From NCBI RefSeq assembly GCF_002843565.1, contig NZ_CP025257.1, forward strand, positions 558,001 to 622,000: DNA of 64,000 bases, written 5' to 3'. The DNA comes from Mesoplasma syrphidae. GTDB taxonomy: Bacteria; Bacillota_I; Bacilli_A; Mycoplasmatales; Mycoplasmataceae. Below are positions 1 to 64,000 of the stretch, one piece after another (within the stretch, counting starts at the first letter, position 1; the number at the start of each line of letters is the position of its first letter). The notes beneath the pieces are model-generated. The model was not told the DNA's origin and did no database searches. It was given only the letters and a program-made list of their open reading frames with translations. Position numbers and translations under genes: made by a program.

Positions 1-598
1 TGAATTGATTAGACCCAATGATCAATTTATGTCCCTTAGCTTCTCCACCTTTAAAAGGAACATCATCAACATAACCTTTAAAATCAAAAGTAACAGCATC
101 ACCTTCAGCAATTTTAGCATCATTTGCTTTTGGTTTTTCCATTGCAAATTGCTGTTGATATTGAGTAATTGCTGTATCAATTTCTTCTTCTGTAACTTCT
201 ATACTTTGTTTTTCTACACTTTTAATTCCTGTATATTTTCCCAGTTTAATTTCAGGACGCAAATCAAAAAAGAAGTCAATAATAATTTCTTTTTCGCTTA
301 CTTTAAATGGCACTGGTGATGGAGAATTCATTGGTTCAATTTTCACATCTGAGTTACGAGCAAATTCAAATGCTGGTTGAATTGCCATTCTGAAACCTTC
401 ATTAAAAATTTTTGAAGGTGTTAAGTATTTATCAACTTCTTTTTGAGGTGCTTTACCCTTTCTAAATCCTGGGACTTCAACATTTGACTTCAATCTATTT
501 TTAGCTTTTGTTAAAATTGTTGCTCACTCTTGACCATCAATTGTAACTGTTCATTTTCCCTGTCCTTGTTCAATTATTTTACTTTCTGCGAATTTCAT
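1..598 (-). CDS. tig: Trigger factor, N-terminal part (cut by window edge)
   Basis: Ribosome-associated chaperone and peptidyl-prolyl isomerase that binds nascent chains at the exit tunnel. About 199 residues are visible. The ribosome-binding domain carries a VPGFRKGKAP stretch near residue 43, matching the family's signature GFRxGKxP loop. The last visible residues (FDFKGYVDDVPFKGGEAKG) are the start of the FKBP-like PPIase domain. The C-terminal domain lies outside the window. The start at 598 follows AAGGAG at good spacing. One TGA (Trp) lies in the N-terminal region. It is the third gene of an apparent efp, Asp23-like, tig run. Confidence 0.95.
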
Positions 599-633
599 TC
601 TATTTTCTCCTTTTTCATATTTAATTTTCCATT

Positions 634-930
634 TTATCTTCCGTATGCTACAGATATGTTTCTCGGTTTAATATTTAATGTTTGGGTGATAATATCTTCA
701 ACGTTTTTACTAATTAGCTTTTCTTCAAAAATAAAATCAGATGCTTGACCCTCAAATTTAATTTTAATCAAAATATATAATAAATTATCGTGATAAATTT
801 CTGTAATTACTTCTATATTTGCAATGCTTGCTGAAGTTGAAGAAACTACTGTTGATTCAACTAGTTTATTTAAAGCGTATTGTTCAATATCTAAAGTTCC
901 ACGACTATTTCTTTCAATTGAAATATACAT
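634..930 (-). CDS. Asp23/Gls24-family-like protein, 98 aa
   Basis: Short protein starting MYISIERNSRG, with a conserved-looking 'ALNKLVESTVV' helix and alternating hydrophobic strands (IEVITEIYHDNLLYILIKIKF). This resembles the Asp23/Gls24 (YqhY-type) family of small cytosolic proteins linked to envelope or lipid homeostasis in Firmicutes. Its position directly after efp is also typical, since Bacillus yqhY lies in the efp/acc/nusB neighbourhood. No signal peptide or membrane segment is visible. The molecular role of the family is not settled. The family call is by pattern and context only. Confidence 0.6.
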   Translation of the reverse strand: MYISIERNSRGTLDIEQYALNKLVESTVVSSTSASIANIEVITEIYHDNLLYILIKIKFEGQASDFIFEEKLISKNVEDIITQTLNIKPRNISVAYGR

Positions 931-970
931 AATATTATCCTCCCTTTACTTTTTAATTAAATTTAACACT

Positions 971-1525
971 TTATGCTCTACCAGAATATTTACCATCAAT
1001 AGTACTAATAAGCACTTTTGTTCCTTCATTTACAAATAATGGAACTTGAATTTCTAATCCTGTTTCAACAACTGCTTTTTTTTGAGCACCACTGGTTGTA
1101 TCACCTTTAACAGCTGCTTCAGCAGAAGTTACTGTTAACTCAACTTTATCTGGTAAGGCAATTCCTAAAATTTCTCCATCATATTCTGCCATTTTAATCA
1201 TTAATCCATCAATCAAAAATTTTGATTCTCATTCCAATTTTGTCATTGGAATTTGCACTTGTTCATAAGTTTCAGTGTCCATCAAGTATGCCTCATTACC
1301 ATCATTATATAAATATTGCATATCTTTTCTTTCAATCATTGCCTTACCAACTTTGTCACCACCCGTAAATGTGATTTCAACACGAGCACCAGTACGCAAA
1401 TTTTTAACTTTTACTGTTACTTTTCCTTGTTGTCTGCCAGTTTTTGAAAATGATTGATCAATAACTACAAAGATATTTCCTTCGTATAAGAATGTTGTTC
1501 CAGGACGTAAGTCATTTACTTGCAT
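971..1525 (-). CDS. efp: Elongation factor P
   Basis: EF-P binds between the ribosomal P and E sites and rescues ribosomes stalled on consecutive prolines. The frame gives 184 aa, the usual length, when one TGA is read as Trp (near residue 100). The KOW-like N-terminal domain holds the loop KTGRQQGKV at residues 28-36. The position aligned with the modified Lys32 of Bacillus is Arg31 here. OB domains II and III follow, with EIQVPLFVNEGTKVLI near the C-terminus typical of the family. The start at 1525 has AAAGGAG upstream. An extended -10 promoter lies just upstream, so efp probably leads the efp, Asp23-like, tig unit. Confidence 0.97.
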
Positions 1526-1559
1526 TATTAATATCTCCTTTTATTTTTTAGTCTAATTT

Positions 1560-1568
1560 ATTATAACA
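1560..1568 (-). promoter_or_regulatory. Extended -10 promoter upstream of efp
   Basis: The minus strand reads TGTTATAAT here, an extended -10 (TGn + TATAAT) about 35 bases before the efp start. It directly follows the terminator of the upstream ECF gene. No good -35 box is seen at 17 bases. Assignment is by pattern only. Confidence 0.5.
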
Positions 1569-1575
1569 TTTTTCT

Positions 1576-1602
1576 AAAAAAAATAAGACTAAAAGTCTTA
1601 TT
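1576..1602 (-). terminator. Rho-independent terminator of the fmt/ECF S-component unit
   Basis: A 9-bp perfect stem (AATAAGACT / AGTCTTATT) with a 3-nt loop is followed on the minus strand by a run of T. The stop codon of the ECF gene (1598-1600) lies inside the stem. Confidence 0.85.
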
Positions 1603-2125
1603 GAGAGGTCTTATTGAATTCAAATAAATGCTTTCTAATATTCGGAGCACTTAAACCCTTATAAATTATGAATCCCACCAATATGGTAACTGCAAATTGG
1701 ATTGAATCAGTAATTAAAGCCTTTATAATCACGGAATCACTAAACCCATAAACTAATCCCGTATAAGGTATATATATAAATACTAATGCAGCTGCAAATA
1801 TGATTGTTCCATAAACCGTAAGATATTTGCTTAAACCTTTTATAATAATAAACATTAGCATATTTATTAAAATTGTCATTGGAATAAATATAAGTCCTCC
1901 TGCAATTGCATCAAGCATGGTTCCATAAATAATTCCAACTATTAATAGTGATGGTCCAGGCATTAAAGCACACAAAGCTAAATAAAATCCTGATGTTAGC
2001 TGAAAAAACCCGTCACTCGCTTTGAAAAAAATCGTCAAAAAAGAAACACACATTAAAACTGCGATATAAATACCTGTTAAAACTAAATACCTAGTATTTC
2101 TAAATCATGAGTTCACCAAAAACAT
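1598..2125 (-). CDS. ECF transporter S component-like membrane protein
   Basis: Hydrophobic protein of about 175 aa with five or six membrane segments. It opens with a RYLVLTGIYIAVLM stretch typical of substrate-binding S components of energy-coupling factor (ECF) vitamin transporters. S components pair with a shared EcfA/A'/T module, which is not in this window. The substrate cannot be read from the sequence. No good ATG exists after the fmt stop, so translation must begin inside the fmt 3' end. ATG 2125 and GTG 2116 are both possible, with GGGAG better spaced for GTG. The overlap suggests coupling to fmt. Confidence 0.7.
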
Positions 2126-3077
2126 CTCCCACTCTTAAATCCGTCAGTCGATTAGCAAAATATAAACCAGCACTAATCATTGTTTTACCTGATCTTTGAA
2201 TCTCCAAAACTTTCAAAAAACCTTGATTAGTATGAATTATAATTCCTTCTCTATCCATTGCTACAATTTCTCCAGGTCTTTTGACATTAAGAGTTGTGGC
2301 AAAAAATTCGTCCGATCTTAACAATCGAGCTGATTTAATTTTATATCTTTCTGTTTTTAAATATGTATGGGCAATGGGTGTTGGTGCTAGCGCCCTAATA
2401 TGGTTATTAATTTGTTTAGCACTTTGATATCAATCAATCATTTCTTCATTTGTAGTTATATTTCTAGATAATGTCACTTCTGTTTCATTTTGAGCTACAG
2501 GAACTAATTCCCGATTAGCAATTTGGAACAAGTATTTCTTAATCATATTTGCTCCTAGGACTCCCAATTTTTCAAACATTGTTCCTGCTGTATCATTTGG
2601 TTCAATCAAAACTGACTCTTGAATATAATAGTCCCCTGCATCCATTTTTTTTACCATTTTCATAATTGAAATTCCCGTTTTTGAATCCCCATTCTTAATT
2701 GCATACTGAATTGGTGCTCCGCCACGGTATTTTGGTAGTAAACTTCCATGAATATTAATTGCATCAATGTTTGGAATTTCTAAAATTTTGGTTGGAATGA
2801 ATTGGCCATATGCGCAAGTTATAATAAAATCCGGATTAGCTTTTTTTATTTCTTCATATGATTCACTAATTTTAACTGGCTGAATAATCGGAATTCCATA
2901 CTCCAGGGCCATCTTTTTAACAATTGTGGGAGTTAAAAGTTTTTTTCTTCCTACCTTTTTATCAGGTTGAGAAATCACCATTGCAACTTCAACATTTGGC
3001 ATTTCTATTAAAGCTTTTAAAATATCAGCTCCAATTTGTGGAGTTCCACAAAAAACTACTCGCAAGCTATTAATCAT
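2100..3077 (-). CDS. fmt: Methionyl-tRNA formyltransferase
   Basis: Transfers a formyl group from 10-formyl-tetrahydrofolate to initiator Met-tRNA. The full 325 aa frame needs TGA read as Trp. The N-terminal Rossmann domain starts MINSLRVVFCGTPQIGADIL. The signature HGSLLPKYRGGAPIQYAI contains the SLLP formyl-folate site and the catalytic Asn/His/Asp region. The C-terminal OB-like domain (RPGEIVAMDREGIIIHTNQG) binds tRNA. The start at 3077 follows AAAGGAAC. It overlaps the end of the upstream DUF2779 gene by 8 bases, so the two are probably co-translated. Confidence 0.96.
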
Positions 3078-5193
3078 TATGTTGTTCCTTTCATTGTTGA
3101 TAAATTTCTAAAATACGCTGATAAATGACAACCATTGCCAACGTATCACGATTGCAATATTTTAGCATATCGGGCTTAATTTTTTCTTCTCAGGCAAGAT
3201 CAGGAATTCTCCCATCAACATATTCACGAAATGTTTGAGCTGCCTTAGCTCCTTGATTAATTTTTAGGTCTTTATAAGAAAACTTTGGATCCAATGCTGG
3301 TTGAGTTTTTTTAATTGAGTAACTTCCATGAAAATCAGGATGATAGATTAAAAATCACGGTAAATCTTTTTTGTCATTTCCCTTAAAAAAATCCATTAAA
3401 TCAACTGTATTTTGAATAATGTACATTAAGGGAATCGAATACTCTGGATAAATAAACGCTAAATATTTTAACACTGTTTTTTCAAATGAATCATTATAGG
3501 CAACATAAATTCCCGGTCCGTTGCTAAACATATCCTGAACAAATTTTTCAATAAAATGAGGACGAGGATCATGACAGTCATTTCCAATAAAGTCAAAATG
3601 CTTCATTGTTTCAGGATGATTATAATCAAAATCTTTATTAAAAATTACATCAATAGAATATTGAAAAGGTATTTGCTGATATCCAGCAGAATTGTCAAAA
3701 TTTGGAATGGCTCATTTCACTGTTTCAAAATCATACATATAAATAATTTTATCTTCATATTTTGCTAGTTGCTGACTTAATTTATCAACCAAAGTGGGGT
3801 CAATAATTTTTGTGGCATCTGCAGTTATTTCATGACGATTTTTATAACTTTCAAAAATCCGATGATGCTTGTCCTTAAAAAATGACTTTCCACCAGCTTT
3901 TTGTGGAATTGAGGAATCAAACAAAGTTGCATAATCATCAAAATATGGTGACTTAGAATTTAAAATAATGTTAGCTTTTTGAGAAATTTTAAGACCTGTT
4001 AAACACATAAATGTTTCTCTGCTTAAATCAAATCACGGCATTACATGATTACAGTAAGGCATATTATTCTCATCATCAGTAGCAAAAATTCATTCATTCT
4101 TACGATTACGAATAATTCTTGTTTCACAAAATTCACTAGTAAAATAACCTTTAATTTCCTCAGCATTAAGAGCCAAAATATTTGTTAAATTTTGAAATAA
4201 ATGATCCAAATTATAAAACGCCTTAAAATTTTCTAGTTCTTCTATCAGAGTTGCTCGTTTTTTACTTTTGCCATGAGAAAAACTGTCAATGTCAAAAAAG
4301 TCAAAATAATTTAAATCCGATTTATTATTATTTTTTGGAATTTTAATATCTGCTTTTAAAAATTCTAGTACTTCTTCATACTTGATTGTTTGAATGTTAT
4401 CAAAAAAGTTTTTTGCTTCAACACTTAGAGAATCATGAATTACATTATTAAAGCGACCACGTAAATAATTATCTTTTAAGTGACAAATATGAATATTGTC
4501 AACAATAAAACCATTTTTTTCTAAAACATAAACTTGATAAACTAAATCATAAAAATGTTCTACTTTCACAGTAGAAGTTGCCTTAACTTCTATAATTTCA
4601 ACATGCATGTTAGGTTTAATTTTTAAAATATCACAACGAGTTCTCAAATTCATATCATCAAATTCAAAAGCCGCTTCATAAATATAGCGGTATTTGTCAG
4701 TTTTATCTAAAGCATCATTTGTTAGCTCCACAGCCTGTTTAAAATTTGTAATATTTTCAAATGAAATTGTTTCCATTTCTTCATTCATCTTAATATTCAT
4801 ATCCGCATTAATTAAGTCAAAGTATTCTCTAGCAGCCTCTCCAACTGCGTTTCCATCCTCAATTGTCTCTCCCGCAAATTTTGAAATTTCAAAACCATTA
4901 GGATCAGCTCATAAATCATCTCAGCGTTTTAAAAATGCAACACGGTCGCTTTCATCCATATCATCTAAATTAGCGTATGTTTCATAAATATCGATTTGCG
5001 ATGCGTCTTCATTAAAATTATCCTCAGATTCAATTTCATCCTTTATTGCATACTGAAAAATATGATTCTGTTTTCAGGCTAAAGCTTGAACAAAATTTTC
5101 CTTCGTTTTATAAATTCATGCTTTTTTAATACATTCTGACAATGCTGTTTTGAATGTTTCCTTTGAGATCCTAGTTTTAAATAATTGCTCCAT
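3070..5193 (-). CDS. DUF2779-type two-nuclease protein (PD-(D/E)XK plus DEDD-like)
   Basis: A 707 aa protein visible only when its many TGA codons are read as Trp. The N-terminal half carries a PD-(D/E)XK-like site: Asp188 (RTRCDILKI) and Glu202-x-Lys204 (IIEVKATST). Cys21, Cys357, Cys382 and Cys397 could form a Cas4/AddB-like iron-sulfur site (inference from spacing). The C-terminal half has a DEDD exonuclease-type first motif, DFET, at residues 489-492, and a late Tyr-Cys-Asn-Arg-Asp stretch (YCNRDT) that could supply the last acidic residue. This layout matches the family known as DUF2779. A role in nucleic-acid processing or repair is inferred. A -10 box TATAAT lies at 5232-5237. It overlaps fmt. 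Confidence 0.75.
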
Positions 5194-5261
5194 TTGCTTC
5201 ACCACCCTAAGTTTTTCTTTTCCCTGCTATTATTATATCTAATGTTTAGAAAAACTCTGCA

Positions 5262-5286
5262 AATAAAAAAGATAGCGAAGCTACCT
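5262..5286 (-). terminator. Terminator of the 205 aa membrane-protein gene
   Basis: The stem AAGGTAGC-TTC-GCTATCTT on the minus strand (one G-U pair) is followed by T6. Confidence 0.85.
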
Positions 5287-5292
5287 TATCAA

Positions 5293-5910
5293 TTAATCTT
5301 TTCTTCTTGTTGGTACAAATTTTTCAGTCATCTGTTTATTGATTTTTTCAATTTCTCGAAGGCGTTCATTTTTATTTACAGTTTTTGATGCTTGTTTAGC
5401 AGCTTTTAATTCCGCTTTTTCTTTTTCAGCAAATTCCTTTTCTCGACGCTTCTCTTCTTTTTTTAAAGCAAGTTTTTCTTCTTTAGTCAACTTAATGTCT
5501 TTTTCAGAAATTGCAATACGACGTTTTGCGTCTTCGAGCTCCAAAAGGGTATTGACAACTCACTCTGTACGATAATTCTTTTTATCCACTTTAGTTGTAA
5601 TTCCCTCAATTTCATAGGCTCTCGTATCAATTATTTTTTGAGTTTTTGGTTCAACCAGCTCCACAATAACATCAAAAACATCACGATATTTATATTCTGC
5701 ACCCTTGCGAGCAAAAACTTTTTCAAATTCAATTCTTAAATTTTTACGATTATCATTAGTGGCAATATACTCTTTAATTTTATTTCTTACCTCTTGATAA
5801 CGTTTTGCTTTTTCTTTTTTGCTTGCTTTTTTTCCTGTAACCGTTGTAAAGATTACAAAAGCAATAACTACAATAAGTAAAATTATTAAAACAATTGTTG
5901 TTCCACCCAT
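5293..5910 (-). CDS. Single-pass membrane protein with charged coiled-coil tail
   Basis: 205 aa, unrecognised. Residues 5-25 form one strongly hydrophobic helix (IVLIILLIVVIAFVIF), followed by a Lys-rich positive stretch, so the tail is probably cytoplasmic. The middle (about 40-115) has mixed strands. The C-terminal third is very rich in Lys, Glu and Ala (KEEKLALKKEEKRREKEFAEKEKAELKAA) and likely forms a coiled coil. One TGA (Trp) joins the two halves. A terminator follows directly and mnmA lies upstream. No enzymatic motif is visible. Confidence 0.7.
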
Positions 5911-5970
5911 AAAAATCTCCTCCTAGTGCTAATTTACTTATATGATTATAAAGTAAAAAAGCATTTTTTT

Positions 5971-7151
<1,181 letters not shown>

Positions 7152-7184
7152 AATTTTATCATTTAATATTCACTTATAGCAAGA

Positions 7185-8741
7185 CTAAACCTGCATAAAT
7201 GCCAATGCAATCCAATAAACAATAAACAATAAGGCTAATGTCCACATTACAAATCCGATTTGTTTGGCACGTTTAGTAACTGCCATAACAAATACATATG
7301 AAATGGTTCCAATAGCAATTCCTTCAGCAATTGAATATGTTGTAATCATAAATACAATTACTAAGAAAGTTGTAAGCGCAAACTCTGGTTTTTTTCACTC
7401 CACATCTTTTAGTTCTGAAACCATCATCATTCCAATGTAAACACAAGCAGCCCCACTAACACAAACTGGGACAGCTCTAAAGATTGGAAATAATGCAATC
7501 GCAGCAAAGAATAAAATCCCATTTAGAATTGCTGCTAATCCTGTTCTAGCTCCTTGCTGAATTCCAGCTCCTGATTCAACATATGAGTTAACAGGTGACG
7601 TTCCCAATAAAGCCCCAACAACAGTTGCTCCTGAATCAATTACCAATGCTTTGTGAGGAATTTCCTTATGTTGATTGGTATATCTATTTAGTTGATTACT
7701 CATTGCAGCTATTGTTCCCGTTGCATCAAAAAAGTTCATAATCACGAATACAAAAATTGAAACATAAGTAATCGGATTAGTTCAAATTTTGGAGTTAGTA
7801 AATTGAGACCAAGTATTTTCCAAGTTTGTATTAAAACCTTTAAAATCATAGGATCAAGCATTTCCATCTAATCGAAAATTTGAGTTTGCTAAAGCTCCAT
7901 TATTAGAAACAAGAGCATGACTATTTGGCAAAGTATTTGCAATAATAATTGCCACAGTTGCCATACTTAAAATTCCAATTGCAACTGCACCAGGAACCTT
8001 TTTAAAATGTAATATAAGAATTATTCCTAAGCAACCCATCCCCAATAAAATCGGGATAAAATTTGTCTTAAATGATGCCAAAGCAGCTGATGGTATACTG
8101 CTGGCTTCGGCAGTTTTGTACCACCCCATATTTGCTAATCCAACATAGGTTATAAAAAATCCAATACCAATTGCAAATGCAATCATTAAACCTTTTGGCA
8201 TTGCTTTAATGATAATTGTTCGTAACGGTGTTATAGAAATAATCGTAAATATAATCGATGATATTAGTACAACAATTAATCCCCCTTCATAACCTAATCC
8301 TCTATTGGCAATGTTGAAGGTAAACATTGCATTCATTCCCATACTGGTTGAAACTGCAATCGGAACATTTGCAAACAATCCCATTACAATTGATGCTATT
8401 CCTGAAGCAATTGCTGTTGCTAAAAAAATTCCAAAGTAGTTCATTTTTGCTAGTTCAGAATTAATAGAATTTGACTCTCCCAAGATTGATGGATTTAGCG
8501 ACAAAATATAAATCAAAGATAAGAAAGTTGCTAGCCCTCCTCAAATCTCTTTTTTCATTGTTGCTCCCAAAGTATCAAATTTAAAATATTTTTCAATAGC
8601 GGCAATTCCACGATTGTTACTAAATTTGAAATTTTGGGCATTGCGAATTGCTGTTTGTTCTGAAGTTTCTGTTCCAAAATCAGGAAAGCTGTCTTCTGAT
8701 AATTTTGATTGATTTAGTGTTTTTTTATTTTCTAAATTCAT
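7185..8741 (-). CDS. PbuG/AzgA-type nucleobase permease
   Basis: 518 aa membrane protein with about 12 hydrophobic segments, full length only with TGA as Trp. After a hydrophilic N-terminus of about 60 residues, the FDTLGATMKKEIWGGLATF and SLNPSILG stretches match the AzgA-like branch of NCS2 permeases (guanine, hypoxanthine or adenine uptake). MGMNAMFTF, FFDATGTI and TSPVNSYVESGAGI are the family's conserved substrate and ion segments. A purine-type riboswitch with its own terminator precedes the gene, which supports a nucleobase substrate. Because the aptamer has the adenine-type base, adenine may be the regulatory ligand; transport specificity is not readable. Confidence 0.88.
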
Positions 8742-8783
8742 GGTGCCCTTTCAATGTATAAAAATAATAAAAAAACAAGAAAA

Positions 8784-8829
8784 GAAAAAACTAACATCTG
8801 TAATTCATACGAAAACACAGCTTTGTTAG
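8784..8829 (-). terminator. Riboswitch expression-platform terminator
   Basis: On the minus strand CTAACA...CTGT is paired with ACAG...TGTTAG and followed by TTTTTT, between the aptamer and the permease start. It is the obvious output structure of the riboswitch. Whether ligand raises or lowers termination cannot be settled by eye, because no clear antiterminator was found. Confidence 0.75.
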
Positions 8830-8835
8830 CTTTAT

Positions 8836-8899
8836 AACTCATAATCTTACATCGGTGCAAGGTAGAGACTCCTGCCCATTATGCAGGATTATATAAGTT
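8836..8899 (-). ncRNA. Purine riboswitch aptamer (adenine-type U74)
   Basis: The minus strand folds as a purine aptamer. P1 is AACUUAU/AUGAGUU and P2 is CCUGC/GCAGG with 7-nt loop AUAAUGG. The core J2/3 segment is GUCUCUACC. P3 is CUUGC/GUAAG with a short loop holding CC that could pair with the GG of L2. J3/1 reads A-U-U-A, so the base at the specificity position (74 in xpt numbering, window position 8844) is U, as in adenine aptamers, not C as in guanine aptamers. L3 looks one base shorter than usual. It lies directly upstream of a purine permease. Confidence 0.85.
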
Positions 8900-8907
8900 T
8901 TCTTATT

Positions 8908-8945
8908 AAGTTTATAAATTTATTTTACATTAAACTTATAAACTT
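8908..8945. repeat. 10-bp inverted repeat between dnaJ and the riboswitch
   Basis: AAGTTTATAA (8908-8917) and TTATAAACTT (8936-8945) are perfect inverted copies 18 bases apart. The element lies after the dnaJ stop and before the riboswitch. No T-tract follows on the minus strand, so it is a poor terminator and could be an operator or part of the promoter. Confidence 0.5.
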
Positions 8946-8960
8946 TGGCATTTAGAAATA

Positions 8961-10061
8961 CTATTCTAATATATTTCTTGTTTTGAAATCTGTTTCTTGT
9001 TCAATTTTTTCAAAAAGTTCTTTTTCCTTTTTAGAAATTGAGGTTGGCACAGCAATATTAACTTGAATTACAAGATCTCCTCGTTTTTCATGTTTAGTAT
9101 CTTTATAAAGACCACGATTTGGAACTTTTATTTTTTCACCAGAATTAATTCCTTTAGGAACTTTAACCTTAATTTGTCCTTCGTAGGTATCGATTGTTAT
9201 TTGGTTTCCCAAAATTGCATCTAAGTAACTAATATTATATCTCATCAACACATCTGAACTACCAAGTATTGAGAATGTTTTTGAAGATGCAACTTTAATA
9301 TTTACATATATATTTCCATTTGGCCCCTCTGTTTCACAAGCATGACCATATCCTTGCAAAATCATTTGTTGCCCTGGACGCATTCCACGGGGTACCGGAA
9401 TATCAATTGAACGCTTACGTTTAGTTTTACCATGCCCATTACAATCACGACATTTGTTATCGATACGTTTTCCCATTCCGCGACATTCAGGACAAGTAGC
9501 TTGTGATTGAAACTGGAATGGTCCCATCTGTTGATGGCTTAAGATTGTTCCTTTTCCACCACAACGTTGGCATGTATGAATATCTGAAGCATTTGGTGCT
9601 CCAATTCCATTACATAGCTGACATTTTGTTAATAGATTTAAGGTTACCTCACGATTAGCACCAAACATTAATTCTTTAAAATTTAATGTTAATTCAATGA
9701 CAATGTCTTCTCCGCGCGCGGGCCCACGACGTTGTTGTTGATTAGTACCAAACATATCCCCAAACATATCTCCGAAAAATGAAGATCCACCTCCAAAGAA
9801 GTCTTCAAATCCTGAAAAACCACTACCAGCTTGACCATCAACACCAGCATGTCCAAAACGATCATATTTCTCACGTTTTTCAGCATCTAATAAAATCGAT
9901 GCTGCCTCATTAATTTCTTTAAATTTTTCTTCAGCATCTTGAGCCTTATTAACATCTGGATGATATTGTTTTGCTAATGTTCGATAAGCCTTCTTTATTT
10001 CCTGTTCAGTAGCAGTTTTACTAACTCCTAAAACTTCATAGTAATCTCTTTTTTCTGCCAT
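8961..10061 (-). CDS. dnaJ: Chaperone DnaJ
   Basis: Hsp40 co-chaperone that stimulates DnaK ATPase and delivers unfolded substrate. 366 aa. The J domain at residues 1-70 carries HPD (YHPDVN). A Gly/Phe-rich linker follows (about 75-115). The zinc-binding domain has four CxxCxGxG-type repeats: [24 protein letters not shown] and CRDCNGHG. C-terminal substrate-binding domains follow. It is the last gene of hrcA-grpE-dnaK-dnaJ. Confidence 0.98.
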
Positions 10062-10112
10062 AAAATTACCTTTCTATAAATTAAAAACTAACCAATGTTA
10101 GTTTTTAAAATT

Positions 10113-12486
<2,374 letters not shown>

Positions 12487-12487
12487 G

Positions 12488-13510
12488 TTATGTATCTCCA
12501 TTTCCATTAATAATATCAATCAACATTTCAATTAATTGATTTGCCTGTGAATAATCAACACGTTTTGGTCCAACAAGTGTTAATGACGTTGTAGTACCAT
12601 CTTTAGTAATAAATTCAGTTCCTAAAATTGCAATATCATCATTGTCATCTGATATTTCTGAGCCAATCTTAGTGCTAATTTTATTCTTTTGCTGATTTGA
12701 TTCATATGTTACTTCATATCAATCAAATGGCGATATTTTATCCATTAAATTAATAATATTTTTAATCTTTTGAGTATCATTAAACTCGGGATTTTCTAGC
12801 ATATACTTCATTCCAAAAATCTCTTTTTTTTCATCTTTGCCTTGCAAAATTGTTTTTAAAAAAGTTTGCAAAACATATTCATAATTTTTCACACTCTCTT
12901 CAAGAATTGGTTTAATAGTTTCAGCCATTGCCTCAATTTCTTGAATATTTGTTTCAATTAAGTTATCAGAAAACAATTTAATTGAAATCGCTAAATCATT
13001 TAATGAGACATTTTCCAAATTGAAAACTTTCTTTTGAATTGTTCCATTTGATAAGACAAAGATCACAGAAGCCATTGTATTTGAAAGTGGCACTAAATCT
13101 ATTTTCTTTAAAACCACATCATTTAAATTTTCCTTTTTAGAAACAATTGCCGTCATCTTAGTTAATTCGCTAATAATCTTTGAAGCCTCATCTAATACAT
13201 TATCAATTCCAATTCCACGGGAATGAAAGATAGTTTTTAAATACTCCTTCAAATCCTCATTTTCAGTTCGCTCCATTAAATAATCAACATAGTAACGATA
13301 ACCATTAGTCGATGGAATTCTTCCTGAAGATGTATGTTGTTTTTCTAAGTAACCTTTTTCTTCTAAAATTGCTGAATCATTACGAATTGTCGCTGAAGAA
13401 ATGTTAATTCCCAAAAGCTCTAAAATACGCTTCGAACCAACCGGTTGATTTTTATCAATGTAGTCTTTGATAATTACTTTTAAAATTAAGGATTGTCTTT
13501 CCGTTAGCAT
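12488..13510 (-). CDS. hrcA: Heat-shock repressor HrcA
   Basis: Represses the CIRCE-controlled chaperone genes; its folding depends on chaperones in other bacteria. 340 aa from ATG 13510, with one TGA (Trp). A TTG 12 bases upstream would add four residues, but the GGGTGA spacing favours ATG. The N-terminal winged helix has MLTERQSLILKVIIKDYI and INISSATIRNDSAILEEKGYLEKQHTSSGRIPS. The dimerisation and inserted domains follow. The C-terminal LTLVGPKRVDYSQA motif is typical of the family. CIRCE and a good promoter lie upstream. Confidence 0.95.
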
Positions 13511-13534
13511 TTTATCACCCAATCTATTAATATT

Positions 13535-13561
13535 TTAGCACTCTTAAATCTATATTGCTAA
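13535..13561. promoter_or_regulatory. CIRCE operator of the hrcA operon
   Basis: Minus strand: TTAGCAATA, 9 bases, GAGTGCTAA. The downstream half is identical to the CIRCE consensus. The upstream half matches 6 of 9. It starts at the last base of the -10 box of the hrcA promoter, so bound HrcA would block initiation. Confidence 0.9.
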
Positions 13562-13589
13562 TTTTAATTTAATTTCAGTGAATTTTCAA
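13561..13589 (-). promoter_or_regulatory. hrcA-grpE-dnaK-dnaJ promoter
   Basis: -35 TTGAAA (13589-13584), 17-base spacer, -10 TAAAAT (13566-13561) on the minus strand. The promoter overlaps the last codons of clpB and abuts CIRCE. Confidence 0.8.
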
Positions 13590-15708
13590 GCACAAACTCA
13601 TTTGATTGATTTACGTCAATTACATATTTTTTATTTTCTTCAATTGTTCCTTGAATAATATTTTTTGCCAACAGAGTTTCAATATTTTTTTCAATAAAAC
13701 GCTTAATCGGTCTTGCACCATATTGTCTATCAAATCCTTCATTTAAAATTTTGTCCTTTGTTGCTTGTGAAAATGAAACTAAATAGCTTTTATCTTTTTC
13801 TAAGCGAATCTTTAACTCGTTTAACAGTTTTTCAATTATTTCATTTACAACTTCTTTTGATAATGGATTAAACATTACGATATTATCAATTCTGTTTAAA
13901 AATTCAGGACGAAAATGTTGTTGAAGTTGCTTATTGATTAACTCAATATTGATTTCTTCTGGTTTTGTGGCATTTAACATATATTCGCTTCCCAAATTTG
14001 ATGTCATTATAATAATAGTATTTTTAAAATCTACCGTTTTGCCTAATGAGTCTGTAATACGCCCCTCATCTAACACTTGTAAAAGCACATTAAAAACATC
14101 TGGATGAGCTTTTTCAACTTCATCAAAAAGAATAATTGAATAGGGATTTCGACGAACAGCTTCAGTCAATCGTCCCCCTTCTTGATACCCAACATAACCT
14201 GGAGGCGCTCCAATTAATTTAGATACCGATTGTTTTTCCATATACTCGCTCATATCAAATCTAATCATTCGTTTTGGTGAATTAAACATTAAATCTGCTA
14301 GTGAACGAGCGACTTCTGTTTTTCCAACTCCTGTCGGACCCAAAAATAGAAATGAGCCGATTGGTTTTTCAGGATCTTTGATTCCACTTCTACTTCTTAA
14401 GATTGCTTCTGAAACTACTTCTAGAGCTTCATCTTGACCCTTTACAGATTCTCTTAAAATGCTATTCATTTTTAAAAGCTTATTTTTTTCACCCTCAACT
14501 AATTTATCAACTGGAATTCCAGTTCAACGAGCCACAATTTTAGCAATGTCCTGTTCTGTCACTTCCTCACTTAACATTTTATTATTAGATGCTTTTTCTG
14601 CATCTACCAACTGTTTTTCAACTGCTGGAAGTAGTGAGTATTGAATTTCTCCTGCGCGTTGATAGTTACCTTCAGTTTGAGCCTTTTCAAGGTCGTTACG
14701 TAAATTTTCAATAGTTGACTTATATGAATTAATTTTATTCAATTCAGCCTTTTCTTTTTCTCATTCGTCATTCAAAATAACTTGACGCTCCTTCAAACTT
14801 TTTAATTCTTCTTGAGCTTCATTCAAACGTTCTTTAGACTTATCATCTTTTTCTTTTGAAAGTGCAGAACTTTCAATTTCTAACTGCATAACTTTTCGAT
14901 TAATTTGATCTAATTCAGTTGGAACTGAGGCTAACTCAGTTTTAATTGTAGCTGATGCTTCATCAACTAAATCAATTGCTTTATCAGGTAAAAAACGATC
15001 AGCAATATATCTTGAAGAAAGCTCAGCTGCAGCTACAATGGCATTATCATGAATTCTAACTCCATGATATGTTTCAAAACGATCTTTTAACCCTCTCAAA
15101 ATTGATATTGTTTCTTCAGAAGTGGGTTCTTGAACCAGCACTTTTTGAAAACGTCTTTCCAAAGCCGCATCTTTTTCGATATATTCTCGATATTCATTTA
15201 AGGTGGTTGCTCCGATGGCTTTTAATTCTCCTCTTGCCAACGCTGGTTTTAGTAGATTAGAGACATCCATTCCATTTCCACCACCTGTTTTACCAGCTCC
15301 AACGATTAAATGTAACTCATCAATAAATAAAATTATTTCACCATTTGATTGCTTAATTTCATTAACAATTCCTTTAACACGAGATTCATAATCTCCTAGA
15401 TACATCGCCCCAGCCATTAAACTTCCCATATCAAGTTCCAGGATTTTTTTATCTTTTAGAATTGCTGGAACATCTCCTTTAACAATACGTTGAGCAAGAC
15501 CTTCAATCACGGCTGTTTTACCAACACCAGGTTCTCCAATTAAAACTGGATTATTTTTAGTTTTTCTAGATAAAATACGTATAATTCGCAAGATTTCTTC
15601 ATCTCTTCCGATTATGGGATCAATTTTTCCATCACGAGCATTTTTAGTCAAATCTCGAGTATATTTTTTTAATGCGTCTACTTCTTTTCCCTTTTCTTGA
15701 AATTCCAT
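13564..15708 (-). CDS. clpB: ClpB disaggregase, short form
   Basis: AAA+ hexameric disaggregase that works with DnaK. 714 aa once TGA codons are read as Trp. The first Walker A, GEPGVGKT, lies near residues 57-64 and the second, GPTGVGKT, near 457-464. A coiled-coil middle domain lies between them (about 290-400). The N-terminal Clp-N domain (about 150 residues) is absent, so translation starts just before AAA-1. ClpB rather than ClpC is indicated by the long middle domain. GGAGG precedes the start. It has its own promoter overlapped by CIRCE. Confidence 0.95.
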
Positions 15709-15749
15709 AATAATACCTCCATTAATTTGAATTTATTTAATTCTTAAAT

Positions 15750-15778
15750 ATTTTATCTTTAAAAATTGGCAAAGTCAA
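15750..15778 (-). promoter_or_regulatory. clpB promoter
   Basis: -35 TTGACT (15778-15773), 17-base spacer, -10 TAAAAT (15755-15750) on the minus strand. The -35 lies within the CIRCE element. Confidence 0.85.
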
Positions 15779-15792
15779 GGGTTGAGTGCTAA
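15766..15792. promoter_or_regulatory. CIRCE operator of clpB
   Basis: Minus strand: TTAGCACTC, 9 bases, CTTTGCCAA. The upstream half is a perfect consensus half-site. The downstream half matches 5 of 9 and overlaps the -35 and spacer. This puts clpB under HrcA. Confidence 0.8.
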
Positions 15793-15794
15793 TT

Positions 15795-15825
15795 AAAAAA
15801 GCAGCTTTTGAATACTGCTTTTTTT
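15795..15825 (-). terminator. Terminator of the 294 aa membrane-protein gene
   Basis: AAAAAGCAG, a 10-nt loop, then CTGCTTTTTT on the minus strand. It also reads as a terminator on plus. Confidence 0.8.
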
Positions 15826-16708
15826 AAATAAATGGTAGTATTTTTTTACCAGAACGTTTTCTAATAATCATCATTGGAATAACAACGAAACACAAAATAA
15901 CTGCCAAGAAACCAAAAAATATAATTAGGCATGTACGATTAGCACGTTTTCGCAATTCTTTTGTTTCTTCAAAAGGGACAATATCATAACCATAATAAAC
16001 ATCAATATTTCCTTTTCTCAAACGCGTAAAGATTAGCGATAAAGATTGAATAATTAAAGTTATTATTAATACACAAATCATAATAATTATTTCTGTATTC
16101 ATTTCTAGCGGATTTTGATTATTTTTTGTAGCTGCCTTAATAGCATACATTATTCCAATAGTAATTGCTCCAAAAAAATAAACAGAAAAAGCAATTCAGT
16201 TTACATAATATGGTCTTGTTACCAATGACTTATAGTTTCGAATTAAAAAATGAGGAATTTTCTCTTTTCCCATTAAGATGTCACTTTTATAGCGTTTAAC
16301 ATCTAAAATAATGTGACGATAATCAACAAATGCAATCATTAAACAAAAAACTCCAAATCCTAATAAAAAAAACATTCCTACAGGCGATGGGATATACTCA
16401 TCAGCAATATTTAAAAAATTATTACCATCCTTTTTAATCATCGCTAAGCCAATAAAAAAAGCTGCCACAAATGAGCATAACATTCCCAGCAAGTTAATTC
16501 CAAAGATTCTATATTTTTCTAAACGAATTTCTTTAGCAATTTCATTTGGAATCTCAACAGCGTCTAATTCTTTCTTTGTAAAATTAGGTGTCAGTTCTTT
16601 TACGTGATGATTTTGATTATAACGGCCTCTAAAATTATTTGAACGAGCAAGTGATGGGTTTGACTGTTGATTACTAGTTATATCAAATTCTTGTAATGAG
16701 TTATCCAT
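15824..16708 (-). CDS. Membrane protein, 294 aa, unknown
   Basis: Unrecognised. A hydrophilic N-terminus of about 55 residues (Asn/Gln-rich) is followed by two hydrophobic hairpins: about 68-90 with 105-128, and about 170-190 with 208-230. A further segment lies near the C-terminus (about 260-285), ending in a basic tail RKRSGKKILPFI. The halves join through one TGA. It begins 2 bases after the stop of the upstream 97 aa membrane protein, so they form a pair, possibly partners. No enzymatic motif is seen. Confidence 0.75.
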
Positions 16709-16710
16709 AT

Positions 16711-17004
16711 TTATTCTCCTTGATGTTCTATTTTAGTTAATTCTTTACGGTCTTTAATAATTGATGCAATTTCAGTGTCGATATTAGCTTTTGATGCTTC
16801 CAAAGTAGTAATTTTAATGAACTGCTCGTCATTAACTTTGGTTGCCTTTTTTAATTCATTTTTGCGCAAAAATAAATTTAATAAATAAATCAATAGTGCA
16901 AATCCTGCCAAAATTACAAATGTATAAAAGATTAGTGCAAATGAAATTGGAATTCCAAAAATATTGATTCCTGCATCAGGATTATTTAAAATACCTAAAA
17001 TCAT
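16711..17004 (-). CDS. Small membrane protein with coiled-coil tail, 97 aa
   Basis: Unrecognised. One, possibly two, membrane segments (about 17-43), then a Lys/Glu-rich helix (about 46-97) with heptad-like spacing. The ATG at 17004 was chosen because GGTGG is well spaced to it; the in-frame GTG nine bases upstream overlaps that site. Co-transcribed with the 294 aa membrane protein. Confidence 0.7.
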   Translation of the reverse strand: MILGILNNPDAGINIFGIPISFALIFYTFVILAGFALLIYLLNLFLRKNELKKATKVNDEQFIKITTLEASKANIDTEIASIIKDRKELTKIEHQGE

Positions 17005-17044
17005 TTTTACCACCTACAATTTGTTTATATATATTATTTTATCA

Positions 17045-17082
17045 TTTAAACAAAAATAACAACCACTTGGTTGCTATTTTTG
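17045..17082 (-). terminator. Terminator after nadE
   Basis: A 14-bp stem (CAAAAATAGCAACC against GGTTGTTATTTTTG) with a small loop. The stop codon of nadE lies in the 5' arm. The T-rich 3' arm plus TTT serves as the tail. Confidence 0.8.
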
Positions 17083-17811
17083 TTCTCTTTTAAATTCTAA
17101 AGGTGTAATTGCAATATTACGTTTATGTTCACTTATCTTGTGCAAATGATCAATTCTTGTTTTCAAACCTTGATTGGTATTTTGTCCCAATAAATACTGA
17201 TCAATTTCTTCATAGGAATAGCCAATTTCTTTTTCATCAGTTTGACCTTCTCATAATCCCGCAGTCGGAGCACGCTCAATAATAGAAGTTGGTACATTCA
17301 AAATTTTTGCAGCTGCTCTAACTTCGCTTTTTAATAAGTGAATAATTGGAACCGCATCTACTCCACCATCTCCAAATTTTGTAAAATATCCCATGTGTCA
17401 TTCATTTAAATTATCAGTTCCTAAAACCAAATATTCATTTGTTTGAGCCAAAGTGTAAAGTGTTGTCATTCGTAAACGAGCCTTAGCATTTGCAAGTGCT
17501 AAAACTGAATTTTCATTAATTTCATTAATTGTTGTCTTAAATTGCTCAAAAGTTGCCTTTAAATCAACACTAACTGCCTTTAAATTATTTTTTTCAATTA
17601 GTTCTTCGGCACAATCGAAATCTTCTTGACTAGAATTAATTGGCATCCATACTGTTAAATAGTTATCGGGAAATGCCTTTTTGGCAAGATTCGCAACAAC
17701 AGCCGAATCAATTCCTCCCGAAATTCCAACAATTACTCCCTTAGCATTTGCTTTTTTGACTGTTTGTTGAATAAATTCAACTAAGTAGTCCAAATAATTT
17801 TCTAATTTCAT
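17074..17811 (-). CDS. nadE: NH3-dependent NAD+ synthetase
   Basis: Amidates deamido-NAD with ammonia and ATP, the last step of NAD synthesis. 245 aa, the short ammonia-dependent form without a glutaminase domain. The PP-loop SGGIDSA lies near residues 29-35. LGTDNLNEWHMGYFTKFGDGGVD is the family's NaAD-binding loop. RAPTAGLWEGQTDEKEIGYSY is also conserved. ATG 17811 was chosen; an in-frame ATG 30 bases upstream would lie inside obg. The obg stop is 1 base upstream. Confidence 0.95.
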
Positions 17812-17812
17812 G

Positions 17813-19111
17813 TTAATCCATTCACTCCATTTCATATTCAAAGACTTTTACAACGTCTCCTTTTTGAATACCACGTTCACGTAGTTGTTCATAAACTCCA
17901 ATATTTTTTAACTTTTCATTGAACAATAACAAGTTATCATGCGTTCAAATTGGTAATTTTTGATAAATTTTAAAAACTGTATCTCCAGCGATTTCTCAAC
18001 GACCATTTCCACGATTAATAACTTGAATGTCTTCCTCTTTTTCATCAAAAGTATAAATTTTAACATCGGAGGCAATTTCCCCATCCATCTCTCATAAAGG
18101 AATATACTTGGCGGTTTCCAATTGTTTGGCAATGGCTAATAACAATTCTTGTGTATTGCCTTTATTGATTCCAGATACTTGAATCAAATTTTTATCTTTA
18201 AAATACTCAATAATTTCTTCATCCATCATATTAATTTGGGCTTCATCAAGATCCATTTTATTAGCTACAATAATTTCTGGTCGCTGATCTATATTTAAAT
18301 TATACTCACGCAGCTCTTTACGAATCAATTCGTAGTTTCTAATAATATTTTCTTGACCATAATTACCTGACATATCAATTACATGACAAATAACACGACA
18401 TCTTTCAATATGTTTCAAAAATTGATGACCAAGTCCTCTTCCTAAACTTGCTCCTTCAATTAATCCTGGTAAATCAGCAACTGTAAATGTTTCACCATTA
18501 ATAGTTTTTGCTACTCCCAATTGAGGATTTAAAGTTGTGAAAGCATAATCAGCAACCTCTGGTTTTGAATTTGAAATTGCGCGCAATAATGTTGATTTAC
18601 CAGCATTGGGTAATCCTACAAAACCAACATCAGCTAAAACTTTTAGCTCTGCGCGAACTTGATATTCATCGCCAAGTTCTCCTGCCTCAAAAATAGTAGG
18701 TGCCTTATTACGTGAGTTAGCAAAACGGGCATTTCCTTTACCACCTTTACCGCCTTTGGCAACAATAATCCGTTTTTTATCTTCATCCAAATCCGCTAAA
18801 ATTAAGCCAGTGTTAATATCAATTATTAATGTTCCCACTGGAACTCTAACTATGCGATCTTCTCCATGAGCACCATGCATATTTTTAATGTCACCTTTAC
18901 CACCATCTTGGCCAGCATAAGTTTTTTGAAGTTTTAAATCCAATAAAGAATGTTTACCACCATCGGCTTCAAAAATGACATCTCCACCTTTACCGCCATC
19001 ACCACCATTTGGACCTCCATTCGGAACAAAAAGCGCGTGATGGAAACTTACTGCACCATCTCCACCTTTACCAGCTTTTATACTAAATTTAGCAGTATCG
19101 ATAAATTTCAT
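17813..19111 (-). CDS. obg: GTPase Obg/CgtA
   Basis: Essential large-ribosomal-subunit assembly GTPase. 432 aa with TGA codons in the C-terminal part. The Obg fold (residues 1-158) has glycine-rich repeats such as PNGGPNGGDGGKGG. The G domain has GLPNAGKST (G1), DLPGLIEG (G3) and NKMDLDE (G4). The C-terminal OCT domain (RERGIQKGDVVKVFEYEMEW) is present. AAAGGAGG precedes the start. It lies 21 bases after the permease and 1 base before nadE. Confidence 0.97.
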
Positions 19112-19132
19112 TGCTTTTCCTCCTTTGGAATT

Positions 19133-20656
19133 TTAATCTTTATATTCTTTATATATTTTACTTGGTTTATCCTTGTTAATTTCAGTTAACTGCTCATTTT
19201 TGCAATTATTTTTGGATTTATTCAAAAGAATTTCGTTAATGGTAAATATTCCTAAGATCACTACAATAATAACTCCAAAAACAATTGCTAAAACTGCGTC
19301 TTCAGTAAAGTAATTATAGAATGAATACCCACATAAAATGCTTAAAGTAGTGATTGCATACGTTGAGCAAGCAAAAAAGACTCATGTTTTAACTTTATCT
19401 ACTGAAACTTTTTTGCTAAAACGATTTTTGACAGCTGCAATCACTAAAACAAGATACAAAAAGAAATCCAACATTGAGGCCACATTGCTAATTTGATCAT
19501 ACAAAAAGGTCGGTTGATTTTTTACTAAAATTGAAGTTGCTACCATCGGAATATAAAAAACAACCGAAATTAGCATTTGTAAAATGCCTGCTGTAGTACG
19601 TTTAATTTTTTTATTATTAAAAAATAATAAGCCTTCATTAATATCAGTATGTGCAAAGTTGGGGCCAATTAAGGTATAACTATTTAACCCCAAAAAAGAT
19701 ACCATAACCAAAATAACATTTGCCGTTAAAATTGATGCTTGACGAACACTAGGATTGATATTCTCAATGTCTTTGAATCCATTAAACATATATTCAAAAA
19801 AACCCACAACTGATCCATCTTTTGATCCTAAGAATAATGCTGCTGCTAGTAATGCATAGAAAAATGCAACAAAAATAACTCCAGATAAAATTGCTTTTGA
19901 TACGATTGATTTATTTTGAGTTTCCGCTTGCATGTTTGCTGCATAGACAAATCCAGTAAATGCAAAAAAAATTGGTGAAAATCCCGCTAAAATCATTGCT
20001 CCATTGATATTTTCAAATGATGTATTTCATGATGGCAATTCTCCACCATTTCCCGGAATTGCATTTTGAGTGTTAAAAATAACTCCTCATATTCTGTCTG
20101 GAATAAATAGGGCAATGAATACTAAAAGCAAAGGAATAAATTTTAAAAATGTACCATAAATTTGAACTTTTTTGCCAGCCATTCTTTTATAAGAATTTAC
20201 ATAAGCTGACAAGGCTAGCATAAAAATCCCACACCCCAAAAAAATTAGCAGTTGATTAGATTGTTGAAGTTCAGCTCCAGCTGCAGTAATGACATATTGA
20301 ACAATCAAAATTGCAAAAAAACCATAGTTGACTGGCAAATAAATAAAGATATAAAACAGTGATGCCATTGAAGCTAATCTTCGTCCTATAAAAATATTAA
20401 TTCAAGCAGCAACTGTTCCATTCCCGGTTTTCAAAGTCGATGAGGCAATTTCTAAAAAAACAATCATTAGAGAAACTACAATTGTTCCCATAAATATTCA
20501 TAAAATAATTGCTATATAAGGATTCTGAACTATATTTAAAACGTGTCCAGCTCCATTATCGTTCTTAACATAAATGCCAACGCCAACCATGGTTCCAACT
20601 ACAGTTGTAAAAATTGTTAAAAATTCAAATAATTTTAAATTTCTTTTCTCTTTCAC
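19133..20656 (-). CDS. Amino-acid permease (APC superfamily)
   Basis: 507 aa membrane protein, joined through several TGA codons. About 12 hydrophobic segments. The first is FEFLTIFTTVVGTMVGVGIYV, with the glycine-rich TM1 motif of APC-type amino-acid transporters. SPIFFAFTGFVYAANMQAETQNKS is a TM6 plus loop signature. The substrate is unknown. The start GTG 20656 was chosen because AGAGGAAA is 8 bases upstream; longer frames would run into the preceding gene. The C-terminal tail is Lys-rich. Confidence 0.85.
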
Positions 20657-20661
20657 AATTA

Positions 20662-20976
20662 CTATTTCCTCTCTATATTTAAGGTGTTGAAGCATTCAGC
20701 GCATAAAAAAGTCGGCTTCAAAATTTCTGAATTTTGATCATCAAATTTTTGTCATTGTTGCAAAGGCTTTTCAATTAAAGATTCCACCTCTTGATCTGTT
20801 AAAGTTTTATATTGTTGCTTAATTAAACGACCTATTGGAATAGGGCCGTCTTTTAAAACTAGAATAATTTCAGGAGACTCACATAAAGAGCATCCAATCC
20901 CAAAAGCTTGAACCATCAAATCATTGTAATCATTAAAATTTTCATAATCCTTAAGTTCAAAATTAATTTGTTGCAT
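20662..20976 (-). CDS. Small double-CxxC protein, 104 aa
   Basis: Unrecognised. Two CxxC pairs, Cys29/Cys32 (GCSLC) and Cys92/Cys95 (CAEC), could bind one zinc in ribbon fashion. Between them lies LVLKDGPIPIGRLIKQQYKTL. It is soluble. The start at 20976 overlaps the end of the upstream gene by 14 bases and the stop is 5 bases before the permease start, so all three appear to be one translational unit. The zinc role is inferred from Cys spacing only. Confidence 0.65.
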
Positions 20977-21727
20977 TTTCCAAAGCCCCGCTTTCTTTAA
21001 TTTGTTGGATATATTGCTTAGTAACTTCCAAGTCAATTTTAAATCACTTAGTTGTTTCTTCTATTTTATAATCCAAACCAGACATTTCATGGGCTAAATA
21101 AATAATTGCTGCTGCTGCCTCATGAGTTTGCTCTAAAGCTACTTTGGGAAAACTATAGAAAAAATATAAAAATAAACTTGTAGTCGCTATTTCAGCTAAT
21201 GAAGGATTTTCCTGTCCCAAGGACTGATCAACTATACTTTTAATTGCTTGAATCTCCTTATCAATTTTTTCAACACTTAGCTCAATTGGATTAATAGTAA
21301 AATGCTCACTGTTTTTAAACATTTCCAATTCCATATCAAAATCTTGTTTCAATAAAGCAAATAGCAAAAAAGTTTTATTTTGAGATGCAACTTTTGGATT
21401 TAATAAGTATTTTTTTATATCATCAACAATTAAACGAATATTGACTTTATCAATATTATTAATCGCTATTGTTTGACTAATTATGTCATTTTCATTATTC
21501 AACATTTTTTGAATATTTTCAATACTGAAAGTTTGAGCACCACTATTTTTAATCAAGCCGTCACTTAAATTTAAAATTTGCTTTTTAAATTGCAACAGTT
21601 TCAATTCAACCTCAGCAGGAATATATGGCATAGCTAATTCTTGACTAATTATAGTCATTGCTTGATGATAATCACTATTATTAATTAACTCACTAATTTC
21701 GAGAATTATCTCGTCATAAAAATTCAT
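20963..21727 (-). CDS. Helical protein, 254 aa (possibly DUF3196-like)
   Basis: Soluble, almost wholly alpha-helical, starting MNFYDEIILEISELINNSDYHQAMTIISQEL. The N-terminal half looks TPR-like (paired amphipathic helices with Ala/Tyr packing). The C-terminal half holds EIATTSLFLYFFYSFPKVALEQTHEAAAAIIYLA. The pattern recalls the Mollicutes family DUF3196, but this is from memory and not certain. AGAGGAAG precedes the start. It lies directly after tRNA-Arg and overlaps the small CxxC gene. Confidence 0.6.
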
Positions 21728-21791
21728 ATAACTTCCTCTTTCCGTTTAATAAATAAAAAATCATGCCTAAGCACGACTGTCTTTTCTAAAG

Positions 21792-21868
21792 TGGTGCCCA
21801 CGAGAAGGCTCGAACTTCCGACCTCACGCTTAGAAGGCGCGTGCTCTATCCAACTGAGCTACATGGGC
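21792..21868 (-). tRNA. tRNA-Arg (anticodon UCU)
   Basis: A 77-nt cloverleaf on the minus strand. The acceptor stem is GCCCATG/CGTGGGC. The D arm is GCTC...GAGC. The anticodon loop is CTTCTAA, with anticodon TCT, reading AGA/AGG. The T arm is GGAAG-TTCGAGC-CTTCT. A CCA end is encoded. Confidence 0.97.
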
Positions 21869-21874
21869 ATAATT

Positions 21875-21913
21875 AATTCCATAATAAAAATATACCATTT
21901 TTATTATGGAATT
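21875..21913. repeat. 17-bp perfect inverted repeat upstream of tRNA-Arg
   Basis: AATTCCATAATAAAAAT (21875-21891) and its exact reverse complement (21897-21913) flank a 5-base loop. It sits between the stop of the 531 aa gene and the tRNA 5' end. It may act as a terminator lacking a clear T tail, as a processing stem or as an operator. Confidence 0.7.
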
Positions 21914-21930
21914 TAAAGATTTAAAAAAAA

Positions 21931-23526
21931 TTAATTTTTGAAATTTGCCAATTTATAGATTAAATAGAGCGAATCAATTACTAATTCTTTTTGTTTTAGA
22001 AATTCATATTGTTCAAGAAGGTTGCTAATTTTAGTTTCAATTATTTTAAATGTTTTAACATCAAAAACTGCCTTTTGTTTTTTATAAGGACCAAAAATGA
22101 TAATATAATATTTAATCAAAATTTGTCACGAATATCCAAATTGACGAGCAGTTTTAGGCTCCATTGATAGCACTAGTGATAAAGTTCGAAGCATGATGCT
22201 CATTTCAGAATTTTTGTTTGCCAGTTCTTGAAATCTTTTGACTGGTGATATTAAATGTTCTAAATTTTTGATGTCCAAATTAATCATGTTATACTTTACA
22301 TTTCCATAAACAAAATCATATGCTTCACTTTTGTTTTCTTTATAAAACTTTAGAGTATTGGCAATTGCCACCTTTTTATTATCAATTAAAAAATCTCCAA
22401 TAATACCGTTATTTCTTTTTGTTCGGTAGACTAACTCTAAATAGGAAGTTGAGTATTTAACGTTGAACATAAATTCAATTAAATCTTCTACTTCAAAACG
22501 TAAAGTTTTATACTCCTTAACAGTTCTCAAATGTTGCAAAATTTGCTGAATATTTTGATCCTTATTTAAATAAGGTAACAAAAAATCTTTAACTTGAATT
22601 TTTGAAATATCCAAGGTATTTAATTCTACTTCCAAATCTTCTTGTTTTGTAGTTAACAGAACTGGTAAATAATTGTAAATCAATTCCAAAACTTCTTCCT
22701 CATTACCAAATGCCTCAATAGACTTAATATTTTCTTTTAGAAATATTGCCGTATACTTTGACAATTGGAACAAATACTTATAGCGCTCATTTAAAGTTAA
22801 TTGCTTTCATTCTGTTTCTTTAAAGTTTATAATAAATCCAAAGAAATCATCCTCATGGTTAATTTTTTCTAACTCAGGTGAAATATACTCGTGTTCCTCA
22901 TTAGTCAAATTTCTTCCATACAATAAAGCTTTATCAATATTTGCAGGTGTGTAAATTTTTTTGATTCGCTCAAACATTCCTTCGGGGTTTGTTACGTCAC
23001 AAATTAGCATTGTTATTAAAAATGGATAGCTTAATCCATGAAATATTTGTCTTGACTGACTTGAATTTATATAGTTTATATCATATTCATGTTTAAATGC
23101 CAAGGTTGTTAGAATAGTAAATTTAGCATTTGGAATGTCTACAAAAGTTTTTTTGCTATAAAAGGAATTTTCATTAATATAAGGAATAACAATTTTTTCA
23201 ATAGTCTCAGACAGAAATAGACGATCATTTTCAGTAATATTAGAGTACTTACTAACTTGAGTTTTATTTTGATATGCAAACATATGTAAAATTTTATAGT
23301 TATCAATAATATACTGCGAAAGATCTTTAATTTTTTCAGATTGAATCAGTGAAATTGCTTCTCCCTTTACCAGTTGGTACTGAAAAATTCCATAATAAGT
23401 TACATTAAAAATTTCATTTACTCGAGTTTTCAAATCCAAACTATTTTTTTTGTAAATTGGGTTTGAAGTGCTTCTAGCTAATTCGTTAAAATAAACTCAA
23501 AATATAGAATCATGGCGGTTTAACAT
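21931..23526 (-). CDS. Hypothetical protein, 531 aa
   Basis: Unrecognised, and full length only with TGA as Trp. Soluble and largely alpha-helical, rich in Lys, Asn, Ile and Tyr, starting MLNRHDSIFWVYFNELARS. No membrane segment, signal peptide, nucleotide-binding loop or metal motif is visible. A near-perfect ATAAGGAG ribosome site supports the start. It is 16 bases downstream of trmFO, so probably in the same transcript. It could be a lineage-specific structural or regulatory protein. Confidence 0.7.
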
Positions 23527-23542
23527 TTGATCTCCTTATAAT

Positions 23543-24856
23543 TTAAATTTTACTGATAAAATCTTTCATTGCGGCCAACGCTCTATTAGAATATGCTTCT
23601 TTTTTGGCATTCTTTCCACTTCGTTTATCAATATCAATTTCTTCAATAATTCCTCAATTAGCTTTCATTGGTTGAAAATTAGTAGTTGAAGCTTTATTAA
23701 TGTAATTTATTAAAGAACCTGTCACTGTAGTTGTTGGTGGAACAATCATATCTTGTTTTTTCAAATATTTATCAATGTTAATTGCAGCAATAATTCCAGT
23801 GACAGTTGATTCAACGTATCCTTCGACTCCAGTAATTTGTCCAGCAAAGAAAATATTAGGATCAGTTTTTAACTGTAAAAAATTGTTCAATACTTTAGGG
23901 GAGTTAATAAAGTTATTTTTGTGCATAACTCCATATCTTACAAAATTGGCACTTTCCAATCCCGGAATTAAGCTAAAAACTCGTTTTTGCTCAGCCCATT
24001 TTAAATTTGTTTGAAATCCCACAATATTATATAAACTATCTTTGGCATCGTCTTGACGTAGTTGAACAACAGCATAATTAGTTGTCCCATCCAAATTACG
24101 TAAGCCTTGAGGTTTCATTGGTCCAAACAATAAAGTTTTTTCTCCTCTTTTGGCCATGCCTTCAACTGGCATACAACCCTCAAAATATTTAAAGGAATCT
24201 TCGCCTTCTAAATGTCCAATTGCAAGTTCAGCACTAATAAGTTCATTATAAAAATGCTCATATTGGCTTTTTGTCATTGGGCAATTTATGTAGTCTTCAG
24301 TATCACCTTTCTCATAGCGATTTTTTTTAAATGCAATATTCATATTGATTGAATCTTTTGTAATAATTGGTGCTACAGCATCATAAAAATAAAAATCATC
24401 TTTTCCAAGCAAATTATTTATTTGATTTTGCATGCTTTCAGTTGTCAAAGGTCCTGAGGCAACTAATGTTACAGTATTATGTTCAAACTCACTAACTTCC
24501 TGATCAATAATTTTTATTTTAGGATTAGTAGATATTGCATCAGTTACGTACTCAGAAAACTTTTCGCGATCAACTGCTAAAGAACCTCCTGCAGGAACTC
24601 TTGCAAATTCTGCTGCTTTTATAATTAAAGAATCTAACAAGCGCATTTCTTCTTTTAAGGTTCCCACCGCATTTAATAAATCATCGCTTCTCAATGAATT
24701 AGAGCAAACTAATTCGGCCAAGTTATTAGTAACCTGGACCGAATTTCTTTTTAAACGCTTAACTTCATATAGATTAACAAAATAGCCTTTTTTAGCTAAT
24801 TGATATGCTGCTTCCGTTCCTGAAAGACCAGCGCCAATAATATTTATTTTTTTCAT
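23543..24856 (-). CDS. trmFO: Folate-dependent tRNA m5U54 methyltransferase
   Basis: FAD enzyme that methylates U54 of tRNA (or a 23S uridine, as reported for a mycoplasma homologue) using methylene-tetrahydrofolate. 437 aa. The N-terminal dinucleotide fold is [44 protein letters not shown] is the TrmFO-type active-site segment with Cys, and the C-terminal [20 protein letters not shown] loop binds FAD. ATG 24856 has AGGTG upstream. It lies 6 bases after an ABC transporter. Confidence 0.95.
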
Positions 24857-24862
24857 AGACAC

Positions 24863-26725
24863 CTACTTCATTAGTCCAGCTTCATATAACTTTTTAAAGT
24901 GACCTTCAGTTTTAATTAATTCTTCAAAAGTTCCTGTCTGTACAATTCCTGTTCCATTTGCTCCAAGAACAATAATTTCATCAACATTCTTGATTGTTGA
25001 TAAACGGTGAGCAATTGTAACACTTGTTTTTCCTAAAACTAATTCATTTAATTGAGCTTGAATTTCTTTTTCAACAATATTATCCAAAGCTGAAGTCGCT
25101 TCATCAAGAATAATTAAGTCAGGATTTTTTAAAAATACGCGGGCAATTACTAAGCGTTGTTTTTGACCCCCAGATAATAAGAATCCCCTTTGTCCAAGAA
25201 TTGTTTCATAACCTTCTGGCAATGTTAAAATGAAATCATGTAATTTTGCTTTTTTACATGCCTCATAAATTTCTTCATTGGTTGCATCAAATTTTGCATA
25301 TCGAATATTTTCATAAAAATCCCCAAAAAAGATTTGTGGTTCTTGCTCAACATATCCAACGTGACTTAAATAATTAGGTAAATTTAATTCTGTCATCTTA
25401 TCTTTTTTATTGACAATAATTTCTCCCTGAATTGGATCATAAAATCTTAGTAATAATCTTGCAATTGTTGATTTTCCAGAGCCTGTTTCACCAACAAAGG
25501 CATATGAACGTCCTTTTTTAAAAGTAAAATTCATTGTTGGTAAAATAATTTTTTCTTTTTTCTTTGGATATGCGAATTGAAGATTAACAAATTGGATTTC
25601 TTCAATGGAATCAATTATTTTACCTTTTTCAAGATTTGGATCAATTTCTGGAATTGGTTCAGTTAGTTGTCCGATTCGATCGGCACTATTTGAGGCACGT
25701 GCTGCAGCACGCAATGTTGGAACTAACATAACAATTGCGACAACCATTTGTGAAAGCAAAGGCAATGCCAATGTCAAATCCTTTAAAAGTGTTTGATCAC
25801 CGCTAATTGCTCTTAAAGCTGCGACAATAATAATCAAAGTTGATAAAAATGATGTTGTAATTGTAATTCATAAGTTAAGTAGTGCAGATAAACTAACAAC
25901 AACATCACTAGAACGATTATATTTTTCATTCATTTTTTCCAAACGTTGGATTTCATATTCTTCCAAACCATTGGCTTTAATTAATGAAATATTTCCAATT
26001 CTATCAGTCATATCAGTATCAACATCACGCTTAATATCAAAAGCAATAATTAGCTTTCTTCTGAAAAAAACAAATATGATTGTTGCGATAATAATTACAA
26101 AAAGAATATATCCAACAGCAATTCCACTTATTAAGAACTGACCGTACAAAAATAAAATTGTAACTGATGCTACTAATCCTGTAATGCAATAAATAATGTT
26201 AGTTACAAATTGCTGAATTCCTAATGACAGACCCTGTGTATCCGCTACCAAACGAGTCATAATATTTCCCGACACATGATCGAAGAAAAATTCAACATCT
26301 TGATTGACTAGCGAAATTAAAATTTTGTTACGTTGCATAACTTCAATTTTTACTGAAAAAAGCCCAATAGTCACGTTAGTAAGGTATTCAGCTACTAACA
26401 TAATTGACATAATAACTAATACTACATAAATTCAACTATATCAATACATTGTCATTCCCAAAAATATTCCAGTTTGCAATCCTTGAGTCATTGAATCAGA
26501 GTTGTTGGGTATCAATAACTTAATCATTTCTGAAGATGCTATTGGCAATAACGCTGCTAATAAAGCATCAAAAATAGTGATAAATACCATTGATAAAAAT
26601 AGAAACATATTGTCTCTAGCAGCTTCATTCATAATTTTGACAAAACTTCCCATTTTTTTTCAAGTAAATTTTTTATCACTCTCGAACTTGAAAAGTGAAT
26701 TTATCTTGTTTTTTTGTTTAGTCAT
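24863..26725 (-). CDS. ABC half-transporter (MdlB/LmrC-like), 620 aa
   Basis: Exporter-type half-transporter with a membrane domain (about residues 1-330, six segments) fused to an ATPase domain. Walker A GETGSGKST, Q-loop GYVEQEPQIFFG, signature [10 protein letters not shown], Walker [13 protein letters not shown] and the switch His (IAHRLSTI) are all present. It needs several TGA codons as Trp. It follows a paralogous half-transporter by 26 bases, so the two probably make a heterodimer. The substrate (lipid, peptide or drug) is not readable. Confidence 0.92.
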
Positions 26726-26751
26726 AATATCTTCCCTTTCTAGTTTCGATT

Positions 26752-28689
26752 CTATAAATCATTTTTAGATTGACCAGCATCATATAATTTTTTGAAATGA
26801 CCTGGTGTTGTTTTTAACTCTTCAAATGTTCCAATTTGAACAATCCCTTTTTGTGGTCCCAATACAATGATTTGATCAACATTCTTTATTGTTGAAAGAC
26901 GGTGAGCAATCGAAATTGTCGTGCGACCTTTCATTAACTCGTCAAGTTTACCTTGAATTTCTTTTTCAACAATATTATCTAAGGCTGAAGTCGCTTCATC
27001 AAGAATTAAAATTTTTGGATCTTTTAAAAACATTCTCGCAATTACTAAGCGTTGTTTTTGTCCACCAGATAACATAAATCCACGCTCTCCAAGAATTGTA
27101 TTATATCCTTCTGGTCAGCTCATAATTAATTCATGTAGTTCTGCCTTTTTACATGCCTTAACAACATCTTCATCAGTTGCCTCAAATCTAGAATACTTAA
27201 CGTTATCATAAATATTACCTAATAATATCGATGGCTCTTGTTCAACATATCCTACGTGATTTAAATATGATGATAAATAAATATCTCTTAAATCAATATC
27301 GTTATTAATTAATACTTGTCCTCTAGTTGGGTCATAAAATCTTAATAATAGCTTAGAAATTGTTGATTTACCTGCTCCTGTTTCTCCAACAAATGCATAA
27401 GACTTTCCTTCTTTCAAAGTAAAATCAAAGTTTGGTAAAATAACTTTGTCGGGCTTTTCTGGATAACAAAAAGTAATATCTTTAAAATGAATATCTCCAC
27501 TAATTTTTTCGATATGAATTCCTTGCTTATCTTCAAAGTGATTATTAAAACGTGTTTTTTCTTCTAATATTTCTTCAATACGCGTTGCCGCAGTTGCTGC
27601 TTGCATTAATCCAACAACTACTCTTAAAAGAGCCATTATTGGACCAATCATCATTCCAATTGCAATAATTAATGATGGTAAAATCAACTCTAAATACTCT
27701 GGCGAATCTTTATACAAAGTAGCCGCAATTACTATTAAAATAATTTGAATAGAATTGATTCCCAAAAATAAAATTGTCATCATTACTGATTGTGAATAAG
27801 TTAATTTTTTATAATTATCGTGATATTCCTTGTGCATTTCTACAAAACGCTCAGATTCATATTTTTCAGTTCCTGAAGCCTTAATTAATTTTACAGTGTT
27901 GATACGATCAATTACACTACCATTTGTTTTAGTAATTGACTTTCTTAAATTATATAATAGCTTTTTCAAAGGCACATAAGCCAATCCAAAAGATGAAAAA
28001 ATAAGAACAAATAATCCAATTGCCACAAAAGTTAATGTAACATCAATTGTCGCTAAAGAAATAATTGAAAAAACCAAAGTTAATAAAGCTGTCAATGTTG
28101 TAACTGGAATAATTCCTGTTTGCTCACCTAAAATTTGCGTGTCAGAAATAACTTTTGTCAAAATTTCTCCAATTTTTTTATCTGAATAATATGACATATC
28201 CAATTCAACTAATTTTTTAGTAATATCATTTCGCAAATCAACTTCAATTTGTTTTCCTAACATTCCCGCAATTCATTGCGAACAATATGTAGACGCAGCC
28301 ATTAATACTAAAAATCCTATTTGAATATAAACAACACTTTGTCATTTTAATCCTCATCATTTATCAAATGATTCCAAGCTCCCAAGTTCGTGCTTAACAG
28401 ACATCATTAATTGCTCAATTATTTTAGGAGTAACTGCTGTTGACATTGCCACAATAATTACAGATACAAAAATTCCAATTGTTCATCACTTATTTCTAAT
28501 CATGTATCTAAAAACAAGCTTATAAAATGATCCCTTTCCGGCTTTTTTAAATTTTTTTGAAGATTCAACAAATTCCCTTGCTGATTCCTCTTGTGGATTT
28601 AAAATTTTTTCCATATGGTCTTTTGGAGAAGAAGATCTTGTATATTTTTCATGATCTTTCGCATCTTCAATGTGATCTATTTCTGACAT
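26752..28689 (-). CDS. ABC half-transporter (MdlA/LmrD-like), 645 aa
   Basis: Partner of the downstream half-transporter. A hydrophilic N-terminal tail of about 60 residues is followed by six membrane segments and an ATPase domain with [43 protein letters not shown] and IAHRLSTI. Both copies keep catalytic Glu and His, so neither ATP site is obviously degenerate. ATG 28689 follows AGGTGA; an in-frame GTG 12 bases earlier overlaps that site. Confidence 0.92.
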
Positions 28690-28753
28690 AATATTCTTCA
28701 CCTATTTTCTATTTTAATGATTTTATCATTTTAAATACTTTTATGCTATAAAC

Positions 28754-28779
28754 TAAAACAAATCCCAAAAAGGGATTTG
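28754..28779 (-). terminator. Terminator of the ssb/dprA-like unit
   Basis: CAAATCCC-TTTTT-GGGATTTG, then TTTT on the minus strand. Confidence 0.85.
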
Positions 28780-28789
28780 CTTATTTTAT

Positions 28790-29563
28790 CTATAGATCAT
28801 TTAAAATATCATTTGCTGATTCAATAAGTTTTGCTCCCTGTTTAATTAGACCATTATTAATTTTATACTTTGAAAAAATTAATTCAGGAACTACAAAAAT
28901 ATCTTTGCCCTCAGACAAACCCAAATTAACAATTTTATTAATTTTAGTAGTTTCATTTGATTGAAAAATAACAAGGGCTTTGGCAATACCGACCATTAAC
29001 CTGTATAAATACTCATCTTGTAAATTTGTTACATATACTTCATTTTCGCTTACTTCATATTCTGACAAAACTAAATAATCAAGACTATTAAGTTGGGTCA
29101 TTAGTTCTAAATTATTTTCAATAAATAGGCTCAACTTTTCCTTAGTAACAATAATTACTCGACCCTTATTTTTAATGCATATTTTCAATGATGGCTTAGA
29201 GGTTTGCTTTGAAATATCTAGCAAAATAATTCTTTGTTCAGCTACAAGTTTAGAAACAATATATTCTATACTTTTTTTGCCATACTCATCTTGATTTTGA
29301 GAATCAGGACAGCCCAAAATTTGATGATAGTTATTAATTAGGGAAATGCTCCCTTTAAAGAATAGAACAAACGGTGGTTTGTGAGACTGTTTTAAATGAC
29401 TTGGATATAGCGGACTTAAAATGGTTATGAATTGCGTCTTAAAAGAACTCGTCAATTCTAATAAGGCATCACTGTCAATTTTTTCTTTTCGTTCTAAAGC
29501 ATCATATATTTGATCTCAGTCTCCGTTATACTTTAGTGAAAAATACAATAAAACATTATCCAT
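28790..29563 (-). CDS. Degenerate DprA-like protein, 257 aa
   Basis: Follows the DprA/Smf plan: PPFVLFFKG at the start of the Rossmann domain, a run YGKKSIEYIVSKLV, and a C-terminal GKDIFVVPELIFSKYKINNGLIKQGAKLI matching the family's 'PG...G.N.LI..GA' end. The GSR and SGxAxGID phosphate-binding motifs of canonical DprA are not recognisable. DprA loads RecA on single-stranded DNA during transformation; whether this copy still does is unclear. Its ATG overlaps the TAA of the upstream SSB-like gene. No strong Shine-Dalgarno site is seen, which fits translational coupling. Confidence 0.65.
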
Positions 29564-29868
29564 TAATTTAAATGAATTATTCGATTTGCGACGATTTCAT
29601 TGCCATAATGAGTGCTTTCAGAATTACCAAAAGATTGCACTCTGGCTTCAATTCCTACAATTGCCTGATCATGTAATGCATACTCATCTTTTACTGCAGT
29701 TGATCATGCTTTGATATTTATAAAATCCTCATTTTCACGACCGGTTTTGCTTTTAAATGGTTTCGGGACTTTCACAATAAATTTGTAAAGTTTTTTTGTA
29801 CCATCTTTTGATGTATAAGCGACTTCTGCATCGCCTTCAATTTGACCGATAATATTTACTAAATTCAT
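29563..29868 (-). CDS. ssb: Short SSB-like single-strand DNA-binding protein, 101 aa
   Basis: OB-fold protein beginning MNLVNIIGQIEGDAEV, with FIVKVPKPFKSK and DFINIKAWSTAV as the family's strands, then a loop and IGIEARVQSF. It ends straight after the OB fold. The flexible tail with the acidic DDDIPF-type tip that recruits repair partners is missing. This recalls the minimal, competence-type SsbB more than replicative SSB. AAAGGAG precedes the ATG. It overlaps the DprA-like gene by one base. Confidence 0.75.
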
Positions 29869-29884
29869 ATTTCTCCTTTTTGCT

Positions 29885-29910
29885 CTTTGGCACAAAGTAT
29901 TAGGCCTAAT
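29885..29910. promoter_or_regulatory. Tandem palindromes in the ssb leader
   Basis: A perfect 12-bp palindrome ATTAGGCCTAAT (29899-29910) and the hairpin CTTTG-GCA-CAAAG (29885-29897) lie directly upstream of the ssb-like ribosome site. The GGCC core stands out in an AT-rich spacer. Operator function is inferred. Confidence 0.4.
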
Positions 29911-30000
29911 TTAAGAAAAAAGTTTTTAATCGAATGGCAATTTTAAAAATGAATATTGATACATTTTAAAAATATATAAAAGAACAATAAATATTTTTTT

Positions 30001-30627
30001 CTATTTATTCGTTAACATTATATTTTTGACTGGTTTATAAGACTTACGGTGAATTTCAGTAATTCCATATTTAGACAATTCTTCACAATGTTTTTTTGTA
30101 CAATACCCCTTATGCTTATCAAAATTATATTGAAGATATATTTTTGCATATTTTCGCATGATTCGATCACGAGTGACTTTGGCAATAATTGATGCTGCTG
30201 CAATTGTTTGACTCAAATCATCGCCTTTTATCAATTGAATTGTTTGATAACTTGCTATGCTTATTTTTTCTCCGTCAATAAGACAGATATCTGGTTTAAC
30301 TGCTAATTGTTGAATTGAATTTATCATACCCAATATGCTAGCATACTTTGGGTTTAGTTTATCGACTGCCTTTGCATCATAAATAGCAATTCGTCATTCA
30401 ATTGCGACTTTAGTAATTTCCTCATACAAACTTTCTCGCAAATTTTCGGCAAGTTTTTTTGAGTCCCTTATTAAAGGATTTTTGTAATCCTTAGGTAAAA
30501 TGACAGTTGCCACTACAATTGGTCCTGCCATTGCTCCCCTGCCAGCTTCGTCACTTCCCGCAATAGTTTCAACATCATAATTTTGACGAACATTTTCATC
30601 AAACAATATTCGAGAATAATCTATCAT
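30001..30627 (-). CDS. rnhB: Ribonuclease HII
   Basis: Cleaves RNA in RNA-DNA hybrids and at misincorporated ribonucleotides. 208 aa with TGA as Trp. The first catalytic pair is in IAGSDEAGRGAMAGP (Asp, Glu). The next Asp is in DSKKLAE and another in the DGEKI stretch, followed by QTIAAASIIAKVTRDRIM, all typical of RNase HII. The start overlaps the ylqF stop by 7 bases. Confidence 0.96.
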
Positions 30628-31565
30628 TGACTTGTTATATCTCCAGTATCATTTTTTTTAACTTTAATACTTTTTTCAATTTCTTCTGGAACTATTTCAT
30701 TGGGCTTTTCAAAAGAAATTCTCCCGATTTCGCCATCGGCAAATTTTCTTATTAAAGTTGTCATTACTCGCTCAACGTCTGGCATATCTTCAGCCAAAAA
30801 TCATTTACGCGATTTAGCAATCATTTCAAATAGTAAATAAGTATCCAAAACTTCTATTGGACGTTGTAGATGAGGACTAATTTTATATTCTTGTTCAATT
30901 AAATTTTCATAGTTATTAAAAACATAAGTCAAAATACGTCCAGCTACTCGCTCTTTTGGGTACACATCTTCTCTAATTGAGTTTATTGCGCATAGGTTTG
31001 TTGCTGTTGCTTCTGATTCTAATTTTGCTGGTAATACTCCTGGGGTGTCCATTAAAGTAATACGTTGATTTAAACCAATAGTTTGAATTCCACGTGTAAC
31101 TCCAGGCTTATTTCCAACTTTAACATTTTTGTCTTTAATAACACGATTAATAAACGTTGACTTGCCTACATTTGGAACTCCAATAACTAAAGCATTGATT
31201 AGCGGATTTACCAATCCTCTTGCGCGATCTCGCTCTTGTTTTACTTTTGTAGTACGATCTATTGCTTGAATCAATTCTTTAACAATATTCCGATTTTTGT
31301 TATTTAACAACAAAACTTCATGGCCTTTTTGCTTAAAATACTCAATCCACTGATTAGTAATGTCAGGATCTGCCAAATCTCCTTTTGACATTACGTATAA
31401 AACTGGCTTACTTCTTAATAGTTTACGAAATGTAAAGTTTTGTGACGAATACGGTGCACGAGCATCGACTATTTCAATTACAAGATCTACAATAGGAATT
31501 CGCTTTTCAATTTCTTTTAATGCCTTATTCATATGGCCAGGAAATCAATTAAATTCTGCACCCAT
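30621..31565 (-). CDS. ylqF: Ribosome assembly GTPase YlqF/RbgA
   Basis: Circularly permuted GTPase for late 50S assembly. 314 aa. It starts MGAEFNWFPGHMNKAL, the family's WFPGHM signature. In permuted order it has MSKGDLAD (G4), GVPNVGKST (G1) and DTPGVLPAK (G3). The C-terminal RNA-binding region follows. GAGGTG precedes the ATG. A good promoter lies between this gene and the rplS terminator, so ylqF-rnhB is a separate unit from rpsP-rplS. Confidence 0.96.
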
Positions 31566-31590
31566 GCTTACACCTCTTCTTAACTTCTTA

Positions 31591-31619
31591 ATTATAACTT
31601 TTTCAGTACCAAAAAACAA
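31591..31619 (-). promoter_or_regulatory. ylqF-rnhB promoter
   Basis: -35 TTGTTT (31619-31614), 17-base spacer, -10 TATAAT (31596-31591) on the minus strand. The -35 lies in the T-tract of the rplS terminator. Confidence 0.75.
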
Positions 31620-31644
31620 AAAAATGAACAAGAATGTTCATTTT
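31616..31644 (-). terminator. Terminator after rplS
   Basis: AATGAACA-TTCT-TGTTCATT, then a T-rich run on the minus strand. Confidence 0.88.
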
Positions 31645-31650
31645 CCAAAA

Positions 31651-32079
31651 CTATTTAACAGCTTTTTTAGCAGCTTTTTTAGCTTCTTTTTTAGCTTCTG
31701 TTTCAGCTCTAGTTGGCATAATTTCTTTAATTCTTGCAGCTTTACCTGTAAGTTTTCTGATGTAGTAAATTCTGGCACGACGTACTCTACCACGTTTAAT
31801 TAATGTTACACTATCAATAATTGGTGAATGCAATGGGAAAGTTCTTTCCACGAATACTCCGTTAGACATTTTTCTTACAACAACTGAATAGGAAATTCCT
31901 GATCCTTGAGTTTTAATTACTAAACCTTCAAATGATTGTATACGGAATTTTTCTCCCTCTTTAATTTTTACATCAACTTTAATTGTATCTCCAGAAGTAA
32001 AATCTGGTAAATCATTACGTAATTGATCATTTACAATATCGTATTTTGATTTCATTGTTTTTGTTGCTTTTGTAGCCAT
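31651..32079 (-). CDS. rplS: 50S ribosomal protein L19
   Basis: 142 aa. [47 protein letters not shown] and [18 protein letters not shown] are standard L19 segments. Beyond the usual length of about 115 residues there is a Lys/Ala/Glu-rich tail ([15 protein letters not shown]). It is the last gene of rpsP-rimM-trmD-rplS and is followed by a terminator. Confidence 0.98.
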
Positions 32080-32080
32080 A

Positions 32081-32809
32081 TTAATTTTCTCCTTTCGGTT
32101 TTAGTTTTTTTAATAGTTCTATCTGAACTTTGTTTAGTTTAGACTCATCAATTAAGTCTGGTCGTTTTTTTAATGTCACTAATAATTGCTGTTCATCACG
32201 ATACTTTTGAATATTTGCATGATGACCGCTCAATAATACATCTGGAACAGTATCTCCACGAAAATCGTATGGTTTTGTATAAACTGGATAATCCAATAAA
32301 TTATTTTCAAAACTTTCCTGCTCATGTGACTCCTGATTAATTACTTTTGGAATTAACCTTGTAATTGAATCTAAAATCACTAGAGCTGGTAATTCTCCAC
32401 CAGTTAACACATAATCACCAATAGAAATTTCTTGATCTACATATTTTAAAACTCGCTCATCAAATCCCTCATAGTGACCACAAAGAATAATTATGTGATT
32501 ATAATTTTTTGCATACTTTTTTGCATCTTGTTGTTTTCAAGGCCTTCCTTGTGGAGTTGTTAGGATTACAAAGGAAGTTGGTGTTCTAACAGATTCAATT
32601 GCTTTAACAACCGGATCAGCCATAATAACCATTCCTCTTCCACCACCATATTGATATTCATCAATTTGGTTATGCGCCAAAGTTGTAAAATTTCGTAAAT
32701 CAATAACCTCTAAATCTATTAATTGACGTTCGGTCGCTTTTTTAATGATTGATTCACTAATATAGCTTTGAATAATTTGAGGAAATAATGTGATAATAGA
32801 ATACTTCAT
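32081..32809 (-). CDS. trmD: tRNA (guanine37-N1)-methyltransferase
   Basis: SPOUT methyltransferase that makes m1G37, preventing frameshifting. 242 aa with TGA as Trp. It starts [35 protein letters not shown] and the knot loop [23 protein letters not shown] (the binding site for S-adenosylmethionine) are present. It overlaps the rimM stop at its start and ends one base before rplS. Confidence 0.97.
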
Positions 32810-33312
32810 TATTTTAATTCCTCCAAATTTTTTAAAACAATCACTTGTTTTTCATGATCAATTTTTTTAAAATAAACGTCGACTAATGGAACTCAAAATG
32901 CCTTTTGACTATTTAAGCTAATTTTAATAACATCATGTGCCCCATTATTAAATGCTTCTAAAATTTTTCCAATTTCTTCATTATAAATTACTTTATAAGA
33001 AGTCATCATTGGTTTATATTTAAAAACACGGTCTGATGTTAATGAATATATTTGCAATCCTTTAAATTTTATAACGTGATTAATTTCATTTAAGTCAACA
33101 AACTTCAGTAATAAAATTTCATTTTTAAATTCTACTTTCTCAATTTGTAATGGTTGAAGCGATTTTGAAATATTTTTCACAAATAACAACTTGATTGTTG
33201 ATAACTCGTTAATAACTTCAATTTCTTTATTCAAGACTACTTTAACAAATCCTTTTGTTCCAAAAGTATTAACAATAGTACCGATACTTAATAAATCTTT
33301 TTCCAGGTTCAT
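32809..33312 (-). CDS. rimM: 16S rRNA processing protein RimM
   Basis: Assists 30S head maturation and binds S19. 167 aa. The N-terminal beta-barrel begins [19 protein letters not shown]. The PRC-barrel domain contains [27 protein letters not shown] and [13 protein letters not shown]. One TGA (Trp) lies near the C-terminus. GAGGTAT precedes the start. It overlaps trmD by one base. Confidence 0.92.
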
Positions 33313-33391
33313 TATTATACCTCACTATCTAAATCGAGCTTTGGGTTTAAAGTTTCAAAGTCAATTTTAACCATTTATTATTTTGAAATTA

Positions 33392-34237
33392 CTATTTGTT
33401 TAATTTAACAGATACTTGCTTCATGAATTTTACTAATTCCTGTTTTGTCATATCTCTTAAGTTTGAATCCTTAATTTTAATGTCTCTTGCGATTGCAATT
33501 GCACGCATTTTGTTAGCATGTTTTTGTAATTCACTTCTTGGCTCATCAATTGATTCTGAACCATCCAATTCAGCTCTTTCTTTTGTAGACATTTTTTTAA
33601 CTTTTTCTACTTCTGCTTCTGTTTTTGCTTCTGATGCTGCAATTTCTTTAGCATATTTAACAGCTAACTCCTTAGCTGCTTTTTCTGCTTCTGCTTGTTC
33701 TTTAGCTTCTTTTTCTGCAAGAGCTTTTGCCTCTTCAGCTTCTTTTGCTTTTGCTACAGCGATTGCTTCAGCTACTTTTGCTGCTTCAATAGCTTTATTA
33801 GCTTCTACTGCTGCTTGTTGTGCTTCAGCTGTTTCTTTTACAACTTTAGCTTCAGCTGCTTTAACAGCTTTTTCTGCTTCTGCTTGCTTATCTGCCTTAA
33901 CCACTACTTTTTTTGTAGCTGGTTTAGCGACTTTAGCTTTCTCTTCTTTTTTTACTTTTGGCTCTTTTCCAGATTTAGCAGCCAATTTTGCTTCATGTAA
34001 TTCTTTCATTACACCTTCTTTTGAAAATAAATCTCTAACTGTATCAGTTGGTTGAGCTCCATTTTGTAACCATTTTAAGGCCAACTCTTTATCAATTTTT
34101 ACTTCGTTTTTTAATGGATCAAATGTACCTACCAATTCGATATATTGTCCATTACGGTTAACACGAGAATCAGCAGCTACAATTCTGTAGAAAGGAGCTT
34201 GTTTTTTACCAATTCTTTTTAATCTTAATTTAACCAT
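33392..34237 (-). CDS. rpsP: 30S ribosomal protein S16 with long C-terminal extension
   Basis: Residues 1-85 are ordinary S16 ([39 protein letters not shown]). Most S16 proteins end near 80-120 residues, but this one is 281. Residues about 95-225 are a Lys/Ala/Glu-rich helix-forming tract. Residues 235-272 ([18 protein letters not shown] ... [11 protein letters not shown]) resemble a SAP or Rho-N-like nucleic-acid-binding helix pair. No stop codon or frameshift separates the parts. It leads the rpsP-rimM-trmD-rplS unit from a consensus-like promoter. The role of the extension is unknown. Confidence 0.96.
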
Positions 34238-34277
34238 AGTATACCTCCTATATTTTCTTATTTTTTAAACCTTTATT

Positions 34278-34306
34278 ATCATACACAAAAAAGCAAAAGG
34301 TGTCAA
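34278..34306 (-). promoter_or_regulatory. rpsP operon promoter
   Basis: -35 TTGACA (34306-34301), 17-base spacer, -10 TATGAT (34283-34278) on the minus strand. The -35 is part of the 3' arm of the rlmH terminator. Confidence 0.85.
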
Positions 34307-34326
34307 GTTATTTAACTTAACACCTT
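34286..34326 (-). terminator. Terminator of the ffh-rlmH unit
   Basis: A 14-bp stem (AAGGTGTTAAGTTA / TAACTTGACACCTT, one G-U pair) followed by TTGCTTTTTT. Confidence 0.88.
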
Positions 34327-34331
34327 AAAAA

Positions 34332-34799
34332 CTATTTATGATATTTTTCATTATTGATTATTTTCAATCCGCGATAAATTTGTTCTGCTAAAATAACTCT
34401 AAAGAGTTGATGCGGTAGCGTTACTGAACCCAAAGATATTTTTTGCGAATACTTGCTTAAAAATTTTTGCGAATAGCCATCACTTGGCCCAACAATAAAT
34501 GCCATTTTTCCTGATTTGTAATTTTTATTATTGTCAATTATCTCAGCAAATTGTTCCGATGAAACTTGCTTTGATTTGACATCTAAAACAACAATTTCAA
34601 AATCACGAATTTTTTCCAGTTTATCAAATAAATGATTGGAGTTTATTTCAGAGTTTTTATTGTTTTCCCCAACAAATTCTTCTTTAAGCTCAATAATTTC
34701 TAAAGCTGCAAATTTGGAAATTCTTTTTGCATAATCATTAAAGGCTTCCAAAAAAAATTTTTTATCAAGTTTTCCAAAACAAAAAATTTTAATTTTCAC
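34332..34799 (-). CDS. rlmH: 23S rRNA pseudouridine-1915 N3-methyltransferase
   Basis: SPOUT enzyme that methylates the pseudouridine at 1915 of helix 69. 155 aa, the usual size. MAFIVGPSDGYSQ is the knot's glycine loop, and SLGSVTLPHQLFRVILAEQIYRGLKIINNEKYHK is the RlmH C-terminal signature. It begins with GTG at 34799, overlapping the ffh TAG, with AGAGGA 6 bases upstream. Confidence 0.97.
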   Translation of the reverse strand: MKIKIFCFGKLDKKFFLEAFNDYAKRISKFAALEIIELKEEFVGENNKNSEINSNHLFDKLEKIRDFEIVVLDVKSKQVSSEQFAEIIDNNKNYKSGKMAFIVGPSDGYSQKFLSKYSQKISLGSVTLPHQLFRVILAEQIYRGLKIINNEKYHK

Positions 34800-36139
34800 T
34801 AAAATCCTCTTCCGCCAAAATTAGGCATTCTACCTTGTTTCATCATTTTTGTCATTTCCATAACTTGCTTTTTACCTTTTTCAAAGTTATTCACTAATTC
34901 ATTAAATTCTTTTTCTGTACGACCAGATCCCCTGATAATACGATTTTTACGAGTTAGTGATTTTAATAGCTTAGGTTCACGACGTTCTTTCAAAGTCATT
35001 GAATCCATAATAATTGAAAATACTACCAATTTACGTTGAGCATCCTCAATTTGAGTTTCTGACAATTTACCAGCTCCAGGAATCATTTTCATAAGTCCAC
35101 TCAATGACCCCATTTTAGCCATTTGTCCAAGTTGGTTACGTAAATCTTCTAAATCATATTGACCCATAAACATACGTTTCATAGTTTTTTGCATTGAACG
35201 CTCATCAATATTTTCAACAGCTTTTTCAAAAAGAGTTTCAATATCACCCATTCCCAAAATACGATCAGCCATACGCTTAGGATAAAATGGAGCTAAGGCG
35301 TTAATTCCTTCACCCTCACCAATAAATTTAATTGGTAGTTTTGTCATATATGAAATTGATAAAGTCGCACCTCCACGAGCATCTCCATCTAATTTAGTTA
35401 CAACAACTCCTGATAATTTCAACAAACTATTAAATTCGTTTGTCACATTAATAATTTCTTGTCCAATCATCCCATCAACTACTAACAAAATTTCACTTGG
35501 CGAAGTTGACTTTCTTAACTCATTCAATTCGTTCATTAATTCTTTATCAATTTGCAAACGACCCGCAGTATCTAATAAGACTACATCATGACCATTATTT
35601 TCTGCAAATTCAATTGCTTGCTTGGCTGTTTTTAATGGCGACTGTTTTCCTTTTTCAAACACAGGAATATTGCTTTTTTGCCCCAATTCAATTAATTGAT
35701 CAATTGCCCCCGGACGATAAATATCTAATCCAACCATCAATGGCTTTTTAGCATTTTTTTTCGATAACAAATATGCCAATTTATTAGTTGTTGTAGTTTT
35801 TCCGGACCCCTGTAATCCAACCATCATAATTACAGTTGGCTTTTTTGATAAGTTTAATGGAGCATTTTCTTTTCCCAAAACAGTAATTAATTCTTCATGA
35901 ACTAATTTAACCATTTGCTGATGAGCCTTAACTCCTTCTTCAATATATCCACCCTCAGCTTTTTCTTTAATGTTAGCAATTAAAGCTTTAACAACATCAA
36001 CGTTAACATCTGCTTCTAACAAAGCAAGTCTAATTTCTCTGAGTGTATCTTTAATATTGTCTGCGTGCAAAGTCGATTGTTTCATATTTTTTTCAATCGA
36101 TTTTTTCATTCTTTTTGATAAAAAATCTCCAAATGCCAT
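34799..36139 (-). CDS. ffh: Signal recognition particle protein Ffh
   Basis: SRP54 GTPase that targets membrane proteins with the 4.5S RNA and FtsY. 446 aa. The N domain is followed by G-domain motifs GLQGSGKTTTTNKLAYLL (G1), DTAGRLQIDKELMNEL (G3), TKLDGDARGGATLS (G4) and GEGEGINALAPFYPKRMADRILGMGD. The C-terminal M domain is Met-rich. An extended -10 (TGGTATAAT) overlaps the stop of the upstream gene at 36181-36189. rlmH is coupled downstream. Confidence 0.98.
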   Translation of the reverse strand: MAFGDFLSKRMKKSIEKNMKQSTLHADNIKDTLREIRLALLEADVNVDVVKALIANIKEKAEGGYIEEGVKAHQQMVKLVHEELITVLGKENAPLNLSKKPTVIMMVGLQGSGKTTTTNKLAYLLSKKNAKKPLMVGLDIYRPGAIDQLIELGQKSNIPVFEKGKQSPLKTAKQAIEFAENNGHDVVLLDTAGRLQIDKELMNELNELRKSTSPSEILLVVDGMIGQEIINVTNEFNSLLKLSGVVVTKLDGDARGGATLSISYMTKLPIKFIGEGEGINALAPFYPKRMADRILGMGDIETLFEKAVENIDERSMQKTMKRMFMGQYDLEDLRNQLGQMAKMGSLSGLMKMIPGAGKLSETQIEDAQRKLVVFSIIMDSMTLKERREPKLLKSLTRKNRIIRGSGRTEKEFNELVNNFEKGKKQVMEMTKMMKQGRMPNFGGRGF

Positions 36140-36181
36140 TTGTAATTCTCCTTTTAATATATTATTTATTAGTTCTTTTAA

Positions 36182-36604
36182 TTATACCAAAAACTGGTCT
36201 AGTTTATTCGTTCAATTTTCAATAGCTTCAACTAATAAACGACCAAATTCATTAGCCTGTTTTAAACTAAGATAGTCCACTTTTATCAAAGATTTATTTT
36301 CAAAAATAAAAGTCAGCGCAGCAATCTTTCCAAAACTATCAAGTTTTAAATCATTAACTTCTTCTAAACCATACTGCTGAATAAAACTTCCCATTTCAGT
36401 TTCTTTTTGAATCATAATAATTCTTTGATCAGTTAACAATAGCAATCATGGTTCATTATCAATTGAGCCAACAATTAAATACAACATTTTTTCCAAATCA
36501 AATATCATGTTTAGAGCTCTAGTAAACTCTCTTTTTTCTATCAGTTCAAAGTTTGAACAATGATTAGAGATTAATTCTTTCTTAATCTGATCAATATTTT
36601 TCAT
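36182..36604 (-). CDS. PH-like domain protein, 140 aa
   Basis: Unrecognised family member with a bacterial PH-like pattern (YokE type): LLLLTDQRIIMIQKE, EVNDLKLDSFGKIAALTFIFENKSLIKVDYLS and a C-terminal helix KQANEFGRLLVEAIE. It is soluble with no membrane segment. TGA codons occur twice. GGAAGTGA precedes the start at 36604. It is co-directional with ffh and may share its transcript. The function is not inferable; such domains often bind partners or membranes. Confidence 0.6.
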
Positions 36605-36676
36605 TTAAATCACTTCCAATATTATTTTACTTGATTTTGTTTTAGATATAATCTTTTTATAGGTGGGATGTTTAAG

Positions 36677-37426
36677 ATGGAAAAAAATTATTATGGTACT
36701 CTAAGTTCTCAAATTTATAATTTGACAAAGCCTCCCGGTACAAGTATTGATGGAGATATTGAATTTTATACCAATCAATTATTGCCAGTTGATGGCTTAA
36801 TATTGGAAGCTGGAGTTGGGAATGGAAGAATGTTAATACCTCTTTTACGTAGAGGTATTAACATTATTGGTATAGATTTTTCTCAAGAAATGCTAGCGAT
36901 TTGTCAGCAAAATTGTGAAAAGTATAACTGTAAAACGCAATTAGTTTTAGGCAATCTAAAAGATTTTGCGATTGCAAAAAAGTTTGAAGCTATTATTATG
37001 CCAAACGGAAGTTTGTGTTTGGTTGAAAGTCGTGAAGAAATGCTAGCCATTTTGCAAAATTTTAAAAACCACTTAACAAATTCTGGAAAACTTTATATTG
37101 ATTTAATATATCCGACTTCTTATCAAAGTGGGCAAATGCATGAATATAGCTATCCAATTAGCAAGACCGAAAATATTTTACTTAAAAGTTATTCTAAAGA
37201 AATTGATTGATTAAAGCAAAAAACATATTCGCAAATAAACTATACTTTGTATAAAAATAATGAAATTGCATCTCAGGAAATTCAGCAATTTAATCTTAAT
37301 TGATATGGAGTTGATGAGTTTAAGTCAATTTTAATGTCTGCAGGATATGAAACTATTGAGACTATTGTAAACTACAATAACAAACGAGTATTAAATTTAA
37401 AAACTGTTACTTTTATTGCAAAGTAA
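36677..37426 (+). CDS. Class I SAM-dependent methyltransferase, 249 aa
   Basis: A lone plus-strand gene. Motif I is LILEAGVGNGRMLIPLL near residues 41-57. Motif II is the acidic IIGIDFSQEM, and FEAIIMPNGSLCLV is motif IV. The later part has strands typical of small-molecule or tRNA methyltransferases of the Methyltransf_25 type. Two TGA codons (Trp) lie in the second half. ATG 36677 fits the AGGTGGG site better than the ATG nine bases upstream. A TATAAT box lies at 36647-36652. The substrate is unknown. Confidence 0.85.
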
Positions 37427-37440
37427 CAGTTTTTTATTTT
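37400..37440. terminator. Bidirectional terminator between the methyltransferase gene and rny
   Basis: The 14-bp stem AAAACTGTTACTTT / AAAGTAACAGTTTT has a 6-base loop, flanked by T runs on both strands. It contains the stop of the methyltransferase gene and abuts the stop of rny. Confidence 0.88.
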
Positions 37441-38945
37441 ATTATATAAATTTCTCTTTTTTCACGAATAACGGTAATTGTAATTTCTCCAGGAACAATA
37501 ACTGCTTTTAATACCCCTTCTTTAACTTTTTCAACAATTTGATAAAGTTCGGCATCACTAACTTGCATAGGATCTACAATTACTCGAATTTGACGACCCG
37601 ATTGTAAAGCGTATGTTTGGTTAACACCTGGAATATCATTTCCAATTTTTTCAATTTCAGTCATCCTAGAAATAAATTCTGATATTGTATTGTTACGAGC
37701 TCCTGGTCGAGATGCTGAAATTGAATCAGCAATTGAAACAATAGCAGCAATTTCGCTATTCTTTGGAACATCCTCGTGATGTGATTCAATTGCATTAATG
37801 ACGATTTCACTTTCACCATATTTTTTTGCAATTTTAACTCCAAGTAAAACATGACTTCCTTCTTCTTCAAAATCCACTGCTTTTCCAATATCATGAAGAA
37901 GGCCTGCTCTTATTGCTTCCTTAATATTTAGTTTCAATTCTGCAGCAATTGCTCCAGCAATTTTTGCTACTTCTAAAGAATGCATAAGCACACTTTGTCC
38001 ATAACTTGTTCGATATTTTAAACGCCCAATTAACTTAACTAATTCAATATCCATATTAGAAATATTTAGTTCGCGAATTGTCTGATATCCTGTTTCAATA
38101 ATTATATCTTCTAATTCAAGACGCTGTTTTTCAATCTCACTTTCGATTTTAACTGGCTGAATTCTTCCATCTGCAATTAATTTTTCCAGTGTTCGAGTAG
38201 CTATTTCGCGACGAATGGGATTGAATGAAGAAATAGTTACAACTCCAGGAGTTTCATCAACTAAAATATCAACTCCACCATATTGTTCAAAAGCTTTAAT
38301 GTTACGACCATCTTTTCCAATAACACGGCCCTTCATTTCATCAGATGGAAGTTTTACAATGTTTGATGTTTTTTCATTTACAACATTTGTTGTATATTTT
38401 TCCATCGCCCCAATAATAATCTGATCCGAAATTGCCTTTGCCCTAGAATGTGCAACTAATTCTGCATTCTTTATAAAAGTACTCAATTCCTTAGATGATT
38501 TTTGCTCGACTTTTTTTAGCAATAAAGCTTTTGCTTCTTCTTTGCTCATTTCTGAAATTTGTTCTAATAAACTGATAATCTCTGAAATTCGTTTATCATA
38601 CTCTTTTGCACGTTTTTCTAAGTCGTTTTCTTTTAATTCCAAGCGCTTTTCTTTTAACTCCAAGCGCTCACGATCTTTTTCAATTGCCGATAGCTGATTT
38701 TTAATTCGAGTTTTTTCATTTGCTATTTCCAAAAATTCAAATTCTTTTTCTTTTTCAAATGCTAATTTTATATCATTTATTTCTCGATAAGCACTACCAA
38801 GAATTTGTTTTCGTTCGATTTTTGCAACCTTGATAGCTTTTTCAATTTGATGTTTACGGCTTTTTGAAACCAACATTCAAATAATTAAGCTGGCTGCTCC
38901 AATTATTGCAATTGTTAAAATTGCAATAATAATTATTTGTACCAT
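37434..38945 (-). CDS. rny: Ribonuclease Y
   Basis: Membrane-anchored endoribonuclease that starts mRNA decay. 503 aa. An N-terminal membrane helix (IIIIAILTIAIIGAASLIIW) is followed by a long coiled coil (about 30-200), a KH domain (MKGRVIGKDGRNIKAFEQYGGVDILVDE) and an HD domain with the metal pair in GLLHDIGKAVDFE. The first 23 residues are recovered only by reading TGA as Trp. A TTGGTT/TATAAT promoter lies upstream, partly inside the recA terminator. Confidence 0.97.
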
Positions 38946-38997
38946 TTTAACTCCTTTGTTAAAAAAGCGTGGATACATGTTTTACCATGCATATACT

Positions 38998-39026
38998 ATT
39001 ATAGTCTTTATCAAAATAAAAACCAA
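38998..39026 (-). promoter_or_regulatory. rny promoter
   Basis: -35 TTGGTT (39026-39021), 17-base spacer, -10 TATAAT (39003-38998) on the minus strand. The -35 is the 3' arm of the recA terminator. Confidence 0.8.
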
Positions 39027-39038
39027 ACACTGTTGGTT
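39013..39038 (-). terminator. recA terminator
   Basis: AACCAA-CAGTGT-TTGGTT, then TTTATTTT on the minus strand. The recA stop codon is at its 5' edge. Confidence 0.75.
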
Positions 39039-40036
39039 TATTTGCTTAATTCACGAACCTTGGCCTCAATAGATTTCATTTTTTCAAGATTGTTATTCAT
39101 TCAGTTACTTACTGCTTGTCTTCCTTGACCAATTTTTTCACCCTCATAAGAATATCAGACTCCAGACTTTTCAATTACTTTATACAAAGTTGCCAATTCT
39201 AAAATTTCATTATTGCGATCAATTCCTTGATTGTAATTAATAGTTATCAATGCTGTTTTAAATGGTGCTGAAACTTTATTTTTAACAACTTTAGCCTTAA
39301 TTTTATTAGCTGTAACTTCACCATTAACTGAAATTTGTTCTCCTTTACGAACTTCTAATCTTATAGAAGAATAGAAGCGTAATGCACGTCCACCTGGAGT
39401 AATTTCAGGATTTCCAAAAATAATACCAACTTTTTCTCGTAGCTGATTAATAAAAATAACAACAGTATTTGTTTTTGATATAATTCCATTCAACTTTCGT
39501 AGTGCTTTAGACATTAGTCGTGCTTGTAAACCAATTGATTGATCACTCATTTCACCTTCAAGTTCTGCTTTTGGAACAAGAGCTGCTACAGAATCAATTA
39601 CAATGATAGACAACGCTTCTGAACGTACTAGTAATTCCAAGATATCCAAAGCTTGTTCTCCATGGTCAGGTTGACTAACTAGAAGATTGTCAATATCAAC
39701 ACCTAAACGTTTTGCATAATTAGGGTCTAGGGAATGTTCGGCATCAATAAAAGCTGCAGTTCCTCCACTTTTTTGTGCTTGAGCAATAGCATGTAATCCT
39801 AAAGTTGTTTTTCCTGATGACTCAGGACCAAAAATTTCGATAATTCGCCCTTTTGGATAACCACCAATTCCGATTGCCTGATCTATTAAAAAGCTTCCTG
39901 ATGAAATTGTTTCAATTGCGAGATCTTGATTATCTCCCAATTTCATAATTGCACCTTTACCAAAACTTTTTTCAATATCTTTTAAAACTGTTTTAAGAGT
40001 TTCGTTTTCTCAAATGTTTTGACTATCTTTGCTCAT
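39038..40036 (-). CDS. recA: Recombinase RecA, apparently intact
   Basis: 332 aa, joined through TGA near both ends. Walker [10 protein letters not shown], Walker B ([14 protein letters not shown]), loop 1 with [26 protein letters not shown] and loop 2 with [28 protein letters not shown] are all present. The acidic C-terminal tail of longer RecA proteins is absent. Some spiroplasmas carry a truncated recA, so an uninterrupted gene is worth noting. AAAGGAG precedes the start. cinA lies upstream, a common arrangement in Firmicutes. Confidence 0.97.
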
Positions 40037-40106
40037 TTTTGAAAACTCCTTTTCTATTTAATAAGTTTATATTACTCATATTTTTCTCCATTCCAATAAG
40101 AATTAG

Positions 40107-40141
40107 AAAAAAAACAAAAACTATTGGAGAATTTCAATAAT
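40107..40141 (-). terminator. Probable terminator after cinA
   Basis: A 7-bp stem (ATTATTG / CAATAGT, one G-U pair) overlaps the cinA stop and is followed by TTTTTGTTTTTTTT on the minus strand. The stem is weak, the T-tract long. Confidence 0.6.
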
Positions 40142-40591
40142 TTTTGTTAATACAAAGGCCACTGCTTCTTGTTTATATCTTTCTCTTGTTAAATTAGGTT
40201 TAAAAAATTTAAAGGTTCATTGCTTTCCTAAGTAATAAATCGTAATATAACTTAAACCAACTGGCTGATTTTCAAATGATGATGGCCCGGCATTCCCAGT
40301 AAAACTTACACATAAATTTGTTTTGAGTTTTTTATTTGTTTTAAAAGCCATTGCTTCAGCACATTCTTGCGAAATTACCCCATATTTTTTAATAACTTGT
40401 TTTGCTATTTTAATTTGTTTAATTTTAAATTCATTACTATAGCAGATAAATGATCCAACAAATACTTTACTTGCTCCAGCAACATCAGTAAAAGTAGAGC
40501 TAAACAGTCCACCTGTAAAAGATTCACAAGCTGAAATTTTTAAATTTCTTTGCTTAAGAATTTCAATAATTTGTTTTACATTAGTATTCAT
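40121..40591 (-). CDS. cinA: CinA C-terminal domain (nicotinamide-nucleotide amidase type)
   Basis: 156 aa, only the PncC amidohydrolase domain. The N-terminal MoaB-like half of full CinA is missing. ISACESFTGGLFSSTFTDVAGASKVFVGSFICYSNEFK and CVSFTGNAGPSS match the domain, which in other bacteria deamidates nicotinamide mononucleotide. One TGA (Trp) lies in the C-terminal part. GTGGTGAT precedes the start. It lies upstream of recA and downstream of the RNase P RNA gene. Confidence 0.92.
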
Positions 40592-40619
40592 TTTATCACC
40601 ACGACCTATTAAAAAATAT

Positions 40620-40970
40620 GATGAGATTTTGATAATAAGCCACGTTTTGTACTGTTCCCAGTGTCAACCATCTATCTAGCTTTCGCTTCTAACTAATATT
40701 CATTTCTATTAGTTAAACTCCTCTACCAAAATTTGAGTTTCTTGCTTATGGGGTTTACCGCGTTCCATTTCCAGGTTTCCCTTTAATCGTCTCTGTGGCA
40801 CTTTAATAACATCACCGTAGTTTCCCTTAGGTTAGTTAAGCCGTCAATATAAATATTGCCTAGTTTTATTTTTTCAACTAGCATAATCACTACAATCATC
40901 GCAGATTGTGCAAGCGTGGACTTTCCTCTATACTATCTTTAAAGTATAGCGATTGACCCTCAAAATCTCT
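40620..40970 (-). ncRNA. rnpB: RNase P RNA
   Basis: About 350 nt filling the gap between cinA and the divIVA-like gene. Minus-strand landmarks: P1 GAGATTTTGA paired with TCAAAATCTC at the two ends; GAGGAAAGTCC (P4 5' strand); AACCCCATAAGC; and ACAGTACAAAACGTGGCTTA near the 3' end. The overall pattern is type B, as in Firmicutes. The ends are set from the P1 pairing and could be off by a few bases. Confidence 0.93.
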
Positions 40971-41026
40971 TATTTATTTTATCTTATTATTATCACTTTT
41001 AATACTTTAAAAGAAATCAATTTAAA

Positions 41027-41389
41027 TTATTTTTCACTTTTCATTTTTTTAATATTTTTATCAACGTCGTGCAATAATTTTTCAATATTGGCAATTCTTT
41101 TAATAAAAGCCCCGTTTGATACTTCTTCGATTTCTTTGGCATGACTTTCTGATTTCAGAGCTTTATTCAAAACAACTAAATCATTTTTTTCCTGAAGCAA
41201 ATTTTGGTTTTCTTTTTGAAGCATTTGATTTTCGCTTTCAAGAATTTTTAGAGTTTCGGTAAATAGAATATAATCTTGACGAATAGTATCTAAAAAATCA
41301 TCAACTTCTTCAATTCTATATCCTTTTAGTTCAACTAAAAATTCAGTCTCTAAGATTTCTTCTGCAGTTAACTTTGGATTTATTTTCAT
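41027..41389 (-). CDS. DivIVA/GpsB-like protein
   Basis: 120 aa. The N-terminal DivIVA domain (KLTAEEILETEFLVELKGYRIEEVDDFLDTIRQDY, residues 6-40) binds membranes and partners. A coiled coil runs from about 42 to 80, and a short C-terminal helix could mediate higher-order assembly. The size is nearer GpsB than full DivIVA. In a wall-less organism its job cannot be peptidoglycan synthesis, so a division or membrane-curvature role is inferred. AGTAGGT precedes the ATG. Confidence 0.85.
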   Translation of the reverse strand: MKINPKLTAEEILETEFLVELKGYRIEEVDDFLDTIRQDYILFTETLKILESENQMLQKENQNLLQEKNDLVVLNKALKSESHAKEIEEVSNGAFIKRIANIEKLLHDVDKNIKKMKSEK

Positions 41390-41448
41390 ATTTTACCTAC
41401 TTTCATAAATAATTTTAGCATTTTTCTAATTCTTATTGAGGTGAATAA

Positions 41449-41949
41449 ATGCATCCTATTAACAATTTGGGCCAATATTTGGAAACCATTATTAACATTA
41501 CTAATCAAAAATATTTGAAAGAAAAACTTTGTTTGGTGACAAAAATTCCCACAAATATTAATTTAGTTCAAACCAATAACAAAAAAATTATTAATGCCAA
41601 TTTTAAAGAAAACTTTAATTGTGATTATATTGGCGTTTATCAAGGTCAATACTTTGAATTTGAAGCAAAAGAAACTTATCAAGACTACTTTGACTTCAAA
41701 GGGTTACGAAAAAATCAACAAACAAAACTTAGTTATGTTTGTTATTTTAAAGGTATTAGCTTTGTAATTATTTATTTTGGAAAATATGAAGAATTTTTTA
41801 TTATAGATTTTTTAAAGATTAAAGAGTATGCAAATAATATCAAAAAACGCATTTCATATAAATGATTTGAAGAAAACGCTTATAAATTGTATTTAACATA
41901 CGAACTAAAACTTGATTATCTTAAATTTCTTAATTGTCTAGTCAGTTAA
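41449..41949 (+). CDS. recU: Holliday junction resolvase RecU
   Basis: PD-(D/E)XK nuclease that resolves recombination junctions. 166 aa. The catalytic Asp is in FNCDYIGVYQG, and Glu-x-Lys in YFEFEAKET (near residues 75-77). GLRKNQQTKLSY is the helix following the active site, and YFGKYEEFFIIDF a later strand. One TGA (Trp) lies near residue 140. GAGGTG precedes the start. It is divergent from the divIVA-like gene. Its last 20 bases overlap the convergent DnaD-like gene. Confidence 0.92.
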
Positions 41950-42475
41950 ATTTGGTGATCCCCTTTGGCTTATTGTTAATTAATTTGCCAATACGCTTAA
42001 CAAACTCACTGTAAGTATTAATAGTGTCTTCAGAACCTAAAATTTCCAACAACTGTTTTTTTGAAACATTAACATTAATAATATTGGCCAGCTCTTTGAT
42101 TTGCTCTTCTTCAAGTTCAAATGATAATTGGTCTTGAATTGTGGCAATAAAACTTTTATCCTCAAGAGCTAAATATTCTTGCTCAGAAGTTATCGCGAGT
42201 TTTAAAAACAATGGTGAAAAATCAATATTTTTTGCAACAATTTTAACTAATCCTTTTTCAATCATGTCTTCAATTTCATTTTCTATTTCTGTTTCGCTTA
42301 GCGTCATTTTTGTTGCTACTACTCTTGGAGTAACAAACTTATTTTCGCTTTTGCTAATATGCATAATCATTTTAACAATCATTACCTGCTTTTCATTTAA
42401 GTCTATTTTTTTATAGTTATCAAAAAGTAAATTATCCTTTGATATAACTCCTTTTTTTAGCAAATCTATTAACAT
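41930..42475 (-). CDS. DnaD-like replication protein, N-terminal domain
   Basis: 181 aa. The N-terminal winged helix (LNEKQVMIVKMIMHISKSENKFVTPRVVATKMTLSETEIENEIEDMIEKGLVKI) resembles the DnaD N domain of the primosomal initiation protein. The rest is helical. With standard stops the gene would end at 41942; reading that TGA as Trp adds four residues. ATG 42475 follows AAGGAG. It is downstream of HU behind a long RNA hairpin. Confidence 0.75.
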
Positions 42476-42487
42476 ATTTGTCTCCTT

Positions 42488-42537
42488 ATATAAAATTAAA
42501 AGCAAAGGTTTTCAAACCCTTACTTTTAATTTTATAT
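42488..42537 (-). terminator. Long RNA hairpin between HU and the DnaD-like gene
   Basis: Two 24-base arms separated by 2 bases. In minus-strand RNA the mispairs become G-U, so nearly the whole stem can form, while the plus-strand RNA would have A-C mismatches. It abuts the ribosome site of the DnaD-like gene. The 3' arm is T-rich (CTTTTAATTTTATAT). It could end HU transcripts, block the downstream ribosome site, or both. Confidence 0.6.
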
Positions 42538-42546
42538 GTTTTTTTC

Positions 42547-42822
42547 TTATTTGTTTAGTGATTCTTTTAATTGTTTAGCTGGTTTAAATTTCGCACTTTT
42601 TGAAGCTTTAATAGTAATTTTTTCACCAGTGCTTGGATTAACACCTTCACGTGATGATCTTTCACTAATACCGAATTTACCAAATCCAGCAATTGATACT
42701 TCTTTTCCTGAAGCTAATTCGTTTCCAATTTTTTCAAAAATTGTATTAACGATATCTTCGCATTGTGTTTTTGAAATATCTTCATTAGTTAAAATTTCTT
42801 CAATTAATTCTTTTTTTGTCAT
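42547..42822 (-). CDS. hup: DNA-binding protein HU
   Basis: 91 aa nucleoid protein. It starts MTKKELIEEILTNEDISKTQ. FGKFGISERSSREGVNPSTGEKITIKASKSAKFKPAKQLKESL contains the DNA-embracing arm with the GxNPxTGE turn. AGAGGG precedes the start. It is downstream of gpsA on the same strand. Confidence 0.98.
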   Translation of the reverse strand: MTKKELIEEILTNEDISKTQCEDIVNTIFEKIGNELASGKEVSIAGFGKFGISERSSREGVNPSTGEKITIKASKSAKFKPAKQLKESLNK

Positions 42823-42867
42823 ATTTTCCCTCTTATCTAATTTAACTTTAAATAAATGTGTTTTTAT

Positions 42868-43869
42868 TTAAACCAGATTCACATTTTTAAAAACATTATT
42901 TATCAGTGATATTGGCCTATTATTATTATATAGAATTTCATATATAATTTCGAAAAGCGAACTACTTATTTTCATTTTTTTGCAGATTTTATATGCAATT
43001 TCAGCAGATGCAACTCCTTCAACAGTATATTGGGTATTTAATAGTGCAGTTTTTGCGTCACCTTGCTCAACAATTGCCACCCCTAGTCTAAAATTACGAG
43101 ATTTAACTGACGAAGCTGTCAAAATTAAATCTCCCAAACCCGCATAATTTAAAAAAGTTTCAACTTTTGCACCAAATTCTTTTGCTATAATGTAAATTTC
43201 ATTTAATCCTAAAGTAATTAATGATGCTTGTGCATTATCTCCGGCTTTGAATCCACTAAAAATTCCCGCAGCAATGGCTACAGTATTTTTTAAAGCTGCT
43301 CCAATTTCACATCCCGCAATATCATCTCAAGGATATACGAAAAAATATTCATTTGTAAAAATTTTTGCATTTTCACTAGCAGCATTAATATCATCGCTAA
43401 CTAACATTAACCCTGTTGGTTTTCTTTCAATAACTTCAATAGCTACACTTGGGCCATAAAGTGCTGTGTAGCACTTCATTAATCCTGTTCCAGCGAATTC
43501 TTTTTTAATAACATCTGATAGCAGACCCAATTCCTTGTCGTCAAGACCTTTAGCAGTATTAACAATAACCATTTCATTTTTACCATACTTTTTAATGTCC
43601 TGAAGTACGCCTCTGATTGCAAAAGAAGGTACTCCCAAAATTAAAATTTCGGTATTTTCTAAGGCTGCTGCAAGATCAGAAGTTGCTTTAATTTTAGAGT
43701 TAATTTTTATATTTTTAAAAAAAAATGAATTTTCATGATTGATATTAATATCATTTACTTGTGTCTCTTCAATTCCATACATCAAAACATTATGACCATT
43801 ATCAGAAAGGACATTTGCCAAAGCTGTTCCATATGCTCCAGTTCCAATAATTGTGACGTTTTTATTCAT
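42868..43869 (-). CDS. gpsA: Glycerol-3-phosphate dehydrogenase [NAD(P)+]
   Basis: Makes sn-glycerol-3-phosphate for phospholipid synthesis. 333 aa with TGA as Trp. The N-terminal dinucleotide fold is VTIIGTGAYGTALANVLSDNGH. ALYGPSVAIEVIERKPTGLML, EIGAALKNTVAIAAGIFSGF (carrying the catalytic Lys) and LGGLGDLILTAS follow. It stops 45 bases before HU and begins 3 bases after der. Confidence 0.96.
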
Positions 43870-43872
43870 AAA

Positions 43873-45183
43873 TTATTTCCTTTCTCTAAATAGAAGTGTA
43901 ATTGGTACACCATCAAATCCAAATTGTAATCTGATTTGATTTTCTAAAAAACGTTTATATGAAAAATGAACATAACTAGGGTTATTTACAAACATTACGA
44001 ATGTCGGTAGATAAGCTTCAACTTGAGAACCATAATAAATTTTTAGTCTGCCACCATTGTGATTTGGAGCAGGATTAATTAATTGTGCCCTGTTCAAGAC
44101 TTCATTAAATACTGAAGTTTTAATTTTTCTATTTAGTGCCTCCTTGACGTCTTCTACTGCTTCAAAAATTTTTCCAATTCGAGTTTTATCATGAGCGGAA
44201 ACAAAAATAATTTTAGCATATTGTAAATATTTAAAATATGCTCTAATTTCATCTTCTTTTTTTAAAATTTGCTTTTCTTTATCTTTGACTAAATCTCACT
44301 TATTGGCAATAATAATAATTGGCTTGCGCTCTTCATAAGCCAATCCACCAATATTAGTATCTTGATCAGTAATTTTAACAGAAGAGTCAATCATTAACAA
44401 AACAATATCAGCGCTATTAATTGTCGTTAACGAACGCAAATAACTATACTTTTCAATTGTTTCAAATACCTTGCTTTTACGACGAATCCCCGCAGTATCA
44501 ATTAATGTATACTTTTTCCCATTCACTTGTAAGTTAGAATCAACTGCATCCAATGTCGTTCCAGCAATTTCTGAAACAATCATTCGTTCCTCTCCAACTA
44601 AAGAATTGACTAAAGAAGATTTTCCTACGTTGGGCTTTCCAATAATTGCCATTCTTGTACGATCGTCTTTTATCTCGTCTTCAATTTTGGGCATTTCCGC
44701 AATCATTTTATCCAACAAGTCCCCAACTCCAATTCCATGAGTTGACGAGATCATAATTGGTTCTCCTAATCCAATAGACATATACTCATAAGCATCAGTT
44801 GATAAGCCTTTTTTATCATATTTATTAACGGCTACAATCACTGGTTTTTTAGTTTTATACAAAATTCGTGCAATTACTTTATCTTCGTCTGTCAGTCCAT
44901 CTTGATGATTTAATAAAAATACAATAACGTCCGCCTCTGTCATTGCAATTTCTGCTTGAATTTTAATCTCTTTAGCAAAAGGCTGATCTTCAAGAGTAAT
45001 TCCACCCGTGTCAATTATAATAAATTGACGAGTTAATCATTCAGCATTACCATAAATACGATCACGAGTAACTCCAGGAATATCTTCAACTATCGATTTT
45101 TTTTCACGAATAATTCTGTTAAATAATGAAGATTTTCCTACATTGGGTCTTCCAACAATAGCGACAATTCCTTTTTTTCTCAT
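43873..45183 (-). CDS. der: Double-domain GTPase Der (EngA)
   Basis: 50S assembly GTPase with two tandem G domains and a KH-like C-terminus. 436 aa with TGA as Trp. G domain 1 has [14 protein letters not shown] and [10 protein letters not shown] domain 2 has [36 protein letters not shown] and [11 protein letters not shown]. The C-terminal domain ends [14 protein letters not shown]. The start is one base after the cmk stop. Confidence 0.97.
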
Positions 45184-45184
45184 A

Positions 45185-45853
45185 TTAATTTAATTCCATT
45201 TCTTTTATTTTTTTAACAACCATATCTACAACATTTACAATTGATAGATTTGAGTTATCAATAAATCAAGCATCATTTGTAAGAATTAACGGGCCTACTT
45301 CTCGATTTTTATCAGTAGCATCTCTTTTGATAATGGCTTGTTTAATACCTTCCAAGCTTTCATCAGTAATTCCTAGCAAAAGATTTTGCTCGTAACGTCG
45401 TTTAGCGCGAACTTCGATTGATGAATCTAAATAAATTTTTAAATCAGCATCTGTTAAGACAACTGATGTAATATCACGACCCACTTCAATAAATCCTCCA
45501 CCCAAAACCATTTTTCTTTGAGCTTCAACCATCTTATTTCTAACTTCTGGAACTACAGTAATAAAATTAATATACTTAACAATGTCGTTATCTCTTAAGC
45601 GGTCTCCAATTTCTTTGCCATTTAAATATGGTTTGCCATTTTTAACTTGATAATTAAATTTTTCTATCAATCTTGTTATCTCTAATGTTGAATTAAAATC
45701 AATTTTCTCATTAATTGCCAATAATGTAAATGCTCTGTACATTAAACCGGTATCAATAAATTCATAACCAATAATTTCCGCTACCCGTTTAAAAGTTTCA
45801 GTTTTTCCAGACCCTGAAGTGCCATCAACTGCAACAATAATTTTTTTACTCAT
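45185..45853 (-). CDS. cmk: Cytidylate kinase
   Basis: Phosphorylates CMP and dCMP. 222 aa with TGA as Trp in the C-terminal part. P-loop [22 protein letters not shown], then [39 protein letters not shown] and the lid [15 protein letters not shown]. This is the usual cmk-der neighbourhood. AAAGGTTC precedes the ATG. Confidence 0.96.
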
Positions 45854-45868
45854 AATGAACCTTTCTTT

Positions 45869-46555
45869 TTAAACAAATATGGGAACTACAATTGCAAGTG
45901 CCATTACAACAATCAGTAGTGTTGCTGTAATTACATATCATTTTGTTTTGACTTTATAATTTTCACTCTTTTTTAAAATTTCACGAATATTTTTATAAAC
46001 TGAATCTCGACCTTTTAAAAATACTTGCGAAGCTGGATTAGTCCCGATTTTCTCTCTAATTGCTTTAAATTCTTTCTCTGTAACATTTCTAAGAGCAATT
46101 TTCTTATCTCGATTCAATTCTTCCTGGTTTTTATTTTTTTGATTTTGCTCAAGTTGTATATTTCGAATATTTTCGTAAATGATTCGATTTTCATCAATAT
46201 AAAAGTCATCATCAGAAATCAACTGCGATTTAATAATTTTATCATTATCCAGATTTACTTTATTAATGGAGTTCAAAATAATTTTGTCATATTGATTTTT
46301 TATGTTAATTAAAACTTCTGGATTAATAATATATTTTGACTTATCCTTTCCCAAATAAAATTTTCCAATATCAAATTCAGCCTTTAACTCATCATATATT
46401 TTTGAAAAATATTTTGAGTCAACAATGTTTAGGGTTGTCAAAACTGATGAAACATAACTATCCATATCATTGTAGTTTTTTAAATTTTCGATTTCCTGAT
46501 TTGTATTAGCAATCAAAGCAGCATTACGTTCTTTTCTTGAAATAAATTCGGCCAT
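45869..46555 (-). CDS. Tail-anchored hypothetical protein, 228 aa
   Basis: Unrecognised. Residues 1-205 are hydrophilic, charged and mostly helical (many Lys, Asn, Ile, Glu). The last 23 residues are a hydrophobic helix (ITATLLIVVMALAIVVPIF), so the protein is probably anchored by its C-terminus with the bulk in the cytoplasm. The anchor is seen only with TGA as Trp. It is 15 bases upstream of cmk in the same unit. An extended -10 (TGTTATAAA) precedes it. Confidence 0.7.
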
Positions 46556-46601
46556 TGCAACACCCCACAATATACATTCTATTTTATAACAATTAGAGTA
46601 A

Positions 46602-46641
46602 GAAAAAAACTAAAACCACTTAAATGTTAGGGTTTTAGTTT
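46602..46641 (-). terminator. Terminator of the ECF S-component pair
   Basis: AAACTAAAACC / GGTTTTAGTTT stem with a 13-base loop, then TTTTT on the minus strand. Confidence 0.8.
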
Positions 46642-46647
46642 AAAACT

Positions 46648-47520
46648 TTATTTATAACGATGATTGATAATTCTCATTCTGCCCTCTATTAAAACAAACA
46701 GCACAAATGCAATACCGTATCGTAAGATATTTCATCCAAAAATAGCGAAAACTACTTTTAAATTAACTCCTGCAATCGTTTCTAACATTCCGTGATGGTC
46801 GTGATCATGATCGTGATCATGACCTGGTAAAAGTGGTGAGTTTGGTGAAACTTTACTTTGAATATATAAAGCTAGAATAAAACTTATTGTAGCTATAATT
46901 GCTACAACTAAAACAATAATTGGCATAGGCACTCATCTTTTAGTTTCATAAACTTTCTTATTTTCGTCACGATGAATTGGAGAGTTTTGAAAAATGATAT
47001 AAAAAATTAATCAAACAACTCAAACAATTAAAATATTTTGAAACATATCAAGCATTGGCTGAATTCAACCATGTTCCATTCCATGAATTAAGTTATGCAT
47101 AATGGGTTGAATTGCTCCTAACAATGAACTAAATAATGGCCCTAATGTGGCAATAGAAGTAACAACTAATACTATATCTAGAAATCTTGTTTGAATAAAA
47201 ACTTGATCTCCCACAGGCAATGCCAAAGTTTCTAATAAAATATCTAATAAGCTGACAACAACTGATAGAGCTAAGAACACAGCTGTTAAAGAAATTTTAA
47301 AAGTTAAGTTCTTTTTTGAAAATTTAAAATGGTGTGATGGTTTGAATTCATCCTCCATATAATCATCATGATTTCCATACTCATCAAAGTGATGAATTCC
47401 ATGATAATGATCTTTTTCACGATGTTTAAGCTTTTCTAGCTCTTCACCAGTTAACAATCTCTTATCTAAGTCACTTTTCAAGTGTTCCAAAACTTCTTTT
47501 GGGTTTTTTGCTTTTCTCAT
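46648..47520 (-). CDS. His-rich ECF S-component-like membrane protein, 290 aa
   Basis: Five or six membrane segments after a 70-residue hydrophilic N-terminus. TFKISLTAVFLALSVVVSLLD resembles the first helix of ECF S components. Histidines cluster three times: residues 33-64 (HYHGIHHFDE and HDD, HH), 142-150 (HNLIHGMEH), and 234-243 (HDHDHDHDHH) in a loop. Such clusters suggest divalent-metal binding; a metal transport role is inferred. TGA codons join the fragments. It follows another S-component-like gene on the same strand. Confidence 0.65.
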
Positions 47521-47538
47521 ATTTTTTTCCTTTGCTAT

Positions 47539-47596
47539 TTATAAAAATTATAAATAAGAAAAAATAAATGTAAAGCATTATTTATAATTTTTATAA
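47539..47596. repeat. 19-bp perfect inverted repeat between two S-component genes
   Basis: Left arm 47539-47557 and right arm 47578-47596 are exact reverse complements made only of A and T, 20 bases apart. No T tail follows on the minus strand; instead the ribosome site of the next gene does. It could be a weak terminator, mRNA stabiliser or operator. Confidence 0.7.
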
Positions 47597-48304
47597 TTAA
47601 ATTTTGTGAATCTTTATTAAAGTTAAAGCTATTTTATATATTGAGAGATATAAAAATAAATTTATTATAAATTTTACAAATGTCATCGAAACAATAATTG
47701 GATAAAATGTTTTTTTTATACTTTGATCAATTCCATATAGCTCTAGAATAAATAAGTAATTTATTAATAGCGCTAACGCTGATGTAATTAGGGCTACAAA
47801 AATTCCTATAAAAATTGTCAATATTAAAACTTTTTTTTGATTTGAACCAATATCATTAGAAACACGAGCAATTATAAATTTGCTTGTAAACAAGAACATT
47901 GCAAAAAATAACAAATATGTTCCATCAACTATTGCCATTGCTATTAATCCAACTGGTTCTGATCCTAGGATTAAACGCATTCAGACTCCAATTTGTAAAA
48001 TAATCATTGCATAAAATAAATTCGACATTAACAACACAATTAAAATTACAAAAAATGAAACTTCAATTACGAAAAATCCGGAAATGGGAACTAATCCCAT
48101 AACAAATTTAGAAAAAATTGACATAAGTATTTCTAGTGCCAAAAGTAATGCGAGATAGCTAATTTTTTTTGTAGATAGATTAAAGTATTCCTTAATTCTT
48201 ATTTTAAAGGTGCGAGTAGTTATTTCTGCAAAATCTGCTTTATGTGTTCAAAATTTATGTTGAGAAATTGGTATATTAATATTTTCATCTTGAAGATTTT
48301 TCAT
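47597..48304 (-). CDS. ECF transporter S component-like protein, 235 aa
   Basis: After a cytoplasmic N-terminus of about 45 residues there are six membrane segments. STKKISYLALLLALEILMSIF is the typical S-component first helix. VMGLVPISGFFVIEVSFFVILIVLLMSNLFYAMIILQIGVW follows, with TGA as Trp at its end. The pattern is near the riboflavin/folate/pantothenate group, but the substrate is not readable. AAAGGAAG precedes ATG 48304. Confidence 0.75.
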
Positions 48305-48336
48305 ACTCGCTTCCTTTCTGTAATAGTAATAATGTG

Positions 48337-48342
48337 ATTATA
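48337..48342 (-). promoter_or_regulatory. -10 box of the S-component pair, divergent with ppa
   Basis: TGA-TATAAT (extended -10) on the minus strand, about 30 bases before the 235 aa gene. A plus-strand TAAAAT at 48364-48369 is the likely ppa -10, so the two divergent promoters lie back to back. Confidence 0.5.
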
Positions 48343-48394
48343 TCAAATACTTGTTTTTTATTGTAAAATATTAATTGAATGAAAGAGGTAGAAT

Positions 48395-48961
48395 ATGTCA
48401 AAAAATAATGTTATTGATATGATTGTTGAGATTCCAAAAGGTTCTTCAAATAAATATGAAGTCGATGGAATCACTGGAAGAATTAAATTAGATCGTGTAT
48501 TGTATGGCGCTAACTTTTACCCAGGTGAATATGGAATGGTAGAAAATACTCTAGATTGGGATGGAGATCCATTAGATGTAATTTCTTTGTGTACTTACCC
48601 TACTTTACCAGGAGTGCAAGTAAGCGTCAGAATTTTGGGATCAATTAAAATGATTGATGCTGGTGAAATTGACACAAAACTTTTTGGAGTGTTTAACGAC
48701 GATCCAAGATTTGCAGAATATATGTCACTTGAATCTGTACCCCAACATTTGAAAGACGAAATTGAAAATTTTTTCCTACAATACAAAGCATTACAAAAAA
48801 AATCAGTTGTAATTAACGGTTGAGGAAGTTTAGAAGAAGCAATCGAAGAATTGCATGAGTGTACTGAAAGATTTGAAGCTTATAAAGATCGTCTGGCCAT
48901 TGATGGTGGACGTGAATCAATTTTGGCTGAATGAAAAGCACAAGGTTTAGGACAAGCTTAA
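48395..48961 (+). CDS. ppa: Inorganic pyrophosphatase (family I)
   Basis: Hydrolyses pyrophosphate to drive biosynthesis. 188 aa with two TGA codons. VEIPKGSSNKYEVDGITGRIKLDRVLYGANFYPGEYGMVENTLDWDGDPLDVI contains the substrate-binding Lys and the DxDPxD metal site. Asp residues also occur in KMIDAGEIDTK. AGAGGTAG precedes the start. It is monocistronic with its own terminator. Confidence 0.97.
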
Positions 48962-48990
48962 AAAACGAACTAAATTAGTTCGTTTTTTTT
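48962..48990 (+). terminator. ppa terminator
   Basis: AACGAACTAA / TTAGTTCGTT stem, then T6 on plus. It also abuts the stop of the convergent minus-strand gene at 48989. Confidence 0.9.
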
Positions 48991-49807
48991 ACATATGTAC
49001 AAAAGGGCCCAGTCATTTGCTTTGTTCTCAAAAAGTAGCAGTTTTCAATATTGGTACAAAAGGATACTTAATATCCTGAGCATAAGTTCTTGCAGCAATA
49101 AAATCTTTGTAAAAATCTTCCATGACCGTTTTTACTAAGCCAATAATTTCATTATTGTACTCATTTTCAATTATCTCTTTATAACGATAGGCAACTAAAA
49201 AATCAACTACCAAAATTGTTAGAAAACTGATCATCAGAAATCCAATAAATTTAGTCTTTCATAATCAGACAATTGTTTTTATCAATCAACTTTTTTCAGC
49301 TTCATTTGTGTATGTTGCGTGATAATTAATTCCAGTGAAAAAAACTCCGGTTTGTAAAATGTACAAAATCAAAATTGATCAAACTAAAATCACTGGAAAA
49401 ATTATAACTGTCAGCTTGTAAATTAATACCTTGTTATCTTTTTGAGTTGTCTTAGCAGATAATCAAATACGTGCTATTAAATAATCCAACTCATATCCGA
49501 CAGATTCAAATATTTTTTTTGAGATAATAATTTTCTTTTTCCTTTTATTAAGATTTTTAAAAATCTTAACATATTTGTCAGTTTCACTATAAATAATGTC
49601 ATAGTCCCCAAGATTAAACATTGTCTTAAATTCAATTAATAATCGTTCAATATCAGAAGATTTTATAACATCATTATAAGTACTAATTCTAGGAACTTGA
49701 TAGCTATTATAGCTTTTTGTAGTAACTAAGTAAACAAATAGTATTGAAAATAACGCAAATGTATCAACTATTCAGAGCACGATATTTGCATAAAAAACAG
49801 CTCCCAT
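48989..49807 (-). CDS. YugP-like membrane protein, metal site apparently lost
   Basis: 272 aa with many TGA codons, so it is invisible under the standard code. Membrane segments lie near residues 8-28, 128-150 and 188-212. The region before the second segment, FNLGDYDIIYSETDKYVKIF ... KKIIISKKIFESVGYELDYLIARIWLSAKTTQ, lines up with the zinc-peptidase fold of Bacillus YugP, where the last part should read AxHExGHALQ. No HExxH is present (residues 103-122). The similarity is by eye and modest. AAAGGGAAG precedes the ATG. It follows the yebC terminator and converges on ppa. Confidence 0.5.
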
Positions 49808-49837
49808 AAATTCACTTCCCTTTATTACATTATAAAT

Positions 49838-49861
49838 TAAAAAAACACCCATAATGGGTAT
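49838..49861 (-). terminator. yebC terminator
   Basis: ATACCCAT-TATGGGTGT stem, then T7 on the minus strand. Confidence 0.85.
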
Positions 49862-49875
49862 TAAAATTATTTATT

Positions 49876-50589
49876 TTACAATGCGGCATTGTGATAAACA
49901 TTTTGAACGTCTTCAAGTTCATCTAAGCGATCTAATAAAAGTTGTAACTGTTTTTGAATTTCCTCGTTACTTATTTCAATATAATCATCTGTTGGAATCA
50001 TTTTAGTTTCAGCAACTAAATAATTTTTAACTCCCATTTCATCCAATGAATGTTTAACGGTGCTAAATGATTTAAATGGAGCATAAACAACAACTGCAGT
50101 ATCTTCTTCAACAACATCGTTTACATCAATGTCATTCATCATTAAGTTTTCTAAAGTTTCTTCTAGACTAAATCCCTCGAAAGCAAAAACGGCTGCATCC
50201 TGAAATAGAAAAGCAACTTTTCCCTCAGGATTTCCATGATTTTTGTTGAATACTTCACGGATATTTGCAGCAGCCCGATTAACATTACTTGTTAATGAAT
50301 CAACAATGATAGCAATATTTCCTGGACCCATTCCTTCATAACGATTTGAAGTATACGATTCAGCATCTCCACCTTCAGCACGTTTTAAAGCACGCTGAAT
50401 AACATCACTGGGAACTTGATTTGACTTTGCCTTATCAATAACAGCTCTTAATGAAAGATTGGAATTTGGGTCTGTTCCTCCTGCTTTAGCAGCCATATAA
50501 ATTTCTTTAGCAGCTCTCCCGTTTACTGCTGATTTTTTTGCTGCTGTTTTTGCCATAGATGCAGCTCTAACTTCGTGGGCTCTTCCCAT
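49876..50589 (-). CDS. YebC/PmpR-family protein
   Basis: 237 aa, full family length. It starts MGRAHEVRAASMAKTAAKKSAVNGRAAKEIYMAAKAGGTDPNSNLSLRAVIDKAKS, the family signature. KRAEGGDAESYTSNRYEGMGPGNIAIIVDSLTSNVNRAA follows. Members have been described as transcription regulators and, for some, as helping translation of proline stretches alongside EF-P. The gene is monocistronic, with a TATAAT at 50628-50633 and its own terminator. Confidence 0.95.
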   Translation of the reverse strand: MGRAHEVRAASMAKTAAKKSAVNGRAAKEIYMAAKAGGTDPNSNLSLRAVIDKAKSNQVPSDVIQRALKRAEGGDAESYTSNRYEGMGPGNIAIIVDSLTSNVNRAAANIREVFNKNHGNPEGKVAFLFQDAAVFAFEGFSLEETLENLMMNDIDVNDVVEEDTAVVVYAPFKSFSTVKHSLDEMGVKNYLVAETKMIPTDDYIEISNEEIQKQLQLLLDRLDELEDVQNVYHNAAL

Positions 50590-50633
50590 AATATATCATC
50601 CTTTCAAAGTTCAAATAATTCTTTCTAATTATA

Positions 50634-50665
50634 AAATAAAAAAGACCCTTATTATAGGTCTTAAA
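50634..50665 (-). terminator. Terminator of the scpA-dgk unit
   Basis: AAGACC-TATAATAAG-GGTCTT, then TTTTATTT on the minus strand. Confidence 0.85.
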
Positions 50666-50669
50666 GTAA

Positions 50670-51296
50670 TTATTTTTTTAAAGAAGGATCAATTTCATAT
50701 ATTTTATTTATGATTGTTTCCATTTTTTCTTCCATATCGTCTGTCTCAGCGTCAACAACAAAAAAAGGAAAATCATAAACGTTTTGATCATAAAACTCAT
50801 TATAGTTCTTATTTAATAATTCTCAATATTGTCTGTCAACATCTAATTCAGATGAACGTCCACGCTTAGCAATTCTTTCAATGGCTTTATCTGTTGATAC
50901 TTTAAGGTAAATTACAATATCAAATTTAACTCTTTCATCTGGAATTTTTAAATTTTCTAAGACAACATTTTCATAAAAGTCTTGATAAGTTTTATAATCA
51001 ATATCATTAACATTACCTAAATCATAATTAACTTTCATAAAAATTGGATCTTCTAAAATTGTTCTATCAAAAATAATATCTTTTAATTGATGTGCCTGCT
51101 TTAATTGCTTTGATCTTGCAGCAAGCATATAAATTTGCATTTTAAATACTGTCGCTTTTAAATCTTTGTAATAGTCATCAAAATATGGATTTTCTTCAAT
51201 AGGCTCAGGAAAAATTTCGTGATTCAATCTCTTGCTAATTTCTTCCGATACTGATGATTTACCTGCACCCACTGTTCCAAAAATTGCTATTCTCAT
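50670..51296 (-). CDS. Deoxynucleoside kinase (dGK/dAK type)
   Basis: Salvage kinase for deoxyadenosine or deoxyguanosine. 208 aa with TGA as Trp. P-loop IAIFGTVGAGKSSVSEEIS at residues 3-21, then PEPIEENPYFDDYYKD (catalytic Glu and substrate pocket), MQIYMLAARSKQLKQA and the DRTILEDPIFM motif (the DRS-like segment). The lid RIAKRGRSSELDVDRQYW follows. Base specificity cannot be set from sequence. Confidence 0.93.
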
Positions 51297-51321
51297 TTTT
51301 TTATCTCCTTGTTATTTTTTA

Positions 51322-52077
51322 TTATAAATCGTCTTTACGTTTTGTGGCATTATAAATTCCGTAAAATTGCTTAACCTCATGAGCCTTCAACTCACGGAAT
51401 TCTCCAACTTGTAAATCATCAATCTCTAAAAACTCAATTTTAGTTCTCATTAATTTTGCTAAATCAATTTCAGCTGCCGCCAACATCTTTTTAACATGAT
51501 GTTTGCGCCCTTCAGCAATTGTTATTTCTACAATTGAAATATTTTTTTCTTTATTATAATTTGCCATTTTAGCATCTATTGCTTTTGTAAAATAATCCTC
51601 ATCAATCGTCACTCCCTTTAAAAGTTTATTGATTTGATACTTAGTAACACTTCCATGACACATTGCTTGGTAAGTTTTAAAAAACTCATAACGGGGGTGC
51701 ATGACAAAATTGGCAAAATCCCCATCATTTGTCATAATTAACAATCCTGAAACATCGTAATCTAAACGTCCTACTGGATAAACTCTAGCGGGAATATCTT
51801 CAAAATACTCTGCAACTGTGCGACGGCCTTTAGGATCATCCATTGTTGTCAATACTAATCTAGGTTTATTAAATAAGAAATAGTATTTTTGATTATCACT
51901 AACAATTTCTTGTCCGTTAATTTCAATAACTACATCTATCGATGCTTTATATCCCATTTCAGTAATTACTTCACCATTTACTTTAACACGTCCTTGTTCA
52001 ATCAATCTTTCGGCAGCTCTTCGTGAAACTGCTCCACGATTTGCAATAATTTTTTGTAAACGTTCTAGTTTAGGCAT
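51322..52077 (-). CDS. rluB: Pseudouridine synthase RluB
   Basis: 251 aa. The N-terminal S4 domain is RLQKIIANRGAVSRRAAERLIEQGRVKVNGEVI. The catalytic domain has VYPVGRLDYDVSGLLIMTNDG, where Asp in GRLD is the nucleophile, and EGRKHHVKKMLAA. It forms a large-subunit rRNA pseudouridine. Its ATG overlaps the scpB stop. The scpA-scpB-rluB order is typical of Firmicutes. Confidence 0.95.
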   Translation of the reverse strand: MPKLERLQKIIANRGAVSRRAAERLIEQGRVKVNGEVITEMGYKASIDVVIEINGQEIVSDNQKYYFLFNKPRLVLTTMDDPKGRRTVAEYFEDIPARVYPVGRLDYDVSGLLIMTNDGDFANFVMHPRYEFFKTYQAMCHGSVTKYQINKLLKGVTIDEDYFTKAIDAKMANYNKEKNISIVEITIAEGRKHHVKKMLAAAEIDLAKLMRTKIEFLEIDDLQVGEFRELKAHEVKQFYGIYNATKRKDDL

Positions 52078-52727
52078 TATTCGTCACCTTGAAGTTCATC
52101 AAAATCATCATCATCTGTAATTTCATTAAAAAAAGCTTTGGTACTTGCATCAGCCTCTGCTGCTTTTAACGCTTCAACATTTTCTGAAATGATTTCTTGC
52201 AGCTCTTCCCCACCAATTAACGGAAGCGTTTCCTTGCCACCTGATAAATTAAATAATTTAAAGAAATTTTCTGTAATTGAGTATAAATTTGAACGACCTA
52301 AGTCTTCTGATTTTCCAGTAACTCTAATCAAATTTCTTTGTTTTAACTTATATACTTGATAAGAGGAATCAGCTCCACGAATATGATCAATTCCTACTTT
52401 TGAAATTGGTCCCTTGTACGCAACAATTGATAATACCTCGATACTTGATTTAGATAATTTTGATTGTTCTTTAGCAACCTCTAATTTTGCAAATCATTCA
52501 TATAATACTTCTTTAGTTTGCAATCTCAACTTATTTGTTCCAAACCTTTGTATAGAAAAGGCAGATGAATCGTCACTTTTATATTTTTCCTCAAGTTCGC
52601 TAACGGCTAGTTTAATTTCTGAAGGCTTATGATTTTCTAAAACTGTTTGTAAATCGATTAAAGCGATCCCATCATCTCCATAAATAAATAAAAGACCTTC
52701 AATAATAGCTTTTAAATTGTTACTCAT
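52077..52727 (-). CDS. scpB: Chromosome segregation protein ScpB
   Basis: Kleisin-associated winged-helix subunit of the SMC condensin. 216 aa with TGA as Trp. LKAIIEGLLFIYGDDGIALIDLQTVL is the first winged helix. LSIVAYKGPISKVGIDHIRGADSSYQVYKLKQRNLIRVTGKSEDLGRSNLYSIT is the second, with the family's GR..LY end. Its start overlaps scpA by 8 bases. Confidence 0.95.
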
Positions 52728-53541
52728 ATCCCTCTACCTCAATTCTTTTAATTAAAGACTCATCTTCTAAAACTGCAATTGTAAAGGCAATTTCTAATTT
52801 ATCATCTTTTTGATTAACTTTAATAATTTGGTGTCTTACTAAATCTAAGACCGCCAAAAATGTTGAAATTAAATTTTTAATATTAAATGCGTTAGCTTCC
52901 AATAATTCTTCCAACTCTCATTGCTTGTGCTTATTACTTTTCATTTTTTCTAAAATCATATCCGCAATTTCTTGAGGTGAAATAACTTCAGTTGTAATTG
53001 TTGAATATTCTTCTTCAAAGATTTCAAAGCTATCGTAGTTTCTCATTTCTGAGTCAGTCATAACTTTTTTAAAAATTTTTGCAAATGCCTCCATATCAAT
53101 ATCCAAAGGATCAACCATTAACTCCACATCATTTTGCTTCATTTTAGAAACAAAACTTATTTTTGATTTTGATTTTGAAAATGTACGCAAATATTCTTCT
53201 TGTTTATTGGCAAAAAAATCTGTGACACTTCGAATTTGCTCATATTGAGTCAATTGCTCTAAAAATTCTTCATATGAATAATCTTCTTGATCATTAAAAT
53301 CATTTTCTTTTGGCAACAGCATTTTTGATTTTAACTCAATCAATTGAGCCGCCATTACTAAATATTCGCTTGCAATTTCAATATCTAGTTGCTGTTGCAA
53401 ATTAATATACTCAATATACTGATTTGACAGTTCAATTAAATTAACATCAACAATATTAATTTTTTTGTCTTTAACCATTGCTAATAAAATATCTAATGGC
53501 CCACTAAATTCTCCAATATTAACTTCTTCTCAACGTCTCAC
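52720..53541 (-). CDS. scpA: Kleisin ScpA
   Basis: Bridges the SMC heads. 273 aa with TGA as Trp. The N-terminal EFSGPLDILLAMVKDKKINIVDVNLIELSNQYIEYI and YLVMAAQLIELKSKMLLPKE match the ScpA signature. The C-terminal winged helix contains TFLAVLDLVRHQIIKVNQ. The start is GTG 53541, with GAGGTG 7 bases upstream; no better ATG exists in frame. Confidence 0.95.
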
Positions 53542-53599
53542 GACATTCACCTCTTTTTTTCATAATTTAATTTTAACTTAAAAAATGATATAAGAACCT

Positions 53600-54439
53600 C
53601 TACTTGGTAACTTTTTTATTTATTAAGCTATATATTTTGTCATCTGTTTTAAAATCTGAAATAATTTCGAAAAGTGTTCTTGCAGCCAAGATAAAAACTA
53701 ATTCAATTTCCATGGCAATGTTGTACTGAGATTCAGGATTTGTAAATGAATGTTCCAAATTATTTCTAAGCTTGCGAATGTAGTGAAAAGCAGATGATTT
53801 ATATAGTTTGCGAATATAATCTATAAAGCGCAATTCAGCTGCTTTATTTTTAAATAAGGGAATTGACAACTTTACAAAGTCATTAATAAAGCGGTAGTTA
53901 ACGTCATCATTAATTTTTTTTAAATCATATCTTTGAACTAAATAATGATTAATATATGTTAGTTTATCAAAAGTTGAATAAAGCGTTTTAAAAATCTGAT
54001 TTTGTAAATGATATTCAGGTTCATTAATTGTAAAAAAAACATTGCGCGAGTCATAAAATTTCTCTTTCAAACTTAAATTGATATAGAAAAAAAGCGATGC
54101 CTTAATTTCAGAGTAAATATAGAAATCAAAAATATTAAATTTAGTCAGTAATATTGCAATTATGGTTTTAATTAAAAATAAGGTCTCGTGTATTTGCTTA
54201 ATGCCAAAAGTTTCATCTTTAACTCTATTAATATCAAGTTCTAAAACTCTACTAGTTTTTTTTAAATGAGCATTCATTACAAAAATTAGTGAATTATCAT
54301 AAATAATAGTTTGATCAATAATTTTGATCATTACTTGGACAATTTCTGCAATTTTATCATCAATCTTATCAGCTTGCTTTAAATATGTCGCTACTTTTTT
54401 TAGCTTTTGAATATTTATTTTTAGTTGCTCTTTATCCAT
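53600..54439 (-). CDS. Helical protein with HEPN-like RxxxxH motif, 279 aa
   Basis: Unrecognised, soluble and alpha-helical. Near the C-terminus it reads YIRKLRNNLEHSF, with Arg225 and His230 spaced as in the Rx4-6H active site of HEPN nucleases, preceded by a helix and followed by another (MEIELVFILAARTLFEII), as in that fold. Much of the N-terminal half is Lys/Ile-rich helices. ATG 54439 follows AAAGGAAAA; the longer frame adds an unlikely leader. A TATAAT lies at 54474-54479. It is 58 bases upstream of scpA on the same strand. Nuclease activity is inferred only. Confidence 0.6.
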   Translation of the reverse strand: MDKEQLKINIQKLKKVATYLKQADKIDDKIAEIVQVMIKIIDQTIIYDNSLIFVMNAHLKKTSRVLELDINRVKDETFGIKQIHETLFLIKTIIAILLTKFNIFDFYIYSEIKASLFFYINLSLKEKFYDSRNVFFTINEPEYHLQNQIFKTLYSTFDKLTYINHYLVQRYDLKKINDDVNYRFINDFVKLSIPLFKNKAAELRFIDYIRKLYKSSAFHYIRKLRNNLEHSFTNPESQYNIAMEIELVFILAARTLFEIISDFKTDDKIYSLINKKVTK

Positions 54440-54478
54440 ATTTTCCTTTCGCAAGTTTTTGCAATCATTAATAATTAT

Positions 54479-54506
54479 AAAATAAAAAGCACCCATAAAG
54501 GGCACT
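54479..54506 (-). terminator. Terminator of the argS unit
   Basis: AGTGCCC-TTTAT-GGGTGCT (two G-U pairs), then TTTTATTTT on the minus strand. Confidence 0.8.
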
Positions 54507-54522
54507 AAATTAGTTTAAAAAA

Positions 54523-54804
54523 TTATTTGACAATAATGTTAGTAATTTGCAATGCCAAAGGTTCCTTACCTAAAACACATCAAACAGCAGCAACAATAAA
54601 TCCTACTAATGTTAAACATAATAAAATTCAAATTAATCCATAAACAAGTCTATTTGTCTGACCTTTTGTATCAGGGGTATTTAATAACATTTGTCCAACT
54701 AGTGGCTTATCTACTAGTCATAAAACCAAAGGTAAAATACCAAAAGTTATTCCAGCTAAAAATCCGTTTAGTAATGTTGATAATGCTCTTTTAATAATAT
54801 TCAT
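54523..54804 (-). CDS. Small two-segment membrane protein, 93 aa
   Basis: Unrecognised. The frame contains three TGA codons, so it is hidden under the standard code. Two hydrophobic segments (about residues 12-32 and 58-80) flank a polar loop DKPLVGQMLLNTPDTKGQTNRL. AAGGAGAA lies upstream of ATG 54804 and a terminator follows the stop. Reading frame, ribosome site and terminator together make it credible. Confidence 0.7.
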
Positions 54805-54856
54805 ATTTTCATTCTCCTTATATTATATAAATATACTCAAAAAATAATCTAAAAAC

Positions 54857-55453
54857 TTACTTTTTATTAAAATTTTTGATTATTTCAAATCCAACTAAAT
54901 GTCATCTCATCATAGTTGTAATTTCCTTGATGCAGTTTCGGTAAAACTCGCTTGCTCATTCGCCAGTTAAAGTATTAGTCAGCTGTTCACCTTGAGTTAC
55001 TAATTCTATTGTACTCTCTAGTTCTTCAATTTTATTTGAAGTCCATTTTGATAAAATTTGTGCTTCTTTAATTTGATTTAAAGTGATTATGTCATTTTCA
55101 AAGTCGTTTGCTGCTTGTTCCTTAAATTTAATGTTTGCCTCCAAATAAATATATAACTCTCTAAACATTGTCGCTTTTAAAGCTTTTTCAAAGATTTCAT
55201 TTAAATTTGCAATTTCATTTTGTTGCAATTCTAAAATAGCAAATAAATCTGATTGTCTAACAAATTGATGATTATTATATGCGGCTACAATCTTCATACT
55301 TAAAATCATTTTTTCAAATAGCTCATTTGAAATTTTTAAATTTTCAGAAATAATCAGAAACTTTAAAAAATCTCTTCCCACTTTGTCATTAATTTCAGTT
55401 GTTGCAATATTGGCAAAACTGCCAAGTTTTTTTTGAAATTCTATTTTGAACAT
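54857..55453 (-). CDS. Hypothetical helical protein, 198 aa
   Basis: Unrecognised. Soluble, alpha-helical, and rich in Glu, Ile, Asn and Lys, starting MFKIEFQKKLGSFANIATTEIN. Two or three helical hairpins are likely, and the C-terminus contains two TGA codons (Trp) in GEWASEFYRNCIKEITTMMRWHLVGFEI. AAAAGGAG precedes the ATG. It is 11 bases after the MFS transporter, so it may be its accessory protein. Confidence 0.65.
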
Positions 55454-55464
55454 ATTGGCTCCTT

Positions 55465-56964
55465 TTAGTTAATTGACATTCTTGTTTTAATTTTATTGGC
55501 AATATTTCTTTTTTCAATACTCACAAGTTTTGAATGAATTTCTTCAACATTTATGTACTCAACTAATATTCGATTTATTGTGAAAGTTAAAAATGTTAAA
55601 TAGCCTAGAATTAGGGCAAAAATAATTGAAGAAATTAAAATAACTGCTCTTGTTAAAATGATTAAAATATCTGAGACATCTTCAATGCTGGCTAAAAACT
55701 CTAAACTATTATAAGTCTGAAAAAAGCCTACTCCAGAAATTTGACAAATACTTAAAATAAAATTTGGAATAAACGCTCCTAAAACTGTTGTTGCACCTAC
55801 AAGTCCTGTTACGGGGATTTTTTCTGTTCGATAATTTCACATTATTGCTAATCCAAATCAAATATAAAATAACTCAAAAAAAATTAGTCCCGTCGCAAAA
55901 GATACAAAAATCAAAAAGTAGTGGCTGCGTATTAAAGTCATTAAGAAAGCCAAAACAGCTAAGATTACTAATAGTCCAATAATGCTTTGACGATACCCAA
56001 TTTTTTTAATCAACTTAAAATATAGTAAGTATCCCAACATCAATTGCCCGATAATAAAAAAGTCACGATACTTTCTTACAAAACTTAATGATGCTGCTGA
56101 ACTTGCTCCTTCGGCTCGCGCCTTAGCAACAATATAAAATTCAAATATCGGTGATTGAATTAGTCCATAAATTAATCCCAAAAATAATGTTGTGAACATT
56201 AAAAGAACCAAAACCTTAGTACTATATGGCTCCAATTTTTCTTTCACATCAAAGTCAAAACTTTTTACAAAAACTGTTTTTTCCTTATTCATAAAACTTA
56301 AACCAAAAGCTAATATTAAAAATATTATACATATGCTTCCAGCTCATCAATAACTAGCTGTATCATTATTTCCTAATGCTAAACCCTGAAAAACATTTGC
56401 TAAATTAAAAATGTATGTTCCAAAAAATGTTCCAATAACTATTAAGAATGCTGCTCTAAAAGTTGCCTTAATTGGAAAAATTCTATAATATTTTTGCTCG
56501 TTCATATATAAGAAATATAGTGATTGAGCAGCCAATGATATTCCTAGCATTATTGAACCAAATATTAGCAATGCAGAAGCATTCTTTAAATTATTGCTGG
56601 AAACCAAAAATAAAATTAGTGCGATAAAACTACTTAGCATTGATCCCCAAATTCAATAGCGGCGATGCTTAATAATTCCTGTAAGCCAAGTCGCTAATGG
56701 TTTCAATAAAATGGTAAAAATAGATGAAACTCCAAAAAGAGATAATGTAATTGCAGCTGGACTAGAATAAGAATTAGTAATTCCCAGTCTTAAAACGCCC
56801 ATTTTTACTAGAAAACCATTAACAGTTCATATTAAAATAGTCTCAATAAAAAAATATAATCATTTTTTTGATTCATTTTCTTTTTTTCAAATAAACCAAA
56901 TTGTCACAAAGCTTAGGATTATAAGAATTGGATTTAAGATAAATAAGTCTCAATTTTTAGGCAT
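55465..56964 (-). CDS. MFS-type transporter, 499 aa
   Basis: Polytopic membrane protein with about 12 segments, complete only with TGA as Trp. SLFGVSSIFTILLKPLATWLTGIIKHRRYWIWGS holds the loop 2-3 region of the major facilitator superfamily. The N- and C-halves have similar segment spacing, with a central loop near FDFDVKEKLEPYS. The substrate is unknown. It begins 18 bases after the argS stop. Its C-terminal tail is basic. Confidence 0.75.
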
Positions 56965-56982
56965 AGGTTTTCCTTTCGTTAT

Positions 56983-58644
56983 TTACATTTTTTCTAATAC
57001 TTCAATTCCAATTAAGTTAAAAGCATTAGTTAATACTTGCAAAACAGCAGCTACCAAACCTAAACGAACGCTTGATAATAAAATATTATTTTCATCAATA
57101 ATTTTAGTATCTGAATAATAAGAATGAAATTGTTTTGCTATAGATTGAATATATTCACAAATTATTTGCGGAGCTCGATTTTTTGAAGCAGATTTAATAA
57201 CCTCTCCAAAATTATCCAAAGTAACTATTAGTTCAGCTTCTTTTGGAGTTGACAGCAATTCTGAATTCTCAATATTTACTGTAATTTCTTTTTCTCTTGC
57301 CTGCTTCAAAATTGAGTTGCAACGCGCTGTTGCATACTGAGCATAATAAATTGGATTTGATGCATTTTTTTGTTGAATTAAATCCAAGTCCAAATCCATA
57401 TGTGAGCTCGATGCTTTTGAAGCTAACATATAGCGCAGTCCATCTTTTCCTACCATTTCTTGAATATCAACTAGTCAAACAGCAGTCCCCTTACGTTTTG
57501 ACATTTTATATTCTGCACCATCTTTAATTAAACGCACCATCTGAACCATTTCAATTTCTAAAATTTTGGGGTCATGTCCTAATAAAGCTAACCCTGCACG
57601 CATACGTTGAATGTAACCATGGTGATCTCCACCTCATACGTTGATCAGCTTATCAGCTTTTGTTCTTTGAATTCTAATATGATGAGTAGCTAAATCAGGA
57701 ACAATGTAAGTATAAGTTCCATCTGATTTAACTAAGACACGATCTTTGTCATCACCAAAATCAGTAGTACGTAATCATAGGGCATTGTCTTTTTTATACG
57801 TAGCTCCCAAACCTTGATATAATTCTAGCATTTTATCAATTTCCTTTTCATCGTACATTGCTTGTTCACTTGATCAATGTTCGATTACTACTCCAAAGTC
57901 CTTAAGTTGTTGCTTAATAAGATATGAAAAATGATCAACTGATTTCTTTCTAAAAATTTGATGGACTTCTTGATTATTAATCATTGCATCTGAAAAAGTC
58001 ACAGTTTTAAACTTATCTCCAAATTCATCTATTAAATATCCAGCAACTTCATCATACATATCTCCACCATATGAGTTTTCTGGTTTAACAGCATTGATTC
58101 CTAATAAATTTAGATAATGAACAAAAACAGTAACTGCCAAAATATTAATTTGATTTCCAGCGTCATTTACATAATATTCGGTTTGAACTTCATATCCATC
58201 TGCTTTAAAAATTTCTTCTAAAACTGATCCATTGACAGCATTGCGAGCATGACCAACATGTAAAAATCCAGTTGGATTAGCTGAAACGTATTCAATATTA
58301 ATAATCTGGTTGCGTCGAGGTTGAACACCGTAGGTACTTTTTTCTGCTGAAATTTTCTGTATTACAGAGCTTAATAATTTTTTTTTCATTTTTACATTAA
58401 TAAAGCCAGGCCCAGCAACTTCGACTTCATCGTAATTGTTCACAGCCAACAATTTTTCTTTAATTAGTTCGGCCAACTCTTTTGGATTTTTCCCTATTTT
58501 TTTAGCTCCCATTAAAGCAAGAGTTGTTGAAAAATCACTTTGAATTCCTGTCTTGTTAATTTCAACAGTTGGCTCTACATCAATTACCAATTCCAGTACA
58601 ATTTTTTCTAAATCCTCTTTAAAAATATTTATAATATTTTTCAT
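56983..58644 (-). CDS. argS: Arginyl-tRNA synthetase
   Basis: Class I synthetase. 553 aa with TGA as Trp. The HIGH motif is [20 protein letters not shown] near residues 115-135, the KMSK-like motif is MSKRKGT, and the C-terminal DALR anticodon domain ends the protein. ATG 58644 follows GGGGGT; the longer frame would read into the promoter. The promoter lies in the upstream terminator. A tRNA-Arg (UCU) is also in the window. Confidence 0.97.
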
Positions 58645-58678
58645 TTTTACCCCCGACATACTTAATATGTTTATCTTT

Positions 58679-58707
58679 ATTTTAATATAAAAACATTGGT
58701 TACCCAA
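58679..58707 (-). promoter_or_regulatory. argS promoter
   Basis: -35 TTGGGT (58707-58702), 17-base spacer, -10 TAAAAT (58684-58679) on the minus strand. The -35 lies in the hairpin of the preceding terminator. Confidence 0.75.
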
Positions 58708-58711
58708 TGTT
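58686..58711 (-). terminator. Terminator of the pyrH-frr unit
   Basis: AACATTGG-GTAA-CCAATGTT, then TTTAT on the minus strand. Confidence 0.8.
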
Positions 58712-58726
58712 TATTTCCCATATGAT

Positions 58727-59935
58727 CTAATAATTTACTATTTTGTTTAAATTATTAATCAATTCTGCTTGTCTTTGTGCTTCTCATGAAATTCTTGTTG
58801 CTTCAATAAAAATATAAACAGTAAGTCCTGCCAAAATTATTATCAATAAAATATTTAAACTAAAATCAAATCATTCATTTCAAGAACTTTCCTGTGCCAA
58901 TTTTATTAAAAATATGCCATCAACTCCAAAAATGAATTCTCAGTTAAATTGACCATTTGCTAGCATGTAGTTTCCGACTTTTAATGCAATATAAGCTGCA
59001 AACAATAGTACTAATGAAATCGCCAAAATAGCTAACATATGTGCAAATTGTTGCTTAGTTTTAATAAACTTCGCCAATAACATAAACTGAGATTGTTCCT
59101 TGCTATTTTTTGGCTCTAAAACAACAGTTTTAGTTTTTTCATCATAAAAATTTCTCTCGCTTTGTCGAATTGATAGCGTAGCCTTTGCTCGCTTCATTTT
59201 AATAGTTGCAAGACCAGATTTTGGTTCAAAATTTTCTGAATGATATTTGCATATAGGAGCTTTGCGTCATTTTTCTTTGTAGCTAATTTTCATGTTTCCA
59301 CATTTACTATTTATAACAATATTTTTTGCATTTTTTTCTTTATATTCATTTTCAGTTACCTGAAGTGATTCAAATGTTTCCAAATCAACTTTTTTACTAT
59401 TCCAAATATTAGTTGTTTGATTAAATTCTAATACGTATTTGGTATTAGAAGTAACTTGTCCAATTCTTGGAAGTACTGATTGAGCAACAACTTCTTTTGT
59501 TTCTTTTACTAGCATAGGCAATACTTTGGAACTATTTCTAACTGCCAAAGTTTGCTTAATTCTTCTAGTTTTATTAACTTGATATACTTTATTTTTTTGA
59601 AGTGCTGAAACCGCTAAGAATCCTTCATATTCGTGTGCATTAGCATATGCATTTGGCTGAGGAATAAAAGTTACTTTAGCTTTTTCAATATCTTTTTCAA
59701 CTCTAATAGAAACTTTTTCTGATTCTACTAAAATGTCGGTAATTTCAGCAAAATATTCCTTATCTTGTTCTTCCAAGTCTTTGATATAAACAATAACTTG
59801 ATTTCCTTCAGAATTAGTTGTTAACAAAAATTGGTCAGTGTTATTAACATTATTTTCATGATAAAATTCTCCCAATTTAGTAATTGTTAGATCTTCATCA
59901 TTAAAAATAATTTTATCTCCAATCTGATACTTCAT
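58727..59935 (-). CDS. Hypothetical protein with beta-rich N-terminus and two membrane segments, 402 aa
   Basis: Unrecognised. One continuous frame once TGA is read as Trp. Residues 1-220 are soluble and beta-rich (MKYQIGDKIIFNDEDLTITKLGEFYH), with an SH3- or CarD-like opening that I cannot confirm. Two membrane segments follow, about 292-312 and 350-372, then a charged C-terminal helix. Cys, Trp and aromatic residues are few. It follows frr by 23 bases, so it is translated with the pyrH-frr unit. Confidence 0.65.
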
Positions 59936-59958
59936 AAGTTTTTAGACTCCATTCTTTT

Positions 59959-60504
59959 TTATATTGTCATTAATTCTTTTTCTTTTGTTTTTGCAAGATC
60001 ATCAAGCTGTTTAATATATTTATCTGTTAATACTTGAATGTCTTTTTCCATTCCCTTAACAAGATCCTCAGAAATTTCCTTATTTTTTTTAGCTGCATCA
60101 ATGCCATCGCGACGAGCATTTCTAATTCTTACTTTAAAAGTTTCCAACTCCTTAGTCATTTTTTTAACTAAGTCTCTACGAATTTCTTCAGTTAATGCTG
60201 GAATATTAATGCGAATAACCTCAGCATCAGCAATTGGATTAACACCCAAATCTGCTTTATTAATTCCATTTAATACCTCAGGTATTTGTGATCGGTCATA
60301 TGGCTTGATTAATAATTGTTGTGGTTCAGGAACTGAAATTTGTGATGTTTGAATAATTGGTGTTGGCGTTCCATAAAAGTTAACCATTACTTTATCTATC
60401 ATCGCTACGCTGGCTCTTCCCGTTCTAATTTTAGTCATATAGTCTTTTCATGCCAAAATCGTATTTTGCATGCTATCTTCAGCAATTAATAGTATTTCAT
60501 CCAT
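59959..60504 (-). CDS. frr: Ribosome recycling factor
   Basis: Splits post-termination ribosomes with EF-G. 181 aa, the normal size, from ATG 60504; the ATG six bases upstream is too near the GAGGT site. [68 protein letters not shown] and [17 protein letters not shown] are family signatures. It follows pyrH, as in most bacteria. Confidence 0.97.
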
Positions 60505-60529
60505 AGTCATTACCTCTTCTTTTTATTTT

Positions 60530-61243
60530 TTATTCAATTATAGTTGAAACTAATTCCCCATGCATAACTTTAATAATATTATCTTCACCTTGCATGTCAA
60601 ATACTTCAATTTTTAAGTTAGCATCACGAGCTAATGTTGCTGCTGTTAAATCCATTACTCGTAATTGTTTTTGAGCCAACTCTTCATGGGTTAAATGTGA
60701 AAAAAATTTTGCGTCAGAATGCGCTTTGGGATCTTTATCATATACTCCAGCAACACCATTTTTAGCCATCAAAATTACATCAGCATCAATTTCAATTGCT
60801 CGAATTGTTGCACTAGTATCAGTTGTGAAATAAGAAAAACCTGTTCCACCAACAAAAATTGCAATATAACCTTCACTCATTTTTGTACGTGCAGTTTTAA
60901 AATTATAATCTTCAGTAACTGTCTTAATTGGCAACGATGAATAAACAGATACTTTATCATAGCCCAACTGCTTAATAGTTGACTCTAATGCCAAACCATT
61001 CATAACAGTTGCTAGCATTCCCATATAGTCCGCATTAATTTGGGGCATGTTAATATTTGCTCCCAAGTTTCCTCGTCAAATATTTCCTCCACCAATGACA
61101 ATTCCCAATCTTGCACCTTCCTGTGCCAGTTTTACAATTTGTTTAGCAACTGTTTCCAGAGAATTTTTGTCATAAATTTCGCTTTCCCCTTTTAAAGCTT
61201 CTCCACTAAGTTTTAAAAGCGCCGTTTTATACTTTAAATTCAT
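60530..61243 (-). CDS. pyrH: UMP kinase
   Basis: Hexameric bacterial UMP kinase. 237 aa with TGA as Trp. LLKLSGEALKG at the N-terminus, GIVIGGGNIWRG, and NADYMGMLATVMNGLAL carry the Lys/Gly nucleotide-binding residues. YFTTDTSATIRAIEIDADVILMAKNGVAGVYDKDP is the family signature. Its own promoter lies at 61278-61307. pyrH-frr form one unit. Confidence 0.97.
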
Positions 61244-61277
61244 TACATACCCCTAATTTCTAAACACTATCTAATTT

Positions 61278-61307
61278 ATTATACTAATTTAATATACAAA
61301 ACTCCAA
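61278..61307 (-). promoter_or_regulatory. pyrH-frr promoter
   Basis: -35 TTGGAG (61307-61302), 18-base spacer, -10 TATAAT (61283-61278) on the minus strand, just downstream of the tsf-unit terminator. Confidence 0.65.
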
Positions 61308-61321
61308 TATATGAATAAAAA

Positions 61322-61356
61322 ATAAAAAAATAATACCCTATGAGATATTATTTTTT
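61322..61356 (-). terminator. Terminator of the rpsB-tsf unit
   Basis: AAAATAATA, a 10-base loop, TATTATTTT, then TTTATTTT on the minus strand. The stem is AT-rich and weak. Confidence 0.65.
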
Positions 61357-62058
61357 TTCCTTAGCTTTTTGACTTTGTTTTTCTTCTAATTCTTTTTTTG
61401 CCAATACATTCATATTCTTAAAATATTCATCCGCATTCATTTTTTCAATTGAATGACCTGTAACTAAAACATTTTGAATAAATCATTGTCCCATAACTGA
61501 ACTTTTTGAAAGTTTGAAACGTTTGTTTGTTCTTATTCCTTGTAAATAATTAATATAAATTTTTCCCTTGTCATCAATAATTTTTGTAATCTTTGAATAC
61601 AATATTTTTTCTCCAATAAACAAAACCTTTTCTTTATCCAAAGCAATTCCAAATTTATAAATTCCAAATCACAATAAAACAGATGAACCAATAATTACTG
61701 CAAATCCAATTGCTAAAATTGTTACAATTACTGCAAAAGCCACATTAGCTCCATTGTCGATATTTGAATTTGCTCCAAAAATTGACTTTGCATTTGAAAA
61801 TAAAATCATTCCCAAAATGCCAGAAAAAATTGCAATAGCATTTAATACAGCAAATATAATTATAAAGTTGATACCATAAATTTTATGCTTCGAATCATTT
61901 TTTTTAAAATCATATAAATATTTGCTAAATGTTAAACTCAAAATTAATGATACTACTAGAACAATTACTCCCAAAATTAAAATTTGTGTGTTTACTTGTC
62001 CATCTTTTCCTAGCTGGTTACTTCCATTAACTCATGTATTAGATAAGAATTGAATCAT
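61348..62058 (-). CDS. Membrane protein with cytoplasmic PH-like tail, 236 aa
   Basis: Unrecognised. Three hydrophobic segments (about residues 27-47, 62-84 and 106-130) are followed by a basic tail. The tail segment LFIGEKILYSKITKIIDDKGKIYINYLQGIRTNKRFKL looks like strands of a bacterial PH-like domain. The last 20 residues are Lys/Glu-rich. TGA codons occur at both ends. The start overlaps the ribosome-site region at the end of tsf (AGGTAAC), so it is translated after tsf. Confidence 0.65.
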
Positions 62059-62060
62059 AA

Positions 62061-62957
62061 TTAGTTACCTGCTACTTGAGCTGCTACTTCGCTTGCGAAA
62101 TCAGTAACAACTTTTTCGATTCCTTCTCCAACTTCAAATCTAACCATTTCTTTTAAAGATACTTTTTTAGAACTAATAAATTGCCCAACTTTAAAACTTT
62201 CATCAACTACAAATGCTTGATCTTCCAACGAAATTTCTGCCAAACGTTTTGATAATTTTCCGTTCAAAATATTTTCAATAATATTTGCTGGTTTTCCCTG
62301 CAATTTAGGATCTTCTTTTGCATTTTCTTTAATAATATGCATTTCTGATTCCTTAAAATCTGCAGGAATTTCACTCATTGTTTTATATTTTGGTGCCATT
62401 GCTGCAACGTGCATTGAAACATTGTATGCATCAGCTGAATCAATATTTCCAGCAAATTCCAATAATACAGATACTCTTTTGTTTGCATGATTATATAAGG
62501 AAATAGTCGTATCAGAAGTTTTTTGAATTAATACAAATCTTCTTAGTTCAATTTTTTCTCCAATTGTTGCTGTTGCGTTTACCAACACTTCTTTAATTGT
62601 TTCTCCAGTTGAAGTTTTAACTTCTAAACCTTCTTCCAAATTTGTTGTTTTTGATGTTAATAATGAAGTAGCCACCTCATCAATAATCGCTAAGAATGCT
62701 GCATTTTGAGCAACAAAATCAGTTTCAGAGTTAACTTCAATAATAACTGCTGCTGCATCATTTTGTTTTGCCAATGTAACTCCCTCAGCTGCAATACGAT
62801 CTGATTTTTTAGCTGCTTTCGCTAAACCATTTTCTCTTAATCAAACGATTGCATCATCAACATTATTATTTGAAGCCTCCAAAGCTTTTTTACAATCCAT
62901 CATTCCTGCTTGAGTAATTTCACGCAGCTCTTTAATTAATTTTGCATCTACTGCCAT
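62061..62957 (-). CDS. tsf: Elongation factor Ts
   Basis: Nucleotide exchange factor for EF-Tu. 298 aa with TGA as Trp. The N-terminal UBA-like domain is [57 protein letters not shown] is the TDFVA core contacting EF-Tu. The C-terminal domain ends [23 protein letters not shown]. It follows rpsB. Confidence 0.97.
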
Positions 62958-62985
62958 ATTTTTTCCTCCTCTTATATTTTTGTAT

Positions 62986-63795
62986 CTATTTATTTTCTGT
63001 TACTGAACTTGTTTTTGGAGCTGCATTTTTTGAAGCTCATGATGTATTTCTGTTTTCAGTGTTATATTCTTTTTTTGGTGCTACAGTTTTTAAAACTGAA
63101 GGTGCCATTTTGATTCCTGCTGCATCAGCATAAACATCAACCAAATGATTAATTAATATATTAACTGATTCTTGCAAATCATCATTTGCTGGAATCACTA
63201 AATCAACCATATCAGGATCAACGTTTGTATCACATAAAGCAATTACTGGAATTCCTAATTTTCTTGCCTCTTTAACAGCAATTTCATCTGTTTTTGGGTC
63301 AACTACAATCAATGCTGCAGGCAACTTGTTCATTTGTTTAATTCCACCTAGAGTTTTTTCTAATTTAGCTTTTTCTTTCAAAATTAAAATTTGCTCTTTT
63401 TTAGTTCTTAAAGCCAATTTACCATTTTTTTCTTCTTCTTCAATTTTTCATAACGCCTTAATTCTTACTAAAATTGTTTTCAAGTTTGTTAGAGTTCCCC
63501 CTAATCATCTTTGGTTTACAAAAAAGTTTCCTGATCTTAATGCCGCTTCTTTAACAGCATTTTTTGCTGAACGTTTAGTTCCGACAAATAAAACTTTATC
63601 TCCTTTTTGTCCAATTGCAGTAATCAAGTTTCTTGCTTCTTCTAGCTGAGCCATAGTTTTTTGCAAATCAATAATATGATTTTTATTTTTTGTTCCATAA
63701 ATATATGGTGCCATTTTAGGATTTCAACGTTTAGTTTGATGTCCGTATTGAACTCCCGCTTCTCATAATTCTTCTCTAGTTAATTCTTTTGCCAT
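62986..63795 (-). CDS. rpsB: 30S ribosomal protein S2
   Basis: 269 aa with TGA as Trp. [80 protein letters not shown] and [37 protein letters not shown] are standard segments. The last 35 or so residues form an extra polar tail rich in Asn, Ser, Thr and Lys. AAAGGAGA precedes the start. tsf follows 28 bases downstream. Confidence 0.98.
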
Positions 63796-63920
63796 AATGA
63801 TGGTCTCCTTTTCTTTATTCGTTATACTTCCAAATAATTCGAACAATATACCACCTCTTTGATTAATAAATTGAGGCACTAGGCTATTGAATTCTTATTT
63901 GTGATTGAATACATTTTCTA

Positions 63921-63949
63921 AACATATATCAACTTAATAAGTTTAACAA
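63921..63949 (-). promoter_or_regulatory. Probable rpsB-tsf promoter and long leader
   Basis: -35 TTGTTA (63949-63944), 17-base spacer, -10 TATGTT (63926-63921) on the minus strand; the spacer holds the palindrome AACTTATTAAGTT. This leaves a leader of about 115 bases before rpsB, long enough for an autoregulatory S2 site. No known leader fold was recognised. The 200-base stretch 63796-64000 contains no gene that I can support. Confidence 0.45.
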
Positions 63950-64000
63950 AAAAAGTCCAAATACAAAATAGTTTTAATAATATTTATGAATGTTTTGGAT

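Follow-up and report, generated by a model that had tools for sequence, protein, structure and literature searches.

The leader that lies between dnaJ and a purine permease gene in Mesoplasma syrphidae raises two questions, namely which purine it senses, and whether that purine raises or lowers the expression of the gene that follows. The window analysed here is a 64,000-nucleotide stretch of contig NZ_CP025257.1. A first-pass annotation, made from the letters of the window, had placed a purine riboswitch with an adenine-type specificity base upstream of a nucleobase permease and had left both questions open. The results favor, with a probability of about 0.8, an adenine-sensing riboswitch that would turn OFF, by transcription attenuation, the only NCS2/AzgA-type purine permease gene of the genome.

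Identity and fold of the window aptamer

The first-pass annotation had proposed a covariance-model scan as a check. Rfam cmscan, which was run on the whole window with all Rfam families, matched the leader to the purine riboswitch family above the curated cut-off (Table 1), and this minus-strand element was the sole purine riboswitch in the window to exceed it. The element is a genuine purine riboswitch and an ordinary member of its family. P1, P2, J2/3, and P3 could be drawn with the coordinates and motifs that had been claimed, and every position of P1 to P3 was paired. The U that had been reported as the specificity base falls on position 74 of the covariance-model alignment. According to PMC8872408, position 74 pairs with the ligand in purine aptamers, and U74 is the base that marks the adenine class. 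The window aptamer combines U74 with U22, U47, and U51, which is the sequence signature of the adenine class; it carries U51 and so lacks the C51 of the 2'-dG-I class. The motifs of the predicted loop-loop contact, GG in L2 and CC in L3, are both present. By every sequence feature examined, the aptamer is of the adenine type. The minimum free energy (MFE) fold of the full leader contained a misfolded P2/P3 region and was 2.6 kcal/mol below the aptamer fold.

The loops L2 (AUAAUGG) and L3 (shortened) had also been singled out as departures that recall variant aptamers of Mesoplasma. Their sequences and the resemblance were borne out, but the loops are not peculiar to the window copy. In the set of related aptamers described below, an L3 of four nucleotides occurred in 17 of 19 U74 and 26 of 49 C74 aptamers, AUAAUGG was the L2 of 4 of the 19 and 8 of the 49, respectively, and CC in L3 was kept by 18 of the 19 U74 aptamers. 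The loops were thus ruled out as the mark of a special copy, because a short L3 is widespread in the clade. Variant purine aptamers of M. florum with shortened loops, some of which bind adenine or guanine, were reportedly described by Kim, Roth and Breaker in 2007; these share the shortened loops of the window copy and come from another species.

Table 1. Positions of the features of the permease leader (window numbering) and of the other purine leaders of the same genome (genome numbering, last three lines)
Feature	Position	Strand	Basis or detail
Purine riboswitch aptamer (RF00167)	8822..8916	-	55.9 bits (cut-off 37), E 6.8e-7
P1, 5' strand	8892..8899	-	paired with 8843-8836
P1, 3' strand	8836..8843	-	paired with 8899-8892
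P2 with L2 AUAAUGG	8870..8888	-	stem 8888-8883/8875-8870, L2 8882-8876; compensatory changes
J2/3, GUCUCUAC	8862..8869	-	U47 and U51 retained
P3 with 4-nt L3 CCGA	8846..8861	-	stem 8861-8856/8851-8846, L3 8855-8852; compensatory changes
J3/1, AU	8845-8844	-	between P3 and P1 3' strand
Position 74, U (adenine-type specificity base)	8844	-	second J3/1 base, covariance-model alignment
GAAAAC, 5' arm common to P1 and proposed antiterminator	8897..8902	-	sequence complementarity
Decoy GUUUUC, proposed antiterminator strand within terminator	8811..8816	-	exact complement of GAAAAC 8902-8897
Intrinsic terminator hairpin and U6 tract (8790-8785)	8785..8833	-	arms 8833-8824/8796-8787, inner stem 8820-8816/8802-8798
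Putative -10 box TAAAAT of the leader's own promoter, between dnaJ (stop 8961) and aptamer	8922..8927	-	promoter scan and TAWAAT motif
NCS2/AzgA-type purine permease, 518 aa	7185..8741	-	open under code 4, four TGA codons
U74 aptamer before purA	76924-77018		purA 77080-78378, purB directly after (match 78371-79657)
L003, A47, C51, C74 aptamer before nrdF	228787-228883	+	2'-dG-I-like
C74 aptamer before guaA	393893-393987		RF00167 match

U74 aptamers and their gene partners

A search of 60 genomes (that of the window and 59 relatives) gave 70 matches in 29 genomes. A separate scan of the window genome added L003, which the stricter filters of the larger search had missed, and the counts from the 60 genomes are therefore lower bounds. 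A script parsed 69 of the resulting 71 aptamers, and the two unparsed ones (L030 and L062) have C at position 74 by eye. The register of L066 (parsed as G) and L032 is uncertain, and neither has a U just before the 3' strand of P1. A downstream gene was assigned to 70 of the 71 aptamers (L071 has none), and these genes were grouped by BLAST. The representatives that were named by profiles comprised one each of purA, nrdF, guaA, guaB, and Bmp, and two of hpt, which scored just below the NCBIfam cut-off and above that of Pfam; the rest were named by BLAST clustering.

U74 was found in 19 of the 71 aptamers, 13 of them before a permease and six before purA. It was present in all six purA leaders and in half of the 26 permease leaders. 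None of the leaders of guaA (7), hpt (7, including one unparsed with C by eye), guaB (6), Bmp lipoprotein (11), and nrdF (2) was parsed as U74. The comparison of purA (6/6) with guaA, guaB, and hpt together (0/20) gave a Fisher p of 4.3e-6, for rows that are related and not independent. The occurrence of U74 leaders only before permease and purA genes fits adenine as the ligand and, together with U74 itself, supports the earlier reading of an adenine-type riboswitch before a nucleobase permease. The window switch very probably senses adenine.

The window genome (G000) contains four RF00167 matches, namely the window copy and the three others listed in Table 1, and its PurA, NrdF, and GuaA were named by profiles. 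C51, which is found in the nrdF leader, is given as the mark of 2'-deoxyguanosine aptamers in PMC8872408. Three aptamer types (adenine, guanine, and 2'-deoxyguanosine) would thus share one scaffold in a single small genome, and the gene behind each is one that the expected ligand would predict.

Beyond the 71 aptamers, a further U74 permease leader (L086) was found in G060. A pattern derived from the U74 aptamers matched 11 stretches in seven organisms of a named genome collection: two each in Mesoplasma photuris, M. seiffertii, M. lactucae, and Acholeplasma multilocale, and one each in M. grammopterae, Spiroplasma sp. TIUS-1, and a Tissierella MAG. The pattern matches L091, L092, L093, and L105 lie within long frames of the opposite strand and were taken as chance.

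Permease gene and putative promoter

The gene that follows the leader encodes a nucleobase permease, as had been claimed, with a match to PF00860 of 114 bits that is the only one in the 908,214-bp genome. Its nearest solved structures are the plant adenine/guanine permeases AZG1 and AZG2, and the NCBIfam profiles gave no name for it. A permease tree failed as a guide to adenine or guanine transport, the four E. coli adenine/guanine permeases forming one outgroup.

The promoter scan alone gave 3 sites in comparison with 2.1 in shuffles, which is no better than chance. A TAWAAT box that starts 28-32 nt upstream of P1 was found in 16 of the 19 U74 leaders, the exceptions being L006, L036, and L021, as a raw count with no shuffle control. 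According to PMC7745072, the promoter motif mapped in M. florum is TAWAAT, with no clear -35 box. The leader probably has a promoter of its own (Table 1).

Terminator, decoy, and predicted direction of control

The terminator with T6 that had been described after the aptamer was recovered as a hairpin that runs into a U6 tract. A simple terminator scan reported none at the window leader, probably because it is restricted to simple stems whose loops span 3-8. The terminator begins past the 3' strand of P1, has no base in common with the aptamer, and coexists with it in the predicted fold. The ligand thus has no way to abolish the terminator on binding, as it would by the route of pbuE.

Within the terminator lies the proposed antiterminator strand, or decoy, that is complementary to the 5' arm of P1. 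All 19 U74 leaders contained, in the 65 nt that follow P1, six consecutive bases exactly complementary to this arm, where dinucleotide shuffles predicted 2.0 such leaders; the leaders are related and are not 19 independent observations. In the same register, the other parsed leaders had a small excess (12 of 50 vs. 4.8 expected). Both strands were altered together in L006 and L010, the changes in the decoy matching those in the 5' arm of P1. A longest-complement test, leader by leader, was not significant (median p 0.28).

The fold prediction that gave the aptamer and terminator of the window leader together covered 18 of the 19 U74 leaders (all except L025), and seven of these (L002, L012, L008, L009, L010, L006, and L036) had been truncated at an early T-run, short of the terminator's end. 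In a separate comparison with shuffles at intermediate transcript lengths, no more than 2 of 40 shuffles equalled the decoy helix in five of the six purA leaders, the exception being L009 (13/40). Among the permease leaders (n = 13), only L021 (0/40) and L010 (4/40) stood out from shuffles; the others ranged from 7 to 35 of 40, and L016 was worse than most shuffles (35/40). The decoy helix of the window leader is short, with six pairs followed by a mismatch, and it was not separated from shuffles, 12 of 40 being equally good.

In partition-function folds of the growing transcript, the decoy helix of the purA leaders displaces P1 at intermediate lengths and later yields. In the window leader, the decoy fold was more stable than the P1 fold by 0.8-1.2 kcal/mol at transcript lengths of +38 to +46, but by +50 the P1 fold had overtaken it; both were drawn with a misfolded P2/P3. 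Its decoy and P1 states could thus be nearly balanced in these models, as a switch requires, though chance could give the same. The 5' arm of P1 in the window leader also paired with U-rich RNA past the terminator (P1 approximately 0.3 at +82 to +98). The nrdF and guaA leaders of the same genome had MFE folds with a similar long-range helix.

The arrangement of the window leader, with a terminator apart from the aptamer and a decoy strand complementary to the 5' arm of P1, corresponds to the platform plan of the 2'-dG-I switch. For the M. florum 2'-dG switch, measurements described in PMC12268651 and PMC5838219 indicate that an antiterminator strand competes with the ligand for the 5' arm of P1, with OFF logic, and that the full-length RNA adopts the OFF fold with or without ligand. 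By this model, adenine probably turns the permease gene OFF, which is the opposite of the textbook adenine riboswitches. An ON switch as in B. subtilis pbuE, in which adenine would disrupt the terminator and raise the permease, is quite unlikely. ON logic that buries pieces of the terminator is a described type among adenine riboswitches (PMC2258182), and the window leader shares U74 with that type, but its terminator uses no aptamer base, which leaves nothing in it for ligand binding to take away. Furthermore, an ON switch would presumably raise an importer and purA when adenine is already high.

Proposed mechanism of adenine OFF control

We infer the ligand, the OFF direction, and the promoter from features that were computed, namely the aptamer and its U74, the terminator and its independence, the conserved decoy, and the gene partners. 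RNA polymerase would start just downstream of dnaJ, and the aptamer would be made first. When adenine is abundant, it would pair with U74 and lock P1, and the 5' arm (GAAAACUUAUA) would be sequestered in P1; the terminator hairpin would then be unopposed, transcription would stop at the U-tract, and the permease gene would be OFF. When adenine is scarce, P1 would be loose, its 5' arm would pair with the decoy GUUUUC in the terminator, the hairpin would be delayed, and the permease would be made. With the sister leader on purA-purB, adenine would block the import of purines and also the conversion of IMP to AMP, which fits a cell that has an adenine phosphoribosyltransferase gene (apt), as this genome does. 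If the OFF reading is true, ON logic is not a fixed property of adenine riboswitches, and it is the platform that sets the direction.

A ligand other than adenine (guanine, hypoxanthine, or 2'-deoxyguanosine) despite U74 is very unlikely. Purine aptamers whose ligand has shifted are described in PMC9295807, one of them being from M. florum according to the title of a reference cited there, and in other members of the family C74 aptamers precede permeases of this cluster. On the other hand, U22, U47, U51, and A73 were kept in all 19 U74 aptamers, the partners of U74 are limited to purA and permease, and C51, which is linked to 2'-deoxyguanosine in PMC8872408, sits in nrdF leaders and not in the window copy.

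Comparison with known riboswitches

The adenine class (RF00167; B. subtilis pbuE and V. vulnificus add) shares with the window aptamer the three-way junction, U22/U47/U51, U74, GG in L2, and CC in L3. In contrast to pbuE and add, the window leader has a 4-nt L3, AUAAUGG as L2, a terminator outside the aptamer, and a predicted OFF logic. The pbuE gene encodes an efflux pump and add a deaminase, whereas leaders of the window type serve an importer and purA.

The M. florum 2'-dG-I riboswitch of a ribonucleotide reductase gene, as described in PMC12268651 and PMC5838219, has the same scaffold and platform plan, but the core of the window aptamer has U51 and U74, so adenine rather than 2'-deoxyguanosine would be expected. 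The counterpart of 2'-dG-I in the window genome is its own C51 leader before nrdF (L003). In the relative G023, a U74 aptamer (L017) precedes the same kind of permease as in the window; the 60-genome RF00167 search and the pattern search found no purA sister leader in that genome.

A search of the open-licence literature found no paper that joins 'adenylosuccinate synthetase' with 'adenine riboswitch', and among the papers listed there was neither an OFF switch for adenine nor a purA gene under adenine control. The aptamer itself belongs to an already known family, and the predicted direction of control is mildly unusual. Three points may be new, namely the OFF logic with adenine, the sister leader of purA-purB, and the likeness of the two leaders within the genomes of some species.

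Evolution of the specificity base

The permease tree contained 25 of the 26 permeases (the broken gene behind L025 was omitted) and four E. coli transporters. On this tree, the U74 label was clustered, with 4 changes in comparison with 9.5 in shuffled labels, and none of 500 shuffles was as low. All 12 U74 rows fell inside one group of 15 members with moderate support (87/91), in which G008, one of two G012 copies, and G022 were the C74 exceptions. The simplest reading of this distribution would be one gain, from C74 to U, that was followed by losses.

In the six genomes with both leaders, the purA and permease aptamers were alike within the genome (summed distance 16 vs. a mean of 44.8; 4 of 720 permutations reached so low a value), by a statistic to which plain shared ancestry also contributes. 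Concerted evolution or repeated copying is suggested by G001, G016, and G022, where each leader of the pair was closer to its partner than to its nearest ortholog. G003 had a tie on one side, and the orthologs were closer in the window genome and in G002. The permease leader of G022, L038 (G022:C1:513666-513760 -), has CC as J3/1 in an otherwise adenine-like aptamer, and its platform is a near copy of that of the G022 purA leader (L009). L038 is likely a natural return to guanine sensing.

The leader L025 (G031:C1:532818-532912 -) precedes a broken permease gene with a longest frame of 84 aa. Its aptamer is the only one of the 19 U74 aptamers with a mismatch in P2 and without CC in L3 (CAAA), and to judge by these changes it does show the decay of a riboswitch beside a dead gene. 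It is highly improbable that the window leader is likewise decaying or silent, with an aptamer-like sequence retained by descent without switching, as the weakness of its decoy helix and the decay in G031 might indicate, since the window copy is paired throughout P1-P3 and, over the length of the aptamer, identical to the permease copy of G002 (distance 0), and compensatory changes maintain the pairing across leaders. In the alignment of our own parser, which favors pairing, 378 of the 380 P1-P3 cells over the 19 U74 aptamers were paired, and two-sided changes occurred at 6 of the 20 pairs, all in P2 and P3.

An adenine OFF switch at the window permease would allow a tentative history of the Mesoplasma lineage, to which we give slightly less than even odds. 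A guanine OFF-switch before the permease would have become an adenine OFF-switch by the change of C74 to U and would then have been shared with purA-purB; concerted evolution would have kept the leaders alike in several species, and the permease copy of G022 would have gone back to C74. If this history is true, the lineage has an adenine regulon with a logic opposite to that of the studied adenine riboswitches, and it offers a natural series of variants in which a single scaffold has changed its ligand. The paired leaders of several species (U74 before purA, U74 or C74 before the permease) provide a test of how an RNA changes its ligand while keeping its gene.

Other purine aptamers in the relatives

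Several other aptamers were observed during the searches. L057 (G003:C3:60902-60998 +) is a C51, U47 aptamer before nrdF, and together with L003 it represents 2'-dG-I-like sensors in relatives of M. florum. The Tissierella MAG (L072) contains two purine aptamers (2756-2853 and 1787-1886); of these, the second carries U74 and lies before a long and a shorter frame that resemble purL and purE by eye, which is an unusual location for the adenine type. An aptamer-like element with UU as J3/1, L094 (G036:C2:642175-642209 -), stands before a gene resembling that of a solute-binding lipoprotein (by eye) and was not reported at the RF00167 cut-off. In the same genome, L011 (G036:C2:738626-738722 +) is a C74 purine aptamer before an adenosine deaminase frame. 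In G002, L042 (G002:C5:16499-16593 +) is a C74 purine aptamer before a lipoprotein of the phosphonate-binding type.
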